Under the pieces are notes generated by a model. That model saw only the letters and a program-made list of their open reading frames with translations, had not been told where the DNA came from and did not search any database. 64,000 nucleotides of DNA from Dactylonectria macrodidyma (lineage: Eukaryota; Ascomycota; Sordariomycetes; Hypocreales; Nectriaceae), in the NCBI GenBank assembly GCA_020744425.1, contig JAGMUV010000034.1, positions 496,001 to 560,000 of the forward strand, read 5' to 3'. The translations under genes were made by a program, and so were the position numbers. Positions within the stretch are counted from its first letter, which is position 1, and the number at the start of each line of letters is the position of its first letter. Of this stretch, positions 1 through 64,000 are shown piece by piece.

Positions 1-2
1 TG

Positions 3-832
3 GATTCGGGCAGTGAAGGTACTCTACCCGTCGTCGTCCCAGACACATCTGGCTTTACCAACATGGCGAAAGCCCTGGGCTGCGGAGATCAGTCTTCGAA
101 ACAGGAGTTGGCATGCGTCCGCAAAGCTGCGGCCAAGGACGTATTGGCGAATGCACCGCCGTTCTCTATTCCTGTTGCCGATAACGTAACCGCCTTTTCC
201 GACTATGAAAGCCGTGCGGCCAAGGGACAAGTCTCCAACAAGGTCAGTGGTATTTTGACTGCAGAAGAAAAAGATGGGCGTATGCTAACCTGGTAGTTAT
301 GAACAGCCCGCCATCATTGGTACAAACGAAGGAGAGGACAGCCCCCCGATTATAAATTACTTTTTCTGCCCAGGATGGGAGTCTGCGAAGTAGGTCAACC
401 CCATGCCCTCCCCAAAACGCATCTCACTAACCTGGCCTCAGGGCTCGCATCGTCAACAAGGCCCCCGTCTTTCGCTATGAGTACCACGGTGCCTTTACCA
501 ACATTGGACCCGACGGATCAGGCGCCCACCACTCGGCAGAACTGCCTTTGCTCTTTGGCACCCATAACCTGTACCGTGGAAACTCAACTGAGCTCGAGTG
601 GGAGACCAGTGCCGCCATGCAGGATGCCTGGCTTGCGTTTGCCCAAGGCGGCGCTAGAGGGCTTCAAGACGGCGTTGGCTGGCCGGTGAATGTGAACCCG
701 GACGACAGCAATGTGCGACACTTTGGCGATGAGGTTGCTGTCCGTGATGGTGACAACAAGGATCTGGAGTCCATGTGCTCTAAGGATGGCCAGTCACCAA
801 CCTTGGGGGAAGTCATTTCGGAATTCCCGTAA
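3..832 (+). CDS. Carboxylesterase/lipase (type B family), 3' part only
   Basis: C-terminal part of an alpha/beta-hydrolase esterase; the start lies outside the window. I read exons 3-242, 307-389 and 442-832. Intron 243-306 has GTCAGT, branch GCTAAC and CAG; intron 390-441 has GTAGGT, branch CACTAAC and CAG. Both joins keep frame. The decisive motif is HHSAELPLLFGTH in the last exon (about 505-590), which matches the catalytic His region of type B carboxylesterases; the second His is the likely triad residue. The following W-x-FA and GW positions also fit the family. The nucleophile elbow would lie upstream of the window. Substrate cannot be told. No link to the downstream cluster is visible, as more than 11 kb of mostly transposon DNA lies between. 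Confidence 0.8.
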
Positions 833-3471
833 TTCCTCTCCTCCAACCGAGGGAAATAGATATCTCTGTGTGAGTAGTTGTGGAATCAAACTCGAAGACC
901 CCTTATCTCAACTGTATATCCTTAACGCAGCGGTTGGTACGCGTACCAATAAAATCCGATAGCCGATATGCTTAGTCTTTGTACAACTCTCATGTGTGGC
1001 TGACTTTTGCTATCATTTCACTTGGATCGAGCTGCAATTGCAACATCACCAACCAGAGTATAAAATTATCAATCTATGACTATACTCTCTGAATACAGCT
1101 AGAAGCAGAGACTTAACTCCCGCATTGCTTAGAATGACCACCTTGCCGAGGACAGTAACTTGGTTCGTGTGAGGTGCAAGATACAATAGCTCGAGTCAAA
1201 GTTGCCCATTGAGTCATTACCAAGAAGACTGGCGTTAGTACAAAGAAAGACAACCACCCAATGGTATTAACAAATTACCCGATACACAACTCAATCTAAG
1301 GTACATTCCCATATGCTACCCAGCATGAAACTATGCTTCATCTTGCTGATCCTACCTTGGCTGAGGATGTGTGTCACGTCTATCGCTGACTTCGGCAGCT
1401 ACGGGCTTACGATTTTGCTTGCTTTTGACGGACTGTTATTTTCCCAGGCAGACTAATAGGCCCAACAGCTGATCTTGCCAGTAGCCACTATTAGGCTGTC
1501 CGATCCATCGGGAGCGAGTTGCTGCTGGCACAGAGTCATTGACAGTAGCTTAACAACTAATCCTGCTGTCAGTGGGCTGACCCTGATCATTGTACTAAGA
1601 CGTCTATTAGAATCAAGCTTATCTATAAAATATGGCTCTTCCCATCGTCAGTTGGTTGGAATTAAGGTCTTCTACATCACCAATAGCAATCCTACTTTCT
1701 GGTGATGTGAACCTTCTCAAGACCGTCGAGCCGGTGAGCCTTGTATGTACCGATGGCGCATGCCTCAATCGATTGCTGGACTGCAATTGGTGCGCCGTGC
1801 GCAGACAACACAAATCAACTGGACCATTGACGAGGCATCTGAAAACCTTTCCCGACTTTGGTTCAGCGAATACGTTGTCAATCATTCCTCATATAATAGA
1901 TTCCAAGAAATAGCTATGATGCCCTTCGAGGAGTTTTAGCAGAGATGCAAAGCAAGATGTGCAAATTCCATAATAATATCTCTGCTGGGGCGGCCACCAA
2001 AGACGAGGGAGTGCTTACAAGTTTGCGCAATTTCTTCCTGTTTATAGCTGGCATTGGATCTGCATGGGCATGGAACTTTTGTAGGAACTCCCTGTCTAGT
2101 ATGATTTATTCTGCCAACAGAATCCGTCCAGGTATCAACCCTGCTGAAATGTCCAATGACTTGGATTGGCAAAATATAGCTTCGGACTGACGGTCCGTTT
2201 AGGCTTCAACCTGGGCAAATCACACATGGCACGTTCCCCACGTATGTTATTTACCCTATACACTCAAATCATACGGGGTTGCTACTAATTTCCCTAGTGC
2301 TACGGATCTCCAGAATGACCTTAACTCGGGGAATGTCCGCTCTAGACGGTCGATTCAAGGACGATATGGCGCTTGAGATGATCACCTTTCAACTTTTACC
2401 GGGCTTGATTGACTTAGTGATCCAATCTCAATATCAGAGACCAACTTTGACCTTGGGCAAAACACAGTATCAGAGCGAGATCGGTCATTTATTCATCTGC
2501 CTCTGGCCTTACTTTTGATTATTGGATGTGGATGTTTGCACACTCTGTCGAATTTTGTATTGGGCCTAGCTTGGTGGGCTTAAATTAAATCTTTGCCGAA
2601 CGGGCTAGGCCAGATCTAGATGGCAAGCCGTGAATTGTACCTTGTCTTCACCCTTCTCGAGGTCGCGATGTGGACTATCTGGTGGCATGATCAAGAGACC
2701 CCCTATCATGTCCCTTTTACCTTGATACGTGAAATCACGTGAGGATCATCAGTCACGTGAGCAATGCCTCAAAAGGGCCTGCAGGGCCCTTCTGACTTTG
2801 CTTCTTCTTCATCATTCTTCATACAACAATACAATCCATCACCTGCTATTGCAGCTTTCTGGCCCTTCGTGCCCCCTAGGGCCTCTGGCCCCTGGCCATC
2901 GCCTCTTTTCCGTATCATACCTTGATACAATCCCTGTGCAGCTGAGATTATGGATCTGACTTGGAGACTTGCAAGGCCCCTGGACTGACTACCGGGCCGG
3001 TAGCGCATCCTCTAAGTAATGCGGGACTGGTGCGGGGCTATTACTCCCGTTTTCACCGTCTTGGCTTCAGCTCGATTGCCTCATCTTGTTACATGGGTCG
3101 CCGCCTTCACGTGGCAAGGATTGCAGAACTCTTTCCGCCTTGATGGGTCGGATCCCAGTGCACTGGTCAGGCATTGGAAAATTTACTCGCGATAAGCAGA
3201 TTTACCCTTCGTTGAGTGAGGAAGCTTAGGTTGGGATCTACACTTCCCGAGGAGAGAGTGGGGTACTGGTGGGCGCCTCAAGTCCGGCCCCCCCCGCGGT
3301 CGGTCCCCTCCCTAGGGGGTCATTGACTCGCAAAAGGTCTCCCTGATTCGCAAAATTCCGGTACATCTGACCACAGCCAATTTGTTAGGACTGCCAAGTC
3401 ACTTCATTATAAGGATGCCCGCGATAATTCTGACCGATGTGAAATCATGCATTTACGAAGAGTGATAAAAG
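833..3471. other. Stretch without a supportable gene
   Basis: Only short open frames occur here, without recognisable domains, codon continuity or plausible splice partners. The sequence is moderately AT-rich and may hold decayed repeats. A G/C-rich run of C8 followed by CCTCCCTAGGGGG lies near 3285-3320. I see no RNA gene, terminal repeat or target duplication. Confidence 0.5.
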
Positions 3472-3858
3472 TCAAGTTGACAACTCGACTTCTTCCTCTT
3501 TTGGCACCGTAAATTCGCCCTGACTAACTTCAATACAGTCTTCAGCTGTGATTTCCAAGCCGTCAGCTTCTAATGTCAGCAAGTTACGAGCTGCACGGCG
3601 TTCCCTTTCTTCCAGGCCAACGAATTTGACTGCAGAAGTCACAGTCTCTCTGTGATAGTCTGGGGGCCACGTGATCAATGCTGTGCCTTCAAATGTGACT
3701 CCCAACTTATCTCGAAGCTCGCGAATGAGGGCATATTGCTTACTCATATCCTCATTAGAAGATAACAGCTTCTGGCGCTCTATCTTTGCCCACAACCCTC
3801 TGCTAACATCAACTCGTCTGACAGCACCTAAGCTAGCCCGTAGGAGACTCCGTACAGT
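3472..3858 (-). pseudogene. Unrecognised ORF fragment cut by a transposon end
   Basis: An open frame on the minus strand reads for about 125 codons from the transposon border at 3860 to a stop at 3472. It is rich in charged residues (E/K/R runs, a coiled-coil-like stretch around AKIERQKLLSSNEDMSKQ) and contains ITWPPDY. Its 5' side stops exactly where a hAT-type terminal repeat begins, so it looks like the 3' end of a gene whose upstream part was displaced. I do not recognise the family. It could equally be the tail of a transposon-borne protein. Confidence 0.35.
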
Positions 3859-3859
3859 C

Positions 3860-4086
3860 CAGGCTTTCTAACCATACGCCATACGCCATACGGACCTGAA
3901 TGGTTTATGGTGTATGATTTATTCTCGTATGGCGAACTAAACCATATATTGCCCATACGGCAAATGACGTCAAACCGGTCAAGGGCCCACATCTTCCTCT
4001 AGAGCGCTGGTGCTTCCCTCCTCTGCCATGTACTCGTATTGTTCAACCTCGTCTACTTGTAGCCCTGCCGTTATACCGCTGCGAAT
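3860..4086. mobile_element. One end of a hAT-type element (CAGGCTTTC family)
   Basis: The sequence starting CAGGCTTTCTAACCATACG and followed by repeated CCATACG words and AATGACGTCA matches the terminal repeat of the 412-bp MITE at 39924-40335 (CAGGCTTTCTATCCATACTC, repeated CCATACT words, AATGACGTCAT). Only this end is visible; no matching opposite end ending in GAAAGCCTG occurs nearby. The hAT element at 4087-6977 probably landed in or next to it. Confidence 0.55.
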
Positions 4087-6977
4087 CGGTGATGGAAAAA
4101 AATGGTGTTTCATTGAAACTGAAACCGACCGTCCCATGTTTCAATTGAAACCAGCCAGATGTTTGTTTCAAGGTTTCAAACGTTTCAACATAATTCCAGG
4201 CTTCCCTGCTGCCTAATTAGTTCAAACTGATCTCTGTGGTTGCCTGTGTTGCCTACGCTGCCTACGAAGTGTCTTAGCTGCCTGGCTGTCAATGGTGCGT
4301 TTAGATTACAGGTCGTGCATTGCTCGATTGAGTAATCCAGTAATAAATAGTCAACTGACCTCCTCTGTTAATCACACAAATTTGATCATGTCCACCACCG
4401 CCAGCCAACCTAGCTCAGTGACGAAGACTAATATGGCCTCAGACGATGAATTCAGCGTCTCCGAGCTCACGGAGTACACTGAAAATCTCGAATCACACCC
4501 AGTACCCCGAAACGAGCGCAAGAGATCAGCTGCAAGTGGGGAGGACGAACCGGCAAAGCGGAAGCGCGGCAACAAAGACCTCTGGGCTCACACGAGGCTT
4601 CTTAAAGATGGAGAACCTCTAAGGAACAAGCATAAACACGAGATCTACTATTGTGGCCAGCCACACTGTACGTATAGCGGTACACCGAATTCGAGTCGAT
4701 TCCGCGCCCATCTGAGCAGCAAGCACAACATCGTCATGAAAGGCGCGCCACCAGGAGCTCAAACGATTGCCAATCAAGCGACCATTAATGATATTTTCGG
4801 GAGAGAAGGCGAACGCCAGAGAGAACGAGATATTCAGCAAGAAAAAGCCCTTGTCTCGGCTATTCAACTTCCCGAGTTTAACGAAGCTTGCGCTAGGCTT
4901 ATTGCTATCCGAAATCTTCCACATACTCTCCTCGATTGGCCTGAGTTCTGGGCAGTTATCCTCTCCGTTAACTACATGGGAAAGGATATGATTAGAGTAT
5001 GCCGCAAGGATGTGCCTCAGCTTCTCCGAAGGACTTTCACCGTCCATAAGAAAGCGCTTGCGCAAAAGCTTCAAAGTTCGCTCTCATGGATCCATTTCTC
5101 TATCGATATGTGGACAGCCCCGTCAAAAACCGGCTACCAAGCTATCGTTGCCTCTTGGGTCGATGCAGAATCAATGCAAGCAGAGACTGCTCTCCTTTCC
5201 CTCCGCGAATTTAGAGGAACTCACGGCGGCGAGCAGCAAGCTGGGGTATTCCTTGAGGTTGTTGAAGACTATGCAATCCGGTTAGACAGGATTGGTTTCT
5301 TTACCCTTGATAACGCGGCATCGAATGATAATATGCTTCGATTTATTGCTGAAGAGATCAACGAGGCACATCCTGCGTTGTTCGTCCCTCGCATCCGCCG
5401 GGTTCGTTGTAACGGGCACGTTATCAACCTCGCAGTCCAAGCCTTCCTCTTCCGCGGGAAGAGTCGAGCATCTAGAGCCGATGAGGATGAGGCAATCAAA
5501 ATGGCTCTTCAGGATACTCAACGCCTCACCGACGAAGAAAACAGCAATAAGAGAGATCAAGCCGATATCGCGGACGACTGGCGTCAGATGGGTGCACTTG
5601 GCAAGCTCCATAACATCAACGTTTGGTTTCGATCGTCTACGCAGCGCTATCAAGAGTTTGTGGCGGCAGCCGGCAGAGCAATCCCGCTGGACAACGACAC
5701 TCGGTGGAATTCCTGGGCCAAAGAGATTGAAGCGGCCCTCGCAATGAGAAAGGAGATTCGTGGCTGCCTTGATGATCACTATGACGAGCTGAAGGAAGAC
5801 TATCTTTCCCACGAAGATTGGAAAGAGCTCGAGGACATTTTCTCTTTTTTGCAAGCCTTTCTCTTTGCTACAAAGGACACTGAGGGGAAGGTCAATACTC
5901 TGGATGATATGTTGCTCTCAATGGACTATCTAGTTCAGCATTACAAAGAGCAGAAGGAAAAGTGCGCTTTGTCAAATCATCCGCGGCTTGAAGCTCGTGG
6001 CTTGGCTTCGTGGTTTAAGTTTGATAAGTACTACAAGCTTACCGATGACACGCCAATCTATGCCGCTGCAGCACTTCTCCATCCGGCTTACCGCAAGGGT
6101 TATTTTGACACGCATTGGGGCCATCAGAGGCAATATATCGAACCAACAATCAAGGCTGCGCGGAAGCTATGGCAGAAGCACTTCAAGCCACGAAGCGAAG
6201 AACTCACGCCAACTTCCCAAAGTTCAAATATCGGACAGATGGAGAATCCCTTTCGGCGTTTCAAGGCTCAGGCAGCTGGCGCTATTCATGATCAACTCCG
6301 AGACGAATTTGACGACTTCATCAGGGTTTGTTTGCGCCCTATCAACATTTTGAATATTTGCTAATACATAGACCAGGCAACGCCTCACATAATCGGCGAA
6401 CAATCAGCTTTAGATTGGTGGCTGGAGCCGGCACGCCAGTTCGTCCATCCGAATCTGAGCAAGATGGCTATCACAATCTTCTCGATCCCACCAATGTCAG
6501 CCGAGCCTGAACGGGTTTTCTCAGGTACAAAGCATACTATAGCGCCCGAGCGCATTCGGCTAGGAGCAGAGATGGTAGAGATCACCGAGTGTTTAAAGAG
6601 CTGGGTGAGGATTCCACCAGGCAAAGAGCGGGCAGTGTTAAGTGGCATATTCAGGAATGCTACACAGGTTGAAGAGGCAGCAGCAATACTCGAAAATGCA
6701 CGAATAGAGGCAGATCAAGATCCTCGAGAGGATTACATTATACTTTAAGAGTAACTAGGGGTAGGTACGAGCTATTCCGAACCCTGTCTCCGGCTATCTA
6801 GTACTACTAAGTTAATTGGAGACTGTTACATACACTGGGTTCAGGTTTTCCGCCAAATTACCATATTTACAACTCTGTTTCATAAACATTGAAACAAACC
6901 CGAAACAGATTGCAAGTTTCACTGAAACAAACAAAACAGAGGCTAGGTTTCAGTTTCAATGTATAAATCCATCACTG
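4087..6977 (+). mobile_element. hAT DNA transposon, apparently complete (hAT-G)
   Basis: Terminal inverted repeats bracket an intact transposase. Left end: CGGTGATGGA (4087) plus CATTGAAACTGAAACC (4111-4126). Right end: the reverse complement of both, GGTTTCAGTTTCAATG (6947-6962) and CCATCACTG ending at 6977. The subterminal DNA on both sides is packed with GAAAC/GTTTC words, many in opposed pairs. I could not find a convincing 8-bp target duplication (left flank CTGCGAAT, right flank ACCTGGCT), so the outermost base is uncertain or the flanks have changed. Confidence 0.75.
4388..6748 (+). CDS. hAT family transposase, intact, 769 aa
   Basis: Cut-and-paste transposase. I read exons 4388-6325 and 6377-6748, removing a 51-nt intron (GTTTGT, branch TGCTAAT, ACCAG) that keeps frame. 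An upstream in-frame start at 4292 is possible but the ATG at 4388 begins a typical Ser/Thr-rich leader. A BED-type zinc finger (C-x4-C, then H-x4-H) lies at about residues 77-107. The RNase H fold shows SIDMWTAP (first Asp) and FTLDNAAS (second Asp); the C-terminal hATC dimerisation block follows with PPMSAEPERVFS, containing the conserved Glu. The protein ends with an acidic tail. There is no stop or frameshift, so this copy could be active. Confidence 0.85.
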
Positions 6978-6984
6978 ACCTGGC

Positions 6985-7613
6985 TCCATTACCTACAGCG
7001 CCACAACCCGGGCTATCGCGATATCGTTGTGAGGCAGGATCGCTTGCAACGGCTTCCTCTTGACGGCACCATAGTTGCTTCCATTGCTAGCCAAGTGGCT
7101 GACCTACCTGACGGCGAGGTCCCCTAAGGCCCTGTTGAGGAGGTAGTAGAAGAGGATCCTTGCGATGCCGACGCATCAGCGATCCCGAATTTGCAGGTTA
7201 CCGATACCGAATTAAACGCCCTGCAGTCCCGATTCCTTCATGGTACCCCTGACCCTGAGCGTATGGCTGATCTTGAGCATATGCCGCTTGGCGCGCAGGC
7301 TCAACACCAGATGCCACTACCTTCCATTCACAGGACTCCTATCAGCGAATTCAACCGTTCTCAGCCGCTGTTAACGCTCGCGTTCCCTACTCTCTACCCT
7401 GACGGCAAGGCGGACTTCGTGGAACCTCGCCTACGGAGCATCACGTACCAGGACTACCTTGCCCATGCGATGAGATGGCAAGACGGACGTTTTGCCCGCC
7501 ATAAGACGTGGCCCTTCGTCGCCCTCAACACGCTGTTACGTGCGCAGGTCAGAAAGCGAAGCAACTACTTCGTCAAGAAACAAGAAGGCCGCCGTCACCC
7601 CCACAGTGACTAA
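6985..7613 (+). pseudogene. Helitron replicase/helicase fragment (N-terminal domain)
   Basis: Remnant of the Rep/helicase protein of a rolling-circle Helitron. From about 7191 the frame contains ISEFNRSQPLLTLAFPTLYP and RWQDGRFARHKTW-x4-LNTLLR, the signature of the Helitron_like_N domain. Upstream (about 6985-7127) a related frame reads HYLQRHNPGYRDIVVRQDRL and stops at a TAA at 7125-7127. The Rep HUH motifs and the PIF1 helicase are absent, so this is a short fragment. The hAT element's right end abuts it at 6977. Confidence 0.65.
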
Positions 7614-7821
7614 ATGACGTTTTCCTATAAACTACAGGAAAGGGGAACCCGATATACGGTATATAGTTGATTGGGCCCGACAGGAAGTGGTAGAGGGACC
7701 CCTATGTCTATCAGTCAACTCCCCTACTGCAGGTTTGAAGTGGTTTTAACAGCTGGTTACCGCCGCAGTCGAAAGGGGGATCTAGGGGGTTCCCCCAGAA
7801 TAGTTTAATAGCAGGTATACG

Positions 7822-8288
7822 TGTCAGAGGCCAAAAGCCACAAGAAGGGTCTATGGGGCACCAACTGCAGAAATCCACTGTCACACAGTGGCGGCCACGC
7901 CTAACAGCCACAAGGTCGCAGCTACGTCGCAGGTTTGCCACAGCTAGCTTTCAGCTAGCAAGTGGTTGAGGGAGTTATGGAACACGGGCTAAGCGCAACC
8001 GGCCGGATCCGAGAGCTCCGACCGGGTTACGAGAGACCCGGCCGGGCCGGAGTCTCAGGATTACGAAGACCAATCAAACTAGCTAGACCTAAGCAGCTAA
8101 GCTACAGCTAGCTAGCTAGGGTATTGGAAGAAGGGATACTAGACCTGGCTATAAGAAGAGCTACTAGAGGACGAAGGCAAAGGGGGGGTCAGAGATCAAT
8201 ACAGTCACCAGCATCATTCCTACTAGCTAGCTGCTATCTCGCAGCATGTCTGCCCTCTTCACTCCCTTGTGTGTAACCAGCCCTGACA
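7822..8288 (-). mobile_element. Solo LTR, copy 1 of the TGTCAGGGCT family
   Basis: A 467-bp segment bounded by TGTCAG and CTGACA with a 5-bp target duplication ATACG at 7817-7821 and 8289-8293. On the minus strand it begins TGTCAGGGCTGGTTACACAC, as do the solo LTRs at 22905 and 63105. TGATCTCTGAC and a GC-rich CCGG block recur in the family. No internal retrotransposon sequence adjoins, so it is a product of LTR-LTR recombination. Confidence 0.85.
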
Positions 8289-8293
8289 ATACG

Positions 8294-8735
8294 GTATTTA
8301 CCCTTCGGGCTGGATATTCAGCCGTTAAGTCACTTGCCTTGGCAACTTAACGGGTGTTCGAAGTATTTTAGTTTCACCTGGCGGATTGAAGATAACCACA
8401 AAGCTTGGCTCGTAATACATGAAACGAGCGTGAGCGGGGAGGTAAGCTAAAGGCTCCAACTTGCGACGTTGAACTAACGATGTCTCTTTAGTTTCCTTTT
8501 CACAGACTTGTGATTTCCTATGTACTGAACAGATTCATTAACTTATTCCACAAGCGAGCTGACCGCACAAGCGAGCCGATCACTATACTGTACAGCTAAA
8601 AATAGCAATAACGTACTGTTGAGACCGTATGACTAAGATGGTTCGATCTGCTGGTGGCTGAAGGAGCTGCGCTCCTCTCAGACATATGGAACTTAGACCT
8701 TTTAATATAACCTGAAACCATTTTGCTTCATCACG
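8294..8735. other. Intervening DNA, no gene seen
   Basis: No coding signal. A short CACAAGCGAGC direct repeat occurs at about 8549-8577 and resembles the AAGCGA words in the nearby Fot terminal repeat, so it may be a decayed relative of that end. Confidence 0.4.
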
Positions 8736-8737
8736 TA

Positions 8738-10605
8738 CATGGTAAGCGAATGTCCCAGACAAGCGAATGTCCCAAAAATCTCCCAATCTCTCTTTCTTCC
8801 ATTTGATTAATTAATTTACCACCACCAAACATGTCTCAGTTTAATAAAGAGGCTAATATCCTTCTTGCTCTTCAAGCACTTCAAAATAACCCATCATTAA
8901 GCATCCGACGCGCTGCATCAATCTACCATGTCTGCAATAAAAAGTTAGGGCGCCGCCAGAAAGGCATGCAGTCTCGACGCGATATTGTTCCTAAGTCACG
9001 CAAGCTATCTGATCTAGAGGAACAGATCATTGTTCAATTCATTCTCGACCTAGATTTGCGAGGTTTTCCCTCGCGACTGCGTGGTGTTGAAGAAATGGCC
9101 AACCGATTGCTCGCTGACCGCGACGCGTCACCTGTCGGCAAGCGCTGGGCTTCAAACTTCGTCAGGCGACACCAAGAGCTCAAGACGCGTTTTTTTCGTA
9201 AATACGACTATCAGAGGGCCAAATGCGAAGATCCAACCATTATTCGCAATTGGTTCCGGCTCGTGGAGAACACAATCGCGAAATATGGTATCGACCTAGC
9301 TGATATCTACAACTTTGATGAGACCGGCTTTATGATGGGCATAATCGCAAGTGGAATGGTCGTCACAGGCGCAGATAGACGTGGAAACCCGAAATCAGTC
9401 CAGCCTGGAAACCGGGAATGGGTTACAGTCATTCAGGCGATTAATGCGGAAGGCTGGGCGATCCAGCCGTTCATCGTGGTTGCGGGCCAATATCACCTCG
9501 CCAGCTGGTACCGGGAAAGCAACCTCCCGGGCGACTGGGCTATTGCGACGACTCAAAATGGCTGGACTGACAATGAGACCGGTCTTGAGTGGCTCAAGCA
9601 CTTTGATCGGCACACAAAGGCCCTATCAACCGGCCGCTATCGTCTTCTGATCCTCGATGGGCACGAAAGTCACCACTCAGTCGACTTTGAGAAATATTGC
9701 GAAGAGAACCACATTATTACGCTTTGTATGCCGCCTCATTCGTCTCATCTACTTCAGCCTCTTGATGTTGGGTGCTTTGGGCCGCTTAAAAAAGCCTACA
9801 GTCGAGAAATTGAGCAATTGATCAGATGCTCCATAACCCACGTTTCGGAGACTGAGTTCTTCCCAGCCTTTTATGCTGCCTACCAAGCCGCCATGACGGA
9901 GAGCAACATCAAAGGAGGTTTTCGAGGGGCCAGACTTGCTCCTTTAGATCCAGAAAATGTCATATCAAAGCTTGATGTGCAGCTACGGACTCCAACACCT
10001 GTCGAGGAGGAGGTATGCCTCCCTGACCCTTGGGTCCCAAAGACCCCAAAGACCATGCTTGAGGCTAGCTCTCAGTCTGAATATCTCGAAAGACGAATGA
10101 GAAGGCATCAGAGCAGCTCTCCAGCATCAATTCTCGAGGCGCTTAAGTCACTTTCAAAGGGAACAAAGGCAATAATGCATCAGAATGCCCTATTGAAAGC
10201 TGAGGTCCAGATCCTTCGACAGGCGAATGAGACTCTTAGCAAGCGGCGCAGAGCAAAAAAAACCTGCCTAAGTAAAGGAGGAAAGATGACTCTAGATGAG
10301 GGAAGAGATGAGATAGATCAGGGAGACGTTTGATGCGCAGGTAGTGGCTGAATTATCGAGAAGTAGTAGTCGACGAAGGTTGGCGCTATCGAGGGAAAGG
10401 CGCTGTGGAATATGTGGAAAGACTGGTCATAATGCAAAGACCTGTCAGGCTATAATTAAGACCTCTGGAGAAGAGTATAGCAATTGGTTTTAATTAATTT
10501 AAGGTATTGGTGTGATTTTATTTTATATTTTATAGTGATAGTTGAGATTTTTGGCCCACTCACTTGTTTGGCCCACTCACTTGTTTGGCCCACTCACTTA
10601 TCACA
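8738..10605 (+). mobile_element. Fot/pogo-type Tc1-mariner transposon
   Basis: The element is flanked by TA dinucleotides (8736-8737 and 10606-10607), the normal target duplication of this superfamily. The inverted termini are divergent but alignable: left has two AAGCGAATGTCCC words before AAAAATCTC, right has, in reverse complement, three AAGTGAGTGGGCC words before AAAAATCTC. The three right-hand words form a direct repeat visible as GGCCCACTCACTTGTTT at 10552-10600. The transposase lies between. Confidence 0.7.
8831..10493 (+). pseudogene. Fot/pogo transposase (DDE_1), late frameshift
   Basis: Encodes a DDD transposase. The frame from ATG 8831 runs 500 codons: psq-type helix-turn-helix near residues 5-45, CENP-B-type DNA-binding region about 50-125, then the catalytic core with NFDETGF, LDGHESHH and LQPLDVGCFGP supplying the three Asp residues. 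It stops at TGA 10331-10333. In the +1 frame the protein continues directly with a basic stretch and a CCHC zinc knuckle CGICGKTGHNAKTC, ending at TAA 10491-10493. This tail is normal for fungal Fot transposases, so an extra T in the TTT at 10329-10331 is the likely lesion. The catalytic part alone is intact. Confidence 0.85.
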
Positions 10606-10754
10606 TACGTTATCCAGTTTACAAAATCCTAACGTAGATAAGTAGATTCTATAACAGCCAGCTATATAAAATAGATGGAAATAGATGCACGGACTATCCA
10701 TTTCCACTCCATTTCCACTCCATTTCCACTCCATTTCCACGGCGTAGATACGTA

Positions 10755-12138
10755 CAGTGGGTCTTGAAAAGTGTCGACACATTTCCAGGTACCCCGCTTT
10801 CCCTCTACCCACACCATAATCAACATTCAACTTCAACGACACATTGCGCAGCCAAATTAGGTCAGAATGGTGTCGCGATACTATCATTCACCTCATACGA
10901 GAACGAGGATTGTTTGGAGGTACAACTCGGGCGTGTCCGCCACCCAGATCGCGCGCGATGAGGGCATTAGTCGGCACGCGATTTATGGTGTGGTAAGAAG
11001 GTATCGCGACCAAAAGAGTGGTCAAGACCAACCCAGGTCCGGCCGGCCACGTATACTAGGAGAACGGGAAAAGAGACGAATACTGAGGGTCATAGCACAA
11101 GACCCTCATATCCAAGTGAAGGAATTGATCGAAGAAGCTGGTCTGACCTGTTCTAGGGGGACTATTCTAAGCTTCCTGAAGAAGGAAGGCATCATGCACT
11201 ATAAGTCACTTATCCGGCCCTTCCTGAGCGATGCAACGGCCACAAGGCGGCTACGGTTTGCGAGGAGATATGTGCATATGTCTCCCGAATTCTGGGAGTC
11301 TTGGACCTTCTCAGATGAAGTTATCGTGGCCCGAGGCGAGGGCCAGAGACGCACTTGGTGCTTCTGCAAGCCGGTCAGTTTTCTTACTGCGATTGTGACC
11401 GCCCTGACAGCTCCTAGCATGAGAGACTATTCAGAAAGAACGTCCAGACCCGTGTGACTCCAACGAGGCATTCGCAGATGTTTTTCAGTGCCTTCAGCTT
11501 CCTCAGGCGGCTTCCAATGATCCCTCTTTATGGCGATGAGAACTCGGACCGTGGCGGCGTCACAGCGCGAGTTCTGCTCGAATGCCTGCAGCAATACCTT
11601 CCTCGCATTGTCACCAGGAACAGCCGGTTCCAGCACGATAATTCACCCCTTTTTCGATCGCGATTAATGATGAGCTGGCTGCTAGAATGGTGCGAGAACA
11701 GACGGGCGGAGGTCATCGACTGGCCCCCCTACAGCCCGGATCTCAACCCCATAGAAAACCTATGGGCCATCCTCAAAACAAGGATATGTGAGCGATACCC
11801 TGAGCTCTCGTACATGCCAAAGACCGAGGAAGCAAAGCAGCGGCTCATTGAAGCCGCGATCGAGCTGTGGGAAGAAATCGAGCCGGAGGTGCTGCAGAAC
11901 CTGATCCATTCAATGAAGCACAGAATGGAGGCCTTTATCCGCGCACGTGGCTGGTATACGAAATATTGAAGATGCCATTGGAAACTCCATTCAAAATTCT
12001 ACAGATTGGTATACATAAATATTTAATTGACATTTATTTGATTTTGCTAGAATTATTTGAAAATGAAGCCTTCATGTGGTGCAGGTACAGTGACACCGGG
12101 TTGACTCCGGAAGTGTTGACTCTTTCTGAGGCCCACTG
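10755..12138 (+). mobile_element. Tc1-like transposon, apparently complete
   Basis: A 1384-bp element flanked by TA (10753-10754 and 12139-12140). Its termini are inverted: left CAGTGGGTCTTGAAAAGTGT, right (reverse complement) CAGTGGGCCTCAGAAAGAGT, both continuing CGACAC/CAACAC. It contains one transposase gene on the plus strand. Confidence 0.85.
10867..11969 (+). CDS. Tc1/mariner transposase, 352 aa
   Basis: Cut-and-paste DDE transposase. Exons 10867-11373 and 11418-11969, separated by a 44-nt intron (GTCAGT, branch CTGAC, TAG) whose removal joins CFCKP to HERLFRKN in frame. An N-terminal helix-turn-helix with a GRPR-like hinge (SGRPRIL, about residues 57-63) precedes the catalytic core: FSDEV (first Asp), FQHDNSP (second Asp) and YSPDLNPIENLWAILK (third acidic residue). 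The length is normal for the family and I see no stop or frameshift if the intron is real. If the intron is not spliced, the first frame stops at TGA 11455-11457. Confidence 0.8.
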
Positions 12139-12155
12139 TAGATAGTGGATATAAA

Positions 12156-12577
12156 ATGGATCACCAGCCTGACGGCAAAGACAAGAACCATCCCGAAAAC
12201 TGGACATTCTTTCAGTACATCTCGTTCCCAGAGCCAAAGGGCTATGTCAACAACAGCACCGACGTTAAGCTCATTGCGCATCAGAACAGGTTGCCAAGCA
12301 ATTCGTGGATCCCTGGCGGAGCGTCTTCGAGTGGATGCCTGACGACATAGAAGTCTGGTACTCCAAGCTCCGCAACTGGGATCCGAGCTTGCTGGAGCAT
12401 CGATGGGATAGGTAACACTGGGACCGTGTGACTGCAGCTGGCGATGCGGCTCATACAATGACGTTTCAGAGAGGCCAGGGGCTGAACCATACCCTAAAGG
12501 ACGCTTTCACTGTGTGCAAGGTCATCAAGGCGTTCTGGAATGGTGGGGAGGTTGGGGCGAGAAGACGTGACATGTGA
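12156..12577 (+). pseudogene. FAD-dependent monooxygenase, C-terminal remnant
   Basis: Remnant of a flavoprotein hydroxylase of the salicylate/PHBH type. The clearest mark is AAGDAAHTMTFQRGQGLNH at about 12434-12490, the GD motif that binds the FAD ribityl chain. Before it, WYSKLRNWDPSLLEHRWD fits the family. The gene is broken: one frameshift near 12300 (the frame changes between LPSN and FVDPWRS) and an in-frame TAA just before the GDAAH block. The N-terminal GxGxxG region is missing; the 5' border coincides with the hAT end at 12172. It may once have been a tailoring gene of the adjacent isocyanide synthase island, but that is a guess. Confidence 0.65.
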
Positions 12578-12801
12578 TTGGTGAGTATGAGTCTGGGATG
12601 ATTAGGCGAACAGGCGAGGAAGTTTGATTAAGTGAGAAGAATCGCGTGGCGGTTCATGATTGGGAACCGGCAATGCAGAGTCCGTCTATGAAGCAAGGGA
12701 TGCAAGTTAATAAGGAGAAGGTTAAGAGCACTGTTAATTGAGTAAAGGTGAGTTAGCTATTGAAATATGGACCCCTTGAATAAAGTGAATGTACCGCATC
12801 C

Positions 12802-14833
12802 TCAATCAAACCCTTTTAGGATGAGTCTACCCTGCGCTATGGCAAGAGAAGCCAACTTCTCTTTATCCGCATCTGACAAAGGTTTCTCTGCCTGTTTAAG
12901 CCCAGAAGCGTTACGCACCACTAGTCCACGCCCATAAAGATGCTCAAACTCCACTTCCGTATCCCACTCCCACAGCCTAGAACGCTCGCGGAAGAAGTAT
13001 GGATGACCATGTCTATGGACTAATTCATGTGTGGTTTTCACAGTAGCAACGTGCGATGTTTTGAACTTCCCGTAGATGTCGACGGCTACCGCACAATGCC
13101 ACGGAGTCATGGAAAAGGAATGCGGCTGGGGAATTAAGGGCATTGATATTTTGGTCAGTCCAGTCGAGGGGTGAATAGAAAGTCGCACATGCTCGGGGTA
13201 TTCCTCGCGAATTAATTCCGCGAACGCCTTGAGAAGTAGGAGTCATGATTAGTATTATCTGGGTTCGTAAAGTTGATATGATAGTATGCTTACAACACCT
13301 CGGGCGATCATGGCCTTCGCCGTCTCGTGGACCTTGGCTTTGAACTTCTTTCCACTCGAAACTGATTCTCTAACTGCGCCGAATGCCAAGTCTTTCTTCA
13401 AAAACTTGGCGTAGCCGTCGTATGTCATTTTGTAGTCGGGATCGTTCTTGATGCAGGCCGTTGCGTCAAAATTGGGGTCGAAATAACGGCTCATCAGTTC
13501 GTTCCGACTAGGTTTCAATAAACTGATGAATCTCTCCTTGCTTATCTCAGGGTCCGAGTATAGCCCAAGGAGGTTCATAATGCGCACAAAGTGGATGCAT
13601 CGATAGCCTTTCTCAGATACCATCTGACGCAGGATTACGCCGTATTCCCATAGATCATTGTCGGTGACTCCAGTGAGATCTTAAGCAAGTTAGTCATGAA
13701 AGTTATCGTGATTCGTAAGGCCAGCATACCATTATAGCATGCACCATCAGTTGCAATAAGAACCAAGGCGCCAGGCATGTAAACCTTCTGGATTCTTGAG
13801 CAGAGATCGTTGAGACGATCCAAGGCTAGTTCTTCGCCTAAGTCAGGCCTCGTTCCTAAAGAGTAGTGCTATTCGGGCTGTATGATATTGCTATCCGGGC
13901 TGTGTTGAAAAATCCGCTTGCCTAAAGAGGAAATCTATTACATAACCTGATTAGTCTAGCCATATCGGGAAAGGCCTGTACCCACGTGACCACCCTCGCT
14001 TACAACTCTGGCATACCGGGGAGCAATTTCTATCATTCCAGACCTTGTAACATCACCCTATTCCTTGCAATTGAAGGTATCGCGATAGCTTCAATTACGC
14101 AGTCGCGGCTGCCTTACAACACCACCCTCGCGGCTGCAATGCCCTCAATTGCACGGTCGCGATAGCTTCAATTGACACGCCAATCAGCCGGAACATTAGT
14201 CAGACCGACGGAAATGCATTTTTTCAACGATTTGGCCGTAGCCGGGCCCGCGGGCTGGTAGATTTCAATTGAACTGCTTGACATTATTCATATCCTCCTA
14301 CTGACACTGTAATTTTGGTGTGATGGGAAGCATTGGCTGAATGCAGTTGAAAAATTACGTGGTCATGTGATTAATACAGCCCGGATAGCAATATCATACA
14401 GCCCGAATAGCACTACTCTTCCTAAAACCTTTTCGACACGATTGATGCTCTTTGCCGGGAAAGCCGGGAGAACCATGGGAATCTTGCGTCCTGCGGCGAC
14501 ATGGCGCCTGACCCTAGGAGAGAACAATTCTCTTCCAAGGAATATGTTATTACCCTGCTGCTGAAGGCTGAAACTTTCGAGCAGGTCCATAATCAATGTT
14601 ACAGTAGTGTCAATTCCCGGCTTGTGCACGTCTTTTACATCAGGCTCTTTGCTTGATTTTAGTTCTTCTGTTACTTTGCCGTGCTCATCGTGGGGGTCTC
14701 GGAGGCAGACGGCTGGCTGCTTGCTGTGAGGTTGCTCTGAATTGCGCCAGGAAAGGATGTCCTGTCTTTGTGACCCCGTATAGATCTGAGTGGATGGGGA
14801 CGTTAGAACCAGGGGAAACCGCAAGGCAGACAT
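12802..14833 (-). pseudogene. Isocyanide synthase 1 (DIT1/PvcA family), disrupted by a MITE
   Basis: Relative of PvcA/IsnA/DIT1, enzymes that convert an amino-acid amino group into an isocyanide using ribulose-5-phosphate. Exons on the minus strand: 14833-14427, 13860-13730, 13679-13294 and 13227-12802, about 449 codons. Introns 13680-13729 and 13228-13293 have GT-AG borders. Family marks are LPAFPAKS (compare LPAFPWKN in the second copy), [30 protein letters not shown] and the C-terminal PYFFRER. A 558-bp MITE (13861-14418) sits between codons of the first two exon pieces. Counting one copy of the 8-bp target duplication, the reading frame is uninterrupted across the insertion, so the gene was functional until recently. 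It has a longer N-terminus than copy 2. It lies in tandem with copy 2, same strand. Confidence 0.85.
13861..14418. mobile_element. 558-bp MITE inside isocyanide synthase 1
   Basis: Perfect 43-bp terminal inverted repeats starting GAGTAGTGCTATTCGGGCTG, flanked by an exact 8-bp duplication TTCCTAAA (13853-13860 and 14419-14426). The inside has no reading frame; it contains repeated GCAATTGAAG/TCGCGATAGCTTCAATT words. The 8-bp duplication suggests mobilisation by a hAT- or P-type transposase. No autonomous partner with these ends is in the window. Confidence 0.95.
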
Positions 14834-15578
14834 TTTGTTTGTTTCTTGATGACTTCGGGGCGTTGAACTAGCTTGAGTGTGTAGATTTGATCAGCCTGTT
14901 AGGATGAAAGGTCTAAAGAGGACAAGAGGCTTATATATCAAGATCCGACTGTGAGAAGAAAATCGACTTGCCAGGACGCCAACAATGCATCGCTTTTACA
15001 GTTTAGCAGGCCTGAGTCATGTAACACTATGCCTGGAACAAATTGGTCAAGCTTATCCCAGATACTTCAGTCCTTAGGGAGTAAGTACCCTAAGGTACCC
15101 TTGACATTGTGAATTTGGTATCCTGGTAAGACGAGGGTGTCGGACATGGGCGTGCGTCACCCCGACCCCCGTCAACATAGCCCTGGTGCCAAGCAGACCA
15201 GCTCATTGACATGCACTACGTGTTTCACGTCGCTGTAGATCAATGGACTAAAAATGAAGGCAGGTAAGAGGTGGCGAAGGTGGAAGATGGATGGGTAGCA
15301 TTCATTTGATCCATTTCTCCCTCGGCACCACCTACCAAGCGCGGCAGTGCAGTGGGGAATCTCTATACAAACCGGCATCATAGATGCATTTAATGCCGCG
15401 ATTTCATGCCGAAACCGAGCTAGGTAAGCTGGAAATTAATTCATGGTCAGGAGAACGCAGTGAAAACGAGGCGACAGAGGAGGTCAACAAAGCCGAGCAC
15501 CGAGAAGTTACGGAGATATTCTTGTTTGCAGTCTCAATTTATGGGAACACAACTCATCTCCCCCTAGTACCTAGAACA
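14834..15578. other. Intergenic region between the two isocyanide synthases
   Basis: Carries the upstream region of copy 1 and the 3' flank of copy 2. I see no additional gene. GGTACC/CCTAAGGTACCC words lie near 15088-15105. Confidence 0.5.
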
Positions 15579-16862
15579 TCATTCAAGCTTAAATCCGCGA
15601 ACTTCAAGTTCCCAAAATCGCAAGGCGAGATTAGCCAGCCGAAGTTTTGAGTCCTTATCAAGGCGCTGCTCCCTTTCATCCGTAGATGCATTGACCGCAA
15701 TGAGATGCCCTCCGTAGCCATGATCAATACGGATGTACGGGGGCCAATTGAAGTCAGGGTGCTTCTCCCGAAAGAAGTAAGGTTTTCCGTCTTTCGTGAT
15801 TATTTCATACCTCCCGGGATCACGGAATCCCTCCGACGGCCCGGTACGGTACATGCCATTTGCAGTGACCAAGATGCAAGAGTGCCAGGGCATAAGGCCG
15901 AAGCCGCTGGATTGCGGGATTAACGGAATCGAGACTTTGGACTTTCCTGTTGATCTGTGAATGGAAAGTCTAATAGCTTCGGGAAACTTGGCTTCTAGGG
16001 CTCCTTCGTAGGCCTGCCAAGCAATGTCATCAGCTAATGCAGTAGAAACATGAACCCTTATCCTACTTACGAGTAATCTTTTGGTCATGCGTTCTGCTAC
16101 CCTTTGCGCCTCAGCTGTATATTTCTCCGGGTCCGTCTTGATTGCAGGGTCGACTTCCGGCCCCCATCGAAGGTCCTCCTTAGCTGACTTGACATACTTC
16201 TGATACGTCAACGCAGTATCCTGATGCAACTCAATCTGACGCTTGAGATCAAAGTTTGAGCCAAGGAACCGTGCCTCCATCTCGTGTCGGCAGAGGTCAG
16301 CCCTTGCTAGATATTCTGCTTTGGACAGACCATCTCCGTCACCAAGCCCGAGCACGTCCAAGAGACGGGCAAACCTGATGTGCGAAAATCCTTTCTCCTT
16401 GGCCATCTGGCGCAGCTGAACCCCATAGTCGTAGAAGTCTGTATCCGGAATGCCGAGGAGATCTATGTTTTCAGTTAATCAGAATTATTCCTACCATACC
16501 CGTCCCCTATCTACTGAGTCCATACCATTGTACACCAGGCCATCCGCGACCAGCGTGAGCTGTGCGCCGTAGGGATGGACCTTGGCCAGCTCCTCGCAAA
16601 GATGGTTCAGCCTAGCCAGGCCTAGCTCCTCACCAAAGTCAGGATTTTCACTTAGGACCTTATCTCTATTCGGATTCTTCCAAGGAAATGCTGGTAAGAG
16701 CAACAACAGCGGTTTCTCAGAGGCGACGAAATATCGAATTTTCGTAGCAACAAGGGATTCGTACGCTGGCGGGTGAGCAGATCTAGTCTGGTCTTCATAC
16801 CAGGAGAAACGCCGCAAAATAGCCAGTATCTCATGAATTTCCGACTTTGATAGAACGGGCAT
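15579..16862 (-). CDS. Isocyanide synthase 2 (DIT1/PvcA family), intact, 387 aa
   Basis: Predicted enzyme converting an amino acid into an isocyanide; a soluble cytosolic protein by sequence. Exons 16862-16526, 16462-16071 and 16013-15579. Intron 16463-16525 (GTATGG...CATAG) splits the codon after LVYN; intron 16014-16070 (GTAAGT...CAG, 57 nt) is a multiple of three without a stop, so its retention would leave the frame open. Family signatures: [10 protein letters not shown] (about residues 77-86), [11 protein letters not shown] (102-112), [45 protein letters not shown] and [11 protein letters not shown]. The ATG at 16862 gives the standard start. There is no fused oxygenase or NRPS-like domain. 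Both intron positions are shared with copy 1, showing a common origin by duplication. Confidence 0.9.
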
Positions 16863-17450
16863 TTTCAGCGAAGCGGGAGCAGTATTGGGTCAGTGTGTAA
16901 AGGACATGATCAAAAGAAGTTCGGAATATGCGGGGCATTCGGTGGATTTTATCCCTCATAACTCTACGGCGGAACTTCCGGAATAATCCTACCCTTACTA
17001 GGCGTAAGAAGGGGGTAGAGGCACCACGGGGTACTGTGCACTGAAATTTCCAAATGCCTGTCCTGAGAGGCTAGACAAACTGACAAAGGGCGACTGAGTG
17101 TGCCGGCCCGGGCGGATCATCAGATAGGAAAGATCAGCAATTGGCCGTAGTGTGTCACCATCGGCAAGGTGGTATCAGCTTGACATAATCCCGCTTCGAG
17201 GGCCGTGGCCCTCGGTAGATACTACACGTTTCAAGGATTTAGCAGTTTAAATGACAAGGTCTCAGAATCCTTGGGAAATACATGACAGTACGGCGTAATG
17301 ATGGTCTCTTGGAATAACTAAAGTGAGGAAGTAGCTAGGTACAGGCTAGGAAGTTAAGCTGTCGACCTTCCGAAGAGAATCGACTCTATGATGGAAGGAC
17401 GGATACTCGACAGCTGCCAACACCCCACAATACGCAGCCAAGATGCTTGA
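16863..17450. other. Intergenic region, promoter side of isocyanide synthase 2
   Basis: 588 bp between the start of isocyanide synthase 2 and the stop of the amidase gene. It must hold the synthase promoter. No further gene or repeat is evident. Confidence 0.5.
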
Positions 17451-19551
17451 TCATATTCGCAGTAAGATCTCTCCACCACTTACGCTGCTCGCCCCGGTGG
17501 CTGATGTTTTTACAAGGCCCTTCTTGGTAAGCTCGACCACAAGCCCCAAGAGCATTGAGTCACAACCCCTGGCGACCAAGAGATTAACTGTAATGGGTAG
17601 TTGTTCTGTATGATTGGTTACGGAAGAGTGGTATGATGTTTCCCCGACTGGGTTGGCATATCGTTAGCTGCTTAAACATAACAACGTAAAAAGAATCAAA
17701 GAGAAGGAAGAGCTATTGTGAGGCGCTGCTTACTTGGAATCACAACGTCAGGGGTCTCTCCCATCACGCTCCAATACGAGGTTGCAAAGCCGAATGGTAT
17801 GGCCGGCGCGCTGCGGTAAGAATTTCTGTACTGGGTCATTGGCGGCGTAATGTATGCAAGGATCGAAGTGGAGCATGTTTCCGGGTCTGGTCTCAGAACT
17901 TGGCCATGAAACCAATTCTTAAAGATGGTCTTATTTCTCAGGCTTTCGGCCAACGCATGCTGCGGAAGACTATCTCCGTAAGCCCAACGGGCTAACGGGA
18001 CCGGATTAATGAAGGGTTGCCTGCCGTCATGCAATCGTGCATAATCGGTGTAGAAAGGGTCTCGTACAAGTTTGGCCTGTCGTTGGCTGATAAGTGTCGC
18101 ATAGGTCGTTTTCAGCATAGTTGCCGGGTTATCGGGCGCTTGCGGAGGTCGAGAGCGTTGCCACACCCCCGTGATATTGAACGACGTAATCGCCCCGAGG
18201 CCGAGGAAACTCTTCAATCCACCGAGGAAGTGCTCCACTGCGGCACTGGATTCTGGACCTAGCCCTTCGGGAATCTCCTCAACGAACAACTGCCGAGGGT
18301 ATCGAGTTGACAAGTTTCCGACTAAGCCATACAAGACAGCAGATCCGTCCCGCAGAAGTAAGGCATCCCTCGCAATAAGTCCGGCGGTGTCGAACTCCGG
18401 AGCCAGGGGCAAGACATGATCAAGAGGCACCGCTCCATGCGATGGCCGCAGGCCATACAGACCTTGGAGGCGAGCGGGACCACGGATACTTCCCCCTGTA
18501 TCCGACCCAAGCGCAAGGTCCAGCCATGGATACGACGCAACAGCCGCCCCAGCACCTGCAGAAGAAAAGTTAGGATCCTGGTATCCGTCTCCGCGCGGGT
18601 TAAAGGGCGAGTGGTAGTCGACCCAGTCCGACGTCGCATACTCTCCGTTGGCGAACTGGCTCGTCTTCTGCTTCCCCACTACAACTGCACCCGCGTCGAT
18701 GAGCCTTTGTACAGCGGTTGCTGTCACATTGGCACGTGGATAGAGGCTGTACCAGGCTCGGTTACCGTTTCCAGTCTTGACGCCGGCGACGTCGTAGATG
18801 TCCTTGACACCAAGGCGCACGCCGGCCAATGGCTTGTCGGGCGTCCTTTCGTAGTAGAGCCTGGAGGGCACGGCTATGGCAAGACTCTGGCCAGCGACAT
18901 TTGCAGGGAGGACGGAGTGGTTGCCATCTGGGTGAGCATACACGGATTCGGTGAAGGTTTGTTGGAAGTCGGAGAAAAGCCGGTATGCACGGTGGAGATT
19001 GCCCTGCAACGAGAGAAAGTAAGGGCCCTTGGGAACTTTGTCTTCCGTACTGTTGATATGTTCCTGGAAAATGGTCCGAGTTCCCCAACCATGGACCGAA
19101 ATATCTGGAGTCTGCTCTTCGTTGCTATCGGTGGTGTTCTGTATGTAGACGACTAATAATTGTTAGGTAAAGCGCAAGAGACTGCGGGCAAGTATAGGGC
19201 TCAACTACAATGCGAAAAGTCCTCAGTCCAGACATCATCTGAAGACCGGTACCGAGAAAACTGCCATTCAAGTGCTTCCGCCTTATCGTTTTCGGCTGCC
19301 AGACGAACCACACTGATTGGCACGTAGCCGCCCGAGGATGCAGAGTCATCAGAAATGCTTGCGAGGACGACCTTCTGAGGGAGCTTCTTGACGGGCTCTG
19401 GGGGTATCCAGAATGAGACGTTTCCTAGCTGGATGGTGGCACCGGTGAATAGCCGCAAGGAAGCTGCTGTAGCAGCAGCAGGGCTCCCGGCTGCGAAGAA
19501 TTTGGTCAGAATCAAGTACCGTAGGAACATGGCTGAGAGCTTCAAGGACAT
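17451..19551 (-). CDS. Amidase-signature hydrolase, probably secreted, 652 aa
   Basis: Ser-cisSer-Lys hydrolase of amide bonds. Exons 19551-19209, 19152-17734 and 17647-17451; introns 19153-19208 (branch CTAAC) and 17648-17733 (GTAAGC, branch GCTAAC, CAG). Residues 1-30 are a hydrophobic leader that looks like a signal peptide. An N-terminal domain of about 150 residues precedes the amidase core, as in fungal proteins annotated scytalone dehydratase-like Arp1. Core motifs: [10 protein letters not shown] (Lys), FSSAGAGAA (cis-Ser, 24 residues before the nucleophile) and [12 protein letters not shown] (nucleophile Ser). The last exon supplies IGE and [12 protein letters not shown]. All three catalytic residues are present. 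The gene shares a 627-bp divergent promoter with the MFS transporter. If it belongs to the isocyanide cluster it could hydrolyse an amide or N-formyl product; this is inference. Confidence 0.85.
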
Positions 19552-20178
19552 GTGTTGCTTGGAGACGAATCTATGTCTGTAGATGGGCCCTTTTCAATCA
19601 ATAAACTGTCGACCTCGCCCGCATCTTTCACTATCCGCGCCGGTGGAGCAGATGTACTATTACCTGGTTTGTAAGTCACTCGACTCGATTACCGCAGTCC
19701 TTCCTCTCCCATCACCCTAGCGGTGAGTTGACGTCCAGTAGGAAATGCCACGTACACGGCCCAATTAGGGTTTACATGGTCCTTGATTCGAACTCCGCCC
19801 ATATGATACCAATGTTGCTTCACTGCAGGTTGGAGTAACTACAACAAGTTTTGAAGCAGATTGCATCAATGCTCCTGCCAGGAAGCCCTGGCGGTGCTCA
19901 TACATGCACAAATTAGGGAAGTAAAAAGTTGGACCAAGTCGGAGCCGCCGCGTAAGACCAGAACTCAATTGTCAGGCGACACAGGGGTAAGCTTAGCCGT
20001 CGATGCCGAATACGGTCTGATGGTGATTCTCGCCATCCCCTGGCCCGGGTGATTTCACAAAGTCTTTCCTTCTTATAGCCTCTTGGGGAGGTCATCAGCC
20101 AAGCTCCTCGAGGAGAGTCGCTGTTGACTATTTCGCTCACTTCTTGTAAAGGGTTTACGGAAAACTTGAATCATCGCA
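19552..20178. promoter_or_regulatory. Divergent promoter region, amidase and MFS transporter
   Basis: 627 bp separate the two start codons, with no gene between, so both genes are likely driven from here and could be co-regulated. CCGCGCCGGTGG near 19637 and CGGAGCCGCCG near 19941 are CGG-type words of the kind bound by Zn2Cys6 regulators, but no clear inverted CGG pair at fixed spacing is repeated. Confidence 0.45.
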
Positions 20179-21578
20179 ATGAGTGGAGCCACCGTGAGCC
20201 AAGCGACCGTTCCTATCGAATCTTTAGAACATCACAGTCCTCCACAAATCTATGATGATGATGTACCCGACGGGGGTCTCGTGGCCTGGACTCAGGTTGC
20301 CATGGGCCATTTGGTTATCTTCAATTGCTGGGGCTACATCACGTCGTACGTCAACACCACTCTCATTCCCACACCAGGACAGACGGACGATATGTCTAAC
20401 GTTCATCACGGAAAGCTTCGGCTTCTTCCAACAGTACTATGTGGAGCAACTTAAACGGTCAGCTTCGGATGTGGCATGGATCGGTTCAATGCAGATGTTC
20501 CTACTAAACTTTGTCGGCATCTTCTCAGGCCGAACTGTCGACCTGGGTTACTTGCGGCATTCTCTGAGTATCGGCTGCATGCTCCAGGTTCTTGGAGTTT
20601 TTGCGACGGCATTCTCTACCAAGTATTGGCAACTGTTCGTTGCGCAAGGTGTGTGCAGCGGTCTAGGGCATGGGTTCCTCTTCGCGCCCATCGTGTCCAT
20701 CCTTCCCACATACTTCAAGCGGAACAGGGCATTTGCCGTGTCGCTGGCGACCTGTGGATCTGCGACAGGGGGTATGGTATTTCCGACTATTGCGTACAGT
20801 TGCATGTCGCGATTCGGCTTCAGATGGACAGTTCTCATCATGGGGTTTGTTATCACTTTCAACGCCCTTATGATCATTACTTTCACAAAGACTCGCATCT
20901 CTGTGCGGAAGCCACGCTCGCTCTTCGATGCAAGCGCCTTTGCGGAGCTATGGTATACCCTTTTTGCGGTAGGGTCATTCTTGGCGCTTTGGGGGCTGTA
21001 CTTTGCTTATTTCTATGTGAGTGTTTCGCTCGATTCCTCGTTCTAAGTAATGAGGGGAAGTCATCCAAGACTGACTATTCAAGGTTGGCATATACGGACG
21101 CACTGTGTTGGACTTCTCCTTGAGACAATCCCTACTTGTCATCATTGTCATGAACGGCGTGGGAATCCTAGGGCGAACAATTCCTGCACTGCTTGCAGAC
21201 AAGTACTTTGGTATCGTCAACACGTTGATTCCAGCTGTGGGCATCAGTGGTGTTCTCCTGTTCAGCTGGCATGGTGTCTCTTCCACCGAGGGTCTTTTTG
21301 GATGGGCCGTCATCTATGGTATCACTGCGAATGCCACTCAGAGTCTGTTCCCAGCTGCAGTGGGCGACTTGAGCACGGATCCAACGCGTGTTGGAACTAA
21401 AGTCGGCATGATTCTGGGTGTGGTTAGTATTTCAAGTTTTACTGGTCCGCCAATCGGGGGGCGGTTAGTTACTATCCACGATGGGGATTACTTGTATGCA
21501 CAACTATTTGGAGGATTGTCTATGGTGGCAGCGTGTCTGACCTATGTGTTGGTGGCGCTAAAAAGACCTAAAAGGTAG
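20179..21578 (+). CDS. MFS transporter, monocarboxylate-permease type, 420 aa
   Basis: Membrane transporter with about 12 hydrophobic segments. Exons 20179-20345, 20416-21016 and 21084-21578; introns 20346-20415 (GTACGT...AAAG) and 21017-21083 (GTGAGT, branch CTGAC, AAG). The leader ends in DVPDGGLVAW, the signature preceding TM1 in fungal monocarboxylate-transporter-like proteins (PDGGxxAW). After the first intron, SFGFFQQYYVEQL matches TM1-TM2 of that family. It stands between the amidase and the DJ-1 protein gene, so it is a candidate exporter or importer for the cluster, but substrate cannot be deduced. Confidence 0.88.
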
Positions 21579-22183
21579 GTAAAAGTGGAGTGATATTCCT
21601 AGCGAATACTGGCTTGTTATAAATTCTATGCCCTGCGGGAATTCCTAAAGGAAGACACTCTGCTTTCTACGGTTTCAGAGCATTCTCATACATTTAACTG
21701 TCAATGCAATACTACTGAGCCCAGCTCTGTCCGGTCTGGCGTTGCTCGGACTCAGCCTAACCAAGCTACCGGTACCATCTTCTAGAGCGTGATGTTCGCA
21801 TCCTTGTGACTTAATCGGATGCACTTTGCAAGAAGAAGGCGCAGACTTCTATGAATAAGATTAACTTGCAGGGTGTTGAGATTGCGCTGAAAGTAATTAG
21901 AAGAACGAGAAAGGCAATCGTATTGAGCCAGGGCATCAGGAACATACTTTCACGTGTGTGTTACCAGAGTCTTATGTGATTGTCGTCGCTCGGAGGCCAG
22001 TTCGGCCCGGCCAAGACCGTCATGCTTCCCCAAACCGATGCGGTGGTATGCCAGTGTGTCAGGCCTGCGGCCACCGTTGATTAGCGCATAGGGTAGCTGC
22101 TAAGGCGGTCACGTGGCTCGCCACCTGATTGGCTATAGTTCCTCATACCGAGTCTTAATTTCTACTATGCGTGATATCTATAG
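21579..22183. other. Intergenic, no gene seen
   Basis: 3' flank of the transporter. No open frame of interest and no repeat with clear ends. The A/T-G/C composition is ordinary until the inverted-repeat element at 22184. Confidence 0.5.
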
Positions 22184-22776
22184 TGTCACAGGCCGGGGCC
22201 CATATCATTGCGGCTGTGCCGCAAGACGTACTAAGGCTCGTGCGCGCCAGGGATGAGAAATCGTTCCACAGCTCAGGGGCACTTAGGAACTTCTTTCTTT
22301 CATGTTCATCTTTGATGTAAATAGCATCCTGGACTGGATAGCTGGAATCCAGCTACTAGAGGCCGTTCACATATAGCTATGACTTACACTAGTAGTAAAA
22401 AGCCTTTAATTTCTTATGCTTTATTAGTATTAATGCCTTAGTTTCTTATTACCGGTAATATAAACTAAGATATTAAAGTTTACTTTTGTTACGGCCTGGT
22501 CCTCTGGAACAGCGGTGAGCTTAAAAGAGCAGCTAGTTTGCCCAGTAATTTCCGCAATAGCGATTATTGACTAATCTTTTGCCCTATGTGGGAACGGCCT
22601 CTAGTAGCTGGATTCCAGCTATCCAGTCCAGGATGCTATTTACATCAAAGATGAACATGAAAGAAAGAAGTTCCTAAGTGCCCCTGAGCTGTGGAACGAT
22701 TTCTCATCCCTGGCGCGCACGAGCCTTAGTACATCTTGCGGCACAGCCGCAAGGATATGGGCCCTGGCCCGTGACA
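22184..22776. mobile_element. 593-bp long-inverted-repeat element (foldback MITE)
   Basis: Two arms of about 185 bp, 22184-22368 and 22592-22776, are near-perfect reverse complements, with a 223-bp AT-rich spacer. Arms begin TGTCAC and share words such as GGGCCCATATC, TTGCGGCTGTGCCGCAAG and CATGAAAGAAAGAAG. There is no coding frame. I could not fix the target duplication (left flank CTATAG, right flank GTTAAC). A transcript would fold into a very stable hairpin. Confidence 0.85.
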
Positions 22777-22904
22777 GTTAACGGGTTTCTCTCTTCCTGT
22801 CTCCTTCTTTCATGCATACATGAAGTATGTAACAAGGGTTGACATGGGGCTGCGAGTTTGGCGCAACTGAGTGTCTAACTTGGCATCATCCTTCCGCGGC
22901 CTAC

Positions 22905-23170
22905 TGTCAGGGCTGGTTACACACAAGGGAGTGAAGAGGTCGGCACACTGCTAGACAGCAGCTAGATAGTAGATTGATAGGTAGGTGGTCTAAGGTGACG
23001 GGACTGATCTCTGACTCTCTCTCTCACCAAGCTGTAACAGCTGCTCTTTATGCTGCCGGGCCTGACTAGGCTGGCGGCTTCCATCGGCTTCTGCCGGCGC
23101 TTGCGGCCCGGCTAGGACCTCTTCCGGTCTCAGCTACGTCTCGGCCGGCTGTGCCCTTTGGCTCCTGACA
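22905..23170 (+). mobile_element. Solo LTR, copy 2 of the TGTCAGGGCT family
   Basis: 266 bp from TGTCAGGGCTGGTTACACAC to GGCTCCTGACA with an exact 5-bp duplication CCTAC (22900-22904, 23171-23175). The start and end match copy 1 (7822-8288, minus strand) and copy 3 (63105-63413). Confidence 0.9.
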
Positions 23171-23175
23171 CCTAC

Positions 23176-24011
23176 GTCGGCTCAGTAGGCAAAGCCATTA
23201 TTTTCAGAGCTAACTATGGGCCGACCGAACTTTCCTGGGAATCTTAGAAAGAGTCATTGCATGCCAAATTGTAATCTACACTATCCTTGTAAACCTCACG
23301 ATAGACTGTGTTATGGGCCGAGGAATAATTTTGGTGCTTTCTCCACTTCCCGCGGCAGCCGTTTTCTTCGGTTCCCACTTGCCGCGGCGTGCGTCCTAGC
23401 TATTCGCGGCTTGCGTCCTAGCTATTCGCGGCTTGGCTCATGGCGAATGCGTGATCCTTCAAGTATTGATCTAGGATACCTCCGGCCCCCTCTTTTCTTG
23501 TGAGGAGTTTTTATGCCTCCGGATATTGATATATCAGAGGATTACGCAGATCTTGCTTATTATGCCGCCACATGAGGTCTCAATCCAACAGGACAATGTA
23601 CAGGGACACAGAGCGGGGACCTGACGCAATCAAGAACAGACATACACATACACCCAATCAGACACTACAGACAATCGGGGCTCGTGACACGGGGATCATA
23701 TGCACCTCAGAACATACCCACATCCAATGAGACGCCTCACAGAATCAGGGCTCGTGACAATCTCCTCTTTTCACATGTATATACGCTACACTCATCATCT
23801 CACTTCATTGGCTACTTCCTCCTCGTAAACCGAACAACACAAGATCACTAGTAGGCGAATAATTTTTGCCGTCTTTTAGTACTGCCGTATGTAGACGGCA
23901 TGGGAAGACCTCACATCATCACTCATTCATTGCTTCTCAGAAGTTACATGACGCCCCGCTTCGGCTCTATCGCTTTATACTAGGAGGTTCAGCCAATATC
24001 GAAATCTGTTA
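23176..24011. other. Upstream region of the DJ-1 protein gene, no other gene seen
   Basis: No coding signal. GGGGCTCGTGACA occurs at about 23677 and a near copy GGGCTCGTGACA at about 23749. The direct repeat TCCTAGCTATTCGCGGCTTG is doubled at about 23393-23433. Confidence 0.45.
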
Positions 24012-24772
24012 ATGTCTCAGCATGGCGGACATGCCAGCGGCAGTAAGAAATCATCGACGGCAAACTCGGCGTGTGACGCGAGTTCTCTTTTTGTTTCCAG
24101 TTCTGACATGTGTTTCAAGGCAAACCTGTCAACTTCGGCGTCGTTGTGTTCCCAGCTTTCCAATCCCTCGACGTCTTTGGTCCTCTTGACGCGCTTAATA
24201 TACTCTCACGCTTCAACAAGATGAATCTGTATACGATCGCAGATACGCTGGAACCGGTGTCGACCAAACTACTCGGGGAGAAGCAGCCTGCTGAATCTGA
24301 CTTTGGACAACGCATTTTGCCTACGCATACGTTTAAATCGGCCCCCCCGCTGGACGTGTTGATAGTCCCCGGTGGACAAGGCACGCGAGCACCCAACATG
24401 AGAAGCGTCACCGAGTACATCCGAGATACGTATCCCTCGCTTCATTATCTTATCACCGTCTGTACAGGTGCTGGCCTTGCCGCGCGGGCCGGAGTCCTGG
24501 ATGGAAAACGTGCAACGACGAATAAACTGTCGTGGGATGCAACGGTAGCGCTGCGCCCTGAGGTGAAGTGGGTTCACCAAGCGCGTTGGGTGGTCGACGG
24601 TAATATCTGGACCTCATCGGGCATCAGCGCCGGGATCGACGTGACGTTTGCGTGGATAGAGGATGTTTACGGGCGAGATATTGCACAGGCCATTGCGGAC
24701 AGGATGGAATACAGCCGGGGGACCGACTCTAGTCATGATCTCTTCGCGGGGTTGTATCATTCGACAAAGTGA
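24012..24772 (+). CDS. DJ-1/PfpI family protein, isonitrile hydratase-like, 227 aa
   Basis: Exons 24012-24042 and 24120-24772; the intron 24043-24119 starts GTAAGA and ends CATGTGTTTCAAG. The protein is a single DJ-1/PfpI domain. The nucleophile elbow is YLITVCTGAGLAARAG (Cys followed by Thr) and an Asp lies in SLDVFGPLDAL near the N-terminus. This Asp + Cys-Thr set is the one used by bacterial isonitrile hydratase (InhA), which adds water to an isocyanide to give an N-substituted formamide. ATTNKLSWDA also fits the InhA/transcription-factor-like subgroup. In the window it lies 7 kb from two isocyanide synthases, which supports a role in processing or self-protection. Other DJ-1 family activities remain possible; the functional call is inference from residues plus context. 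Confidence 0.8.
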
Positions 24773-24954
24773 ATCTGGAGGGTTTTGTTATAAGCGCAAG
24801 AGATGAATAATTAAAGCTGCAAGATCTATAAAACACCAAGAATGTTAACAAGAAGTACGTCTCACGGCATTTATTGAGTTAAGAGTAGCTGGCCTCTTGG
24901 ACAATACTTTTTTTAGGAGTATCCAGCGGCCAACATTCTGTAATTCATAGTTAG

Positions 24955-25145
24955 ACATCTATCGAATCTATCGAATGTGACTCCCGAAGATTCGAATTGA
25001 ATCGAATCCGACTCCCATAGATTCAAGTCGAATCGAATGCACCTCCCGCAGACTCGAATCGAATCGAATGCACCTCCCATAGATTCGATATATATCGAAT
25101 GCCAAGACTCGATGGAATTCGAATCGAATTCGATCGAACACATGA
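24955..25145. repeat. Subterminal TCGAAT word array of a hAT relic
   Basis: Dense repeats of TCGAAT/ATTCGA in both orientations, mixed with GACTCCC and CACCTCCC spacers. They lie just beyond the 3' end of the hAT transposase remnant at 25295-26102 and resemble the word arrays at the ends of the other hAT elements here. Confidence 0.7.
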
Positions 25146-25294
25146 CAAATCCCGCAAAGGTAGAAAACGTCAGAAATCGTGTGACTTCGGGAGAGACGTA
25201 GCAGAACCGAGTCAATTAGGTAGGTAATGAAAGAAAGCTACTAGGCAGATTACATGTCGCTCATGTCTTTCAGCGACGCAAGTGCATCAACCCA

Positions 25295-26102
25295 TTAGCT
25301 ATCACTGAGGCTAAGCAGCGGCAGTGAAGGCGTGTAGATCCCAGCTTTACTCCACGATCGAATGCACTGAGCCATCGCCACTATCTCCCTCCTCAGCCGG
25401 CTTCTCAACGGCGCCATCATACGTCCTGCACTACTAAACATCCTCTCACTCTCTGCAGACGACGACGGGATGGTGAGCATATCAACAGCCATCAGAGACA
25501 GTCGCGGGTACCGATTGGCGTTGGCTTTCCACCAGTCAATTGGTCTGCTCTTGTAGTGGTGACTGTGGATAATATCCTCCGCACAGTACCGCGTCAAATT
25601 AGTCGTCGATCATGGCTACCGCGGTCGTCTGTTTCGTCTTACGAGCGCTTTTGTGAGGATTGGACGACGCAGAAGTTTGGGTTAATATCGAACCGGCTAC
25701 ACTCCTAGCAAGCCTTCTCTCGATGTAATCCATTGACGCCTCATCAGTCATGGTGAGGACCTCGCAGTCAATGTCGCGTTCCTTATACGTCTCCCAGATC
25801 TCCAATAACTTCTCTTCGTAATCAGATCGCCAGCTCCTGGCCTTAAGGGAAGGCACTAGAGACCATAGTTGATCGAGAAGGCGCCACTTCTTCGCCGGGT
25901 TGAAGACAACGGCACCCACATAAGCGGAGCTAGTCAGACGGCTGTAGTACTTATGCAGCTTCTTCCATCCAAGCTTGATAAAGACCTTGAGCAATTTCCG
26001 AGTTTTGTTATCAAGCCCGTCATAGATGGAAACTTCGACGTCCTTCTTCTCCTTGCTCACTGGGTCCTCAACTTCTTCGAAGATTGTAGGGGTTTTTAAC
26101 AT
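25295..26102 (-). pseudogene. hAT transposase remnant (C-terminal half)
   Basis: Two minus-strand frames, 26102-25599 and 25597-25295, make up the second half of a hAT transposase. The first has LGWKKLHKYYSRLTSSAYVGAVVFNPAKKW, the region before the dimerisation block; the second carries DWWKANANRYPRLSLMAVDMLTIPSSSAESERMFSSAG, the hATC signature with its conserved Glu. The frame changes between them. The N-terminal zinc finger and both catalytic Asp regions are missing. Confidence 0.8.
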
Positions 26103-27693
26103 GACGTAGCCGCGTCACTGAGCCCCGTACAGTATTGGCATACTCAGTTAAATCTAGCCGAAGCAAAACTAGTTAGCCTTGTGCAAACGAAGGTGGGAGT
26201 TTGTTAGGTCCGGTGAGTCCGTTAACACCGAGAAACGCACAGCTCTCGAGGTGAATCTCGCCAAGAGACGGGACGGCTCCAGAGTATTGCATTAACTCCG
26301 GTTCACGCTAAGACTTACTTCAGCCTCAGATCATTCTCTGAAACAAATTATTCAGCATCCAGAAGTCGTGATTATCACGAACTAACCACGATGAGTAACA
26401 ACCGTGGAGAGCCGAGGAAGTGTCAGAGCATACTTCCGCCGTTAATAACCACTGCCGGCTCTGTCTGCCCCACAGTGAAAACAGCATGAGAGGTACAGAA
26501 CGTGCTCGAGCTTACCTCCGTGGTTGCCGAATGTTCTTGAGTGGACAGGCAGATAATGGATGACCCACTTATACATACGGAATTATATCGATATCCCGCG
26601 GGAAGCTGATTAGCCAACCAGACTCCGCGAGACGCTAGGGCTTAGCTACGTCTCTCTATCCATAGCTACTGAACCTTTCCCGCTTGCGAAATTGGACCAC
26701 CAACTCCGGTTTAGTGAATGATGCGGACGTATTCGTGTTTTGACTCTGTGGCCACCAGTAACTCGCTCTCGATGGAGCGGACAGCCGTAGAGTAAGAACC
26801 ATGCCCGTAAACTTCTCGCTAGACTGCATGCTACGAAAAGCTCATCCTCCGTCGCCGAGGAACAGGAAAATCTGACTGTCTCCACTTTCCGCGGCGTCTT
26901 TTTACGACTTGGCTTCACAGCAAACTCCGAGACTACTGACTCTTTATCAAACTAAGCACGGCACCTAGACTTGGCATCACCTATTTTGCTAGGAAGTTGA
27001 AAGCCCGCGGCGAAGAAGATGATCGAAGATGGGGAAAATATTGAGGCGGTGTTGCCCTGATGGGATTTCCGGGAGCAACATGGGGTGCGATGACGAGTAG
27101 TATGGCCTCTGTCATTTTTCACACGATGGTTCGCTCAACTTGATTACCTCAATATAGGTACTTTGGGTACTATACATCACCGTGATTGACTGCTACCGGA
27201 TATGGTACTTTGCTACATTCAGTCTCCACTCTTAACCTATATGCTAATATAAATTATGGGACTCGGCTCATTCCTTGGTTAACACAGCTGTTACAGGTGG
27301 CTAGCCCCCTCTGCTGGCCAGCTCACTACGCGTCTACATTACCGGTATTTATTACTACCTTGTTGTCGCTTCTAGTTAACAGCAAACTTGGGAATGAGAA
27401 TAGCCTTTTATTAGGTAATGATAATAGAGCGAATACTTAAATGTCTTTGCCTATAAAATGCTTCTATGCTCAAATATTTATTTCTCAAGACGCCCTAAAC
27501 CCTGCCCGGCTTCAGGGGTCAGCGAGACTCTCGCATTCAGCCTCAGCCTGGTTCAAAGTACCGATGACAGTAGTTTCGCATGCAACGAAGCCGGCGACCT
27601 CAAGGATAGTCGCAATGCCAGCGGTGGCGACCTCAACCGCTAGGGCAGCCGTGCCGCAAACGGCGATTTCTCCAAGTGCCGAGGCGATGGCTC
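26103..27693. other. No supportable gene; possible decayed repeats
   Basis: Short frames only. At 27512-27693 a minus-strand frame of about 60 Ala/Val/Gly-rich residues runs up to the left end of hAT-B at 27694 and could be the tail of a host gene split by that element; I see no partner on the far side that proves it. Confidence 0.4.
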
Positions 27694-30470
27694 CAGGCTG
27701 GCGGTCCATTCCATTTCCATCCACGCAGCCTCTTGTAGAATGGATGGACGTCCATTTAGGCCCACCTTGAATGGAATGGATGGAAATGGACGCTAAGAGT
27801 GGGTCCGTGGAATGGATGGACGTGGAAATGGAAATGCGTGGACGCTACGGAGGCAGCCTCCAAAAGTTTTCGGCCAGGAAAAAGCAATGTCAGCGCCACA
27901 TCTAAAATAAATACAAAGGATACTTCAAGCTCATTTAATCCAACTAAACGCTACTAGAATACAGCGGGGTCTAGTCAGTAATTAGAAGATAAGCTTCCCC
28001 TATCGCCCCTAAAGTTACAGAGGCATTAGGTATAAGCCTCGCTGTAGCCAATCCGAGTGCAATGTATCCACAAGTAGCCACAGGGGTCGAAGAATATGGC
28101 GTATTTTAGCGTGGCCGAGGACTTTTGGAGGCTGCCTCCGTATAAAGGGACAGTACACGTGATCCTCCCACCCGTTGCCTCCCGGGCTTCCGCAAAGCTC
28201 ATTTCAGCCAACAGATCAGTCCCCGGCACCTTGACCTCTTCAAGGAGCTTCTCCGTGCTCTTAATATAGCCTCCGCAAAGCCATGATCTCACCGTCTGTG
28301 TCATCCCGATCGTACTAGTGTCCAGCCTGGCCCGATCGTCTCGAACCATTCGACCGCATGTTGAGAAGAGCCTCTCAACATCAGCAGACATAGGAAGGAC
28401 AGAGAGCACATCGAGAGCCATTTGTGACAGACGTGGATACTCTTCCCGTCTCTCATACCAATAGCTAATAGGATCTAGGATATTCTGGTCGGACTTGTGG
28501 ACGTCACGGAACCAATCGCTGTATTCGTCGCCAACAGCATGTGTAGAACTGCTAGCCGCGTCCTCGGCTTGCAACAAGGTAGTCATCGATGAAGGTGGTT
28601 GTAATAGATTCGGGGCCTGACGAGATTCTTCACGATACCATGCACAACCACCCTTTCGCCAACCCCACCCTTTCGCCACGCAAAAAAAAAAAAGCACCAC
28701 CAAAAATCAGCAACTTTACTTACACAGAGCTTGACCAAAATGATAGATATACGCAAAATTGTCCGTCTTATAAATAATAATTGCACATATCTATTGAATC
28801 CTGGGTCTTTTGATAAGCCGCCCTGATCGCGTGGTTGGTTGATGGGGTATGGTTTCCTCTCTGACCTCAATGACCGAGCCAGCCTCCGATTCTGACTCCT
28901 GCTCGCCTGAATAGCCACCTTCCACCACAACAGGCATATTTTCAGTCTCCTTTTCTGGTATGGCTTCTCCACCAGCTAGAGTCTCACCAAGAGTCATAAA
29001 ACGTTTGTTAGGATTCGGCACCGCCTTCCTCTTCTTCCCTCTCTTCAGGCGAGCCAATTCCTCCTCTAGGCTAGCAATCCTCACAGTATGCGCCGCTACC
29101 GTCTGCTGTTGAGCCTCAAAGCCCTTGGCTATTACGTTGTACCGCCTTCGTGTCTTTGGTGTTTTGTTCAGCCCAAGATCACGAATTTGGCGGCTCGTCT
29201 TTGGTGTATCGTCCGAGTCAAAATACGGCGTGGGTTCGGGAGTCGCTCTTGGGCTGCCTTTTGGCCTATCTTCTTGGATTTCTGGGTGCCGCAACGCTTT
29301 GGCACGTGAGATCGGCCAATTCCCAGTAACCCTCCAGCCAGAGAGTATGTTCTTCTCAGTCATTCCAAATCGACGAGCCTTGGCGTAGGCCCTGATGAAA
29401 TTAACCTTGTCCATTGGAGTGGAATCAGTCAACGAAGCGAACTTTTCCAACTCTCGTCGATATGCGGCTTTGGAGGCATTGAATACTCCATTGTCCAACG
29501 GCTGGAGCCCATGAGAGCAGTGTGCTGGCAGATAGCAACAATAAACGTTGTTCAAAAAGCACGTGGCCATCCATTCATCCTTCCGTCGCTCAGTAGTGAT
29601 CTTGAGCCGAAGGAAACGAAGAACATACCGTTGCATGACTCCCATGACCATCTAAAATGATCAGTCTCGCATCAGAGTCGTCGGCAGGCATGGTCTGGGG
29701 CAGATAGACTCTTTCAAGCCATTCAACGCCAATGTGGTCGTCAGTCCACCCGTTAGGTGAAGTTATGTAATACCAGTCTGCTATCTTCTTGAATTCCTCA
29801 AGAAACCACTGTTTCTGGAGTTCTTTCCCCTTGAAGATTATGCCGGGGATTAAGGCGCGGCCGTCAGCAGTGACAGCTTCGATAAATGAAGTCCAATTTC
29901 GGGTTTGTGGTCCCTTGAGAAATGCCTTCCGTTTTGGGTCCGCGCTTCCAACAACCAGGCTATCTAAGCCTAAATAAAAAGGATTAGTCGGTCAAATTTC
30001 AAATACTGACAAGGTATATAGATAGATGCTTGCCAAAACCAGTCATAATACCCCCTTCGTCAACGTTAACAGTGTTTTCAGGCTTGATCCAGCCATACAG
30101 GCCCTCCCTGATATCAAAGTACCAATGAACTGCTTTAGGCGTGAAAGAGTCAAACCTTTTGGCTTCTTGACGTCTGCCCATCTTAGTCTTCAGGTCTGTG
30201 CGGCGGTTGATAAATCTGGTCACCCAATTGCGTCCTAACTCGGAATGTTCGCCCTGCTGTCTCAACAAGCCCATGACGCAAGCGCGGATCTGATTGTGGG
30301 ACGGAGCATAGCCCAAGGATTCCTGGCGGAGTATCCAGAAAGCCAATCTGTCCTCTTGATTCTTGGACAAACGTCGACGAGGCTGAATCTGCTCTTTCAC
30401 GGCTGTCTGGCCGTTAAGTCTGTCGATTAGAGTCCTTCGGGGCACTACCCGTCTCTGAGCCGCTTGAGAG

Positions 30471-33400
30471 CAGCGTTCGACATAAGTAAAGTAATTGCAA
30501 GTAAGTAACCAAGTAAGTAAGTAATAAGTAAGTAAGTAAGCCCCGCAGCCAAGTAAGTAAGTAAAGCCTCCAAGAAGCAAGTAAGTAAGTAAGATCCAAG
30601 TAAGTGGGGGCAAAACCGCAAGCGCCGTGCGATCGGATGTGAAACGCGGCCCATAGATCGGGGTCATGTATCCGGTTTCACATCCGGCTTGTCGCATCAA
30701 GGGCTCCAATCCTAACGACATGAGCTTAAATAGCCGTACCTGAACACATGGCTGTTCAATTTCTTTTGTTCCTGAGATATATCTCATCAATTGACTGGTG
30801 CCATCTCTGATCCCTGTTGAGCCAATTGTCTGACAGGATTCCTTCCCACAGTTGGTCCTTATCACGCAACAATCTGCTGCAGCAACGCGACCGTGCAGTG
30901 ACGCAGCTGATATCCCCGAACCTGGATACCGTATTTCGCTCTATTTTCGAGATGCCTGACAAAGAATCCATTGCGGGAACTTCCTCGTCCTCGTCCTTCG
31001 AGACGACCCAGTCCCCTTTCAAACCTTCGGCGCACGAGAAGCGTAGCGAGCCAACTGGCGACCGTTCGGCCTGAGCCTCTCGACGTCGCTCAACCTTCTT
31101 CACTCCCTTCGCTATACATCGACGGTCTCCGATATGTCCTAGAGGACTGGATACACAAAAAGCGAAGGAGAAGCCTTTCGTGGATCCTTCGGTACAGCAA
31201 ATACGTCATCAGGCTTAGCGACGACGGCAAAGCAGGTGGCCGATACTGGGTTTGTGGTCTATGTGACGCACGGAACCAGGTTAAGATATTGGAGGCTAAG
31301 GCAACTACCTCCCCGATCTACCACTTGAACAACGACCATCATATATATAAGGCATCTACTGCACACGACAACGGTCCTGATTCAGAGCCCGAATCGTCGA
31401 ATAGAACATCTCCGGCTCCGTCATCCTCTGCATCGGTCCTTGATATTCAAAAGAGAGCCGCCAAAAGAAGGCCGCTGATCGTTGAGCGTAGAGCAGACAT
31501 CTTCAAGCGGCTTCTTCTCGGCTGGATTACGGATGCCAATATCCCTCTTCACGGCGTTGAACACAAGCTATTTCGACAGCTTCTTGCCTTCCTAGATGAC
31601 GAGTTTGTTATCGAAGTTCTGCCGATGTCGGGAAACACCGTAAGAAGGTGGATCTTACAAGAATTCGAAGAACACACGAGGATGTTAAAGGATGAGATGA
31701 ATAAAGCCTTGTTGAATGTTCATACCTCCTTTGACATGTGGACTTCGCCTAATGGTATTGCTATCCTTTCGGTGATAGCGTACTATGTTGACATAGCCGC
31801 GACACCACAATTCCGTCTTATCAGCCTAGAGAAGCTCTCTGGCAGTCACGGTGGCGAAAATCAGGCCATCTTGATGGCAGGTCATCCAGAAATACGGCTT
31901 GGAAAAGAAGATTGGGTTCTTCACAGCAGATAACGCTGATCCATGCGATACTTGTGTCCGGGCTTTGCTTAAGATGTTCAACCCCCGGGCAAGTACTACT
32001 GAGCTTGAGATTTTGGAAAGCGAGCGGCGAATCCGCTGTGTTGGTCATATCCTCAACCTATCGGCAAAGGCCTTCTTAGAGGGCGATTCTAGTGACATAT
32101 TCGACAGTCACATTGCGGAGAAAGACCAGAAGAAAGAACGCGAATTACTCTGTGAATGGAGAAAAAGAGGCCATATTGGAAAACTCCATAATCTGGTCCG
32201 CTGGATCAGAAGAAACCCTCAGCGTAGGGAGCTTTTCCTATCCATCACGAGTGGCAAGATCGACCAATCAATCATGGCCGAATTGGGAGTATGGTTTGTC
32301 GACGACACTCTCAAAGGCTTGATGGTCAAGGCAGATAATGATACGCGATGGAATTCTGTCTATTTGATGGTCCATCGTGCGCTCAGACTTCGGGATATTA
32401 TCGATGTCTTTTGCAAGATTAGTCTTCTTGACCCCAAGGAAGAAAAAAGGGTCCCCGCAAAGGACGTTCTTAGCTGTGAAGACTGGGTAGTACTAGCCGA
32501 GATCATCGAAATCCTACAGCCTTACCTCACGTATACCAAGCACTTCGAGGGTCGCACTCCTAGATTTGCAGAGGTACTTCCCACAATGTATCTCTTGAAG
32601 GACCATCTATCTGAAATGCGACAGCGGTATTCTTCCAACCTTATCCCTGCCCCGTATCGGGCGCCGAGGATCACTCTCGAAGAGCCAGTACTTGATTGTA
32701 TCATAGTTGCTGCGCCTACCGATGGCAGAGAGAGAGAGCAACAGGGAGGGCTGCAACAGGACACTGGCGTATCTACCCGGGGCAGATATTCAACCATGGA
32801 ATCGACTACCAGCAGAGAACCGAGTTCTCCACTATACCAAGCAGAGATCTCGGTACAATTCGAAGACAACGACCCAGATCCTGAGCCCTTCGAGTTATCC
32901 GACGATGGGCTACATTTCATACAACACTCGATCAAGTATGCAATGTCAAAGCTCGACAAATACCGCAATTTGATGGAGCAGAGCGTTGTTTACTGGGCAG
33001 CTATGATATTACACCCAGGATACGGCATTGGGTTCCTGCAGCTTAGGCTACCGAACCAAGTAGACTCGATCCTTCGGGACTTCAGAGATTACTTTGATAG
33101 GCACTATGCTCAAGGTAATCAGGCACCAGTGTCTCCAGACTCCCCTCCGGCATTTCATGGATCAAAGTTATTGTTGCGCACTGCAAATTTCCCCAAGAAG
33201 GCCAGGAAAGAAGCTCCGGATGAGATCAACCTATACTTACAAATGGTTCCAGAGGAAGACTTCAAAGAAGAGCAATTGCTCCAGTGGTGGCTTGGCCGCA
33301 AGACTCAGTTCCCACGGTTATTCAATATGGCAATGGACTTACTTTCGATCTCAGCCATGTCCAGCGAGAATGAACGTGTTTTCAGTGCCGCAAAGCTCAC

Positions 33401-33678
33401 CATATCTTCACAAAGAAACGCCCTGAACTGGGTTACTGTGGAGGCATTGAAATGCCTCCGAAACTGGGCTCGCACTGGTGCGATTTCCTGGGCAAAACCA
33501 AGGGGGCATCAGGACGCAATGCTGTAAGAGGATTGGCTATTGTGTATGGTTCCACTTTACTTGCAAGTAAGTAAGTAAAGTAAGTAAGTAGTTCGGGGTG
33601 GCAAGTAAGTATGGATATCGTTAGTAAGTAAGTAAGTAAGCCAGAAAATTTTACTTACTTTACTTATGTAGAACGCTG
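30471..33678 (+). mobile_element. hAT-C, inserted in the Fot-A transposase gene
   Basis: 3208 bp with near-perfect inverted ends CAGCGTTCGACATAAGTAAA and CAGCGTTCTACATAAGTAAA, flanked by an exact 8-bp duplication CTTGAGAG (30463-30470, 33679-33686). Both subterminal regions (about 30485-30605 and 33560-33660) consist largely of AAGTAAGTAAG words, in opposite orientation at the two ends. Confidence 0.96.
30952..33527 (+). pseudogene. hAT-C transposase with a frameshift
   Basis: The N-terminal frame reads from the Met at about 30952 or, in another frame, from about 30971, through a zinc-finger-like YWVCGLCDA...YHLNNDHH region to HTSFDMWTSPNG (first Asp) and SGSHGGENQAIL. Near 31880 the frame shifts by one base (GGCAGG); the continuation IGFFTADNADPCD (second Asp), DNDTRWNS and SISAMSSENERVFSAAK (hATC, Glu) runs to a stop at 33527. 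Because the reading frame near the start is also doubtful, I treat it as a pseudogene; the single base could be a sequencing error. Confidence 0.8.
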
Positions 33679-35079
33679 CTTGAGAGGGTGAAAAGCCATT
33701 ATCAGTAATATCCAATATAGCCTCAGCCATGTCGTCCTCTGTATATTCCCATCGAAGCCGCGAGATAGGCATTTTTTTGTCGTTGTCAAAGACAAAGACC
33801 CAAAAACATGAGAAAGAGCGGTGAGGATCTTGGTGACTGAACTGACAATATTTCAATAGCACGGCCTGCATATATCGCATACCGCGCACAGCCTTACAGA
33901 GTCAAAACAATTACCTCCAATCATTTCTCTAATCAATAGAGGTAATTTCTTTTAGGTAGCTATTTATTTTGGCCAACTTTCGTGTAAGTGAAATTGACGA
34001 GTTTTGGTGGTGCTTTTTTTTTTTTGCGTGGCGAAAGGGTGGGGTTGGCGAAAGGGTGGTTGTGCATGGTACTCGTCAAAGGGGTTCCGATATATGCGCC
34101 GCTTCTTCGTGACCGGCTCCCCGCGTTCTCGATCTCGAGAGATAATTCGCGGCTCGTAGTGAGACCGGTATAGTTCTTCTACAAGGGACTTTGCAGTTTG
34201 GATCCAGTCTGGGCGGTCCGCCCACACGTCCTCGAAATATCCCCAACGATACGCTGGGTGAGGTGCAATGGCGGCATAATAAACCGGCGTCTCGTCAAGC
34301 CGCGAGTAGTACTTGTCAAGCTTTTTCCAACAGAGGTTAATGTTAACCTTGAAGTGCTCGGGATCGGGATATCGATGGGCAGCAGCCTTATATACCTCCA
34401 TTTTGCCAAGGAGGTATTCATAGCCAAGCAGGATATCCCACGAACACCCATATGCATCAATGTATCCTTCCTTCCGCTTGCGCTGCTGACCGTCGCCTTC
34501 GAGAGTAATCAGGACATGTTCGAAGTGTTGAAGGACCTCGTTAAATAAGGAAATAATAGCCCAGTCCTTCTCCTCGATTTTGTTCTCGTCCCTGAGGCAG
34601 AACGGCACCTCGCTGCTTGACTTCTTTCCCCTCAATACCAACCCGTCCCACTCGCTCTTCAGCTCATACCAAAGGTCCTCGAGGAAGTCCTTAAGGAGAA
34701 GGGCACGCCGAATCATATAAAGAGTGGAAATCCAACGGGTAACCACATCAATGATAACATCTAGAGGTTTCTTCCCCCGAACCACCGGATCGTCAGACTT
34801 GCTGTACGCGGTAAGCTGAAGAGACCGGAGGAGATTGGTAAGCGAGTCTGAGCGGTGGATCCAGAGGATGAGGTTATGAAGTTTCCCAACTGGTCCTTTC
34901 CGTCTCCATAGCTCGTGGGCCTTCGCGTCAAGGGTCTCGTTCCCTTGGATATCGTCCTCGAAAGCCTCGGAATTATGGCCAAAAAGAAGTGCCTTAACGG
35001 CGAGATTGAGGATATGGCCAAAGCAGCGCAATCGCCGAGTATTACCCTCGAAACCGAGCGCCTTCCCAATTTCTTCCAT

Positions 35080-35103
35080 CGCCGTGTCAGATCTGCGCCG
35101 TGT
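35080..35103. other. Excision footprint of a hAT-type element
   Basis: Within the hAT-B transposase the 8-mer CGCCGTGT occurs twice (35080-35087 and 35096-35103), separated by the palindrome CAGATCTG. This is an 8-bp target duplication flanking the terminal bases CAGA and TCTG, typical of a hAT element that left. The 16 extra bases shift the transposase frame. Confidence 0.8.
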
Positions 35104-36416
35104 CGTTATTGCTGGCGTTATCGAGTGTGAAATATCCCACCTTGTGGGTAATGCCGTAGCTTCGAAGGACCTCGACAACGTGGGCGGCGATATTGTCCCC
35201 AGAATGGCGGTCGACAAGCTTAGGAAGGCCAAGCACAAGTTTTCTTGGCTGGCCAAGGGTGTTGAGAAAGTAGCAACAGATTCCATACAAAGCGTGGCGA
35301 TTATTGGACCTCCAACCATCGAACGCAATATGAAGTAACCCCGGAGCTGTCGCCAATACTCGCTTGATCTCAGCCTTGTTTTCCTCGTACACCTGAAGAA
35401 TACGCCTGCGGACGGTATTGTGGGTAATATGCGCTTCGGTTGTCTTCACGAGTGGATTGAGATATTCGAAAGCGGCGCGGAGGTATGGATCTTCACTTTG
35501 TCGGAAAGAAGAGTTGCTGTTGATGATCCACGAGACTACCAAACGCTGGAAGACTAGCCGATCAAAACTGCCAATGATCTGGTTTGCAATCTGCTGCTCT
35601 CGCGCGTCACGGGTATTCAGCTTCATCATCTCGGCGATATTCCTCGATGGTGTCTTCTCCTTTGCTTTGCTGGGCGGCTTCCGTCTTCCGGAAGGGTCCC
35701 AGACCTTGTGGTCATTCCAGAGATGGATCTCCGCGTTCTGCGTACCGCTCGAGGCCGTCGAATGAGGGTTTGGCCTGCGACTGTCAACGCAGACCTTGCA
35801 AACCCATCGCCGCTTTGTATCGTCATCGCTCTTCTCGATATCGTAGCCGAATTGCCATATCCACGACGATGTAGATGCGCAGCGTTGGGATTGCGTGTAG
35901 CCAGGGAAGTCTTTCCAAGGGAAGAGGTCCCACGAGTTCTTACCCTCTTGGTCCGGCGGCTCGAGCACCATAGAGCTGATAATTGGGCTCTCGGCCATTT
36001 CACGCGGTACAAAATGCAGTTGCAAGAATGCAGTTGCAAGAATGCATTTGCATGGAGACGTTCGAACGCGGCACCTTGACGCGAAATATCCACGACCCCA
36101 TGACTGTTATGTTCTGTTTAAAGATACCTTAATTTGTATGTGAAAATGCCTGGTATATAGGTACTTGAGATCTCTACCGACCATAACCAAGTTGGTCTAC
36201 CCTGAACTACAGGGTACTTTGGGGACCAGGCTAGGACCCCCTTACCAGTCCATACCCCTGCTTCCATTTCCACGCATCCATTCCACGGAACCCTGGCGTG
36301 GATGGATGGATTATATAACGGCCAGCTCCATGGAATGGATGGAAATGGATGCACGGACCATCCATTTCCACGCCGTGGATGCGTGGACGGTGGACGTGGA
36401 ATGGATCGCCAGCCTG

Positions 36417-36690
36417 TCTGGGATGCTCAGCACCGGACTTGCCCCGCAGTCGAGATGAACCTGAGTCTTGTCTCTAAGCCGTAAGTAGATCGCGAGGTGT
36501 GGTCGCTTATGATTAAGCTCCCCATCTAGCTGACCATCGAACTGAAGATCCCGGAGCTGTTGATCACACCAGTCCGTTGTTATTGTTGAGATCCGTCGTT
36601 TAACGGATCAATGGCTATTCCGATCCATTGGTGGCTGGGATGTGGATGTCTTCTTGTCAATAGCTTCCGCTGGTTAGCGCCAGTCCTTTT
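36417..36690. other. Short stretch between hAT-B and the integrase remnant
   Basis: No gene seen. It contains the flank of hAT-B and a GATCC/CCATTGG-rich stretch. Confidence 0.4.
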
Positions 36691-36699
36691 CTCCTTTAA

Positions 36700-37065
36700 T
36701 CAACATAACATGCTCATTTCAACAGTTATTGGGTCAAGAAGATCGTCTATATCGATAGAATCGACAGCGGCCATCACCTGGGCAAGCCCATCTCGAGCCG
36801 CAGGCCCTAGATGGACTGCCCAGTTCTCCAGCTCGCTTGTATTATACAGATCCATCGGGATGCCGGCGACGAGATGCTCCCTATTCTTCTGTGGCCGGAT
36901 GCGATGGCCGTTCCACATCTCCGTGAAGTCCGCAACCTCTTGACGGATCATGGGTCCATAGAGAGCATACACCGCGATCTGGTGAGCAAGACGGTTTGGT
37001 TGGAAGAGGCCGCTGTCAATCAGCTCGTGTGAGGACGCGATCCAGCGCTGACAGACACCTTTGAG
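36700..37065 (-). pseudogene. Integrase-core transposase-like fragment
   Basis: A minus-strand frame reads CQRWIASSHELIDSGLF, then ALYGPMIRQEVADFTEMWNGHRIRP and a KN...GIPMDLY segment. The W-N-x-H-x-I-R-P block with an upstream RW...L...GLF is the pattern I associate with fungal integrase-core domain proteins. It is the C-terminal part only; the 5' side is cut by Fot-D at TA 37066-37067. Family naming is tentative. Confidence 0.5.
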
Positions 37066-39666
37066 TACCATGCCCCACCACCCTTTCGCTAACCAAATTG
37101 AGGCTACCTCCACCAAAAATCCGTTTTTTCAACCCTCACGGGTTATAATCAATTGTAATAATATAAATACAAAAGAAATATCATTTGATAGAGAATTGAA
37201 GAATTTATGTACTTTTAGGTCTTTTGACCAGCCGCCCGGATCGGGTGGTGCGCTGAGGAGATTCAGTTTCCTCCCTGACTACAATAACCGAAGCAGCCTC
37301 CGCCTCTGAGACTGACTCCTCCGAAGAGTCAGATTCCACCACAACAGCGTTTATTTTGCTTCCTTTTTCGGGAATATCCTCTGCGGCGGCTAGAGCCTCA
37401 CTGAGACTCATGAAATGCCTATTGGGATTAGGAATAGCCTTCCTCTTCTTCCCTCTCTTTAGACGGGCCAGTTCCTCCTTCAGACTAGCAATTTCCACGG
37501 CATGCGACGCCAACGTCTGTTGCTGAGCCTCAAAGCCTTTGGCTATCACGGTATATCGCCTCCGCGTATTTGGTGATTTGTTTAGGCCAAGATCACGAAT
37601 ATGACGACTGGTCTTTGGTGTATCATCTGAGCCAAAATAAGGCGCCTTCTCTGGAGTCGCCTTTAGACTGCCACGTGGCTTGTCCTCTTGGATCTCTGGA
37701 TGCCGCAATGCTTTTTCTCGTGAGATTGGCCAATTTCCGGTTACTCTCCAGCCGGAGAGTATATTCTTCTTTGTCATTCCCACTTCACGAGCCCTGGCGT
37801 AGGCTCTGATGAAGTTGACCTTATCCACCGGCGTGGAATCAGTCAGGGAAGCGAACTTTTCCAACTCTCGTCGATATGCAGCCTTGGAGGCATTAAATAC
37901 TCCATTATCTAATGGCTGAAGGCCGTGGGAGCAGTGTGCTGGAAGGTAGCAACAATACACGTTGTTCAAAAAGCACGTAGCCATCCATTCATCCTTCTCC
38001 CGGTTAGTAGCAATCCCTGACGAAATAAACAAAGAACGTACCGTTGCATGACTCCCATGGCCGTCTAAAATGATTAATCTAGCATCTGACTCATCAGCAG
38101 GCTTAGTTTGAGGCAAATAGACTCTTTCAAGCCACTCAACACCAATGTGGTTGTCTGTCCACCCGTTAGGTGAAGTTATATAGTGCCAATCAGCTATCTT
38201 CTTGAATTCCTTAAGGAACCATTGCTGTTGGAGTTCCTTTCCTTTGAATATAATTCCAGGAATCAAAACACGGCCGTCAGCGGTAATAGCCTCAATAAAC
38301 GAAGTCCAACTTCGCGTCTGTGGTCCTTTGAGGAGAGCCTTCCGCTTTGGGTCTGTACTTCCAACCACTAGACTATCTAGGCCTAGCAAGAGAAGTTTGG
38401 TTAATTAGATTTCGAATAGAGAAGGAATAGAGAGGTAGAGGCTTGCCAAAACCGATCATAATACCGCCTTCATCAACGTTAACAGTGTTCTCAGGCTTAA
38501 TCCACCCATACTCCTTCTCCCTGATATCAAAGAACCAATGGACCGCCTTGGGGGTGAAAGAGTCGAATCTATTAGCTTCTTGACGTCTCCCAATCTTAGT
38601 CTTAAGATCTGAACGGCGTTGAATGAATCTGGTTACCCAATTGCGTCCTAATGTTGGTTGTTCGCTTTGTTGTTTCAACATGGCGAAGACGCAGGCGCGA
38701 ATTTGACTGTGAGATGGAGCATATCCCAAAGCCTCTTGACGAAGAATCCAAAAGGCTAATTTGTCTTCCTGATGCTTGGATAGACGTTGTCCAGGCTGAA
38801 TTTGTTCGTTCACGGCCAACTGACCACTAAGTCTGTCGGAAAGAGTCCTTTGTGGCCAGGGTTGAAAGCCACTCCACTCAATCCACGCAGTGGATCCACT
38901 CGTGGATTCCACTGTCCACTCCACTGGCAAAATTCCAGTGGATTGGCTAATCCACCGAATCCACCAGACGATCTCGTGGAGTGGAGTGGGTGGATTGGGT
39001 GGATTAGAAGTGGGGCAGTTAGGGACGCCCATATAATTTGGCAGAGAGACCCTAACAGTGCCTGATCGCCCCACCGTCGCAGTCCTTCTACCCTATATCG
39101 AAAACATCATTAAGCTTCCAGAGAGTGCGATTTTACAATCCGCAGTTTAAATGAGGTACTATTCAAATATTCTGGGGTTTCTCATTCGAATGATTTAAAT
39201 CTCGACTTGTGCGCTTAAGATTTCCTTATGGAATCCCACATCGTCATGACGGCAGTTAATCATTCGTACATGGTCTAGTTGCACAACTGTATTTCGAGCA
39301 CCTCGACTATCCACGTTTTGGACTCATGGTACGAAAGTTATACTATTCAATAGACTTCTGCAAGGTGATTCGAAAAACGCGTCCAGAGTCTTCATTATTT
39401 CAATACAGCGCGAACAATTACTAGTTTCACTTACCGCGTCAGTTCGTACTTGGAGGCTATTAGGGACTTAACGAATTCAGCCCCTCACGACTTGTTTCCC
39501 CACACAATTTAGCCTGAGCAGGAAGTACCCGAAACATCTGCAAGATGCAGACATAATGTGCCACCTCGCCGCGTTGGACGCGTTTTTCGGGCTCCGTAGA
39601 CAACCTACTGACCTTTGACTGCCGCCATGCATTGCGATATCGACATGATCAAGACATCTTTTTACC

Positions 39667-42582
39667 ATGACCTCGCCTGATTCTTACGTCGATGTTTCTG
39701 ACAGCGGTTTCGGGTCGGCCCCCGAATCAACACCCTGTTCGACGCCCTATCCTCCACGTTCAACTTCGACCCCTTTCTCGACATCCTCGACCCCTTCCGC
39801 AAGCGATGACCACTACGAACGTACGCTCTGGAGGCATTTCCCGGGCTGGGCATTCTCTGAGCGAGCTAGAGAAACGCGGTGTTGGGCCTGGCAATTTGGT
39901 TATGATATCCAAAAGGAAGGCGACAGGCTTTCTATCCATACTCCATACTCCATACAGGCCCGTATGGAATATGGAATATGGAATGTACCTCATATGGAAG
40001 CTTATTCCATACGTATGGAATACAAAAAATGACGTCATCTCTCAAACTGCCCCTATCGTAAAGAATCAAGTTTAGGAGCTCTGCAATTCGGTAATTATAC
40101 AGTGATTTGCCTGCTGTCGGCTGCAGACAGAACTGAGATTGAAGTATGAACCAGCATGGACGATGGGTTTGGGATCACTCTGAAACAGACTGCAATAGCG
40201 GGGATAATATTTTCCGGAATAATCCATTATTCCATACGTATGGAATACGGACGGCCCGTATGGAATATGGAGTATGGAGTATGGAATATTCCATACTCCA
40301 TCACTTATTCCATACGAGTATGGATAGAAAGCCTGGAAGGCGACCGCAGATGGGTTTGCCAAGCGTGCATTCGCAAGAATGTCCTACACCCACGTCATTT
40401 CGAAGCTGATGGCATTCACAACGCGTACAATCATCTGTTCAATGACCACGGGATTCGCGCGCCGCCTGGCAGGACCAAAGGAACTGCTGAGAGGAAGGCT
40501 AATTCCAAGAGCAGGATGCCTACGGGGCAACAGACTCTCGCGGAATCCCTGAAGCTTGATCTACACGACCCCCGAGAACAAGCAATTGCGAATGGCTTCA
40601 TCAAGCGCTTTGACAAGGAACACTTCCGGAGGCTTCTGGTCAACTGGATCGTGGCCAAGAATCACCCCTTTTCTATTGCTGAAGAGGTAGAACTCCGAGC
40701 TATCTTCGATTACTTGAACCCGTCAGTTTCAGCACGTAAAGCCAATATTACCCATACAACGGTTCGAGAAAAGATCGTCGCCGCGTTTGAACAACACAAG
40801 CACAAGGTGATTGAGGCCTTGTGCAGGGCGCCCGGCCTTGTCCACATTTCTTTCGACGGCTGGCGGTCGGGAAACCGACACGCCTTATATGGTATCTGTT
40901 GCTTCTTTAGGGACGAAAACAACAAGCCTTGCAAGATTACGCTTGGGCTCCCCGAACTCAGCGCCAGGCACACAGGGCCTAATATCGCCGCCGAAATCCT
41001 CGACGTAATTGAATCGTATCAGATCCAAGACAAAATTGGCTATTTCACGCTTGACAACGCGAAAAACAACGATACCGCCATGGAGATTATTGGTGGAGAG
41101 CTCGGCTTCGTAGGGGCTCGCAGGCGAGGGCGCTGTTTTGGACATACCTTGAATCTCTCCGCCAAGGCCATTCTGTTTGGCCACGATGCTGATGCTTTTG
41201 AGCGGCGGCTATCAGGGGCCGAGCCTCTCACTGAAGCAGAACACTTGATTTGGCGCAAGAAGGGGCCAGCTGGCAAATTGCACAATCTTGTGGTAGCTAT
41301 CCACGGGTCTGACTTGTTGACTGGTATGCTTCGCAGCATTCAACAAGAAGCCTTCACTAAGTCGTCTGACCCCAAACTCAACGCCAGAAAGCCGTTGGAT
41401 GTTATTTTGGACAACGATACCAGATGGCTCTCACAATTGTATATGATACGACGAGCTCTACTGCTTCGCGACTATATCGAGCGACTAATTGCCCACTATC
41501 GAATCGAGTTCGAACAACAAAACAAGACCAAAAGGGGCGGTCTTAAGAAGTCACTCACGTTGCCCTTTATTTGCCAGCCGGAGAATCAGCTATCCGACAA
41601 GGACTGGGAGGTGGTCGAGATATTTGCGGATATCCTTAGTTACTACGAAGCCACGATCAAGATGCTCGAAGGCGACGGCCAGATCCGCAAGCGGAAGCGT
41701 GGGTGGACTGGGTCATATGGCAATATTTGGGACGTGATTCAAGGCTTCGAATTCCTTCTCGAGCAGCTTGAACGCTTCAAGGATATCGCCAAGGACTTCC
41801 CTGACCCTGAACACTTCAGGATCAACATCAATTTGGGCTGGCAAAAATTAAACGAGTACTACGAGACATTGAGTGAGACGCCCATGTACTACACTGGCCT
41901 GGCGCTCCATCCCGCATACCGATGGAAATGGTTTGAACGCAACTGGACTGACTGCCCCGAGTGGATTGACGAGGCGAAAAAAATCGTTCACGATGTCTGG
42001 CGTTTTGAATATCGGGAGGCTACTTTACCTACAGAGAGGCCATCCGCCGTTGAGCCAGTTCCAAAGCAGCGGAAGACTTCAGACAATCCGTTCCGGGAAT
42101 ACCTTAAACGAAACCGTTACACAGCGACAGAAGCAGGTCACGATGGCCTCACGCCAGGCGAAGACGAATACCTCCATTGGATTACGCACGGCGAAAGTGG
42201 CGATGGCTCCGTCGACGATCCTCTCGCTTACTGGCACGAGAAGCGATTCAAGTATCCCAACTTATCGCGAATGGCGCTTGACTTTCTCACGATACAACCA
42301 ATGTCTGCAGAGTGTGAGCGTCTTTTCTCAGCAGCAGGTCGGATGGTGAACCCTCTGCGCCACCAACTTGAAGCCCAGATTATCGGGATGTGCCAGGTAT
42401 TGCGTTCATGGCTGAGGGCAGGGATTATTCATGATTTAGATCCCTTCTTTATCTCGATAGACGATGAAAAAGTCGATCTCGAATTGGCTCAGATGTCAGA
42501 TCAACAGCTTGAAGGGTGGGCAACAAAGTGGCTTACTGAGGTGGCGAGTGTTCAAGACGAGATGGAAGCCAGTTGGAGATAG
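39667..42582 (+). pseudogene. hAT-E transposase, split by MITE-F
   Basis: The frame starts at ATG 39667, is interrupted by MITE-F after EGD (39923) and resumes at 40344 with RRWVCQACIRKN, part of the BED finger (C-x2-C, then H in YNHLFNDH). The insertion plus duplication is 420 bp, so the phase is unchanged but the MITE brings a stop at about 40030. Core motifs: VHISFDGWRSGNRHALYG (first Asp), GYFTLDNAKNNDTA (second Asp), LDNDTRWLSQLY and IQPMSAECERLFSAAGR (hATC with Glu). The rest is open for about 746 codons. Close relative of the hAT-B transposase. Confidence 0.9.
39924..40335. mobile_element. MITE-F, 412 bp, inside the hAT-E transposase
   Basis: Ends CAGGCTTTCTATCCATACTC and its reverse complement, exact 8-bp duplication GAAGGCGA (39916-39923, 40336-40343). 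The inside is mostly CCATACTCCATA / TATGGAATATGGA words in both orientations around AATGACGTCAT. Terminal family shared with the end at 3860. Confidence 0.95.
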
Positions 42583-42600
42583 GTCTCACTTGGAAGTCGG

Positions 42601-42795
42601 AACAAGGGACGTAGGTGGGCAAGGGGTCCGGGAATAGATTCACCATTACAAATAGAGGCACTTGCCAATCCACCCAATCCACCATAATCCACGGAAGCCT
42701 CCAGTGGATCCACTATACTGAGATATTCAGTGGATTATAATCTACCCACTCCACTCGAGCAGCCAGTGGATTGAGTGGAGTGGCTTTCAACCCTG
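42601..42795. repeat. Right subterminal word array of hAT-E
   Basis: Alternating CCACCC/CCACTC and GTGGAT words, capable of many small hairpins; mirror of the array at 38860-39010. Confidence 0.7.
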
Positions 42796-43009
42796 AAAAT
42801 TGTGGCACTCCCCACTTCTGAGCTGATTGGAACTGTGAAAGGCCGTTATCCGTGATATCCAATATAGCCTCAGCCATGTCGTCTTCTGTATATTTCCAGC
42901 GAGGCCGTGATGAGGGCATTTTTATTGCGTTGTTAAAAACTGACATGAAAAGAAGTGGAAAGGAGCGGTGAGAAATTCAATGCCTGATTTGGTGACTTTG
43001 CAGCACAGG

Positions 43010-43120
43010 TTACCTCAGCAGGCTCAGACCCACTCACTAAGCGAACAGACGCGCTAATCACGTGGTTCTGTGAGAGGGCCTGAGTGTTTTCCGACGCGTT
43101 TTGGTGTGAGTGGGACTACG
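43010..43120 (+). repeat. Left 111-bp terminal inverted repeat of the RecQ/DUF6589 element
   Basis: Identical over all 111 bases to the reverse complement of 54858-54924 joined to 54161-54204. Its last five bases, CTACG, are the target duplicated by the copia element. Confidence 0.95.
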
Positions 43121-43331
43121 TGTCAAATATTTGGTGTTAAAATTGTGTATTCTGTCCTTGCCGCCTATGCCTTGAGGTTTTAGGGCAAGCTTTATATACT
43201 CTTTCTCTTCTGTATAGAATCAGCTAGAAGCTGATTGCTAAGCCTCGTGGCAATAGGTGGCAATAGGTGGCAATAGGTGGCAACTTTCGCCTCTGACATA
43301 TCTGACACACCCCCTCAGATTCAATGACTTC

Positions 43332-46300
43332 TCATTGAGTCTGAAGCCCTTCTTCGTCCTTCTGGAGCCTCTTCCTAACGTCTTCTAATCCAAGTTGATG
43401 TAAAAAGCGGTTCCATTTTCCAGCTGGAAGTGCTTTCGTCAGGCCATCTGCGACTATGTTTGTTGATTTGACGTATTTGACTTGAATTTTCCCTCTTTGA
43501 ACCTCCTGTCTGAGCCAGTGATTGTGGATATCAACATGCCGCAACTTGGTCCTCAAAGTAGCTATCTCAGCCGTCACGAGGTTGATAGTCTGAGTGTTAT
43601 CGCAGTCAATCTGGATAGTCAAGTCATCCAGTTGAACTGTCAGCTCCTTGAGCAGTCGGCTCACAAAGAGAGATTCCTTAGCTGCCTGTGCTAGGGCTAG
43701 GAGCTCTGCTTCTGTTGTTGATGTTGTGACTGTGTCTTGTTTGTTGGCTCTCCATCCGATCAGTCCGTTGAACAGCTTGATGGTATATGCCTGCGAGCTC
43801 TTCCGATCAGTTGTGTTGTCGGCAAAAGAGGCATCGCTAGCAATGCTGAGACCGCCGGGCCCTCCGAAGGATAGGGCTAGGTTCTTTGTGTGTGAGAGGT
43901 AGTGGATGACGCGGTCAGCCGCTTCTTGGTGTATTTGGCTTGGATTGATGAGGAATCTTGCCAATCTGGAGACGGCAAAGGCTATGTCGGGTCGGGTGTT
44001 GACTGCGATGTAGAGGATTGATCCGATCTTGCGTTGGTATCGTTGAATCTCTGTTGGGGTTGCTAGCCCTGTTGCAGGCCGTAGCTCTAACTGAGTCATT
44101 GGTACTGTAGCTGTTCCTTTATTAGCTAGGTTTGCAATTTTCTCAATATAGGCTGCTTGGGATAGCCAGATCTTCCTCGCAGGTCGGTCCCGTATGACTT
44201 CCATTCCAAGGAGCCATTGTACGGGGTTGCCGCCTGTTAGTTTGTATCTCAATTGGAGTTGTCTGATCAGGTCCTTAGCTTTGTTTTCTTGTGTTTTCCT
44301 GTAGGCCAGAATGACATCATCGACATATACGAAGAAGAGGATTCCTTCTTTTCTGAAGCAGCAAGGCTCGTGTGGAACTGGTTTGTAGCCCAGCTCTAAG
44401 AGGGTCCTAGAAAGCTCCTTCTGCCACAGTAAGGGGGAGACTCTCAGTCCGTATAGAGCTTTGTTGAGCTTTAGGATAGTTCCTGCCTTCTTATAGCCAG
44501 GAGGCATCTGCATGAAGATGTCTTGATCAATTGGGGCATGTACGAATGCGTTGACCACATCGTATTGGACCATTTCTAGATCAAACTTTGCTGCAATAGC
44601 TATCAAGGTCCGAAAGGACCTTCCGGCTAAGGTAGCTGCGTATGTGTCTTGCAGCTTCCCTTTTGCTGTTGGTCTCCTCGTACCACTAGCCGGGCCTTGC
44701 ATTTCTGAAAGTAACCGTGTTTGTCTGTTTTATAGACGTACACCCACATACAGCCTAGGACCTGTCGATCAGATGCTCGAGGGTCCTTGGCTCGGATCTC
44801 AGTCCATGACCTCATTTCCTTGTGACTTTGAAGATGGATTTCTTCAGCCTTCTGGAAGAGGTTTCCCAATGGATGTCCTATGAGATCTTGATGCTTCATT
44901 GGTGCCGGAGGTAGTGCATTTCTATGCACCTTTACTCCTTTACGGATCTTCCGTTCTGTTGAGGTTTGCAGAGGAGATTTGGTTCCAGCTAGAAAAGCTG
45001 CCTGCCACGTGATCGTTTTATTCCCTTGTTCTAACACATTTTGAGGTAATTGTGCGAGTAGGGCAGATGGCGGTGTATCTGGAGGCGTGAGGAAGTCTTC
45101 ATATTCTGCCCTTTTTGCCTGCGAGATTTCATCAATCGCTACTATAAGACGATCTCCTGTGAGTTCATTTGAGTCTTCCTCTTCAGGAAAATCCACCTCA
45201 ATGCAGTCTTCAGTCTCTGGCTGATCAATCGGTTCGTCTTGTTGAAGGGATGCAATTCGTGCGATTTCTTCTAGGTCTGCCTCTAAAAGGTCGTCCTTGA
45301 AGTTTTCCCAGTCTCCGTTGCAGCCCTTGTCTTCATTAAAAATGACGTCTCGGGCGCTCACTATTCGATTGATCGTAGGGACCCAGATCCTGTAGATATT
45401 TGAGGATCTATATCCGACCAGGAAGCCGATCCATCCTTTCGGCTTGAGCCGCATCTTGCGGTTAAACTTTTGTTGTGCCTCGGGGGTCATGGCATAGGCC
45501 TTGCAGCCAAATGCTCTTAGATGTGTTTGGTCAGGCTGTTTCGCTGGTTGTGGAATTCCTCTAGCTCTGGCTATCGCAGTATGCAATTGATCGTATGGTG
45601 TTTTCCAGCCTGATTTATAGTTTGGCGTTCGGTTGTATAGATAAACTGCCGTTCTGCCGACTTCTGGCCATAGCTGATGAGGGAACCTGGCGCCTGTTCG
45701 CATAGCTCTTTCCTTATCCTTTATCACACCCCCTGAGCGTTCGGCACCGCCGTTTTGTGCTTGGCTGTATGGTGCTGAGGGCTCAATAATGATGGCTCTG
45801 TTCCGTATGAAGTTTCCAACTTGTGGTTTGACCTCTGTAATCTCATTGTCGCATTCGATGACTTTGACCTTAATGTTATGTTGAACTTCTAGGTGTTTGA
45901 AGAAGGATTTGAAGACTGTGATCACAGCCTCTGTTGTCCGAGATGTGAGGTAATAATCCCAAATGTAACCCGTTGATCGGCAGGTAAGCAACATCTGCGA
46001 GGTATAGCCACCTATCCCTTCTTCGTAGTCATGGAAATCGACAGCGATGCGTTCGCCGGCTCTCTGGTCAGACTGCCTTGGAGCCCGTCTGACTTGTCTC
46101 TTGATCTTTGATAGGCCACAGGCGTCACATTCGACTGTTGTTGGTCCTCAAATTCGCACCCCCTGAGATGCTGAGACGAGGTGTTCAAGAGCTTGCGGTC
46201 CCGGATGCCCTAGGCGGTTGTGCCAGCGGATGGCTTCTCCCGCTAAAGGAGCCCTCTTAGTGTGAGAGGTGAACTTGTGGGCTGCCCAAACCGCCGGGGT

Positions 46301-46540
46301 CATCTCTGCCGGTTGGTATTCAATGACGTATTGACCGTATAGGTCCTTGATCGGGCAGGCGATTGTCTGATCGGAATGACGGAGGGTCGTTGGATCACGT
46401 CTGTTATCCCAATAGAGTCCTTTCTTCCGTAGCTGACGTAAGGAGACTAGAGTTGTGAGGAGTCGGGGACAGTAGGCTACATCTTCAAGCAACAGGGCTC
46501 GAGTTCTTGTCAGCCTGACTATCATTGTTCCATATCCCAA
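43332..46540 (-). pseudogene. Copia pol: pre-integrase, integrase, reverse transcriptase, RNase H
   Basis: Minus-strand polyprotein in order: GAG-pre-integrase RWHNRLGHPGPQALEHL, zinc-type CDACG, integrase with ECDN and the Glu in PYSQAQNGGAERS, reverse transcriptase with YDVVNAFVHA and the catalytic YVDD, and RNase H with SDASFAD and STTEAELLAL. Two lesions: an in-frame TGA at 46148-46150, just before the integrase, and a one-base frameshift around 44660-44700 between VVRGDQQ and KGKLQDTYAATL. Otherwise the frames are open. The region carrying the protease is shortened by or near the MITE. Confidence 0.88.
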
Positions 46541-46807
46541 AATTGGTAACTTTCGGTCACCTGACCAGATGAAGTCGCCTGGAAGGGCCGGCTGGAGATC
46601 AGCTAGTCGATTGGGGTCATTTGTGATTGAGATCGTTGTTCCAGGGTCTAGGATTTGAGATTTTCGTAAGGGATAGTCGTTGCTCTGGGCGGCAAATGCG
46701 GCGTTGACTTTAGCAATAAGCCGGCCATATAGTTATTGGTCAGAGGTTTCCTCAATAGCTGGTTTTGGTAGGTTCTTGGACTTCTTCCGAGTGAGAGCTT
46801 TTACTTG

Positions 46808-47700
46808 GGGAATTGATAGGGGGGCGTGATGTTTTTGATACGGGGGCGTCATCCTTACGGGGGCGTCACTTTTATTGCCTCCAATTGGTCAAAAAAAGGT
46901 TGACCCACTAGTACAATATCACCTCAGCAGGAGGACTTATCTCAGTAACAAGAGATCCAGCCCCACTATTATTGACAATAACATGTCTCTACTTATATAT
47001 GCAGGCGGATGCATTATCACAAGGCTGTAAGTTGCACGTTGCTCTTATTATATCTAATCAACTATAACACGGATTGTATCTTCATCGCTCCCAATTAGCT
47101 CCTATGACGGTTCATGGAGTCCCTGTGAGCCATGGGGTCGCGGGAAGGATGAGAAGGTCTGTGGATAGGATGCAAAAAGGTTCCCTAGTGCATCTTGATC
47201 TCCAATCCCGTAGTGTTGCTCTATCCTTGTCGCTATACTACTCGCTGACGGTGGCCGATTCGTAAGTAGCGGTGGGCTGAATCTAGGCAGTCGGCTCGGT
47301 CGCGGCCGCTTCGTAGGACGCAATTGATCGCTTGGGCTAGGGCTTCGAGTGCGACGAAGGTCGGTCTCTTTTTCTTGTGTTCAATCCTAGGCAGCAGTGC
47401 TACGATTGACTCATATCGTCGTGTGATAGCTATGCTGCCTGGAGCCGGTTGTATTGTGGCGTTCACGCTGATCGTGAAGCTGTTCACGATGATCATCATC
47501 TGTTGGCTTGAAGTGCGAGGAAATGAGCGACGGATCTTGACATTTTAAGATAGCCGAGTCCTCAGTACAAAAGGGGGCTGGGGGGAGATCTAAGATGTAC
47601 TAACAAAAGAGGGTCTCAGCCAATTGGAGGCAATAAAAGTGACGCCCCCGTAAGGATGACGCCCCCGTATCAAAAACATCACGCCCCCCTATCAATTCCC
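46808..47700. mobile_element. 893-bp MITE with 81-bp terminal repeats, inside copia
   Basis: Perfect 81-bp inverted repeats starting GGGAATTGATAGGGGGGCGT, flanked by an exact 8-bp duplication TTTACTTG (46800-46807, 47701-47708). The terminal repeat contains a tripled ACGGGGGCGTCA-type word. The inside has no recognised frame; a minus-strand frame at 47233-47499 has a protein-like run (PTFVALEALAQAINCVLRSG) that may be a captured fragment, unproven. Confidence 0.93.
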
Positions 47701-48914
47701 TTTACTTGTGCCTGGAGGTCTAGGTCTTCTTTAAGGGCTTCTCTCACCTTTGTCTGAAATTTTTCTCGAGGCCTAAACCCTCTCCAAGCTATGTTTGGAA
47801 AAACATAGAAGCATTTCTTAAGGACATGGGGTAGGCCGCATGCCGGGCATTTATCCTGTTCTTCAGGAGGCCTCTGGCGCTTCGTCCTTTGCCCTTCCTT
47901 CTTCAGAGAACGGTACTGACCTTCAATGATGCGAGCGTCCTCTGGTTCATCATCCTGGGGGTCCTCCCCAGCAAAGCTCGCAGAGAATGCACCTTGGGAG
48001 AAATTCCCCGTGCGACCTGGGCCCCGTAAGGCCTCTGCATTTTTGAGCTTATTCCGGAAGGCGTTCGCTAGATCTCGATAGATAAGAGATTCATCTTGGA
48101 TCAGGTTTTGTTGGCTAATTTCATAGGCTGCCGTCCAGGCAGGGAGAAGTTGTGAAGAGATGTTGAAGAAGTCATATGCCCAGGAGCTGCAAAAGAGGGT
48201 CTCAGGGACCTTTTGTTGCTGTCCTTTAGCCAAGGCTTCCTCCCACTCTTCTAACCATTTGAGTGCTTGAGTTGCGGTCTTTGGAGGTGTTTTCATGAGG
48301 GTCAAGTATGTGTTTCGAGCATCTCGTGTTTCGTCTGCTTCCGACCTCCCGCACCTGGCACGGAGATTGTAGTGCCATTCGTAGATCGACTTGCGCGGCT
48401 GACAACAGGTCCGGATGTATCTAGGAGAGACAGTTCGGATAATCCAGTCTTGGAGGGTTCTTAGAGACTTCCTCTGTCTTTCTGATGACTTTTCTTGAAG
48501 CTGATAGAAAGAGAGGTCCTGTTGGAAGCTCTTCTGACCTTGTTCAGTTAGGTCAGATAGAGACCATGTTCCATTGGTTGTCTCCTGTATATCATCTGAA
48601 TTGGCCCCTTCAGTCTCAGGTGTTTCTGATCGAATGGTCCGTTGTGCTGCTGTTGTCTTAGTGTATTTGCGTCTTCTGATATCTGGGAAGGCCGGTTCCT
48701 CTTCAAGGAAAATCTTCCTTTTGAGGTGCTGTTGCAGACCTAGAAGGTCAACCTGAAGAAGGAATTCGTGCTCCCAGTCCGGGAAGTCCCCAGGTTTTAT
48801 AAGAGTGGCCGTAAGACCTTCTTTCTGGGATTTTCCATGCAGCATCAAAGATATGATAGAAGGATTCTCAAAAATATTAAAATGGGTTGAGGCAGTGAGA
48901 CTCTTAATTGTCAA
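47701..48914 (-). CDS. Copia Gag, 3' end displaced by the MITE
   Basis: Nucleocapsid/capsid precursor. The frame starts just inside the 5' LTR border and runs about 405 codons. It contains the usual UBN2-like helical Gag region (WEHEFLLQVDLLGLQQHL near the start) and a single zinc knuckle-like CPACGLPHVLKKC near the end. The original continuation lies beyond the MITE at 46807 downward and stops near 46730. The frame does not show internal stops. Confidence 0.7.
48896..48908 (-). other. Copia primer binding site matching the tRNA-Lys(CUU) anticodon arm
   Basis: Directly inside the 5' LTR the minus strand reads ATTAAGAGTCTCA. Its complement TGAGACTCTTAAT fits the anticodon stem and loop of eukaryotic tRNA-Lys(CUU) (loop CTCTTAA). 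This suggests priming by a half-tRNA, as known for Drosophila copia with initiator tRNA. The same 13 bases follow the LTR of the TRIM at 57574. Confidence 0.6.
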
Positions 48915-49090
48915 ATATTTGGTGTCAAAATTGTGTATTCTGTCCTTGCCGCCTATGCCTTGAGGTTTCAGGGCAAGCTTTATATACTCTTTCTCTTCTG
49001 TATAGAATCAGCTAGAAGCTGATTGCTAAGCCTCGTGGCAATAGGTGGCAATAGGTGGCAACTTTCGCCTCTGACATATCTGACACTACG

Positions 49091-49475
49091 TACCATACAA
49101 AATGGGTGCAGAAGGTACGGCTATGCACAAAGACACATCAACGCCATCAACTCCCACGCGGCATGCGCCTTCAATTCGATACTTTTCATTACAATTAATA
49201 TTTCGGAAAACCCTACAGGCGCCAGGTATCTGCTAATGTGGTTTTTATTTATTTGCAACGCGTTCTTGTGGAAATATCACCACGAAGAGCAGTCACATCG
49301 CGAAAATCTCCGGCTAATTCTTGGTCGACAATCTTGGACTTGGTACCCTACACTCCTCTGTTGTGTATATGCAAGCAGTAGCGATAAGCCCAGATCCAAG
49401 GGATCCTTCATTCCTGACTCAACCGAGTTGAAACGAATATTAAGGAGGAGCTGCCCGGTTTGCAGATCGTTCAGT
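49091..49475 (+). promoter_or_regulatory. Left subterminal region and 5' leader of the helicase gene
   Basis: No separate gene. Most of this sequence (for instance TCGGAAAACCCTACAGGCGC and the TGTGGAAATATCACCACGAAG hairpin-like word) recurs in the 644-bp derivative at 54330-54540, so it is transposon DNA and holds the helicase promoter. An open frame continues upstream of the chosen ATG and cannot be excluded as coding. Confidence 0.55.
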
Positions 49476-51505
49476 ATGACTGAGATTGCCGCCACCTATG
49501 TGGAATACGCGCAATTGAAGTCTAAGATCGAGGGTTTGGTGGGATTCCAGCCGCGAAATGGGCAGGTAGAGGCGATACGCAAACTCGTGGTGGATCGGAA
49601 AGATCTGATATTGATTGCACCGACGGGTTGGGGTAAAAGTATCGTCTTTCAGACAGTTCCAGCCCTGGCTGGTGGAATTTGCCTCATGATCATGCCCTTG
49701 ACGCTCCTTGAAGAAGATCAGGTCAGTCATCTGCTCTGATACATAACTGCTAGTACGGCTTACCTGAGTCGTCTCATGTAGGCAAGATCAATATTTAGGA
49801 TCCCAGGCTGCAATCCATGTGTACTCAACGCAGGGACGAACTCACTGGCATTGCTTGAAAGCATCAGGAAAGGTGCTTACACCCATGGTTAGTGAGAGCC
49901 TTGGATATCTGTGAACTGCGTGCTGATTCTATAGTTCTTCTCGGTCCAGAGCTTGCATTATCTGAAACCTTTAAAACAAAGGTGCTTAGAGACCCATTGT
50001 TCCAACAAAAGCTGGTTCTTGTTGCTATAGATGAAGCTCACGTAGTTTGGGAGTGGGGAGAGTCATTCAGAATGCACTACAGTCAACTAGTTGTACTGAG
50101 AAGCTTCATTCCTAGAACAGTGCCATGGCTAGCATGTTCTGCAACACTTGATCCTCAAACACTTGCTAAGGTGAAGGAGTTGTGTGGTTTTGATTCAAGC
50201 GTCTTCATCCAGCGCAACTCTATTGATCGCCCCGATATATTCATTGCTGTGAAGCGGATGACACATCCTGTTACCACCTTCCGAGACCTAGAGTTCCTCA
50301 TTCAGCCAGTGAGGAAGGCAATAAAGGATGCAGTCACCCAGGACTGCGAAAACCAAGCTCGAGCAGCAATTGCGCTTGGAGACATTCAGAGTGCAACGCA
50401 ACTCATATCTCTCGGCGCAAGAGAGCCACAGAACAGCCAGATCCTTCAGGGAGTCGACAGTCGGGCATGTTGCATGAAGATCCGCAAGACAGTGGTGTAT
50501 TTCGACTCTATTGCGGCTCTCGAGGCTGCCACAGCTTTATTGACTGTAGCACTAATCAGCACTGGCTGCTCAAAGACAGCTGCAGCGAACGCGATCCAGC
50601 CGTATCACGCCGAGCTTGCAACCTTCGATAAAGAGTGCATCTCGAGGGAATTCGCGAAACCTGACAAGGAGATTGCCCTGGAGAGCTCCCGGCATCGTAT
50701 TATCATGGCTACTGATGCCATGGGAATGGGCATCGATAATCCAGACATCCAGCTAGTCGTACAGTGGAGACAGCCAGCCACATTATGCTCTCTGTGGCAG
50801 CGAGCAGGTCGGGCAGCCAGAGGTGCTAGTATCACAGGAGAGTTCATCTGGCTCGTGGACCCTTGGTGCTTCACAGTAGCGATGTCAGAGACCGGATCTC
50901 AAGGAGCTTCACAGTCAACCAGGGCACACAATCGATCTCTGCCTCAAGAACTGAGTGACGTGATCAACAGCAAGCACTGCACCAGAAGGAGTATCCTCCA
51001 GTTCTTCGAAGATACCACTTCCTACTTGCACCCTTCAGGCCCACAGTCCTGCTGCTCTCTTTGCCGAGGAGATCCACCGTCCTTGAAGAGCAGAGTTGCA
51101 CTAAGGCTGCCGAATACTCAGGTATCACAGAAGCATATCGTTGCTGCTGCAAGAGCCGCTCTGTTGAAGTGGAGAAAAGAGGCTGCTCAACGGTGGTCCT
51201 CCATACTCTCTCGTAGCGGAGAGAATTTGGTGCTTCCTGATACAGTATTACGCAAGCTATCACAAGCAGCGTCTTCTATCAACACTGTTGACACACTAGG
51301 CCTGCTAGTTGGTACTATTTGGGCTGCTTGGGAGACGTATGCGGCTGAAGTAGTAGATCTCCTACTAGGAGCATGTTCGGAAGCCAAGGCCACAAGGGCC
51401 GCCGAATTCAAACTAAGGAAGCGTCGTGCTTTGCAAGAGATTGAGGGCAACAGTCAGGGGAGGAGTAAGAAGCAGCAGAGGACCCCAAAGCCATATAAAG
51501 AATAA
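49476..51505 (+). CDS. RecQ-like DEAH helicase of the large TIR element, 640 aa
   Basis: ATP-dependent 3'-5' DNA helicase fold of the RecQ family. Exons 49476-49721, 49782-49887 and 49935-51505; introns have GTCAGT...TAG and GTTAGT...TAG borders and keep frame. Motif I APTGWGKSIVF (about residues 48-58), motif II AIDEAHVVWEWGESFR, motif III ACSATL, motifs V-VI MATDAMGMGIDNPDIQLVVQ and QRAGRAARG. A Cys pair-rich CCSLCRGD segment follows where RecQ zinc-binding sits. The C-terminus is basic. I chose ATG 49476 because it starts the conserved part; an upstream extension is possible. It is convergent with the DUF6589-like gene with only 8 bp between stop codons, both inside one pair of terminal repeats, so it is likely part of the transposition machinery. 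Confidence 0.85.
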
Positions 51506-51513
51506 ACCGAGTA

Positions 51514-54072
51514 TCACAGCTCGTCTTCTGCATCGACGTCGAAGAACTCATCCATCTCGTCCACAGCATCCTCTTCTTCCGCGTTGAAGTCGTCTGCAGT
51601 GAGATCCAGTCCATCTAAGCACTCCTTCCTATTGAATTTGCATAGACTTCCCCCGGCCAGTTTCGAGATCGCAGCATCAAATAGATCGATCGCTTCATGT
51701 GTGACTGGGCGGCGTTGGGTGCCGGTGATAGATCCACTCCCGACGAGTACTGCTGCCATCATTCTGAGATCTTTGATTGCCTTCTTCTCTGGATGGTTCC
51801 CGTTATGATTTATGCCAAGGAGTGACTCCATATTCTCTGCCACAGACTTGAAAAACTCGGTGTTTAGAGCACAGTTCTCCATGAGATATTTGACGGTAAT
51901 AGCTGAGCCGCGGCGATCCTTCAATATCGTCTTTAACGTGCCATTGTGGAACTCAACCAGTCTATCAGTCTCAAGCCAACCGTCATTAACGCCAGTGGTA
52001 TTCACTAGACCGTTTGCCAAGATAGCTCTCTGTAGTTCAGGCGCTGCCGCAGTGGTTGAAATAAGACGCTTTAGATAGAGCATCTCAAACGCGTACTTGT
52101 GCTGTCCCGATGCGTGGAAATAAACACAACTGCGGGCAATAGCTCGATGGAGGAGACCAAGATCGGCATGCTTGATAGCATGCTTTAAAACCAGGTAATT
52201 TTGGGTATGTTGTAGGAACAAGATGTGGTTCCTGAGCTCGGGATTCTTCGTGTATCGACAGTCGGCGTCGTAAGACTGTACGATACTCTCAATGAGTTCG
52301 TTGAGTTCGTTGGGGCCGTAAGACTGCAGAATGCGAGCGATATCCAACTCTGTATCGCCTAGACTGAGATTACCGAGTCTAGACCACATAAGAGCACAGA
52401 TCCTGGCCTGAAAGCTGTGGATAATAAGCTGTTCAAGAGCGTAGAAGTCTGCCTTCTTCGACTGGATCCCTTTGCGAATCCAGAAGTTCATAGCGTCATA
52501 GAGTGTGGCCTTGCTACCATCGCCTGCTGCACCGAAATGCGTCCGGCTTAGCATATACAGGTAATTCATTCTCACGTGAAAGAGAGCCGGCACAGGCAAT
52601 ACCCATCTTAAGCTATCGACTGCCTGGGCAGCTCTAGATCGGCGACTCTTGATCATGCGGATCCGCTGTGTTGTCTTCTGGTCACCGTATACGAGGAGTA
52701 ACCGCTCCGCGAATGCCTCATCTGGCAACTGGTATTGCTCCCGGAAGATATTGGATAATACATCCAGATTGCCTACATTCGTGCTCTCGTCGTATGGAAT
52801 AGGACCAAGAGATAGGTGAGCCGTCTTCCGTCGTGGCAGGATATCTATCACCGGCATAGGAGGTTGTGATGGCATTGATATGCAGTCCGGAAAGGCAGCT
52901 CTCATTGACTCGTATACGAAATGACGCGATATCTATCTCTTTAGAGGATCAGCTAACCGTAAGATGGAAATGAGATATAGAATGAATCTCACCTCTACTT
53001 CAATGTTATCCCTTTGATTTCCTGGGGATAAGAAGATGTCCTCTAGTTGCAGCTTTGCTACTGGATTCAGCATGCTTTGCAGCAGTCCTCCTTCTGGCAT
53101 CTCGATGCCTTGAATAAGTAGTCCAGTTGTGACCGAATGGAACGAACTCTGATGATCAACCCGCTGTTCTTTGACGTGCTCCATCTGCTCGAAATTATCG
53201 TATGCAGTAACGACGGTTGGCTGTTGCCCTCTTGCAGCTACTTCTTTCGCAGCGTGCTCTGACTGCCTCTTGATCACCTGCAATGTCTTGTGATAAGAGC
53301 AGCAAAGCCCGAGTCGTTGTAGTGCTTCTAACTGCCGTCTTTTGACGCCTTTGGAGTGGAGATATACGCTCAGCTGTATCTGGAACCCCGAAGATCGATT
53401 CCGCTGCTGCGATCTACATATTACTGCCAGAATGTTAATGAGATACCCGGGATCTTCAATGCCCTCATAGCCTCTCCTGAGGTGATTATCTGGCCTCAAA
53501 ACACTCCGCAGCGTCTGCATAAGCAATGGACAATTCTCCTCAGCGGCTTCGATGATCTGATTGCTGTCCAGCCGCTCAAAATCAACCACCTCTTCACCCT
53601 GAGCATAGAGAAATGGCTTGAGCTTGCCAAGTTGCTCAATCTCCTGCCGTAGCTCGATAGCACCGATGTTTAGGTATTGGATCAAGTAAGATCGAGAGGA
53701 TGCTACAACCCCATTTCCAGACCGTCGCACGCATGCATCCAGAACAGTAGCATCTTGGAAGGTTGCTTTGGTAAATGCAGTCCTCCTCTGAGCATTCGAC
53801 TGACCCTCAGAGGTGGCTAGGGTTCGAACGAAGTCGCCAATCGACCAATTCAGGTCGTCACGCATGTATTTCCATATCAGATCAAGCTTCTCGGCGCTAT
53901 CTCGCTTCTGTTTCCGTGCATTCGTGTTGCGTTGCGATGAGGATGGCGGAGGAGATGAGGGAACGCTGATAGATTGCGGGCTGTTTATAGAGCCGAGGGA
54001 TGAAAGAGTTGTGGCGCGTTCTTGCATCGTGTGCTTCGACATTACAAAGTTGTGCTGTATCGTTTTATGCAT
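51514..54072 (-). CDS. DUF6589-like protein, candidate transposase, 832 aa
   Basis: Exons 54072-52993 and 52932-51514, intron 52933-52992 (GTGAGA...TAG); no stop or frameshift. The N-terminus is Ser/Pro-rich, then a helical region. I associate the following with fungal DUF6589 proteins: VTAYDNFEQMEHVKEQRVDH followed by FHSVTTG, then AFPD, then LLLVYGDQKTTQRIRM and VPALFHVRMNYLYMLSRTHFG, then a later YALEQLI and LVKHAIKHAD-like helices. The spaced acidic positions D (YDNFE), D (YGDQ) and a later E could form an RNase H-type DDE site, but I have not aligned it to a known transposase. The C-terminus is strongly acidic. Its position inside perfect terminal repeats makes it the best candidate recombinase of the element. 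Confidence 0.75.
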
Positions 54073-54204
54073 ATGGTTTAGCTGAAATGCCTGTGACCAT
54101 CATCTAAAGAAGCTGGCGCTGGTGATGGCGATGGCAGGGATGCATGATCTCTGAACACTTCGTAGTCCCACTCACACCAAAACGCGTCGGAAAACACTCA
54201 GGCC

Positions 54205-54848
54205 TTACCTCAGGCACTCAGGCCCACTCACTAAGCGCACAGACGTACCGATCACGTGCTTCTGTGAGAGGGCCTGAGAGATTTCCGACACGTTTTGGTG
54301 TGAGTGCGACTATCTCCCATACAAAATGGGTGCAGAAGGTGCGGCTTTGCAAAGACGGCACCATCGCCATCAACTCTGACGTGGCATATCGCCTTCAATT
54401 CGATACTCCTCATTACAATTAAATACTTCGGAAAACCCTACAGGCCCCAGGCACCTTCTGATGTGGTTTTAGTGTAATTTCTTGTGGAAATATCACCACG
54501 AAGGGCAGTCACATCGCAAGAGTCTCCAGTTAATTCATTTGACGACCTGTAACTCCAGCCGAGGGATGCGAGAGGCGTGGCGGGTTCTTGCATTGTGCAA
54601 TTCGATGCTACAGAATCGTGCTGTGTCTTCTTTATACATACGGTTCAACTGAAGTGCCTGTGACCTCGTCGAGTGAAGCCGGCAATGGCGTCGCATTTGT
54701 TTGCAAAGCCGCACCTTCTGCACCCATTTTGTATGGGAGATAGTCGCACTCACACCAAAACGTGTCGGAAATCTCTCAGGCCCTCTCACAGAAGCACGTG
54801 ATCGGTACGTCTGTGCGCTTAGTGAGTGGGCCTGAGTGCCTGAGGTAA
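54205..54848. mobile_element. 644-bp non-autonomous derivative of the RecQ/DUF6589 element
   Basis: Terminal repeats of about 150 bp, starting TTACCTCAGGCACTCAGGCC, identical on both sides, with an exact 9-bp duplication ACTCAGGCC (54196-54204, 54849-54857). It is inserted in the right terminal repeat of the large element. Inside, the left half matches the large element's left leader (49100-49320) and the right half matches the N-terminal end of the DUF6589-like gene (53985-54110), so it arose by internal deletion of a related autonomous copy. Confidence 0.95.
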
Positions 54849-54940
54849 ACTCAGGCCCTCTCACAGAACCACGTGATTAGCGCGTCTGTTCGCTTAGTGA
54901 GTGGGTCTGAGCCTGCTGAGGTAACACGAGACTATAAAAA

Positions 54941-57048
54941 TCCCTTTGACTGTGTTAAGGCTCCAGACAGGGGGTCGCAGGGGGGTCGGCCCAATTAGGG
55001 AACGAGCGTTCAGGGGTACATCAATTCCCACCTATTTTGTATGGTGATAGAAGTCCCAGCAATCCTGTGAGCTACAAAGAGCTACATCGCACTGGTCACA
55101 GCCACCGCGAGACTGCCGCCGGATCCGGACCCTGTTGCCGTCGGCCTCACTCAACGGCCGCCGCGAGCTTCGTGACCTGACCTCTCCACGCCGTACGCCC
55201 TGACATGCGAGGCAGTTACCCTTTTTCCCTCGCTGGACGTATTTATGCTGTGACAGAGGCGTAAATTCGTCTCCCGCCCGAAACCTCTGCCTAGAGTCAG
55301 ATTGACCGCTGTACGCCTGGACGAGGTCATCAACAAGGCGCCCTCGCCACTTAGCCTGACGTGTATATGACTTCCAAATAGGCTTGCCGCGTAGCTGAAG
55401 AAGGTAACTGTTGACTACAATGACGTCAATTAGGTAGGACCAAGCTAGGGCTTGCCAACCCCCTCGGCGCACACGGTGTTCGAAGCCCAAATATGACCTC
55501 AGTTGGTCACCGCGGTCTACCCCGTTCATCTCGTCATTGTAGAAGGCAGCAACAGACGGGATAATAATCTCTTTCACTGGCTCGTCACCGAAAAATCGCT
55601 GTATTGGGCGTGCTCGAATTTGGTCTGTTGTCGGCCTCTTGCGTAACCGAAGGACGGTCTCGTCGCCTGCGTACACAGTAGATAAGAACAACACAAGGGC
55701 GTTGTCTTTCCACGCGATCTGATTTACCTGGCCCAGGACAAATTAGTAGGGCATTTACAGCTAAAGCTGTCTGCTTGACTGACCTTATTATCCTTAGTTG
55801 GGACGGTCCTGATTTCGTTGAATTTGATATTTGCGGCAGCTGTGTTATCGTCATTTTTGAGCTTGACTAAGGGCTTGTAGATGCCACAGTTGACTCAGGC
55901 TGTACCCGTAGCGCCGTGGCCGTGCTCGCGGAGGCTGCGTAGGAGGTCGGGAGAGGAAAAGAGGTTATCGATAAAGACGTGATAGTTGGCTTCTGGCAGC
56001 AAGTTTAGTAGGGCAACAACCACAGCCTGCGTCGGGTTCAGATAGACTGTCTTCTCCTGCTTGGCCTCACGCCGCCGTTGCCGGGCAGGCTTGAGACCAA
56101 CAGGTCCAAACCTAGGTCCGGGCCTATGCCAAATCCAACGTAGGAAATAGCCCTGCTGTGCTGCAACCCAAACTTTGAAGCCGACGGGGATCGGCTTGTT
56201 AGGGACTCTTGTTGTCTCTTTTGACCTCCCTGTATAGCGGGCCATACACTCATCTACAGCGATGCAAGTGCCTGGAACATAGAAATCCGTAGACACGCGC
56301 TGTATGTGGTCAGACCACGGCGTCACACGGTCATAGGTGAGGGCGCTGTTGCTGCTTATGGTGATGTGAGGGCTGAAAATGCGAATGTGACGATGTAGCT
56401 GCTGAAATCGGTCATAGGTCATATATTTGATGATAGAGTGAGTAGAGTGTTGGTGCCCCGGCCGAGAAGTCTCCCAATGGTCTTCGAGGTCAAGTTCAGT
56501 GTGAATCCCTAAGTAAATAAGGATTGCGACCCATATGTAGACTTCTGCAATAGAGGTTGGTCTCCAGAGGCGTAACCGTGATCTTGGCGGTAATGTGTGT
56601 GCACTACCGCGAGCCTCTTGCTGCAGGTGGCTAACCCAGTCATTGGTATATTTGACCCAGCTTTCTACTAGGGAAATAGGTAGGAATTGCTGGAAAAGAG
56701 ATAACGGGTCCTGGGGCAGGTCCTTGACCTTAAAGTCGCGTGTTGGAACCTCGAAAGGCATGAAGTTGTAGCCGCGTTCGTTGACAGGGGCTAGGTTCGG
56801 CCGGCAGGTGTTGTCAGCTCCCTGCTCCCGGCGGCTGTTATCAGTGCAAATGAAGCTGTTATCGTCAAACACATTGATTGCCTGTGTTGAGGGCACTTGG
56901 GTATCCATCGCGAAAGTCAGAATCGTTTGTATGTGTATTTTGGTGGGGTTGATTCTGACTACGCGACGCGTTACTCTGATGTACCTCACTGTGAGCAGGG
57001 GTCATGTGGGGCACAATCTGGCCTGGAGCCTTAACACAGTCAAAGGGA
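54941..57048 (-). mobile_element. piggyBac-type transposon
   Basis: Inverted ends TCCCTTTGACTGTGTTAAGG (54941) and its reverse complement ending at 57048, continuing to CTCCAG, 26 bp in all, around a piggyBac transposase. The usual TTAA flank is not visible on either side; either the true ends lie slightly outside or this family differs. Confidence 0.8.
55032..56908 (-). pseudogene. piggyBac transposase (DDE_Tnp_1_7), one nonsense codon
   Basis: Minus-strand frame from ATG 56908 to 55898, then an in-frame TGA at 55895-55897, then reading on to 55756, an intron (GTCAGT, branch CTAAT, GGGCCAG, about 55695-55755) and a last exon to 55032. Catalytic Asp positions: AVDECMARYTGRS, VFIDNLFSS and GVDRGDQLRSYLGF. 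A Cys-rich zinc domain ends the protein (CLACQG, CDQCDVALC), as in piggyBac. The TGA stands where the family has an Arg codon (GTA-x-x-NCG context), so a CGA to TGA change is likely. One point mutation is the only lesion I see. Confidence 0.85.
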
Positions 57049-57125
57049 TGTGTTCCAATTACCACTAAAAGTGGGGGCCTGAGGTATCTGCACCAATAGG
57101 CAGTCTCAACCCTGGAGGTCACCAC

Positions 57126-57440
57126 GTGACCGCCCGATCAGGTGCTTTGTACATGATCCAATCTAACAAGATGTGGCTTCCGGGCGCAAACCCCAAACCC
57201 TTAAAGAAAAGAAAGCACGCAGGGCCTATTGCACCGCCTATAGACTCTGCAACTAGTGTAATTCTCTGGACTATAAACCCTATATTTGCCCCACAGCCCC
57301 CTGGAACAATAAGGAGAAAAAAGTATAATCTTCTATAAAAGTTGCTACAGAAGACATAAGAAAAAGGCCGACTAATAGCTCTCTTCTTTAGATACCAACT
57401 AAACTCACTTACTATTACTATACACCCTAACTGAAGATAC
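57126..57440. other. AT-rich flank of the gypsy relic
   Basis: No recognised gene. A short open frame at 57126-57338 is rich in Pro/Lys and may be decayed retrotransposon sequence. Confidence 0.35.
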
Positions 57441-58621
57441 TAATACAAATTCAATTAAAACCAACTCTATATTTAACTCTAGTTGTCAGATTGTGGCACA
57501 TATACTCAATCGATAAGAGAAGCTGTTACATTAGTAGCGGCGCTACGTTTTTGGTGTAATGGTTTATCTCACAATTAAGAGTCTCAGAGGTGGACCGATT
57601 ACTGATCTGATCGTGCGAAGCCTGAAACTACCTAAATTGAGCTAGACTGGTCACTAGCGATTGAAGAGGTCGTATGTTCGATCCCCAGGAAAGCCAAGGC
57701 CTGGCTAAATCCAGTAATTGCCTAGGAAGCAAAAACCCTAGCTGAGATGAAAATTCCTCGGAAAAATTTGCAAGTCCAGCAAGTAAGCCTATACAAAGGC
57801 TTCCTAGCTGGGGGGGTGTGTCAGGTTGTGGCACATATACTCAATCGATAAGAGAAGCTGTTACATTAGTAGCGGCGCTACGTTTTTGGTGTAATGGTTT
57901 ATCTCACACTAGTGCTACTGGAAAAGGATTTATAGATAAATCCTTTACGCATAAAAACAAATTTATACTATATAAACTGCAAACTTATCACCGGCTGAAT
58001 ATAGTCAATAGAAGACCTTCCTTAGCTGGCGATATCACTTATATAGCAAAACTTAATATGAATATTAAAGGATATAAGGAAAGGATGCTCTTCTACATGA
58101 TGAAGCTCGGGAAGTACAATATTATCATCGGAAAGCCCTAGCTGACAGATTACAACTTTTATGTGAATTGGAGCGAGAATATTGTAACCTTTAAATCTGA
58201 CTACTGCCGAACGCACTGTTTGGCAAAAGGATGTCTCCAATTGCCAGTTCCCGGAACCTGCCGCTTGTCAATCTCAGCTACTACGTCAACGCTTCTACGT
58301 CCATCACTTCCCCGGAGAATTGGCGCAGCCGCGTTTCATTCCTTGGCTGAGAAACGTGACGTGGCTCTATTCTCACTGTCGCTTTACGAGATTGGCCGAA
58401 GGCTAGCGGAACTCGGGGTGATCACCGAAGTGTCCACATTCGCAGAAGCCAGAACATCCCGATTCGATTCCGCACTCACCAACACGCAAAAGACGGAGCG
58501 AGAGCTCCAATCTCAAGATAACCACTCTCCCCCTCAACACCAGAACCGACACACCCAAGACCTCAGAACCCGAAGAATAGCTGCCGACATGTACTTCTCA
58601 GGGGCATCACTCAAGATATAA
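57441..58621 (+). pseudogene. Ty3/gypsy retrotransposon relic (protease region)
   Basis: Decayed, AT-rich gag-pol fragment. After the TRIM, the frame gives SATGKGFIDKSF, GDITYIAKLNMNIKGYKERM, KLGKYNIIIGKP (stop) and NWSENIVTFKSDYC, the order of the aspartic protease region of fungal gypsy elements; the active-site D-S/T-G-A is altered to N-S-S-A. Further on, IGAAAFHSLAEKRDVALFSLSLYEI also matches the linker after the protease in these elements. Stops and substitutions are spread throughout, unlike the other elements here. Confidence 0.7.
57484..57908 (+). mobile_element. TRIM: 425-bp miniature LTR retrotransposon
   Basis: Two 90-bp LTRs (57484-57573 and 57819-57908; TGTCAG...CTCACA) differ at one base. 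Exact 5-bp duplication CTAGT at 57479-57483 and 57909-57913, inside the gypsy protease codons. Primer binding site ATTAAGAGTCTCA at 57574-57586, identical to that of the copia element, and a polypurine tract GGGGGGGTG at 57810-57818. The 245-bp interior has no frame but contains a Pol III B-box-like TGTTCGATCCC at 57671-57681. Confidence 0.95.
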
Positions 58622-58753
58622 TAATATAGGGCTGTGGCCAGGGCATATCTTGAAGCGGACGTTATTGCCACTGATGACAGGATTCTTCAGCATGATAACC
58701 TGGTTATTTAACCCCATCAGACCGTATGCTAGATGTTGTCTATTACATGATTT

Positions 58754-60111
58754 TTATCCAGAGTGGCCAGACATTCCCTTTAGCCTTGCACCCCTCTGTG
58801 CAGCGTGCTTTGCGAACTCGTCGGGATCAACTAATTCTTTGTATTTTCCACCGCACAAATACTCTGCTACTGAATTGGCGTATGGCAGCGCCCGTCGATG
58901 GAAGATCTCATTGCCACTACATTCAATCACTTGGCCAGTCATTGAGTCGTCACTGACTATACTTTTGAAACCTCGTAAAACCGTTGAGACAGGAGTCACC
59001 ATATCTGGCGGCATTGCTTCTTTCAACGCTGGGCTGATTAGTGGCGTTGGGACTAGGCCAGGGCATATCGCATTTACAGTTATTGGCTCTGTAGTCAGTT
59101 CAAACCGCTTAGCCAAACCACGAGTAAGACCAAGAACCTGCCAGAAATTAGTATCGCATATGGAATTGAGAAATGTTTCTTCTAGGAATAGGGCCATCTC
59201 ACCCCATGCTTTGCCGCACTATAAAGAAGCATCTCTGGCGATGGATAGAGACCTGCCGCACTACTAGTGAACACTAGCTTGCCGCCCTTTGATGCATTCT
59301 TTCTGAAAAAATGAATTGCAAGATAGGCAGACCAGATACTCGCAACGAGGCTGACATCAATTGTCAAAATGTCAGGTTGGGAAGGGGCACCACTCGGGAG
59401 ATCATTCGCTGGCTTCCCGAAGTCGATTCTGTCACCAAACCCCTGGAACGCTTAAATTAGGACAGGCCAGGGGAAAATAAACGAAGGCGGCTGACGACGT
59501 TTGCATGTACTACAAGTATATACAACAGTAACGGGCTAGCCATTTTTCATCGAAGGATTAGGACGCCGGTTCAAGTACCTAGATCAATACGCCCCCATTT
59601 CGCCCACGACTCCGTGAACGCTTTCACTTGATCATCGTACAAGCTTGCGTTTCCATGGATGAATATGACTCTGTCTTTGAGTTTTTCCGCTACCCGTGTC
59701 CCTGACGTTTTATCGAAGTCGAAGATGGCCACGTTCCAGTTAGATTCTGCGAGATATTCGACGACCGAGAGCCCGATTCCAGAAGCTGAAGTCCAGATTA
59801 GTAAGAGATATATGTTAGATTGGACCATGCACCTGGCATCAGACCGGGTAGGCCATGTGATCAGTTGCCTAGCATTTTGCCACAAGGCTTAGGAATCAGC
59901 TTCTAGCTGATTCTACACAGCACAGAATGGGTATATAAAGCTTGCTCTGATACCTCAGAACAAGAAGAGGAGAGAAAAACGGATATACACATATAATACA
60001 CACGATTGACATCATCAGAGTGCCACGCTAGCTTTCCGACAATATAAGAGTGGCTAGTGGAGAATTCTTACCTCCACCCGCGACAATTGCAACTGGATGC
60101 GAATTTGCCAT
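58754..60111 (-). CDS. Short-chain dehydrogenase/reductase, 292 aa
   Basis: NAD(P)-dependent oxidoreductase, 15-hydroxyprostaglandin-dehydrogenase-like. Exons 60111-60072, 59785-59579, 59450-59203 and 59137-58754; all joins keep frame. The first intron (59786-60071) is 286 nt because it holds an LTR remnant. The dinucleotide-binding motif GGASGIG spans the first two exons; the catalytic Ser is in TSSAAG and YSAAKHG gives Tyr-x3-Lys. NAICPGLVPTPL follows as usual. The region normally reading NAG after strand 4 falls at the second intron and is poorly conserved (DLAFQGFGD), so either that intron is longer or the exon border is wrong. No evidence ties it to the isocyanide island 35 kb away. Confidence 0.8.
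59870..60011 (-). mobile_element. Copia-like LTR remnant in the dehydrogenase intron
   Basis: On the minus strand it begins TGTCAATCGTGTGTATT and includes GCAAGCTTTATATAC and GAATCAGCTAGAAGCTGATT, followed by CCTAAGCCTTGTGGCAA. These match the copia LTR at 43121-43307 (forward strand) in order and spacing, including the TATA-like element. The inner end is not exact and I could not fix a target duplication. Confidence 0.7.
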
Positions 60112-60341
60112 TGTAAACCAAATATCAACGGGATGAGAATATGCTATGGGTAGCGGCAAGGCGCTGTTATCAGGTGATCGAAATTTTGTTGTGTAGCGAC
60201 GAACCTTTTCCTTCAATAGGAGAAGAACAGCTCCGAGTGTTCGACTTTCTAGTTAACTCGGAATACACTACGATAGCTCCCGGAAAGCTTATTTGAAATT
60301 TGTCTCAGTACATTTAAGCGACGTGCTTGGAAAATGCCCCC
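60112..60341. other. Intergenic, between dehydrogenase and transporter
   Basis: Divergent promoter space shared by the dehydrogenase (minus) and the MFS gene (plus). No gene seen. Confidence 0.45.
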
Positions 60342-60620
60342 CCAAGTGGAGGACAGACGACTTTACCGAATACCGCGGAACCTCCAGCTATGTACATACC
60401 CCAAATTGGAGGACAGACCGACTAATTTACCGCGGCGCCTCCAGCTACATAGCTCACTCGGACAATACCCCAAATTGGAGGACAGACCGGCCAATTTACC
60501 GCGGCGCCTCCAGCTACATAGCTCACTCGGACAATACCCCAAGTTGGAGGACAGACCCATTTGTCACGGCACTTCTACATAATTAGTTTGCTCAGGAAAT
60601 GCCCCAAATTGGAGGATATA
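60342..60620. repeat. Tandem array of ~69-bp units upstream of the MFS gene
   Basis: Five units start at 60342, 60401, 60470, 60539 and 60604 with CCAA(A/G)TTGGAGGACAGACC. Units two and three are nearly identical over 69 bp and contain TTTACCGCGGCGCCTCCAGC and TAGCTCACTCGGACAATAC; the outer units are decayed. The array lies 350-630 bp upstream of the transporter start, so it may be regulatory or simply an unstable minisatellite. Confidence 0.9.
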
Positions 60621-60974
60621 CCAGTTGGTAGCAGGCTACGACTAAACTAACAGTGGAGCCCTTCTGTTAGTCGTATCCTGCAACCAACGGGACTCAAAAC
60701 ACTTATTTTTGATTTTAATATTATATGATTTTAATATTATTTTTACTGATCTCCGCTTTCCTTGCCGCGGAACTGGCCAAAGTCACGAGCACCCAATCGG
60801 TTAGCTTCCATTCTACCCCGCGTTTCAGGGATTTGGAATCCTGCCGTTGAAGCATATCCCCGGATTATATTAATCATCCTCCCCTGGTGGTTGCTTGTTA
60901 CAACTACTCTTCATGTTTCCAGCCTGCTTGTGTAGAGCAGAGCAAGTTCAAACCCTCTTTTACGTGCTGCCATC

Positions 60975-62752
60975 ATGTCTACCAAATATACCACGGATCG
61001 TGTCGTCTCGGAAGAGATCAAGCCAACAATCGATGTTGAGGAGATCATCAACCGCGGCAACGCGGCAAAAAAAGGGGCCATAACGGACACGACCCACAGT
61101 GACCGAGCTGTGGAGATTCTTGCCACGTACTCTGGGGACCGCGAGTGGACCGCAGAGGAGGACAAGAAACTTGTTCGAAAGATCGACCGCAGGCTCATCA
61201 GTATTCTTTTCATTACTTATGGCATTCAATTTTACGACAAGAGCCTCCTTTCTCAAGCTGTAAACCCAAGCTTTTCCTTAGCTGGAATGCACATGCCAGT
61301 TACTAATGTTTTGAATAGGCCCTTTTCGGGCTCCGACAGGATTTGAACCTGACCGCCAACGACAAGTACTCATTTTCGTCATCCATCTTTTACATCGGCT
61401 TCATCGCCGGTACTTACCCTGCTGCATTGATGGCACAGCGTTGGCCCATTGAGCGTGTGGCATTTGGCATCGTCCTTTTGTGGGGCATCTGCTTAACGCT
61501 GACAATCAAATGCACGAACTATCAGACCCTCTATACACAGCGCTTCTTCCTAGGGCTCCTGGAGGCAGGTGTGTCTCCAATGTTCATGATGATTGTTGGT
61601 AGTTGGTATAAAAAAGACGAGCAGGCATTTCGCATAGGGTAAGCTACATCCTCTGAGCCCCTCTATGCAATCAACTCTATTACTGACTGAGGGAACAAAG
61701 TGCTTGGTACTCTGCGACAGGCTTTGTTTCTTGCCTCTCTCCTCTCATCAACTGGGGCCTAGGTCATATCCAGGGAGGGGTATTGCATCCTTGGCAATAT
61801 ATGTACCTGGTTGCTGGCTGTGTGACAATTGCATGGGCTTTCATTCTTCTTTTCTTCCTGCCGTCAGATCCAACTCTGGCGCGAGGCTTGACTGACAGAG
61901 AACGCTTTATCACTATTAGCCGATTGGTGAAGAACAATACCGGAGTTCGGAGCACCCATTTCAAATGGAACGAGGCATGGGAACTTTTTTTCGACATCAA
62001 ATTCTGGATCCTCGTCACAATTGCCTTTCTGACGATGATTACGAACGGCCCAGTCACAACATTCGTCCCGATTTTTATTTCTGGATTTGGATTCTCTCAG
62101 TTCAATTCTTTGCTTCTTGTTATACCCTTATCATTTCTATCCGGTTTGGGCCAGCTGCTCTCGACCTTTCTGGCGGCAAAGGTACCAGACTCTAGGAGCT
62201 ACATTATGGCTTTTTGCCAGATAGGCCCAATAGTAGGAGCCCTGCTTAGTTGGAACCTGCCTAGATCTGAAAAAGGCGGATTGTTATTTGCAACCTATAT
62301 TCTGGTCGGATATGCTTCAACATACGCTGTGTTGATGGGGCTGCAGCTTGCAAATACGGCTGGTTATACTAAGCGAAGCCTTGCAAGTGCCGGCATATTC
62401 CTTGGGTATTGTCTTGGTGAGTTAGTACATATTTCGGGGTGATTTAGCGAATACTAATTAATAACTATAGGAAACTTTGTCGGGCCCATGGTCTTTAGGG
62501 ACTCTGACGCTCCAGTTTATCAGCCGGGTTTTGTCACCGTACTTTCGTGCTCCGTTTCTGCTGCTCTTTTATCTCTTCTTTACCGATTCCTTTGCGTAAG
62601 AGAGAATAGACTTAGAGATGCGGCAGGAATGCTTGAAGCGTTTGATCATGCGTACGACGATGGCCTAACGGATAAGAAGGTGGGTTTTATAATTTACAAG
62701 GTTTTGCAATGCTAACTCTGCGTAGAATAACCAGTTTCGATACTCACTCTAA
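60975..62752 (+). CDS. MFS transporter, Dal5/anion:cation symporter type, 518 aa
   Basis: Twelve-segment permease of the allantoate/nicotinate-type family. Exons 60975-61259, 61319-61638, 61701-62416, 62471-62679 and 62726-62752; four introns of 46-62 nt with GT-AG borders. Diagnostic features: the ...EEDKKLVRKIDRRLI leader before TM1, YDKSLLSQA in TM1, RFFLGLLEAGVSPMF in TM4, a WYSATGF junction across intron 2, and the short last exon NNQFRYSL, which is typical of this family (ENxxFRYxL). No lesion. Substrates of relatives are small carboxylates, vitamins or ureides; the actual substrate cannot be read from the sequence. Confidence 0.9.
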
Positions 62753-63104
62753 GACTTAAAATAATTCTTTAGGTCTTAAATCAGTTTTTATAAAATATGC
62801 TAACACCCTTACCGACGGTAGGGAGGGTGTAATATAGTCTAAAGGATATATCTCTATAATATCATACTTTGTATTATTAACTCTAGCTATATGCTTGCGC
62901 TCTACGAAGCGGTGCGTATATAGCTATGACCTTTTTTGTGACAGGTGTGTGTTTCCCAAGGGATAGACCGGTCGTGCTGGGTTTATGTTGACAGAGGATC
63001 AGGCGTGTTATCTTGAAACGGTGGTGGTTGTCACGTTTGGTAATGTGCTGAATGGGTATCAGTGTAACTAGGTAGCTAGAGTCTCGGAAATACTAGCGAT
63101 CGTG
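62753..63104. other. 3' flank of the transporter, no gene seen
   Basis: AT-rich. It holds a small hairpin, ACACCCTTACC GACG GTAGGGAGGGTGT, at about 62803-62831. Confidence 0.45.
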
Positions 63105-63413
63105 TGTCAGGGCTAGATTACACAATAAGGAGTGAAGAGGGCAGACACGCTACTAGGTAGCAGCTAGAAGGTAGTGGTGGGGTTGTGACTGTATTGATCT
63201 CTGGCTTCTATCACATAGGCGGGCGTAAGATAGCTATTTATGCTTCCTCATCGGTAATCCACTTGACGTCCGGCCGAGCTCCGTCGGCGAGGTTGCTGCG
63301 AGATCGCCGATGTTTGGAATGTTTAGATACAGACTGTGCCGAATCCGGCGACCAGGGATACCCGGATCCGGCGTTTGCGTTCTCCACCTGTAATTGCATT
63401 CCGGCACCTGACA
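63105..63413 (+). mobile_element. Solo LTR, copy 3 of the TGTCAGGGCT family
   Basis: 309 bp from TGTCAGGGCTAGATTACACA to GGCACCTGACA with an exact 5-bp duplication TCGTG (63100-63104, 63414-63418). Confidence 0.9.
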
Positions 63414-63418
63414 TCGTG

Positions 63419-64000
63419 GGTGCTATATACTGCTACTGCTGTGACTGTGGACCGAAGTGTTCCTTTTATTTATTTATTTTTATTTTTTTATTTGTAGACT
63501 GTCCCAGCCGCTCTTGTGGCAGCTATGCAGCGTACGACTACAAGTACAGGTGCTCCCGCCTCTAGGTTTCAGATCACAAGCTCGTTCCTGGCCAGAACTG
63601 CTTCCTCCTCCGCTTGAACACGGTAGCCCCTCCACTAATAGTCTTCCTAACTGTTCTGTGTCTCTGACTTGTCAGGCCTTTCCTGGCCCTCCTCTGCTTC
63701 TGTATACCGATAATCACTCGTCTGCAGTAAATTAAGCACTGTGGATGGGGCAGAGGGCCCCGTCCTGCGATGATCTTGGTTGCTTGTTCTGTATGTCTGC
63801 AGTGTGCTTCATTGAGTGCCGATGTGACCGTATGTGTGGCAGCGGAAGTGTCTGTGGCTTGCTTGTTGATGTGTTCCAGGTCTGTGTTGACTTGAGGCCG
63901 TGTAGACGTTGTTACAACAAAAAACGCGTCAAGACACGTCTCGTGGAGCAACGGTCTGCTGGGGCACAGGTTAACTGTGAAGTTGCAAAATATGTCGTGT
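63419..64000. other. Window end, no supportable gene
   Basis: A T/A-rich simple run (TTTATTTATTTTTATTTTTTT) lies near 63466. A minus-strand open frame at 63574-63951 has no recognisable domain. Confidence 0.4.

Follow-up and report, generated by a model that had tools for sequence, protein, structure and literature searches.

The window analysed here, 64,000 nucleotides from Dactylonectria macrodidyma (Nectriaceae, Hypocreales), contains a transposon at positions 43010-54924, with TTACCTCAG as its first letters at 43010 and CTGAGGTAA as its last at 54924, the same limits that the preliminary description had set. The left terminal inverted repeat (43010-43120, + strand) has 111 bp and opens with TTACCTCAGCAGG; the right one (- strand) is split into an inner portion (54161-54204), consisting of 35 bp and one copy of the 9-bp duplication of a nested element, and an outer portion of 76 bp (54849-54924), defined by repeat comparison. 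With the nested 644-bp element and a single copy of its 9-bp duplication removed, the repeats match over 111 bp with 0 mismatches, which bears out the earlier report of perfect repeats, and the outer transposon without its later insertions is 5,292 bp long, as estimated before (about 5.3 kb); eight other coding copies in the genome have a size near this value, from 4,967 to 5,329 bp. The 9-mer TTACCTCAG alone is uninformative, with 499 genome matches vs 636 for the reversed control. The entire left repeat has 23 genome matches, 5 of them inside the window; because of these matches, and because both encoded proteins match elsewhere, the observation is not due to chance.

Regarding the later insertions, a Copia-type LTR retrotransposon, recognized from its repeats, open reading frames and flanks, occupies 43121-49085 on the - strand, with LTRs at 43121-43307 and 48909-49085 whose sequences agree almost completely (99% identity across 153 bp, 100% across 52 bp). 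It lies directly against the inner end of the left repeat, is bordered by the 5-bp duplication CTACG (43116-43120 and 49086-49090), and is not a part of the transposon; it has an SH3_retrovirus match, and the label Copia reflects the gene order read from translations. The nested element (54205-54848, with no strand assigned) has 149-bp perfect inverted repeats and the 9-bp duplications ACTCAGGCC at 54196-54204 and 54849-54857; none of the listed open reading frames of at least 120 aa falls in it.

The outer transposon encodes two convergent genes with stop codons at 51505 and 51514, that is, 8 bp apart as first described. The gene on the + strand (49476-51505) codes for a RecQ-like superfamily II helicase of 640 aa, a frame that requires two introns, 49722-49781 (60 bp) and 49888-49934 (47 bp), and its exons match the Pfam families DEAD and Helicase_C. 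The best PDB sequence matches of this protein are RecQ and WRN (E about 1e-29), and the open frame 49859-51505 matches TIGR00614 (recQ_fam) with E 6.5e-31 and 107.6 bits, below the curated cut-off of 219.8; a sub-threshold Cas3-like_C_2 match was also found in the helicase part. The introns of both genes were set by eye; several other copies, aligned by tblastn, show breaks close to the same positions.

As for the second gene (51514-54072, - strand), its product has 832 aa given one 60-bp in-frame intron (52933-52992), and its resemblance to DUF6589 proteins, previously noted, is borne out by Pfam (PF20231, E 5.9e-71). Pfam assigns no function to the DUF6589 family, which is not the named transposase that the preliminary description had regarded as an argument against novelty; the term itself was not met in the literature searched. 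Close relatives are in Metarhizium anisopliae (88% identity) and Fusarium solani (80%). The model of the protein has an RNase H-like transposase fold, and the closest solved folds are those of the Drosophila P element and Hermes (hAT), but with about 10% identity; neither of these transposons is known to have a helicase. The top five Foldseek rows, ABC transporters and a KATP channel, had low probability and TM-score and were taken for length artefacts, and a sequence profile of 48 relatives gave no PDB match with E of 1 or less. The aspartates of the YDNFE and YGDQ motifs, for which a role in a DDE-like site had been suggested, are conserved and positioned like the first two residues of such a site. 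Along with a conserved glutamate, the candidate catalytic codons on the - strand are D 53199-53197, D 52683-52681 and E 51954-51952 (or E 51972-51970). The DUF6589 protein looks like the DDE transposase of this family.

The pair of genes recurs at other sites with the same termini, as the preliminary description had proposed to verify. The genome has at least 23 matches to the DUF6589 protein, which correspond to 22 loci after merging two at C8:502 kb (the counts for this protein and for the helicase are both lower bounds); a helicase match lies within about 1.5 kb at 15 of the 22 and, when compared by hand, all 15 pairs were convergent, 10 of them with a gap below 100 bp. The remaining seven loci are C19:37845, C20:1022592, C25:492897, C19:479062, C8:502 kb, C56:24878 and C77:122452. 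In the last two, 32 (C56:24878-26110) and 36 (C77:122452-123594) in-frame stops occur, a pattern as repeat-induced mutation would leave. Across species, 11 of 79 helicase proteins are on a contig of the same size as that of a protein from the DUF6589 search, against a mean of 0.98 and a maximum of 4 in a control with shifted sizes; pairing was judged here only by coinciding contig size, and chance would account for about 1 of the 11. The 79 come from 120 helicase matches listed, of 603 found, with P0128-P0168, most of them general RecQ proteins, excluded; on the DUF6589 side 120 of 122 entries were used, the other two lacking a contig size, and 41 of the 122 (P0202-P0242) are fragments that lack the Pfam domain.

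Target-site duplications were surveyed in 13 elements among the fetched loci: the two of the window, L052-L056, L058, L063-L065, L066 and L067; L057, with a single terminus found, was excluded from the count, and the other left-repeat matches and DUF6589 loci lie outside the survey. Exact 9-bp duplications flank five of the 13 (the nested element, L052, L053, L063 and L064) and exact 8-bp ones flank four (L054, L065, and L066 and L067, both read by eye); in L055 the duplication is 6 bp as framed and, by eye, 9 bp with the boundary shifted. No duplication was found at the flanks of the outer window element, L056 and L058, and TTAA was duplicated in none of the 13. When flanks were mixed among 11 of these elements as a control, 1 of 110 combinations matched; judged by eye, it paired L064 with L058, two elements with related targets. 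L058, a 2.15-kb deletion derivative, and L064, a full copy, have right-flank sequence in common, which suggests insertion at related target sites.

A related empty site for L053 was recognized by eye in the flank of L063, and one for L063 in L057, with two differences within nine bases. Mobility is demonstrated by the different sites, the duplications and the two related empty sites. Over 5,314 bp L052 and L055 show no difference, and L063 and L064 share 99.98% identity; for such copies recent movement is the simplest reading, with gene conversion as the alternative. L066 and L067, each about 6.0 kb long, form a subfamily with a transposase 37% identical, a longer helicase frame, TTACCTCAG termini and the 8-bp duplications given above.

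The element is very probably a DDD/E DNA transposon of the AcademH lineage; it is filed there by traits described in other papers rather than by sequence relation to the AcademH entries of Repbase. The naming study is reportedly that of Kojima (2020, Mob DNA 11:15). According to the consulted parts of PMC10045372 and PMC10799480, AcademH received its name in 2020, based on animal and fungal elements, and has a helicase and duplications of 9-10 bp; the latter source names DEAD and Helicase_C domains and gives Basidiomycota, Ascomycota and Mucoromycota as hosts, and a RecQ helicase in Academ was already mentioned in 2013, in the portion consulted of PMC3627910. The present family shares the fungal host, the terminal inverted repeats (here 111 bp and perfect) and a helicase encoded by the element, with its RecQ and WRN matches, and its putative transposase may be of the DDD/E type; the 9-bp duplications of five of the 13 elements agree with the published length, whereas the 8-bp ones of four fall short of it. 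AcademX is the sister lineage within the Academ superfamily, but it has a nuclease and duplications of 3 or 4 bp, lengths that in the part of PMC10045372 consulted seem tied to nuclease and helicase, respectively, for AcademX and AcademH. It was rejected on both counts: duplications here are mostly of 8-9 bp, and a Pfam scan covering four open frames detected neither XPG nor another nuclease family, setting aside the sub-threshold Cas3-like_C_2 match mentioned above. The view of a DNA transposon with paired genes is retained, but not that of an undescribed class, since AcademH was already named with the same gene content, host range and roughly the same duplication length, as far as the sources consulted indicate; this is a well-preserved family, recently active by its looks, of what is very probably a known transposon lineage.

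Helitrons too carry a helicase, and they are not known to have terminal inverted repeats or target duplications. Their nuclease is of the HUH type (PMC12730594, part consulted); neither Rep nor any Helitron family appeared when the two genes were scanned with Pfam, in line with the earlier remark that an HUH Rep is absent, and with the long inverted repeats present here Helitrons were rejected.

A separate, unnamed superfamily, with a P-element-like transposase, A/GxxH in place of C/DxxH, and a RecQ helicase acquired independently, would owe its AcademH likeness to convergence. The status of DUF6589 in Pfam and in the literature speaks for it; the helicase and the host range match AcademH, as for the most part does the duplication length, and we consider it improbable. 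KolobokH, for which TTAA duplications would be expected as in Kolobok generally, appears very improbable, with duplications here mostly of 8-9 bp and of varied sequence, although this Kolobok lineage is restricted to fungi and has a RecQ helicase, according to the portion of PMC9587614 consulted. There, the red algal Kolobok-1_CCri also has a RecQ helicase, on the complementary strand; against KolobokH, the helicase here is an opposed gene. Kolobok shares a C/DxxH motif; here, at the one invariant histidine after the second D, taken by eye as the place of that motif, 47 of 48 rows have A/GxxH and one has QxxH; some C/DxxH occurs elsewhere between the second D and the E in at least 16 of 47 rows. 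Finally, host genes trapped by chance between inverted repeats would fit the outer window element, which has no target duplication, but this reading is refuted, its probability close to nil, by the same pair with the same termini and duplications at other sites, and by the identical recent copies; nor do the genes lie mainly outside the repeats, a helicase accompanying most DUF6589 loci.

Within the AcademH assignment, the best explanation, the repeats, the gene pairing, the mobility, the fold similarity and the conserved acids are directly shown. The putative transposase would bind the inverted repeats, excise the element and join it to the target, where the cut would be staggered by about 9 bp, presumably in a cut-and-paste rather than replicative movement, and the helicase may act as an accessory, probably unwinding DNA at the ends or at the target; the nested 644-bp element is a non-autonomous relative, which these enzymes might mobilize. 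A DDE transposase function can be proposed for PF20231, of unknown function in Pfam, and a helicase-carrying family with very recent copies is good material for studying the role of the helicase.

In the neighborhood, a hAT dimerisation domain (PF05699) in the long open frame at 40150-42582 indicates a hAT transposase immediately to the left of the element. Immediately to its right, 55032-57001 contains two interrupted frames matching DDE_Tnp_1_7, the shorter with a score below the curated cut-off, which we take to be of piggyBac type.
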